IMG/VR virus record: IMGVR_UViG_3300025818_000241
Location: 1 to 20,876 of that record
Reading direction: 5' to 3' (one strand)
Length of the DNA: 20,876 bases
From: a virus
Position numbers and translations under genes: made by a program. Under the pieces are notes generated by a model that was not told where the DNA came from, did no database searches, and saw only the letters and a program-made list of their open reading frames with translations. Numbering within the stretch: the stretch's first letter is position 1; each line of letters begins with the position of its first letter. Shown here piece after piece: positions 1 through 20,876 of this stretch.

Positions 1-1
1 A

Positions 2-982
2 CCCGCCAATAGACCTGACTATGAGGTAGGGTGGCCTAGAGCCGTGCAGACCGGCGTTGCGATTCTGGGCGCGTGCGCGTTCGGCGCTGTCGCACTCAGC
101 TACGGCTACGGTTTTGGCGGTGGTGGGCGAGCGGAGAGTTATCCGCACCAGCAGAGTGCGGTCAATCCCGTCACTGTGTGGCCCGACAACGAACCCGCTA
201 ACCTGACTTCCATCTATGGGTCGTGCTCAACGGCGGGTGATGGGGTGTTGGTTGATGGCTCTCAGTTGCAGTTTGACTATTCAGGGGCAGGTGGTTCAGA
301 CTGCTCAACGGGGTGGTCGTTTGGAGCTAAGTGGGCTGGGGATTCTGTAAAAATCACCACATCAGATGGATCGCGGTACGGCTCCGCTATTGTAAAGACA
401 CTATACAACGGGGACGGGTCGGGCTGGAACGGCTTAGCCAATGACGATGATTGGGCGACCGACCAAGACAGTCTCTATATGAGGATGATATTCAAGATCC
501 ACACGGGTTTTGATTTTCACTCAGGTGGAGACAAGCTGTGGTATTGGGGAGAGGGTGGAGCGAGTGGTTCGGACTTTTTTGTTCAAGCCTTCGACGCGAC
601 AAACAATAAGTTCGTACTCCGTATCATCAATCAATCTGGCGATTGTGAGGATTGCGGCGAGTTCCGTTTTCACAACGACAGCCTCTCGACCGGCGAATGG
701 CATACGCTGGAAATATTCACGCGAAACCAGAGCGCAGTCGGTGCGGACGACGGCGGTCTCAGGGTTTGGATTGACGATGTAGAACGAGAGTGGTCGAGTT
801 TCGCAGCAACCGCGAGTGGCACCCCAGAGACAAAGGATTCTATTGCATGGTACGCGGCGACTTCAGCGACGACACAATTCAGTGGGGTGCAGATGTTTTG
901 GTACTATGGCGGTTCAGGTGAATCAAAGGTGCAGGACGACTCCATCAGTGTCAGTGAGTTCTACCTGACAGGGAGTAACTGA
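2..982 (+). CDS. Concanavalin/LamG-like virion or appendage protein, 5' end cut by window
   Basis: The reading frame is open to the left edge, so the true start may lie outside the window; a GTG at 44 is the first in-window start and would give 312 residues. From that GTG, residues 5-24 are hydrophobic (VAILGACAFGAVALSYGYGF). The rest is beta-rich, with few charges and many Ser, Gly, Asp and aromatic residues. Residues about 145-270 (LYMRMIFKI, KLWYW, then GEWHTLEIF and LRVWIDDV) look like the jelly-roll sandwich of LamG or polysaccharide-lyase-type concanavalin folds, which bind or cut glycans. Cysteines occur as GSCS, DCST and CEDC and could form disulfides. It heads a row of beta-rich genes just before the terminase, so a receptor-binding or decorating role on the virion is inferred. 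A catalytic function cannot be read from the sequence. The DNA looks richer in A+T than the head genes downstream. Confidence 0.7.
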   Translation, partial: PANRPDYEVGWPRAVQTGVAILGACAFGAVALSYGYGFGGGGRAESYPHQQSAVNPVTVWPDNEPANLTSIYGSCSTAGDGVLVDGSQLQFDYSGAGGSDCSTGWSFGAKWAGDSVKITTSDGSRYGSAIVKTLYNGDGSGWNGLANDDDWATDQDSLYMRMIFKIHTGFDFHSGGDKLWYWGEGGASGSDFFVQAFDATNNKFVLRIINQSGDCEDCGEFRFHNDSLSTGEWHTLEIFTRNQSAVGADDGGLRVWIDDVEREWSSFAATASGTPETKDSIAWYAATSATTQFSGVQMFWYYGGSGESKVQDDSISVSEFYLTGSN

Positions 983-1671
983 TGGCTGTTGCATACGACA
1001 CTGACGTGGCATGGACGAGTGCCGCGGCAACCAGTACCTCACAAGCCCTGACGCTAGGTGCGTCTGCCACGGTTTTGTATATCGGGCAGATAGCGGACGC
1101 CTCAAGTTTTACAAACCCCAACCCGACCTCAATTCAGTACAACAGTGTGGCGGTAAGCACGACCCCAATTATTCAGTTTGAGACAAACCGTGCTATCCGT
1201 ATCTGGAGACTCATTAGTCCAGACACGGGGTCGTCGTACAACATTGACATCTCATGGACCGGCTCATATACGGGGAAATGGTTTGCATTTTCCGTTAGTG
1301 GGACCGACACGTCATCGCCAGACGGTTCCAGTAGCTACCAGAACGACAACGGCGCCAGCGTCACCAGCCTGTCCACTACGGTAACATCCGCAGTTGACGA
1401 TATGGTGGTCAGTCTCGTGAATGCGAATGGCCCACCGGGGAACCTCACCACTACGGGCTCAGACGGGACAGAGCAACTTGAGGCCGATCTTTCAAGTGTC
1501 GCTCTCCAGATCCAGAGTGCTGCGGGGGCCTCAAGCGTTACGATGGCAACCACTTGGGTAGGGGCGCAAGGGGCTGCGATGGTGGCGTTTAACATCAACC
1601 AGCCAGCAGCAGCCTCCGGTGGTGGTCTGCAGCTAGTCGGTGGCGCAGGACTCGTAGGATCAAATGGATAA
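982..1671 (+). CDS. Beta-sandwich phage structural protein, probable appendage
   Basis: The ATG overlaps the preceding TGA by one base (TGATG), which suggests translational coupling. The 229-residue product is almost entirely alternating polar and hydrophobic beta segments rich in Ser, Thr, Ala and Gly, with no membrane segment and no Cys. Segments such as YNIDISWTG and MVVSLVNANG are typical of Ig-like or jelly-roll virion proteins, and the Gly-rich C terminus (GGGLQLVGGAGLVGSNG) resembles the flexible tail often seen at the end of such proteins. No enzyme motif is seen. Position between the lectin-like gene and two further beta-rich genes makes a receptor-binding or tail-decorating role likely. 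I do not recognise a precise family. Confidence 0.7.
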   Translation: MAVAYDTDVAWTSAAATSTSQALTLGASATVLYIGQIADASSFTNPNPTSIQYNSVAVSTTPIIQFETNRAIRIWRLISPDTGSSYNIDISWTGSYTGKWFAFSVSGTDTSSPDGSSSYQNDNGASVTSLSTTVTSAVDDMVVSLVNANGPPGNLTTTGSDGTEQLEADLSSVALQIQSAAGASSVTMATTWVGAQGAAMVAFNINQPAAASGGGLQLVGGAGLVGSNG

Positions 1672-1705
1672 CACACGCTGGACAACAGCAAACAGGAGAT
1701 AGGAG

Positions 1706-2647
1706 ATGCTTAACCTTGGTGTAGTCCAGCAGGACGCAACCATTTACGTGCCGGTCCCGACGCGGGGCGCTGACGGTGGCAATGTTGCGCCTTCCGGCAC
1801 AATCACGCAGGCCGATTTCACGATCACCTATGTGACTGCCGCGTCCTCTACTGTGCTGACTCTGGACGCGAGCACGATCACATGGTCCGCATCCCTCGAC
1901 AGCATCGCCGGTAAGAACCGCGTAAGTGTGGACCTGTCGAACGATACGGACCTCCAGAACGCTGGCGGCTTCTACGAGCTATGGTGGGAATCGGACGCGA
2001 CGGTTGACTCCATCACGCCAGTCGAGTGCCTCGCGGTCTGGACGTTGGAGACGGACACCCAGAAGGCCCTCCGCACGTTCAACTCTGCCGCGTTCATCAC
2101 GGACACGGTCACGACCACGACGAGCAACACCACGACGGCGGTGAACCTCACGGACTTCCTCGACGCACAGGCCCCTGACAACAGCACCACGGGCGAACTC
2201 TGGCTCTGGCAGGACAGCACGGGCGAGCTCGAGTATTTCCGTGTGCAGTCCATGACTAGCCTTGTGGCTACTGTCGAGGCGTGGCCCGCAGGAGGAGCCT
2301 TGAGCGCGGCTGTAGCGGCTTCAGACAAGCTCTGGCGCGTCGGGTACGTGGATGTGAACACCGCAGCGATCTCAGACGACATTGTGGCAGCGGACAACTG
2401 GGAAGAGTTCGCGAGCGCGATTGTCACAGGCATCGCAGGCGCAACAAGCCTATCCACTACAACGTGCTCGTCGGACCTGACTTCGTACGCCGACGATGAG
2501 CTGATCGGTCGGACCATCATCTTCACCAGCGGAACCGCCGCGGGTCAGGCGGCTAGGGTCACAGATTATGCAAACACGAACGGGGTGTTGACGTTCACCG
2601 CCATAACGACGGCACCGCTGCAGAATGACATTTTCGTGGTTGTGTAA
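1706..2647 (+). CDS. Phage structural protein, probable baseplate or appendage component
   Basis: The start is set by a purine-rich Shine-Dalgarno (caggagataggag) just before the ATG. The 313 residues begin with a short beta domain of about 110 residues (VVQQDATIYVPVPT, ADFTITYVT, FYELWWESDA) of a kind common in phage virion proteins that describe attachment of appendages. Residues about 140-205 hold WLWQDSTGELEYFRV, and the C-terminal 90 residues (SLSTTTCSSDL, GRTIIFTSGTAAGQAARVTDY, LQNDIFVVV) match a small beta module I have seen repeatedly in tail proteins, where a change in surface such as GTAAGQ is followed by an ending like D.FVVV. Function in binding or assembly is inferred from this and from the neighbours. 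No catalytic residues are evident. Confidence 0.72.
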   Translation: MLNLGVVQQDATIYVPVPTRGADGGNVAPSGTITQADFTITYVTAASSTVLTLDASTITWSASLDSIAGKNRVSVDLSNDTDLQNAGGFYELWWESDATVDSITPVECLAVWTLETDTQKALRTFNSAAFITDTVTTTTSNTTTAVNLTDFLDAQAPDNSTTGELWLWQDSTGELEYFRVQSMTSLVATVEAWPAGGALSAAVAASDKLWRVGYVDVNTAAISDDIVAADNWEEFASAIVTGIAGATSLSTTTCSSDLTSYADDELIGRTIIFTSGTAAGQAARVTDYANTNGVLTFTAITTAPLQNDIFVVV

Positions 2648-2649
2648 CG

Positions 2650-3288
2650 ATGCTTGGTTCAGCCTTTAGCTACCGAGGAATCGACCTCGTAACGTCGGCT
2701 GTCAGTGGCTCGGCGGTTGTTGAGAACACTTCCACGAACACCGGAAGCAACACAAATACCTTCGCATGGACGGGGCAGTCGTGGACATCACCGGCCAGCC
2801 CCACCGAGTTGACAGGTATTCGTGTGCAACTGAGTGCGAGCGGCGTTACGCCCGTTGGATTGGTGCGGATAGCGGTCTACGCGGAATCGAGCGATCTGCC
2901 CACAGGAGCGTCTCTAGTCGCATCTCCGTTCTATGCTGTGGACGGGCTCACGACCGTAACGGACTATTACTTCCCACTGGTGGGATGGACGCCAGCCGCG
3001 AGCACGAAGTATGTATTCCTGCTGGAGCCATACGATGTCTTCAGCGACAGCTCAAGCTCTATCAGTTGGAGGAGCAACTCAACGTCGGCTTACGCGGATG
3101 GTGTGCTGGTGGCGCCACTGGACCTCGCACCGCTCGCCAAAGACAGGTACGCCAGCCAGATCACGGCGGCGACCGGTTCGGCCTATGCTTCCGAGGATAT
3201 GCAGTTCACCGTCTATGCCGCAGGCGGCAGCGGCTCTAACGAAGCAAATATCACAAGAGTATCACTCGGAACCACCCTTTCTCTCTAG
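2650..3288 (+). CDS. Jelly-roll-like phage structural protein
   Basis: The gene starts two bases after the stop of its upstream neighbour without a clear ribosome binding site, so coupled translation is likely. The 212-residue product is beta-rich with the order expected of a carbohydrate-binding or jelly-roll-type sandwich: ELTGIRVQLSASG, GLVRIAVYAES, TDYYFPLVGW, TKYVFLLEPY, then SSSISWRSNST and a last strand MQFTVYAAGG. No Cys and no membrane segment are present. The pattern (estimate of an observed change, then property strands such as VRIAVY) resembles extracellular lectin-like modules found in phage and bacterial surface proteins. A role on the virion surface is inferred; I cannot name a family with certainty. 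Confidence 0.7.
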   Translation: MLGSAFSYRGIDLVTSAVSGSAVVENTSTNTGSNTNTFAWTGQSWTSPASPTELTGIRVQLSASGVTPVGLVRIAVYAESSDLPTGASLVASPFYAVDGLTTVTDYYFPLVGWTPAASTKYVFLLEPYDVFSDSSSSISWRSNSTSAYADGVLVAPLDLAPLAKDRYASQITAATGSAYASEDMQFTVYAAGGSGSNEANITRVSLGTTLSL

Positions 3289-3296
3289 GAACATCA

Positions 3297-3533
3297 ATGT
3301 CGAATTTCACGATGGGTGTCCGGGGCGTTGAAGTCCTCGATACGACCCCGAACAGCAACCTCGGCTACACGGCCCGTGGCGTCTACATGGACGTTTCCGG
3401 CGATATCACCTTCATCATGGAGGACGGCACGACAGGAACCCTCTACTCGATGGCGGCGGGAGTCTGGCATCCTATACGGTACACGGGGATCAGCGCCATC
3501 ACGACCGCACAGGGCGTCACGGTCGGTAAGTAA
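3297..3533 (+). CDS. Small spike-base-like phage protein (RCAP_Rcc01079 type)
   Basis: This 78-residue protein has its Shine-Dalgarno (agga) overlapping the stop of the gene before and ends directly against the terminase ATG. Its second half follows a widespread small phage pattern: RGVYMDVSGDITFIMEDG, then a Thr-Gly turn, then AAGVWHPIRYTGI and a short C-terminal strand ending VTVGK. That pattern is known from the spike base protein of the Rhodobacter gene transfer agent and from many tailed phages, where a small beta barrel sits at the foot of a spike or fibre. The assignment to that family is from memory of the pattern, not from a search. It fits the beta-rich appendage genes just upstream, which it may help attach. 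Confidence 0.7.
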   Translation: MSNFTMGVRGVEVLDTTPNSNLGYTARGVYMDVSGDITFIMEDGTTGTLYSMAAGVWHPIRYTGISAITTAQGVTVGK

Positions 3534-5003
3534 ATGTCGTCCAACCCACTCGAACCGTTTATCGAACGATACGGCGCACACCAAGGCGGCCTCGGTATTC
3601 TGCTGTTTGCCCACGAGATCCTCGGGATCACGATGGACAAGTGGCAGATCGATCTCCTGTTCCAGTTCGGGGAGGGGAACCGTGGTATCTCCGTCGCGGC
3701 CTGTCACGGGCCGGGTAAGACCGCGGCTGCCGCGGTGTGTATCGTGTACAGCTTGATTTTCAGGTTTCCGCTCCGGGCTGTAGCGACGGCGCCCTCTCGG
3801 GGGCAGATCGAGGGCGCGATGATGTCCGAGATCGTCAAGTGGATCTCCAAACTGCCCCCGGAGCTTGCGAACCTGCTCGAGGTCAAGTCGATGTCGGTCA
3901 CGCTCAAGGCGGCACCGAAGCGGAGCTACTTCGAGGCCCGTACGGCGCGTCCGGAGAACCCGGAGGCGCTACAGGGCATCCACGAGGATGAGGGCTACGT
4001 CTTCCTGCTCGTGGACGAGGCTTCTGGTGTACACGAGAAGATCTTCGAGTCCGCCGGTGGGTCCATGTCCGGTGAGAACTGCCAGACGATGCTCCTGTCG
4101 AACCCGACTCGGACGTCCGGGTTCTTCTTCGATACGCACCACAAGGACGCGGACAACTGGTTCACGATCAAGATCTCCCACGCGGACTCCACGCGCGTCA
4201 CGGACGCGTTCGTGGAGGAGATGCGGCGCCGGTACGGGGAAGACTCGAACACGTTCAGGGTTCGTGCCCTGGGGCAGTTCCCCCGTTCCGACTTGGACGC
4301 TCTCATCCCGTTCGAAGTCGTACAGGCCTCCCGGGAACGCGACATCCATGTCCCGAAGCACCTCTCGGAGGTCTGGGGCGTCGACGTCGCGCGTTTTGGG
4401 GACGACAGCACGGTCGTGGTCCGCCGGAACAACATCGCGGTGTCCCCGGACATCAAGGTCTGGGACCAACTCGACACGATGGCGACGTCCAACCGTATCC
4501 TGCGGCTCTACAAGGACACTCCGGACTCTCAGAAGCCCGAAGAGATCCTCGTGGATGTCATCGGCATGGGCGCAGCCGTCGTGGACCGTCTGAGCGAACT
4601 GGGCCTGCCTGTGAGGGGCATCAACGTCGCCGAGACGTCGTCCTTCAGCGAGACGTACCGGAATCTGCGTACGGAACTCTGGTTCGAGGCCCGGCAGTGG
4701 CTCGAGAGCCGGGATCACGTACTCCCGAACTGCGACGGCACGTGTCGGGACCGGTTGACCTGCGTCCACGAGCGTCTGGCCGCAGAATTGACGACCCTGA
4801 AGTACGATGTGACCTCCGGGGGGAAATTCCTCGCGGAGTCGAAGCGGGATCTGAAGAAACGGGGGTACAAGAGCCCCGACATCGCGGATGCGTTCGTGCT
4901 GACCTTCGCCGGCGCCCCCGCGACTCTGATACATGGCTCGAACGACGGCTGGGGCGCCTTCGGGTGGAATCAGCCCATTTCACGTAACAGGATGGTGGTG
5001 TGA
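3534..5003 (+). CDS. terL: Terminase large subunit (DNA-packaging ATPase and nuclease)
   Basis: This is the packaging motor: an ATPase that pumps DNA through the portal and a nuclease that cuts the concatemer. In its 489 residues the ATPase domain shows a Walker A at 58-63 (HGPGKT), a Walker B at 157-162 (FLLVDE) and a coupling motif SNPTR at 189-193. The RNase H-like nuclease domain begins WGVDVARFGDD at 281-291, with acidic residues at D284, D341 (LVDVIG) and the DIADAF motif at 449-454. Length and order fit the family. Residues 400-412 hold three Cys and a His in a loop not usual in the family. The ATG directly follows the stop of the spike-base gene. No small terminase is recognisable in the window. 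The product acts at the portal vertex. Confidence 0.96.
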   Translation: MSSNPLEPFIERYGAHQGGLGILLFAHEILGITMDKWQIDLLFQFGEGNRGISVAACHGPGKTAAAAVCIVYSLIFRFPLRAVATAPSRGQIEGAMMSEIVKWISKLPPELANLLEVKSMSVTLKAAPKRSYFEARTARPENPEALQGIHEDEGYVFLLVDEASGVHEKIFESAGGSMSGENCQTMLLSNPTRTSGFFFDTHHKDADNWFTIKISHADSTRVTDAFVEEMRRRYGEDSNTFRVRALGQFPRSDLDALIPFEVVQASRERDIHVPKHLSEVWGVDVARFGDDSTVVVRRNNIAVSPDIKVWDQLDTMATSNRILRLYKDTPDSQKPEEILVDVIGMGAAVVDRLSELGLPVRGINVAETSSFSETYRNLRTELWFEARQWLESRDHVLPNCDGTCRDRLTCVHERLAAELTTLKYDVTSGGKFLAESKRDLKKRGYKSPDIADAFVLTFAGAPATLIHGSNDGWGAFGWNQPISRNRMVV

Positions 5004-7132
5004 TGGCCGAGATCAACGACGTCGTGGACCTACTGCCTCCGGAGGACTCTGGGTCTATGCTCGACCCGGTCGATTCGCTGGCGGATGACATCCAGACGAT
5101 CGTCACACAGGCGATCGAAGAAGCGAAGCAGCACTTCGAGGAGAACATCGAACCGGACATGGCCGAGGCCACGGATTACTACTACGGTCGCGCCGTGGGG
5201 GATCTGAAGGGCGAAACAGGTCGGTCCAAGGTCATCAGCACTGATGTCCGCGATGCAACGCTCGACCAGATCCCGGACCTGCTCGAAATCTTCATGGGGT
5301 CGGATTCCGTCGTCGAATTCAAGCCGAAGCACGCCTCCAAGCGTGAGCAGGCGGAACAGGCGACGGACATGGTTAACTACGTCTTCTACGAGGACAATCC
5401 GGGCTTCCTGATCCTGAACTCCGTCCTGAAGGATGCTGGTGTCCGCCGTCTCGCGTACGTCAAGTGGGGTTGGAAGGAAGGGGACCGCGTCAAGGGTCAG
5501 TCGATGTCCGGACTGGCCGAGGACGAACTCCTCTTCTTGCAGGCGCAGGGAGTCGAGTTCGTCATCGTCGGCGAGGGTGAGGATACTGTCATGGGTCCGG
5601 AAGGACCGATGCCCACCCCGACGTACGACATCGAAGTCCAGTACCGGGATGAGGGCCGGGTCGTCGTTGAGGCCTTGCCGCCAGAAGAGGTCTTCTGGAC
5701 CCCGGAGGCCCGTGACTTCCGTACCGCGCCGCTCGTCGTCCATCACCGCGAGGTACCGGTTGACGAGGTGCTCGCGATGGGTTATACGATGGACGAGATC
5801 GAGGACTTCCTTGGGTCGGACTCGGATACGTCTTCGGAGTCCCTTCGGTGGTCCCGGCAGATCTACAGCGGCGTGGACGGGTCGGGGAACTCGACCAGTG
5901 TCAACGACGCGACGGAGGCATTGGACCCCTCCCAGCGCCCGGTGCTGTTCGCGGAGGCCTACGCCCTCGTCGACACGGACGAGGACGGGATGGGCGAGCT
6001 TCGCATGTTCCACTGCATCGGGAAGACGTACCACATCCTGAACGGGGGCGGATTCGGCGAACTCGTTGACGAGGTCCCGATCGCGGTCTTCACGCCGGAT
6101 CCGGAACCGCACACGATCCCCGGGCTGTCGAACTTCGACTACCTCAAGGAAGTCCAGAAGGTCAAATCCCAGATCCAGCGCGGCCAGTTGAACTCGCTCG
6201 CGCAGTCGATCGAACACCAGATGGTCGTTTCCCAGTCGGAGGTTAACCTCCGGGACCTGATCTCGCCGGAGATCTCCGGACTGATCCGTGTCCGCCGGGA
6301 CGTCAACGCCGTACGCGAGATCAAGCACCAGTTCGTCGGTGGGGACACCTTGCCGGTCCTCGAGTATTACGACCAGATCCGGGCGGACCGGACGGGCCGG
6401 GCGGGGCCGCGCGAAGGACTCAACGCGAACATCCTCCAGAGCACGGACAAGGACGCGGTCCAGAACACCATCTCGAAGTCGCAGCAGAGGATCCGGATGG
6501 TGGCTCGTGTCTACGCCGAGACGGGCTTCAAGCACCTCTTCAAGGGGATCTACCGCCTGCTCGTGGAGAACCAGCGCCGCGAACGGTATATCAAGCTCCG
6601 CGGGACGTACGTGACCGTCGATCCGCGTTCGTGGGACGCGGACATGGATGTTTCCGTGAACGTTGGGTTGGGTGGCGGCTCTGTGAGCTCGAAGATTCAG
6701 AACCTCCTGTTGCAGGCCGAGAAACAGGAGATGCACATGCAGATGGGCTCTCCTCTGGTCTCGTTCGCCGAACTGCGGACGACGTACGGCAAGATCGCCG
6801 ACCTGATGGGGTACAGGGACACCGATCAGTTCTGGAGGCCGTGGGACGCCCCGCAGCAGCAGATGTACGAGCAGCAGCAGGCGGAGGCCGCTAAGAACGC
6901 GGAGAAGGACCCCGCGCAGCGTGTCGTGGACGTCGAGGAGACCAAGGTCCAGTTGGACGCCATCCAGCAACAGAAGGAGATGGAACTAAAGGAACTCGAC
7001 ATCCGCCTGAAGGACGAACGGGAGCGAGAGAAGATGGCCCGGGAATTCGCCCTGAAGGAAACCGAGATGGAACTCAAGTACCGCGTGGAACTGGAGAAGA
7101 TCGACGCGAAGCCATCTACACCGGAGGCGTAA
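5003..7132 (+). CDS. Portal protein, P22-like long type
   Basis: Portal proteins form the dodecameric ring at one head vertex through which DNA enters and leaves. The 709-residue length, an N-terminal helical part with a DYYYGR segment, a central wing and stem, and a long helical C terminus match the P22-type portals of podoviruses. Recognisable parts are the early SKVISTDVRDATLDQIPDLL, the RRLAYVKWGW strand, PEEVFWTPEARDF and a stem region around NFDYLKEVQKVKSQIQRGQ. The last 80 residues are highly charged coiled coil (repeated Lys, Glu, Leu), the place of the P22 barrel. I prefer ATG 5003, which overlaps the terminase TGA (TGATG), to the GTG at 5000. It lies between terminase and scaffold, as expected. 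Confidence 0.93.
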   Translation: MAEINDVVDLLPPEDSGSMLDPVDSLADDIQTIVTQAIEEAKQHFEENIEPDMAEATDYYYGRAVGDLKGETGRSKVISTDVRDATLDQIPDLLEIFMGSDSVVEFKPKHASKREQAEQATDMVNYVFYEDNPGFLILNSVLKDAGVRRLAYVKWGWKEGDRVKGQSMSGLAEDELLFLQAQGVEFVIVGEGEDTVMGPEGPMPTPTYDIEVQYRDEGRVVVEALPPEEVFWTPEARDFRTAPLVVHHREVPVDEVLAMGYTMDEIEDFLGSDSDTSSESLRWSRQIYSGVDGSGNSTSVNDATEALDPSQRPVLFAEAYALVDTDEDGMGELRMFHCIGKTYHILNGGGFGELVDEVPIAVFTPDPEPHTIPGLSNFDYLKEVQKVKSQIQRGQLNSLAQSIEHQMVVSQSEVNLRDLISPEISGLIRVRRDVNAVREIKHQFVGGDTLPVLEYYDQIRADRTGRAGPREGLNANILQSTDKDAVQNTISKSQQRIRMVARVYAETGFKHLFKGIYRLLVENQRRERYIKLRGTYVTVDPRSWDADMDVSVNVGLGGGSVSSKIQNLLLQAEKQEMHMQMGSPLVSFAELRTTYGKIADLMGYRDTDQFWRPWDAPQQQMYEQQQAEAAKNAEKDPAQRVVDVEETKVQLDAIQQQKEMELKELDIRLKDEREREKMAREFALKETEMELKYRVELEKIDAKPSTPEA

Positions 7133-7431
7133 TGCAGGACCCCACACAGAATTACCTCGACCTCGCGGAGATCGCGCGGCTCGGGGAGGAAATGGAGCGT
7201 GTCCTCAAATCGGACGCCTTCAAGGCGGGGATGACCCTCGCCCGCGCTCGGCTTTTCGAGGAATGGACCCGTGCGGTCAGCCCGAAGATCCGTGAGCGCC
7301 TGCACGCAGAGCAGCGTGCCCTTGACCGCGTACTGGACGCGTTCAAGACCATCGACGAAGAGGGAGTAGTGGCTCGGGAAGCTAGACGCCGAATCGACGA
7401 GTCGTACACAGACTTGTCAGAAGAGGAATAG
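7132..7431 (+). CDS. Small helical head-module protein, function unknown
   Basis: The ATG overlaps the portal stop by one base (TAATG). The 99-residue product is almost wholly alpha-helical, with heptad-like Leu/Ala spacing and mixed charge: LAEIARLGEEMERVL, then ARARLFEEWTRAV, RERLHAEQRALDRVLDAF and an acidic end DLSEEE. It has no Cys, signal or membrane segment. Small helical proteins in this place between portal and scaffold are common in podoviruses, and could help packaging, portal assembly or scaffolding; none of these can be shown here. It is not a convincing small terminase, as no helix-turn-helix is visible. Confidence 0.78.
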   Translation: MQDPTQNYLDLAEIARLGEEMERVLKSDAFKAGMTLARARLFEEWTRAVSPKIRERLHAEQRALDRVLDAFKTIDEEGVVAREARRRIDESYTDLSEEE

Positions 7432-7467
7432 TCCGAGGGCACCTTTCTCTGATACCTTGGAGCCAAC

Positions 7468-8529
7468 ATGGCAGACACGAATATTGAAGTTGTCTCGGAC
7501 CTGAACGACCTCCCCGGAGGGCTGGTGCCCGAAAACGGGGTGAGTCAGGATGAGGCAGCAGATGGCCTGTTCGACCTTTTGGGCTCGGAGGAGGAATTCT
7601 CCGAGGAACCCGGCGAGGAAGAGGTGGCCGACCTCGACGACGAGGAGGAAGTCGACGCTGACGACCTTCTGGACGACGAGGACGAGGAAGACGACCTCGA
7701 GGACGAGGAAGACGACCTTGACGAGTCCGACGACGGAGAGAACGACGACGAGGAAGTAGAGGCCCTCTACGAAGTCACCCTGCCGGGTGGCGAGAAAGCA
7801 GAGGTAACCCTCGACGAACTCAGAGCCGGGTACAGCCGAACCGAGGACTACACGAGGAAGCGCCAGCGCGATGCGGCAGAGCACGCAGAAATGCTGGCGG
7901 AGACTCGTGGCAAACGCGATGCGTATGTGGAAGGGCTGGAACGCCTCGAAGCAACACTCCGTGAGCTTGGACCGAAGAAGCCCGATGCTGCTCTGCGTCA
8001 GCAGAACCCAGGGGAGTACGCGGCCCAGATGACTGAGTGGCAGGCCTACGAAGACTCCATCAACCAGGTGGGTCAGGCGAAGGGTGCTGTTCAGCAGGAG
8101 ATCAGCGCGGAAGATATGGAGGTCGCCCGTGCCCACGTGCAGCAGGAGTGGGAGAAGGTGGTCACCGCCGTGCCGGAGTGGAGTGATGAGGCTGTGGCTG
8201 TTGAAGCTCTCGCGAAGTTGAAGGCGTTCGGGATGGACATCTACAACTTCACGGAGCCGGAACTCGACAGTCTCAGCGACGCCCGCCTCCTTCTCATGTT
8301 GAAGGAGAACTACGACCTGAAGCAGACACGCTCGAAGGGGAAGAAGGAGGTCGAGAAGAAGCGCAAGACCTCCAAGAGGCTCGGGGCCGGTTCGGCCAAG
8401 AGCCCCGGAACCCGGAAGCGTGGACCGCGGAAGGCACAACGCGCCGCGAATGCACGTGCGGCTCAGACGGGTGGCGTAATGGACGCGGCCCGCGCAATCG
8501 AACTCGCTCTGGCAGTCGAAGAAGGCTGA
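7468..8529 (+). CDS. Capsid scaffolding protein
   Basis: Scaffold proteins guide assembly of the procapsid shell and leave or are removed before packaging. The 353 residues show the expected layout. Residues about 30-95 are a nearly continuous Asp/Glu run, with a 21-base tandem repeat in the DNA. Then comes the scaffold motif LYEVTLPGGEKAEVTLDEL followed by RAGYSRTEDYTRKRQ, where the TLDEL...GY.R..DYTRK pattern is typical of phage scaffolds. A long helical middle follows. The last 75 residues are strongly basic (KGKKEVEKKRKTSKR), the usual capsid-binding end. It precedes the major capsid gene directly. The start has a TGGAG five bases upstream. No maturation protease is fused or adjacent. Confidence 0.88.
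   Translation: MADTNIEVVSDLNDLPGGLVPENGVSQDEAADGLFDLLGSEEEFSEEPGEEEVADLDDEEEVDADDLLDDEDEEDDLEDEEDDLDESDDGENDDEEVEALYEVTLPGGEKAEVTLDELRAGYSRTEDYTRKRQRDAAEHAEMLAETRGKRDAYVEGLERLEATLRELGPKKPDAALRQQNPGEYAAQMTEWQAYEDSINQVGQAKGAVQQEISAEDMEVARAHVQQEWEKVVTAVPEWSDEAVAVEALAKLKAFGMDIYNFTEPELDSLSDARLLLMLKENYDLKQTRSKGKKEVEKKRKTSKRLGAGSAKSPGTRKRGPRKAQRAANARAAQTGGVMDAARAIELALAVEEG
7678..7718 (+). repeat. Two exact 20-base direct repeats, period 21, in the scaffold gene
   Basis: The segment gaggacgaggaagacgacct occurs at 7678-7697 and again at 7699-7718, in frame, and encodes part of the acidic run (EDEEDDL twice). The 21-base period keeps the frame, so slippage here would lengthen or shorten the acidic tract by seven residues. 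Confidence 0.85.
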
Positions 8530-8562
8530 CAGACACACAACTAACCAGAAGGAACAGAACAG

Positions 8563-9543
8563 ATGGCTCTCGTTTCAGGTACCGCCACGCGGTACGACAT
8601 GAACGGCCTGCGGGAATCCCTGCATGACCGTATCTACGACATCTCCCCCGAGGAGACCCCTTTCATCATGGGCGCCGGACGTGGCCCGAACGCGAAACAG
8701 ACGCTCGAAGAGTGGCAGACTGACTCGCTCGCGGCTGCCGACGGCACGAACGCGCAGCTTGAAGGTGACGACGCTTCGTTCAGCACGCCTGCCGCGACGA
8801 CCCGTGTAGGTAACTACACGCAGATCATGCGGAAGACGCTGATCCTGTCCGACACGCTCGAGCAGGTTGACAAGGCTGGTCGCCGCAGCGAGCTCGCCTA
8901 TCAGCTTGCAAAGCGTGGCTCGGAGCTCAAGCGTGACCTCGAGACGGTCCTTCTCCGCGCACAGGGTGGTGCCGCCGGTGGAACGGGTACGGCTCGTACG
9001 CTCGCCGGTCTGAACGCTTGGCTCAAGTCCAACACCAACTTCTACACCACCGACGGTGCTGACCCGACGTACACGTCCGGTGTTCCGAGTGCGGCGCGTA
9101 CGGACGGTGGAACGCTCCGCGCGTTCACCGAGACGATCGCCAAGGACGTCATCCAGAGCGGGTGGACGAACGGTGCGAACTTCTCGACGCTGATGGTCGG
9201 TCCGGTCAACAAGCAGCGGGTCTCGACGGACTTCGCCGGTATCGCGACGCGGAACTACGATCTGTCGAACGTAGCCGCGAAGCCTATGGCCGCGATCGCT
9301 TCGATCGACGTCTACGTGTCCGACTTCGGGGTGCTCCGGGTCGTCCCGAACCGCTTCCAGCGTGAGCGGGATGCTTGGTTCATCGACTGGGAGTATGTCG
9401 AGCTTCGCTACCTGCGTCCGCTCCAGCAGACCAAGCTGGCGAAGACTGGTGACGCTGAGAAGCGTATGATGGTTCAGGAAGTTACGCTTTGTGTGAAGCA
9501 GGAAGCTGCGCTCGGCGCCGCTTTCGATCTCACCACGACTTGA
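8563..9543 (+). CDS. Major capsid protein, SU10-like (DUF5309) type
   Basis: This is the shell-forming HK97-fold protein. The 326 residues open with ATRYDMNGLRESLHDRIYDI, followed by SPEETPFIM and the TLEEWQTDSLAA segment, which I recognise as the start of the SU10 / DUF5309 capsid family. The helix QLAKRGSELKRDLETVLLRAQ (spine-helix region) and the stretch FGVLRVVPNRFQRERDAWFID also fit. The last part contains the WEYVELRYLRPLQQTKLAKTGD segment, usual in this family. Mature protein is expected to be found in many copies per head. It follows the scaffold with a 33-base gap and a strong AGAAGGAACAG purine tract before the ATG. A hairpin follows the stop. Confidence 0.93.
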   Translation: MALVSGTATRYDMNGLRESLHDRIYDISPEETPFIMGAGRGPNAKQTLEEWQTDSLAAADGTNAQLEGDDASFSTPAATTRVGNYTQIMRKTLILSDTLEQVDKAGRRSELAYQLAKRGSELKRDLETVLLRAQGGAAGGTGTARTLAGLNAWLKSNTNFYTTDGADPTYTSGVPSAARTDGGTLRAFTETIAKDVIQSGWTNGANFSTLMVGPVNKQRVSTDFAGIATRNYDLSNVAAKPMAAIASIDVYVSDFGVLRVVPNRFQRERDAWFIDWEYVELRYLRPLQQTKLAKTGDAEKRMMVQEVTLCVKQEAALGAAFDLTTT

Positions 9544-9551
9544 TCGGGCTA

Positions 9552-9591
9552 GGTGGGGTGTTCACGGTTCATGGATCGTGAACACCTCACC
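9552..9591 (+). terminator. Long hairpin after the capsid gene, possible attenuator or terminator
   Basis: Positions 9552-9566 pair with 9577-9591 to give a 15-base-pair stem (14 Watson-Crick pairs and one G-U) closing a 10-base loop. It lies 8 bases after the capsid stop and ends 22 bases before the next ATG. No T-run follows, so a simple intrinsic terminator is doubtful; it could instead stabilise the capsid transcript or reduce readthrough. Confidence 0.55.
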
Positions 9592-9613
9592 GACGCTTCT
9601 ATAGGAGAGAAAT

Positions 9614-10135
9614 ATGGCGGTAGATACTACGCTCGTAAGAGCTAGTCAGACGATCACGCTGGACGCGGCTGGAGAGGCCACCGACGGCGAGACCATCGTC
9701 ATCGGTAGCAAGACGTACACGTTCCGCGCAACGGTTGGTGCGCTCGACGGTTCGGTTCATATCGGAGCGGCTGTTGCCGACACGGTGGACAACCTCGTCG
9801 CGGCTATCAACCTCGACGCATCCGAAGGTGAGACGGGTTCCGGCGCCGGTACGGATTATGGCACGGCCATGACCCGCAATCCGGATGTATACGCGACTCG
9901 CGTGGCTGCTACGGGTGTCATCACCCTGCGGGCGCACATTCCGGGCAGTATCGGGAACCATATCGTTCTCGGGCAGGGCACCAGCACGATCACGCTGGGT
10001 GGTTCTACGCTGGCTTCGGGGACGGGCAATATTGGAGACTTCTTCGACGGGTTCTTTGAACTGAACCAGCTTAACTCGGAGGTCGTTGCGGCTCTCCGAC
10101 CGTTCTCTGCCGTCGAAGGCGGCAAGCTCGACTAA
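9614..10135 (+). CDS. Probable head decoration or head-associated beta protein
   Basis: The 173-residue product follows the major capsid gene and has a strong Shine-Dalgarno (ataggagagaaat) before its ATG. Residues about 20-75 follow a module that recurs in phage virion proteins: a DGETIVIGSKTYTFRA hairpin, then a gap, then TVDNLVAAINLD. A second beta part (YATRVAATGVITLRAHIPG, NHIVLGQGTST) precedes a C-terminal tail with FFDGFFELNQLNSEVV. Its position and hairpin-framed expression suggest a protein needed in large amounts, such as a decoration or cement protein. The module also occurs in tail proteins, so the exact place on the virion is uncertain. Confidence 0.72.
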   Translation: MAVDTTLVRASQTITLDAAGEATDGETIVIGSKTYTFRATVGALDGSVHIGAAVADTVDNLVAAINLDASEGETGSGAGTDYGTAMTRNPDVYATRVAATGVITLRAHIPGSIGNHIVLGQGTSTITLGGSTLASGTGNIGDFFDGFFELNQLNSEVVAALRPFSAVEGGKLD

Positions 10136-10153
10136 GCACCCATACGATGATAT

Positions 10154-10214
10154 GTGAGCCGGGGGCAGGGTTTGTGTGGGGCCCGTGCGGTTGCCCCCGG
10201 TCTCACTCCACACA
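10154..10214 (+). promoter_or_regulatory. Strong RNA hairpin with alternative or pseudoknot pairing before the 106-residue gene
   Basis: Positions 10154-10158 pair with 10202-10206, and 10159-10167 with 10192-10200; one T (10201) bulges, making 14 Watson-Crick pairs plus a possible G-U at 10168/10191. Inside the loop, 10173-10180 is complementary to 10207-10214 (seven Watson-Crick pairs plus a G-U). The second pairing begins immediately after the first stem and ends one base before the GAGGG ribosome site at 10216-10220. Both pairings together would be a pseudoknot, but with no linker the full first stem would strain it, so alternative folds are as likely. No T-run follows, which speaks against a simple terminator. 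Confidence 0.5.
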
Positions 10215-10225
10215 CGAGGGACAGT

Positions 10226-10546
10226 ATGCCTAGCATTAGACTACAGTCGGATCCGATTCGGAAGAAGACTACAACGATGCACATCGACCGAGGCGCGGAG
10301 GGTTACGTTCTCGAGTCGAAACAAGATGTGACCGACATCATCGAGCGAAACAAGGCTCGTATGGCGTTGGTCGATGAAAACGCTGGGTGGAATGAGTGGG
10401 CACAAGTGGCTGAGATCCCAGTCGAGGTCTGGTACAACCACCTCGTCCCTTCAGGTATCGCCAACGACGAAACCCGTCTGCGGAAGTGGCTCGACGACCG
10501 GGACAACCTCCTATTCCGGACTCGTCCGGGGCGGATGTCGAAATGA
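10226..10546 (+). CDS. Conserved small podovirus protein next to the head genes, function unknown
   Basis: I choose ATG 10226, with GAGGG at 10216-10220, over the GTG at 10154, which lies inside the hairpin and would add 24 residues of unlike composition. The 106-residue product starts with basic beta segments (IRLQSDPIRKKTTTMHIDR), continues with a helix (QDVTDIIERNKARMALVDE) and ends with WLDDRDNLLFRTRPGRMSK. I recognise the ending pattern, a helix, then WL.D.DN..FRTRPG, from small proteins in the structural block of many podoviruses, where the role is not known. It overlaps the glycosyltransferase gene by four bases (ATGA), so the two are probably co-translated. Confidence 0.8.
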   Translation: MPSIRLQSDPIRKKTTTMHIDRGAEGYVLESKQDVTDIIERNKARMALVDENAGWNEWAQVAEIPVEVWYNHLVPSGIANDETRLRKWLDDRDNLLFRTRPGRMSK

Positions 10547-11262
10547 GACAGCCCGGTTCCCCGATCAACATCGCGATCTGCGTCCCGACGCACCCTCGTG
10601 TCGAGGCCCTGTTCGCGTACGACCTCGCACAGATGATGGCCTTCACCGCCAGCGTGATGCCGGATTCCTGCGCGATCGGTCTCCATATGAACATCGGAAC
10701 TTATATCCACAAGTCCCGGACTGAAATCCTCCAAGACGCCCTCGCCGCCGGCGCCACCCACATCTTGTGGCTGGACTCGGACATGCGGTTCCCCAAGGAC
10801 ACGGCCATCCGCCTGCTCCAGCGGCAGGTGCCCTTTGTCGGGATCAACTACTCCAAGAGGCGGATGCCCCCGGAGTACGTCGCGATCAAGCGGGTACCTC
10901 GTGAAGGGGACGATCCGACGGATGGGGAACATCTGGCGACGACCGATGCTTCGACAGGGCTCGAAGAGGTCGATGTCCTCGGTTTCGGTGTGTTCATGAT
11001 GGACGCAACCGCACTGGTGAACCTCCCGGATCCTAATTATAATCCGTGGTTCTGGTTCGACAAGACGGAGCATGGAGCCGAGATCGGCGAGGACGCCTAT
11101 TTCTGCCTCAAGATCGTACAGGATCACCTGAATCAGCGGATCTTCTGCGACCATGATCTGTCCAAAGAATGTGGACATATCGGGAACTTCGAGTACAAGC
11201 TTTACCATGCGGAGGCGACAGCCGAGGCACGGAAGGAGTTAGAGGATGGCGCTGGTCACTGA
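10543..11262 (+). CDS. Phage glycosyltransferase, GT-A-like
   Basis: The product, 239 residues from ATG 10543 (ATGA overlap with the gene before), transfers a sugar from a nucleotide donor if the family assignment holds. It opens with INIAICVPTHPRVEALFAYDL, the first nucleotide-binding strand and helix of a GT-A fold. Residues 73-84 (HILWLDSDMRFP) hold the acidic metal-binding DSD at 78-80. FVGINYSKRR follows at 98-107. The C-terminal part has GEDAYFCLKI, where the acidic residue is a candidate base, and the ending CDHDLSKECGHIG, a pattern typical of phage-encoded transferases of this kind. It is set between the small head-side gene and the adaptor, and overlaps the latter by 17 bases. The acceptor, capsid protein or host glycan, is unknown. 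Confidence 0.85.
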   Translation: MRQPGSPINIAICVPTHPRVEALFAYDLAQMMAFTASVMPDSCAIGLHMNIGTYIHKSRTEILQDALAAGATHILWLDSDMRFPKDTAIRLLQRQVPFVGINYSKRRMPPEYVAIKRVPREGDDPTDGEHLATTDASTGLEEVDVLGFGVFMMDATALVNLPDPNYNPWFWFDKTEHGAEIGEDAYFCLKIVQDHLNQRIFCDHDLSKECGHIGNFEYKLYHAEATAEARKELEDGAGH

Positions 11263-11875
11263 TTACAGTTCGTTACAGACGCATGTGGCAGACGTCCTCA
11301 ACCGGACGGATCTCACCTCCGTCATACCGAACTTCATCGAACAGTTTGAAGCCCGGGCGAAGGACGAGTCTCGCCTGCGGAAGCTGGTCGACCGAGGTAC
11401 GGTTTCCATCTCCGCGGACGGCACGGCTTTGCCTTCAGATCTGTACTCAGTCGAAGCATGGTACCATGACGGTGGCACGTACTACGGGCCGATCACCGTC
11501 GTGGGCGCGGACCAGATCGGTTCGCTCAAGGCGACGTACGGCGACAGCGGCGTGCCGCAGTTCGCCGCGATCGTTAACGGCAGTGCCCGCTTCGCACCCG
11601 AACCTGACTCGACGTACTCAACGAAGATGACGTACTGGCAGGGGGTCACAAACCTGTCCGCGGCGAATACGACGAACTGGCTTCTTACCTCGCGTCCGGA
11701 CATCTACCTCCAAGGGACGCTCGTCGAGGCGTGGGACTACCTGCGCGACGAGGCCCGGGCGGACCGGGCGGAGGCCAAACTCGAAAGACTTCTGGAAGGT
11801 CACCACCTCGCGGCTGTCGATGGTCAGTTCGGGGGCAACATCGGGGGCCGACAATTCCGCCCCATCGGAGGCTAG
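11246..11875 (+). CDS. Head-to-tail adaptor (connector) protein
   Basis: Adaptor proteins dock under the portal ring and link it to the tail nozzle. The 209-residue product opens with TDYSSLQTHVADVLNRTDLTSVIPNFIEQFEARAKDE in spirit: an amphipathic helix pair, then the RLRKLVDRGTVSI strand and LPSDLYSVEAWYHDG, all typical of phage adaptor proteins of the P22 gp4/SU10 connector type. The WLLTSRPDIYLQGTLVEAWDYL helix and the charged RADRAEAKLERLL helix follow, then a flexible Gly-rich tail. It begins inside the glycosyltransferase gene (17-base overlap) and its TAG abuts the ATG of the next gene. The placement in the head-tail block fits the assignment. Confidence 0.85.
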   Translation: MALVTDYSSLQTHVADVLNRTDLTSVIPNFIEQFEARAKDESRLRKLVDRGTVSISADGTALPSDLYSVEAWYHDGGTYYGPITVVGADQIGSLKATYGDSGVPQFAAIVNGSARFAPEPDSTYSTKMTYWQGVTNLSAANTTNWLLTSRPDIYLQGTLVEAWDYLRDEARADRAEAKLERLLEGHHLAAVDGQFGGNIGGRQFRPIGG

Positions 11876-12400
11876 ATGGCGACAAAGGATCCAACCACCA
11901 ATTATTCATGGAACCTTCCGGCTGTTGGGGGTTCCGCGGGTGCGTGGGGTACGGCGTTGAACGCGATCATTGGGGATGACTCGACCGGCATTGACGCCGT
12001 TGTCAAGGCCATCTCCGACGTGGCCAACGCCGCTCTCGCCCGGGCGGGCGGAACGATGACAGGTGAGATCACTGGACACACCCAGACATGGGACCACAAC
12101 GTGGGTGGGTCTGTTTCCGGCGTGACAAACGTCTCTTTAGACACGGCGAACAGCCACTCGTTCACGATCACTGCGGCGACCACGTTCAGCTTCACCGATG
12201 CGCCGTCGACCGGGAAAGCGGTCTTCCTGACGATCGAACTGACGAACGGCGGCACCAGCGTCACTTGGCCCGCGGAGGTACAGTGGGCCGGAGGTAGTGC
12301 GCCCTCTCTGACCGGTAGTGGAACTGACATCCTGACGTTCTTCACACGGGACGGGGGCACCACGTGGTACGGTGCTCTCGCGATCTCCAACGCGTCATGA
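11876..12400 (+). CDS. Small tail-fibre-like protein
   Basis: The ATG follows the adaptor stop with no gap. The 174-residue product begins with a short domain typical of phage fibre N termini (DPTTNYSWNLPAVGGSAGAWG, then LNAIIGDDS), continues with helix and ARAGGTMTGEI, a motif seen at the shaft boundary of tail fibres. The C-terminal half is a beta domain: NSHSFTITAATTFSFTDAP, VFLTIELTNGGTSVTW and TFFTRDGGTTWYGALA. This last part is a common receptor-side or oligomerising module in fibres. No peptidase or glycanase motif is seen. It may be a short fibre bound to the connector or a head fibre; the sequence does not decide between them. Confidence 0.8.
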   Translation: MATKDPTTNYSWNLPAVGGSAGAWGTALNAIIGDDSTGIDAVVKAISDVANAALARAGGTMTGEITGHTQTWDHNVGGSVSGVTNVSLDTANSHSFTITAATTFSFTDAPSTGKAVFLTIELTNGGTSVTWPAEVQWAGGSAPSLTGSGTDILTFFTRDGGTTWYGALAISNAS

Positions 12401-12732
12401 TTCCGGTCTTCTTCGGTTTCGGCGCCGCGGCGGGCGCGGAGGAGGACACAACCCCTCCGACTGCGCCGCCGTCGAGCCCGTCTGCGTACTACTACGGTGG
12501 GTCCTCCGTGGGCGTACAGTGGACGAACGGAGACAGCAGCGCATCCACACAGGTTGGTTTTTCGACCAGTGACATCGTCGACCCGGCCAGCGTCACTGCC
12601 ACCGTATCCCCGGGCATTACGAGCTATGAGACCGGACTGGGGGACCCCTGCTATTGGTACGTCCGCCACATCCGGAACGGCTTCACAACCGCGTGGGTAC
12701 AGGCCCCGCATGAGGATGGATGTACAGAATGA
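12397..12732 (+). CDS. Fibronectin type III-like small virion protein
   Basis: I choose ATG 12397, overlapping the stop of the fibre gene (ATGA), over the GTG at 12364. The 111-residue product starts with a hydrophobic stretch MIPVFFGFGAAAGA, a Pro-rich linker (TPPTAPPSSPSAYYYG) and a single beta-sandwich domain: GSSVGVQWTNGDSS, TQVGFST, ISYE-like turn, then CYWYVRHIRNGFTTAW. The strand order and WYVRH element fit an Fn3-like fold, common in phage surface proteins. It forms a pair with the fibre gene upstream and could extend a head or tail fibre. Its C-terminal DNA overlaps the first membrane protein of the lysis cassette by four bases. Confidence 0.75.
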   Translation: MIPVFFGFGAAAGAEEDTTPPTAPPSSPSAYYYGGSSVGVQWTNGDSSASTQVGFSTSDIVDPASVTATVSPGITSYETGLGDPCYWYVRHIRNGFTTAWVQAPHEDGCTE

Positions 12733-13004
12733 TGTTGTCCCCGATCCCAGAACTGAAAGTTCTGTCAGCCGTGGCGGTCAGCAGCGGTTTCGCGTCCTTC
12801 GGAGGAGCACTGGCTATGCTCATGCAGGATTCGGTTCTCAGTCCCGATACCGTCCTCATGCCTCTCGGGGTGGTGGTTGGACTCTTTGTAGCGTCGATCA
12901 CCGCGACGGTGAAGATCGTGCGGGCGTTGGACAACTGGCTTTCACGTATGGGGCGAGTTGAGGAACGTGTGAGTCAGTTGGAGGAAACACATGAGGAAGA
13001 GTGA
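12729..13004 (+). CDS. Small two-helix membrane protein, putative holin or lysis accessory
   Basis: Start choice is uncertain: ATG 12729 makes an ATGA overlap with the Fn3 gene and has GAGGA at a good distance, while 12720 would be too close to it and 12732 is in the same frame. The 91 residues hold two hydrophobic segments, about 10-30 and 43-64, joined by a short polar turn, and then a charged helix (RVEERVSQLEETHEEE) with coiled-coil spacing. Two-helix proteins with a charged end are a usual form of phage holins or antiholins. It is the first of three small membrane proteins ahead of the endolysin, which supports a lysis role. It does not show the periplasmic shape of a spanin. Confidence 0.7.
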   Translation: MMLSPIPELKVLSAVAVSSGFASFGGALAMLMQDSVLSPDTVLMPLGVVVGLFVASITATVKIVRALDNWLSRMGRVEERVSQLEETHEEE

Positions 13005-13194
13005 CGGTCAAGAACTACACCCGGAGGCAGCATCCCGGGTCAGGAAGGAGGTGATCCGTTTCTACGCAGGACTCGCAGTCGCCGCGGCAGGGTTGGCGGC
13101 TGTGTTCGTACTCGAAGAGGTTTACGTTGGTTTCGCCGTCGCATTGGTCGGCGCGGGCATCGTGCCCTTCGAGAAGTTGAACCCGTTCAAGTGA
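12991..13194 (+). CDS. Small two-helix membrane protein, possible holin-related
   Basis: The ATG lies within the end of the gene before (14-base overlap), with GGAGGAAAC five bases upstream. The 67-residue product has a charged N terminus, two hydrophobic segments (about 25-42 and 45-60) and a short basic end. Two short helices in so small a protein fit holin-like or antiholin-like peptides, and its place in the lysis cassette supports this. It carries no Cys, signal peptidase site or lipobox that would suggest a spanin. I cannot say which of the three membrane proteins makes the lethal hole. Confidence 0.68.
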   Translation: MRKSDGQELHPEAASRVRKEVIRFYAGLAVAAAGLAAVFVLEEVYVGFAVALVGAGIVPFEKLNPFK

Positions 13195-13198
13195 GTCC

Positions 13199-13612
13199 AT
13201 GGACATTCTCGGAAAAGTCGGTGAGTTGCTAGGTGGGGCCTTCGGCCTCGTCGACGATCTGCACACCTCGGACGAAGAAAAGCTCACCCTGAAGACCGGC
13301 CTGCTGACGATTCAGACAGCCGTAGTCTCGGAGGTCATCCAAGCGCAGTCGAAGATGGCCGAGATGCAGTCGAACATCATCGTGGCGGAAGCTAAGAGCA
13401 CGCATCCGTTGACATCCATGTGGCGTCCGATCACGATGCTCACGTTCGTTGTCATCATCGTCCTCGCCCAGTTCGGGGTCACCGGGCCAGTCCCGGAGGA
13501 CATGTGGCCCTTGCTGAAGCTAGGACTTGGTGGGTACGTGATTGGCCGCTCATTCGAAAAGACGGTCCCCAACGTCCTGTCTTCATTGAAATCGGAGGAG
13601 CGAGTCCAGTGA
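13199..13612 (+). CDS. Holin, 3TM family as in gene transfer agents
   Basis: The 137 residues match the pattern of the Holin_3TMs family: a cytoplasmic helical N-terminal part (KVGELLGGAFGLVDDL), then a membrane-proximal WRPI motif at 75-78 (SMWRPITMLTFVVIIVLA), a hydrophobic segment at 78-94 and a second at about 105-118 (LGLGGYVIGRSFEKTV), and a short polar end. The WRP motif with the following hydrophobic run is the hallmark of this family, used by the Rhodobacter gene transfer agent and many phages to breach the inner membrane. It directly precedes the endolysin with a GTGA overlap, so the pair is likely translated together. Of the three membrane proteins this is the best holin candidate. 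Confidence 0.85.
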   Translation: MDILGKVGELLGGAFGLVDDLHTSDEEKLTLKTGLLTIQTAVVSEVIQAQSKMAEMQSNIIVAEAKSTHPLTSMWRPITMLTFVVIIVLAQFGVTGPVPEDMWPLLKLGLGGYVIGRSFEKTVPNVLSSLKSEERVQ

Positions 13613-13980
13613 CCCAGTTCGCAGACGCCACATGGCGTGACATGCACGCGTCGATGTGGATGGCCCGTATGGAAGCACGTATGCTCCATCAGGAGATGAC
13701 CGGGGTCGATCTCGTCATCACGAGTGGCCGCCGGAAGAACTCTCCGGGCGGCTCATCGTTGCACGCCCATGGCCGGGCGATGGACCTCCGGGTCTGGTAC
13801 CTCGACAGCGCACAGAACCAGCACCGGTTCGCGGACGAACTACAGCGTAGGCTCGGCCCGGACTTCGACGTCATCGTCGAGGGACCGGCGGCGCGAGACC
13901 CACGGTACCAAGCTCGTCCACCTCACATTCACGTGGAGTACGACCCCAAAGGTCGCCACATGGCAGATCAGGATCAGTAG
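13609..13980 (+). CDS. M15-type peptidase endolysin
   Basis: I choose the GTG at 13609, which overlaps the holin stop (GTGA) and has GGAGGAG eight bases upstream; an in-frame ATG at 13642 is the alternative. The 123-residue product is a zinc peptidase of the VanY/M15 sort that cuts peptide cross-bridges in peptidoglycan. The signature SLHAHGRAMD at 50-59 gives the metal ligands H52 and D59. PPHIHVEY at 104-111 holds the third His, and E91 (VIVEGPA) is placed as the catalytic acid. There is no signal peptide, so it needs the holin to reach the cell wall. It ends the lysis cassette. Confidence 0.92.
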   Translation: MTQFADATWRDMHASMWMARMEARMLHQEMTGVDLVITSGRRKNSPGGSSLHAHGRAMDLRVWYLDSAQNQHRFADELQRRLGPDFDVIVEGPAARDPRYQARPPHIHVEYDPKGRHMADQDQ

Positions 13981-14793
13981 ATGACGTTCGTAAGAATTTC
14001 GGAGGATAGCCAACCTATCCGTACAACGGTTGTTTCGAGTGCGGGTACCGACCCTGACGGTTGGAAAACAGAGCCGGAAAGTATCGCACTGGGAGAATAC
14101 AGCAACGTATCACTCCTCCGTAAGTTCGGTGCGAACGCCGACATCGACACCGCCACGGTCCCCGAGGATGTCTGGAACGCCGGCGGGTTATGGGTGCCAC
14201 CTACCCAAGCGCGGACGCATACCATCGCGTCCACTGATGCCGCGGACACGATGCAGTTAACGATCTGGGGGTTGACGTCTTGGTCCGGGTCAGAGGTCAG
14301 TGAGACGATCACGTTGAACGGTGTCACAGGTGTCGGCACCGTCAACTCCTACGTTATCATCCACCGGATGCGTGTAGAAAGTGGCTATGCCAACGCGGGG
14401 GTCATCGACGCGACGGCGGACACCGACGCGACGGTCACCGCCCGTATCAATGCCGGCGAAGGCACGACCCATATGCTCATCTACGGCATTGGTGCTCCAC
14501 AAACTCTCTTAATCACTTCCGCGGTCGTAGGTGTGAACCGCTCCCAAGCGAGCGGGTACGCAGAGTTTGAGTTCGACGTCAACTTCGATCCGACGGTTGA
14601 TGTAGATGCTTTCCGTCTCATGGATCGCCGCACCGCGACGGCACAGGGTACTTCCGTTGTGGACATGCACTTCGATGACGCACCCCTCGTTATCCCCGGC
14701 CCGGCGATCCTCAAGGTTCGGGTCAGTGCTGTAGGCGGAAACGACACCCGCGTATTCGGCAACATCAACGGTTACCTCTACACCACCGCATAA
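13981..14793 (+). CDS. Double beta-domain virion protein
   Basis: The ATG directly follows the endolysin stop. The 270-residue product begins with an N-terminal region ending in LLRKFGANADIDTATVPEDVW, then NAGGLWVPPTQARTH and a beta domain whose SGSEVSETITLNGVTGV element I recognise from virion proteins of many marine and proteobacterial podoviruses. In that class this first domain is a binding module and the second (here ending GNDTRVFGNINGYLY) a distal part. The order of an N-terminal linker, a VPEDVWNAGGLW motif and two beta domains fits. The gene lies between the lysis cassette and nozzle gene, and its product is therefore probably a tail or neck component; exact place unknown. Confidence 0.82.
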   Translation: MTFVRISEDSQPIRTTVVSSAGTDPDGWKTEPESIALGEYSNVSLLRKFGANADIDTATVPEDVWNAGGLWVPPTQARTHTIASTDAADTMQLTIWGLTSWSGSEVSETITLNGVTGVGTVNSYVIIHRMRVESGYANAGVIDATADTDATVTARINAGEGTTHMLIYGIGAPQTLLITSAVVGVNRSQASGYAEFEFDVNFDPTVDVDAFRLMDRRTATAQGTSVVDMHFDDAPLVIPGPAILKVRVSAVGGNDTRVFGNINGYLYTTA

Positions 14794-14939
14794 TGATTAA
14801 GAGACTGTGGGCGTCGCTAACCCGGCGCAAGGAAGTGTCCCCGCCGGTGCGGGTCGAGACGAGGTCGCCGTATCAGATCCTTAAGGACTTCCGTGCGGGC
14901 AAGAAGCGTTCGTTGCCCCGAGGTAAGTGCGGCGCGTAA
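14793..14939 (+). CDS. 48-residue basic microprotein, function unknown
   Basis: This short gene is bounded by coupled junctions: its ATG overlaps the stop of the virion protein (TAATG) and its TAA overlaps the ATG of the nozzle gene (TAATG). It encodes a strongly basic 48-residue peptide: MIKRLWASLTRRKEVSPP at the start, then QILKDFRAGKKRSLPRG and a Cys near the end. About a quarter of residues are Lys or Arg and there is no membrane segment. Its two neat overlaps and the lack of any other gene in the 147 bases support it as real, though no function is known; no ribosome site is apparent, so it probably depends on coupling. Confidence 0.68.
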   Translation: MIKRLWASLTRRKEVSPPVRVETRSPYQILKDFRAGKKRSLPRGKCGA

Positions 14940-16888
14940 TGCCTTACATCAACATCACTCCTGAGCCCGGCGTAGTCCGCCCGGGCACCGTGTACGACGC
15001 CCGCGGGCGTTGGTACGAGACGAACCTCGTCCGTTGGGACGACGGGGTGATGCGCCCATTTGGTGGGTGGGATTTGATGGAATGGTCCTACGACGAGCCT
15101 GTGTCCGCCGCGATCTTGCACGATCAGGACGTTGGGTATGTGGACGACACGACGGACGCGAACGACGCGGGAACAGGGGATGTTGTCATACTCACCGCGA
15201 CCCCTGCGTTGAACGACGCCTTTTATTTCGGATACGACTTCCGATTCTCCGAAGTCCTCATCTCACTGAGCACCGCGGCCACCGACGGTGCGATCACGTG
15301 GGAATATTGGGACGGGAGCGCGTGGTCGGCGCTGTCCGGTGTCGTCGATAACTTGAGCGCGACATACGGGTTCGACACGACGGGTACGCAATTGTCCGTG
15401 TCGTGGACTCTCCCGACGGACTGGGCGACCACGACGGTCAATTCCCAAGGCCCGTTCTATTACGTCCGGGCGAGAGTCTCCACCGCAGGGACCACGACCG
15501 CCCTCGCCGACCAGATCTGGATCGGTGGAGGACCCCTGCATGTGGACGAAGTCGTACGAGGTACGCACTCGTGGAGAAACAACAATGGGGTCCCATTCCT
15601 GGCGCTCGGGACTCCGGACAACGTCTACGCCCTCTCCGCGGGGCGCGTGTACACTGTCCTGACCTCTGTCGGTGGCGCAGCGGACGCGACAACGACCGCG
15701 GGTGCGTACGACGGTACCCCGGGCTATCCTTACGGGTCGGGCCTGTACGGGGTCGGAGACGCCGCGCAGGAAGCGGTGGTAGAAGCGCAGACGTACCAGA
15801 TGGATAACTACGGCGAAGACCTCGTGTTTACGTCGTACGCGGACGGAACCCTCTACTACTGGGACACTAGCAACCCAACGGTCGCTGCTGCTGGGGTCTC
15901 AGGTGCTCCGTCGAACAACCTCGGGGTCGTCGTGACGCCCGAAAGGTTCCTCGTAGCATTGGGCGCCGGAGGCGACGGACGGAAGATCCAGTGGGCCGAT
16001 CAGGACAGCCACACAACGTGGACCGCGGCCAGCACGAACCAAGCGGGTGATCTCTTTCTCCCGGGTAACGGGACGATCCTCGCCGGCATGCGTGCAGCAC
16101 GGGAGACGTTGATATGGACCGAGACGGACCTGTTCGCCCTGCGGTATGTCGGCGGGGCGTTCATTTACTCCGCGGTACCTGTGGGTCCTTACGGCGCGGC
16201 GTCCCGGAGGGCTATGGTCCTCGCGGCTGGCGGTGCGTTCTGGATGGGGTCCGCCGGCTTCTACGCGTACGATGGGACTTCCACCCCTCTGCCGTCGCCT
16301 TTGACGGACTACGTGTTCTCCGACATCAACGCCACCCAGATTTCGAAGGTCTGGGCGGAGCACCGGAGTGCGTACAGCGAAGTCCACTGGTACTACCCTT
16401 CAGGGAATTCAACGGAATGTGACCGCTTCGTGGTGTACAACTACGAGGGTAGGTTCTGGTATATCGGGCAGATGCCCCGGACCGGAGGAGAGGACGCGGG
16501 CGTGTTCGGATACCCGATCGCTGTCGACCCGAACGGGGCTGTCTACCAACACGAGACCGGCGAATCCTACACCGACTACGCGGGGACGGCGATCGCCGCA
16601 TACGCGGAGACCGGGCCGATCGAGCTCGGACAGGGCGACCGCGTTCTGCACGCGCAGAAACTCCTGCCCGATGAGGCGACGCTCGGCGATCTCGACCTGA
16701 CGTTCAAGGTCTCCTTCGCCCCGACGGCGACGGAGAGCACCTACGGCCCGTACACCGCGGCGAATCCGACCCCTGTCCGGTTCACCGGGCGGCAGTGCCG
16801 CCTGCTCGTCGATCCGGCGTCGGGTGGCAACTTCGACTGGCGCCTCGGCACCGTGCGGTTGGACGTCGAGCCCGGAGGTGAGAGGTGA
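14939..16888 (+). CDS. Tail nozzle (stabilisation) protein with inserted beta domain
   Basis: I choose ATG 14939 (TAATG overlap) rather than the GTG at 14927. The 649-residue product fits the podovirus nozzle family, a beta-propeller-like protein that docks under the adaptor and forms the tail tube. The N terminus VVRPGTVYDARGRWYETNL and VRWDDGVMRPFGGW are family hallmarks. From about residue 203 it carries HSWRNNNGVPFLALGTPDNVY, KIQWADQDSHTTWTAASTNQAGD, LIWTETDLFALRYVGGAFIY and GAFWMGSAGFYAYDG. SDINATQISKVWAEH and ECDRFVVYNYEGRFW follow. Residues about 62-200 are an extra beta domain (WEYWDGSAWSALSGVVDN, GPFYYVRARVS), probably an insertion. Confidence 0.88.
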   Translation: MPYINITPEPGVVRPGTVYDARGRWYETNLVRWDDGVMRPFGGWDLMEWSYDEPVSAAILHDQDVGYVDDTTDANDAGTGDVVILTATPALNDAFYFGYDFRFSEVLISLSTAATDGAITWEYWDGSAWSALSGVVDNLSATYGFDTTGTQLSVSWTLPTDWATTTVNSQGPFYYVRARVSTAGTTTALADQIWIGGGPLHVDEVVRGTHSWRNNNGVPFLALGTPDNVYALSAGRVYTVLTSVGGAADATTTAGAYDGTPGYPYGSGLYGVGDAAQEAVVEAQTYQMDNYGEDLVFTSYADGTLYYWDTSNPTVAAAGVSGAPSNNLGVVVTPERFLVALGAGGDGRKIQWADQDSHTTWTAASTNQAGDLFLPGNGTILAGMRAARETLIWTETDLFALRYVGGAFIYSAVPVGPYGAASRRAMVLAAGGAFWMGSAGFYAYDGTSTPLPSPLTDYVFSDINATQISKVWAEHRSAYSEVHWYYPSGNSTECDRFVVYNYEGRFWYIGQMPRTGGEDAGVFGYPIAVDPNGAVYQHETGESYTDYAGTAIAAYAETGPIELGQGDRVLHAQKLLPDEATLGDLDLTFKVSFAPTATESTYGPYTAANPTPVRFTGRQCRLLVDPASGGNFDWRLGTVRLDVEPGGER

Positions 16889-17268
16889 GGTACATCGCTT
16901 TCAATGGAGAGGGTGACGAGCCTACATTCCGGTCCTCCGTGGAACGGGCCTTCGGCGAGATCGAACTGTTGGAGGTGCCGGTCATCCTCCCGCGGATCAC
17001 CATCACCGACCAAGATGCGACCCCCACAGTGGACGGGTACGCCTACCTCGTCACCGCGAACACTGTCGCCACCACGATCACGGACTTCGATGATGGTGTT
17101 GTGGGGCAGGAAATTGTGGTCGAGATCGGCGATGCCAATACTACAGTGGACTTCACCGCGAGCGGGTTGAAAGGGAACGCGGGCGTCGACTGGACTCCGG
17201 GCTCCGGAGACTTCATGCGCTGTATATACAACGGGACAGAATGGCTCTGTTCCGTACACGAAATCTAG
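16885..17268 (+). CDS. Small fibre-type beta-domain protein
   Basis: The GTG at 16885 overlaps the nozzle stop (GTGA) and has GGAGG eight bases upstream, inside the end of the nozzle gene. The 127-residue product has a short N-terminal linker and then a beta module (TPTVDGYAYLVTANTVA, TITDFDDGVVGQEIVVEIGD, GVDWTPGSGDFMRCIYNGTEW) that recurs at the ends of phage tail fibres, where it can be the distal or oligomerising part. The order of strands resembles that of the fibre at 11876-12400. It sits between nozzle and tailspike and may link the spike to the tail or act as a small fibre. A Cys pair (RCIY, WLCS) is near the end. Confidence 0.75.
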   Translation: MRYIAFNGEGDEPTFRSSVERAFGEIELLEVPVILPRITITDQDATPTVDGYAYLVTANTVATTITDFDDGVVGQEIVVEIGDANTTVDFTASGLKGNAGVDWTPGSGDFMRCIYNGTEWLCSVHEI

Positions 17269-17276
17269 GGAAGACG

Positions 17277-18821
17277 ATGGCAGATACTGATCTCGGGATT
17301 ATCCGTACGGACACTGGTCGTTTCGTAGACAAAGGCAACCGTGTCTTCAACGTCAAACACCCGGACTTCGACGGCGGCGCGAAAGGTGACGGTAGCACAG
17401 ACGACACCCTCGCCATTCAGGCCGCGTTCGACCGTGTCCCTTCCGGTGCGGTCGTGTACTTCCCCCGGGGCACGTACAAGATCACGGACACCCTGTCGGT
17501 CGCGACGAGCATGACCATCACCGGCGACGGTGTGGCTTCTGTCGTGCGACAGGACGGCAGCAACAAGGCCGGGTTCTCGGTGTCCGTCAGCGACGTCACC
17601 GTTCGGGACATCAAGTTGCAGGGGCCTCAGTTCGCGACATCACAGTCGAACGAGAGGGCGATCTACGCGCTCGGGGGAAGCTCCTCCGCGTACATCAACC
17701 ACCTGCGGGTGGAGAACTGCGAGATCATCAACTGGGGCCGGTTCGGTATCTTCATGGAGTTCGTGGAGGACTTCTTCATCACCGGGAACCATGTCGAGGA
17801 CGTCCTGTACGGGGGCATCTTCGGACAGTCCGTGCGACGCGGGGTGATCTCCGGGAACCGTGTGGAGAACATCCCCAACACTGGCGAAAGCTACGGGATC
17901 TCGTTGACCCGGCAGGGTGTCGCGAGTCTCTCGACCCACCCGCGTAGCAGTGATGTGACCGTGGATGGGAACGTGCTCCAGAACATCACCGGGAAAACCG
18001 GACTGGACACCCACGCCGGTGAACGTATCGTCTTCTCCAACAACACGGTCCGCGGCTGCTATTGGGGCATCAACATCGGCCCTGCGACGAACGGGGTGAG
18101 CCCGACCTACGCGCCGCACGCCTGTGTCGTCACCGGGAACGTCGTCGACTCCAACAGGGAGTCGGTCCACGTTCAGGGGATGCAGTTGGCGGGCGCCGGT
18201 ACGTTGACCGAGGCCGCGTCCGGATGCATCGTGTCCGGGAACGTCTTCTGGGAGTGCGGCGGGGACAACAGTGGTTCCGCGGCGAGCAACACTAGCCGTT
18301 GTCTCGACGTCGGCGCGACGGAAAGCTGCGTGATCGAGGGGAACGTCTTCGTCCGTCCGAGTCGCCAAGGGATCCTTCTGTCGGCGAACAACGAGAGCTT
18401 GGTGATCGCGAACAACACGTTCGTGGATGTCTGGGAGTCGACGGGCACCGGCAACGCGAACGCGATCATGGCGAACGGGAACAACAACAATGTCCTCATC
18501 CATGGGAACCGTTTCGAGACGGATCCGAACTACACGAACGCCTCGTTCGCTCTCACGGCGAGCCGGCGGTCGTACATCGGGGTCCGGACTACCGCATCGA
18601 CGGGCATGGACATCAAGGTCCTCGGCAACCTGTTCGACACCTCCGGTGCGGACATGTTGGAGGACACTTCAGGTACGATCACTTCACTGGGAGACAGAGT
18701 GAGCGCCCCCGGGTCGGCTTCGGCCACCGGGTTCGCGGGACAGTGGGCTTCGGACGGAAGCTACTACTACGCCTGTACGGGGGTGGACACATGGCTACGC
18801 GTAGCCATCGCCACGTGGTAA
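17277..18821 (+). CDS. Tailspike with right-handed beta-helix, pectate-lyase-like
   Basis: I choose ATG 17277, with AGGGAAG just upstream, over an in-frame ATG at 17241 inside the gene before. The 514 residues start with a linker and then KHPDFDGGAKGDGSTDDTLA (about 27-46), the mark of pectate-lyase_3-type beta-helix tailspikes. FDRVPSGAVVYFPRGTYKI follows. From about 85 to 460 run repeated rungs with G-N endings (ITGNHVED, ISGNRVEN, VSGNVFWE, IEGNVFVRP, LIHGNRFE). The last 39 residues (FAGQWASDGSYYYACTG, then VDTWLRVAIATW) are a small C-terminal module common in fibres and spikes. It likely binds and cuts surface polysaccharide; the active site cannot be placed. Confidence 0.92.
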   Translation: MADTDLGIIRTDTGRFVDKGNRVFNVKHPDFDGGAKGDGSTDDTLAIQAAFDRVPSGAVVYFPRGTYKITDTLSVATSMTITGDGVASVVRQDGSNKAGFSVSVSDVTVRDIKLQGPQFATSQSNERAIYALGGSSSAYINHLRVENCEIINWGRFGIFMEFVEDFFITGNHVEDVLYGGIFGQSVRRGVISGNRVENIPNTGESYGISLTRQGVASLSTHPRSSDVTVDGNVLQNITGKTGLDTHAGERIVFSNNTVRGCYWGINIGPATNGVSPTYAPHACVVTGNVVDSNRESVHVQGMQLAGAGTLTEAASGCIVSGNVFWECGGDNSGSAASNTSRCLDVGATESCVIEGNVFVRPSRQGILLSANNESLVIANNTFVDVWESTGTGNANAIMANGNNNNVLIHGNRFETDPNYTNASFALTASRRSYIGVRTTASTGMDIKVLGNLFDTSGADMLEDTSGTITSLGDRVSAPGSASATGFAGQWASDGSYYYACTGVDTWLRVAIATW

Positions 18822-19186
18822 TGATGTACCCACCTGCCAGTGTGCCCCACTTGGAAGGCCTCGCCGCCGCGTTGGAACACGGCGGGGGTTCGCATAGCCT
18901 CGTACACGTGTTCGCGGCGATCGAACGAGGAGAGGCCCAGATGTGGGTCGACGGCGATGCCTGTATTGTCACAGAGGTCAATGACGCGCCCAACCATACG
19001 GAGTTACATTTCTGGTTGGGCACGGGTAGCCTTGACGATGTCCGGGCCTTGATCGACAAGCTGTTGGTCTGGGGCAAAGAGATGGGTTGTGACGTCGCTA
19101 CATTCACGGGGCGACGCGGATGGACGAAAGTGCTGGCCGCTGACGGCTGGGAACTCACGACGGTCAGTATGGCCCGGAGGCTATGA
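18821..19186 (+). CDS. GNAT-like small virion protein (gp13-like)
   Basis: The ATG overlaps the tailspike stop (TAATG); a second in-frame ATG at 18824 is equally possible. The 121-residue product begins VPHLEGLAAALEHGGG, then VHVFAAIERGEAQMWVDGDACIVTEV, THE-type strands (TELHFWLGTGS), the helix RALIDKLLVWGKEMGCD and the ending FTGRRGWTKVLAADGWELTTVSM. I recognise this order, especially the GCD..TF-TGRRGW element, from small proteins next to internal virion proteins in many podoviruses, which have an N-acetyltransferase-like fold. Whether it binds acetyl-CoA is not known; the family is often listed as structural. It precedes the ejection proteins, with an ATGA junction. Confidence 0.78.
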   Translation: MMYPPASVPHLEGLAAALEHGGGSHSLVHVFAAIERGEAQMWVDGDACIVTEVNDAPNHTELHFWLGTGSLDDVRALIDKLLVWGKEMGCDVATFTGRRGWTKVLAADGWELTTVSMARRL

Positions 19187-19923
19187 TGGGAAAGGACAAG
19201 AAGCAGACTCAGACTACCACCGTCGATCCCGCGTCGCAGCGGCATATCGACGCGATGCGGCGTGCCGGTATCGCCGCCGCCGGAGGTCTGACAGGACCAG
19301 TCGTGGCTGGTGCGGATCCTCGGTCGATCGCCGATCAGATCTCGCCGTTCATGAACCCCTACGTGAACCAAGTGATCGGGGGGCTCGGGCAACACTTCGA
19401 CCGTCTCCGTTCACAGGCCACCGTCGGGGCGAACCAACAGGCCACCGCGGCGGGCGCGTTTGGGGGTAGCCGGCACGGCGTCCTCGAAGCGGAACGCCTC
19501 GGGGGTCTGGACCGTGCCCAGATGCAACAGGTGGGTGGACTCCTCTCAGGGCAGTTCAACACCGCCTTGCAACAGGGGCTCCAACATTCAGAGTACCTGC
19601 GTGCTCTACGGGAGCGGCAGATGCAGGAGCCGTTCCTCCGTGGACAGATGCAGCAGGGGCTCCTCGGCGGGTCCCTCGGCCCGACGGGTTCGACGACGAC
19701 CCGGATCCAGCATGGGAACCTGCTCGGCGACATCGCCGGTGCCGGGTTGATGGCCGCAGGCATGTTCGCCGGTGGACCGGCGGGTCTCACCGCCGCCCAG
19801 AGCATGTTGGCTCGCCCAGGTGTGGGAGTCACAGGCACGCCGCTGGCGACCCCACGGCCCATAGGTGTCGGCGGAGGGCCGATCAACATGCCTACCGTGA
19901 CCCCCTTGTATGGTAGAGGCTGA
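19186..19923 (+). CDS. Internal virion / DNA-ejection protein (gp14-like)
   Basis: Two in-frame ATGs, 19183 and 19186, are possible; I prefer 19186 because the GGAGG at 19176-19180 is then five bases away. The 245-residue product has an N terminus of polar residues, then FMNPYVNQVIGGLGQHFDRL and ANQQATAAGAFGGSRHGVLEAE, a motif I recognise from podovirus ejection proteins. A helical, Gln-rich middle (MQQVGGLLSGQFNTALQQG, RERQMQEPFLRGQMQQG) follows, then a hydrophobic Gly/Ala stretch (LMAAGMFAGGPAGL) that could insert into a membrane. Such proteins leave the head before DNA and help it across the envelope. It is followed by a longer candidate of the same class. Confidence 0.8.
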   Translation: MGKDKKQTQTTTVDPASQRHIDAMRRAGIAAAGGLTGPVVAGADPRSIADQISPFMNPYVNQVIGGLGQHFDRLRSQATVGANQQATAAGAFGGSRHGVLEAERLGGLDRAQMQQVGGLLSGQFNTALQQGLQHSEYLRALRERQMQEPFLRGQMQQGLLGGSLGPTGSTTTRIQHGNLLGDIAGAGLMAAGMFAGGPAGLTAAQSMLARPGVGVTGTPLATPRPIGVGGGPINMPTVTPLYGRG

Positions 19924-19926
19924 CCC

Positions 19927-20876
19927 ATGCCCGGACTCTTCGACGCAATCAAAGAGAACGTGCTCCCGATCTTCGGGGGCACCGGGCCCGGTGCCCAGCA
20001 GTCCCTCATGGACGCCGGCGCCGCGGCCATCATGGCGGATACGTCGGACCCGCTTGAGGCTATCGCCGCTGCGTCTATGGCCGGACGTCAGCGACAGCAG
20101 GTAGAGGCGAACAGGGCGCAGCTACAGCAGCTTGTTCAGGGCGCGGGGATGGACGTCCCGTCGATGCAGAACATCTTCCTCGAGCTCCTCGGGCAAGGTA
20201 ACATCGACGCCGCCCGTACCGTGTCCGAGGTCCTGAAGACAATGGCCGCGGGACAGACCCGGCAGCAGCCAAACCTGAACTTCACCACCGCGGAGAACTT
20301 CAACCCGGAGACGGGACTCGTGGAGTCCTACCGGGTGGGCTCCGATCCAACGACCGGCAGTATCGTCAGCCGTGAACTTATCGGCTCCGCGCCACCTCCC
20401 GCCCCGGATACGTTCATCCAAGATCTCGGGGCGGACGAGGCTCGGTCCTTCGGTTTCGACCGAGGCGGTAAGTTCATGATGCGCCGACAGGCGGACGGCA
20501 CGGCAACCCCGATCCAGATGCTCCAAGGCGACGAGCCCGGAATCATGGACGTGGCCGCGTCACGACTGGCGGAAGTACGCCCTGAGGACTGGGTGGATAT
20601 CGGGAGCCTTGCCTCTGTCATGGAGCGGATGCGGGGCGAAGGCCTGTTTGAACGCGGCGCCCGATTCATCGGCGGGCTCTTGACCGGAACAGACGCCGAG
20701 ATGGCAAACAGCTCAGCCGGCATGGCTCTTATGGCGATGCAGCAGGATCTCTCGGGTAAGCAGATGACCGAGGCGGAGCGTACCTTCATGGACGGCTTCA
20801 TGATGCCCCGTGTCACCGATACCCCGGAGTCTCGTGTACAGAAAGGGCAGTTAATCACCACATACGTGAACGCCCG
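19927..20876 (+). CDS. Internal virion / ejection protein, 3' end cut by window
   Basis: The ATG at 19927 lies four bases after the preceding stop and the frame stays open to the window end, giving at least 316 residues. The start is MPGLFDAIKENVLPIFGGTG, followed by an Ala/Gln-rich helical part (RQRQQVEANRAQLQQLVQG). A mixed region about 85-200 includes NFTTAENFNPETGLVESYR and SREL IG-type strands. A later part contains SLASVMERMRGEGLFERGARF and GLLTGTDAEMANSSAG. The Gln- and Ala-rich helical makeup and the place after the gp14-like gene suggest the large ejection protein of podoviruses, whose C terminus lies outside. No transglycosylase motif is seen in the part present. Confidence 0.78.
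   Translation, partial: MPGLFDAIKENVLPIFGGTGPGAQQSLMDAGAAAIMADTSDPLEAIAAASMAGRQRQQVEANRAQLQQLVQGAGMDVPSMQNIFLELLGQGNIDAARTVSEVLKTMAAGQTRQQPNLNFTTAENFNPETGLVESYRVGSDPTTGSIVSRELIGSAPPPAPDTFIQDLGADEARSFGFDRGGKFMMRRQADGTATPIQMLQGDEPGIMDVAASRLAEVRPEDWVDIGSLASVMERMRGEGLFERGARFIGGLLTGTDAEMANSSAGMALMAMQQDLSGKQMTEAERTFMDGFMMPRVTDTPESRVQKGQLITTYVNA

Follow-up and report, generated by a model that had tools for sequence, protein, structure and literature searches.

A stem, an invariant loop and a tail complementary to that loop are conserved on the sense strand, at a gene of the phrog_3982 family, in a clade of uncultured phages represented here by the IMG/VR virus record IMGVR_UViG_3300025818_000241, of which positions 1 to 20,876 were analysed (20,876 nucleotides, hereafter the window). 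The element constitutes a new RNA family of a known kind, the pseudoknotted translational leader, an assignment made on a stem conserved through compensatory change and on a loop-tail pairing kept with one-sided changes only. While its structure as RNA is well supported, its position and sequence suggest a regulatory role, and it is probably, in our judgement, a cis-acting sense-strand leader that controls translation of the phrog_3982 gene and of the glycosyltransferase-like gene that follows it. To our knowledge, few conserved cis-acting RNA structures have been documented in the structural blocks of tailed phages beyond the model phages.

In the window (Table 1), a base-level check found the 14 pairs of the main stem, P1, with T10201 bulged and a loop complementary to the bases that follow the stem, exactly as the first-pass annotation had described them; its placing of the end of the second pairing one base before the GAGGG ribosome site was equally exact, the separating base being C10215. 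This second pairing, P3, joins TGTGTGGG with TCCACACA through eight pairs, the last of which (G10180 with T10207) is a G-U pair. A small inner stem that had gone unnamed, P2 (GGG/CCC), closes the 11-base loop, and its counterparts were read by eye as GGAG/CTCC in locus L008 and GGAGG/CCTCC in L007.

Table 1. Features of the element and of adjoining genes in the window.
Feature	Position	Strand	Basis or remark
173-aa gene	9614-10135		precedes the element in the window; no PHROG or Pfam match
P1, 5' strand, GTGAGCCGGGGGCA	10154..10167	+	sequence; covarying in relatives
P2, 5' strand, GGG	10168..10170	+	model-based alignment A5, 93.3% of cells paired
Loop, TTTGTGTGGGG	10171..10181	+	holds the 5' half of P3, TGTGTGGG, at 10173-10180
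P2, 3' strand, CCC	10182..10184	+	alignment A5
Joining segment, GTGCGGT	10185..10191	+	partly conserved; absent from L007 and L009 (read by eye)
P1, 3' strand, TGCCCCCGG (10192-10200) and CTCAC (10202-10206), T10201 bulged	10192..10206	+	sequence; relatives
CA-rich tail, TCCACACA	10207..10214	+	3' half of P3; complementary to the loop
Shine-Dalgarno, GAGGG	10216..10220	+	sequence
106-aa gene, phrog_3982 (function unknown), ATG at 10226	10226..10546	+	E 3e-14, window protein only
239-aa glycosyltransferase-like gene	10543..11262	+	begins within the last bases of the 106-aa gene

A scan of viral contigs with the capsid protein returned 212 relatives, the best 80 loci of which were kept. The element was found by model search in 12 of these 80 loci (L001-L005 and L007-L013), which are 12 of the 13 IMG/VR loci with capsid identity of at least 61%; the thirteenth, L006, lies on a contig that stops within the capsid gene, and all 12 that reach the site carry the element. 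Together with the window, the carriers amount to 13 rows, 10 distinct sequences and, once the window is merged with L002, 9 lineages. The remaining 67 of the 80 loci gave no model match, including L014-L016 (59-60% capsid identity), some of them ending before the site. Among 99 further loci the sole match was L084, which is the L013 contig again, and 82 more produced chance-level matches only (best L284, E 0.25, and L287, E 0.71). When 11 whole virus records were searched, eight each contained a single strong match (E 1e-8 or better), five weak extra matches (E 0.03 to 0.6) being spread over four of these eight, and the whole records of L015, L016 and L083 held no element match. Scans of viral contigs for the loop pattern yielded 16 stretches with L002, L167, L173 and L175 (known records) as the only members, then 6 stretches, all but L176 in known records, and then 14 stretches with the lone member L178 (the record of L005); the same kind of scan of genome contigs gave 11 stretches with no member by inspection or model. 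No member was found outside the clade in the viral and genome contigs scanned, and the element is, as far as sampled, clade-specific and present in one copy per phage.

Because the first model, R1, was built from sequences that it then found, its E-values are circular, and the held-out test was made with a second model, R2, of five sequences. In a search space of 325,617 bases from 37 loci, the held-out L009, L011, L003, L007 and L013 took the top five ranks at the correct sites (E 1e-6 to 0.03). With regard to known families, Rfam 15 at the gathering threshold gave no match in the window and none around the element in seven loci, and a relaxed Rfam search returned only MEG8_1 and mir-9201, far under threshold. 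Likewise, blastn of the element against 50,697 named phage records found no match, and no paper naming it was found in the open-licence literature searched. The element is of interest as a small RNA structure, absent from Rfam 15, that is supported by covariation in uncultured phages.

The single-sequence fold is unexceptional (MFE -38.1 versus -36.4 for shuffles, sd 3.7, z -0.47; 55 of 200 shuffles fold equally well); that is, the fold alone is ordinary for such a GC-rich sequence and is more than chance only by comparison. On alignment A5, which leans to the model and in which the rows of L005, L007, L009 and L013 are partly out of register, lowering the paired percentage (75.6%), both-sided changes occur in 9 of 17 pairs (shuffle mean 4.8, with 9 reached by 3 of 500 shuffles), and the covariation score of 0.238 is reached by none of 500. 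A weaker measure on A5, further pair types, is reached by 87 of 500 shuffles, and every measure drops when the partner strand is slid along the alignment. In a hand alignment with bulges placed by hand, compensation is seen in 8 of the 14 P1 columns. The comparison of own with foreign stem halves depends little on alignment and thus avoids the model bias and register faults of A5. In six diverged lineages, chosen so as to drop close relatives, the own pairing ranks first among all 720 permutations, and with all nine lineages it is reached by 1 of 20,000 random permutations; within the close group (the window, L004, L008 and L009) foreign halves pair about as well as own ones.

This structure belongs to one strand. 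In all nine lineages the sense strand has the more stable fold (sum -323 versus -241 for the antisense strand) and forms 3-7 G-U pairs, compared with 0-1 on the antisense strand, which speaks against an inverted repeat acting at the DNA level in packaging, replication or protein binding. A coding stretch, either an N-terminal extension of the 106-aa protein or a leader peptide, has in its favour that, in the window, the 106-aa frame continues open upstream as far as a GTG at 10154 and that the loop, which would read LCG, keeps a constant frame with respect to the start codon in seven of nine lineages. However, L009 and L011 have the loop in another frame, stop codons come in frame after the loop in L003, L004, L005, L007 and L008, and the invariant bases include third codon positions. 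On the strength of the strand asymmetry, the differing frames and the stops, the DNA palindrome and the coding stretch were both rejected, and we regard them as hardly credible.

Across the nine lineages TGTGTGGG is invariant while the stems drift; at capsid fourfold sites of the same lineages, 2 of 84 shared sites are invariant and identity to the window is 38-51%. The complementarity between loop and tail is kept in all nine, with a summed duplex energy of -133.7 against -77.6 (sd 6.3) for shuffles, a value reached by none of 2000, for hand-chosen loops and tails and shuffles that preserve single-base composition only. Taken singly, the complementarity is reached by 0-74 of 2000 shuffles in eight lineages and is not significant in L003 (217 of 2000), where the tail sits well upstream of the start. 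The tails differ in length and flanks, and the tail changes of L004, L005 and L011 lead to G-U pairs and to no breaks; the tail of L011 is a perfect match for the joining segment GTGCGGT and needs a G-U pair to fit the loop (read by eye). The first-pass annotation had proposed looking for compensation in both pairings among relatives. Such compensation has been found for the stem; P3 displays no double-sided changes, only consistent one-sided (G-U) ones opposite an invariant loop, and because the loop never varies, pairing is not fully told apart from a separate constraint on each half. The broader idea of a structured RNA with a second, loop-to-tail pairing is nevertheless supported, as both are conserved in relatives that share the downstream gene. 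All 9 carriers have a CACA-type CA-rich motif in the 40 bases that precede the start, as does 1 of 20 element-free relatives (21 picked by hand, with L184 dropped as no start was found, and start codons chosen mechanically); a bare ACA is present in 5 of these 20 leaders. In L008, a second copy of the tail motif, CCCACATAG (4530-4538), is located upstream of the stem and could pair with the loop too.

The geometry of P3 divides the lineages into two groups. The linker between P1 and the tail is 0-1 nt in the window, L003, L008 and L009 (read by eye) and 8-9 nt in L004, L005, L007, L011 and L013, with no intermediate lengths. The first-pass annotation had regarded the full pseudoknot as strained for want of a linker, a remark that applies to the former four and is relaxed in the latter five. 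Judging from A-form length, a tail on a 0-1 nt linker would be unable to reach the loop with P1 fully closed, so that P3 would require melting of the five pairs beneath the bulge. For the window, the cost is about 8.5 kcal/mol to open the lower stem and about 4.4 to free the loop, and the loop-tail duplex returns -12.4 before any pseudoknot penalty; as the costs exceed the return, P3 would not win there unaided. In L008, which has the strongest loop-tail pairing (-20.5), P3 may win.

The genes around the element also inform its function. In the 12 loci and the window it is found just before phrog_3982, whose relatives were identified by alignment and position directly 3' of the element in carriers, and the glycosyltransferase-like gene then follows. 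The 239-aa product of the latter matches phrog_1574 (unknown function; E 1.9e-9) and is 41% identical to a protein of MW202711 annotated as 'putative glycosyltransferase'; a Pfam search of it gave no match. The 173-aa gene is missing in L002, L003, L004, L009, L010 and L012, in an apparent case of precise loss or gain between the capsid gene and the element; in L002 (5503-5585) and L010 it is reduced to its last bases. Since the element adjoins phrog_3982 with or without this gene, a role in setting the ratio of head proteins, which had been suggested at first, is unlikely. The other role suggested at first, translational control of the gene block with the glycosyltransferase, is plausible. 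Further downstream in the window, a GTA-type holin (13199-13612; PF11351, E 1e-12) and a right-handed beta-helix/pectate-lyase-like protein (17241-18821; PF13229, PF12708) are encoded.

The position after the capsid block raises the alternative that the long stem serves in processing or stability of the mRNA, either as an RNase III site or by blocking the 3' end, and in this way separates or protects the capsid transcript. Other structured RNAs occur at this place in distant relatives, namely hairpins read by eye in L189 and L246 and a tRNA in Sinorhizobium phage phiM5. On the other hand, such processing would leave the invariant loop and its matching tail unexplained, the element accompanies the downstream gene and not the capsid gene, and eight of nine lineages already have a separate hairpin, of 12-21 pairs, after the capsid stop; we consider this explanation unlikely. 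In the window, that separate hairpin (9552-9591) has 18 pairs and a 4-base loop and comes soon after the capsid stop codon; the one of L003 has a T-run nearby, and the longest in L011, the ninth lineage, has 6 pairs. The hairpins of L189 and L246 stand before phrog_3982 and are terminator-like, and three named records, more distant, have gaps of about 50 bases before their phrog_3982 relative. In phiM5 (L277, 4521-4595) the annotated tRNA-Met separates the capsid gene from the gene after it and does not directly precede the phrog_3982 relative, and in L215 a tRNA-like sequence was seen by eye just before the phrog_3982 gene. A tRNA/tmRNA search of the window found none.

A transcription attenuator or intrinsic terminator might also be imagined from the strong GC-rich stem, and 5 and 6 T were read by eye among the eight post-stem bases of L007 and L011, respectively. 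The other seven of nine lineages have at most 4, no T-run follows the stem in the window, and positions 9400-10400 of the window contain no terminator-like and no sigma-70-like site. The initial doubt about termination is thereby borne out, and termination was discarded as very improbable.

The translational leader that we favour could operate as follows. P1 and the small P2 would present the invariant GU-rich loop, which would pair reversibly with the CA-rich tract, a tract that abuts the Shine-Dalgarno in most carriers. When free, the tract would help loading of the 30S subunit; when paired, it would be part of a helix bordering the Shine-Dalgarno, and initiation would drop. In the window, with its short linker, loop-tail pairing would require opening of the five pairs below the bulged T, giving a bistable RNA, and in lineages with the 8-9 nt linker both pairings may coexist. 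In this scheme, formation of P3 in the cell, its action on translation and the repressive sign are all predicted from sequence. P3 leaves the Shine-Dalgarno itself uncovered, and by analogy with plasmid rep pseudoknots its formation could activate instead of repress. Initiation of translation is enhanced by ACA motifs and CA-rich elements near the ribosome site, and the GU-rich R1 region of the GcvB sRNA targets such ACA/CA-rich elements and represses (PMC3879156). A second hairpin that would hide the Shine-Dalgarno was also considered and rejected, as 103 of 1000 shuffles attain the summed energy of the nine tails; taken singly, L008 stands out in this respect (10 of 1000). In L003 (6107-6148), the tail CTACCCC can form 7 pairs with GGGGTAG just before the start codon, a possible lineage-specific block of the Shine-Dalgarno that 87 of 1000 shuffles fold equally well.

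Invariance of the loop while the stems drift would also be expected of a protein-bound operator, in which a protein of phage or host origin, perhaps the phrog_3982 product itself, binds loop and stem and represses or protects the transcript, the tail pairing shaping the site. A precedent exists in the pseudoknot operator 5' of the Shine-Dalgarno of T4 gene 32 (PMC535899). Nonetheless, the 106-aa protein has no RNA-binding family match in PHROG or Pfam, its structure model is poor (mean pLDDT 57), too poor for a structure search, and those phrog_3982 loci outside the clade that were searched with the model gave no match, and such an operator seems to us rather improbable. A more specific form of the translational leader, which we put forward tentatively, is a clade-specific phage switch whose GU-rich loop would mask a CA-rich enhancer in cis, in the manner of GcvB but built into the mRNA, with a ligand, a protein or the stage of infection opening or closing the loop, and with the lower stem and the loop-tail pairing as the two states of a bistable RNA. 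If the proposed mechanism is true, leader pseudoknots and CA-rich translation enhancers would be joined in one device.

Several known systems resemble the element in part. The rep leaders of IncI-alpha/IncB plasmids, such as that of repZ in ColIb-P9, are pseudoknot switches for translation, in which a hairpin loop pairs just upstream of the Shine-Dalgarno; there the pairing turns translation on, and an antisense RNA is a competitor for the loop. The element shares with them a hairpin loop that can pair with the bases immediately before the Shine-Dalgarno, but the sequences and the genes differ, the downstream gene here being phrog_3982 in a phage structural block and no replication initiator. 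Another example is T4 gene 32, where the leader of a phage mRNA likewise has a pseudoknot 5' of the Shine-Dalgarno of its presumed target gene; the T4 pseudoknot, to which gp32 binds, spans about 28 nt and precedes a stretch of more than 40 nt that is less structured and contains UUAAA repeats (PMC535899). In contrast, the window has a 14-pair stem and a loop that can pair with a CA-rich tract that abuts the Shine-Dalgarno, its leader has no UUAAA/UAAA repeats, and the downstream gene is phrog_3982 and not one for a single-strand-binding protein. Finally, the element resembles GcvB in matching a GU-rich RNA to a CA/ACA-rich tract next to the ribosome site; GcvB is a separate sRNA of enteric bacteria (PMC3879156), whereas in the element the GU-rich partner would sit in the same mRNA.
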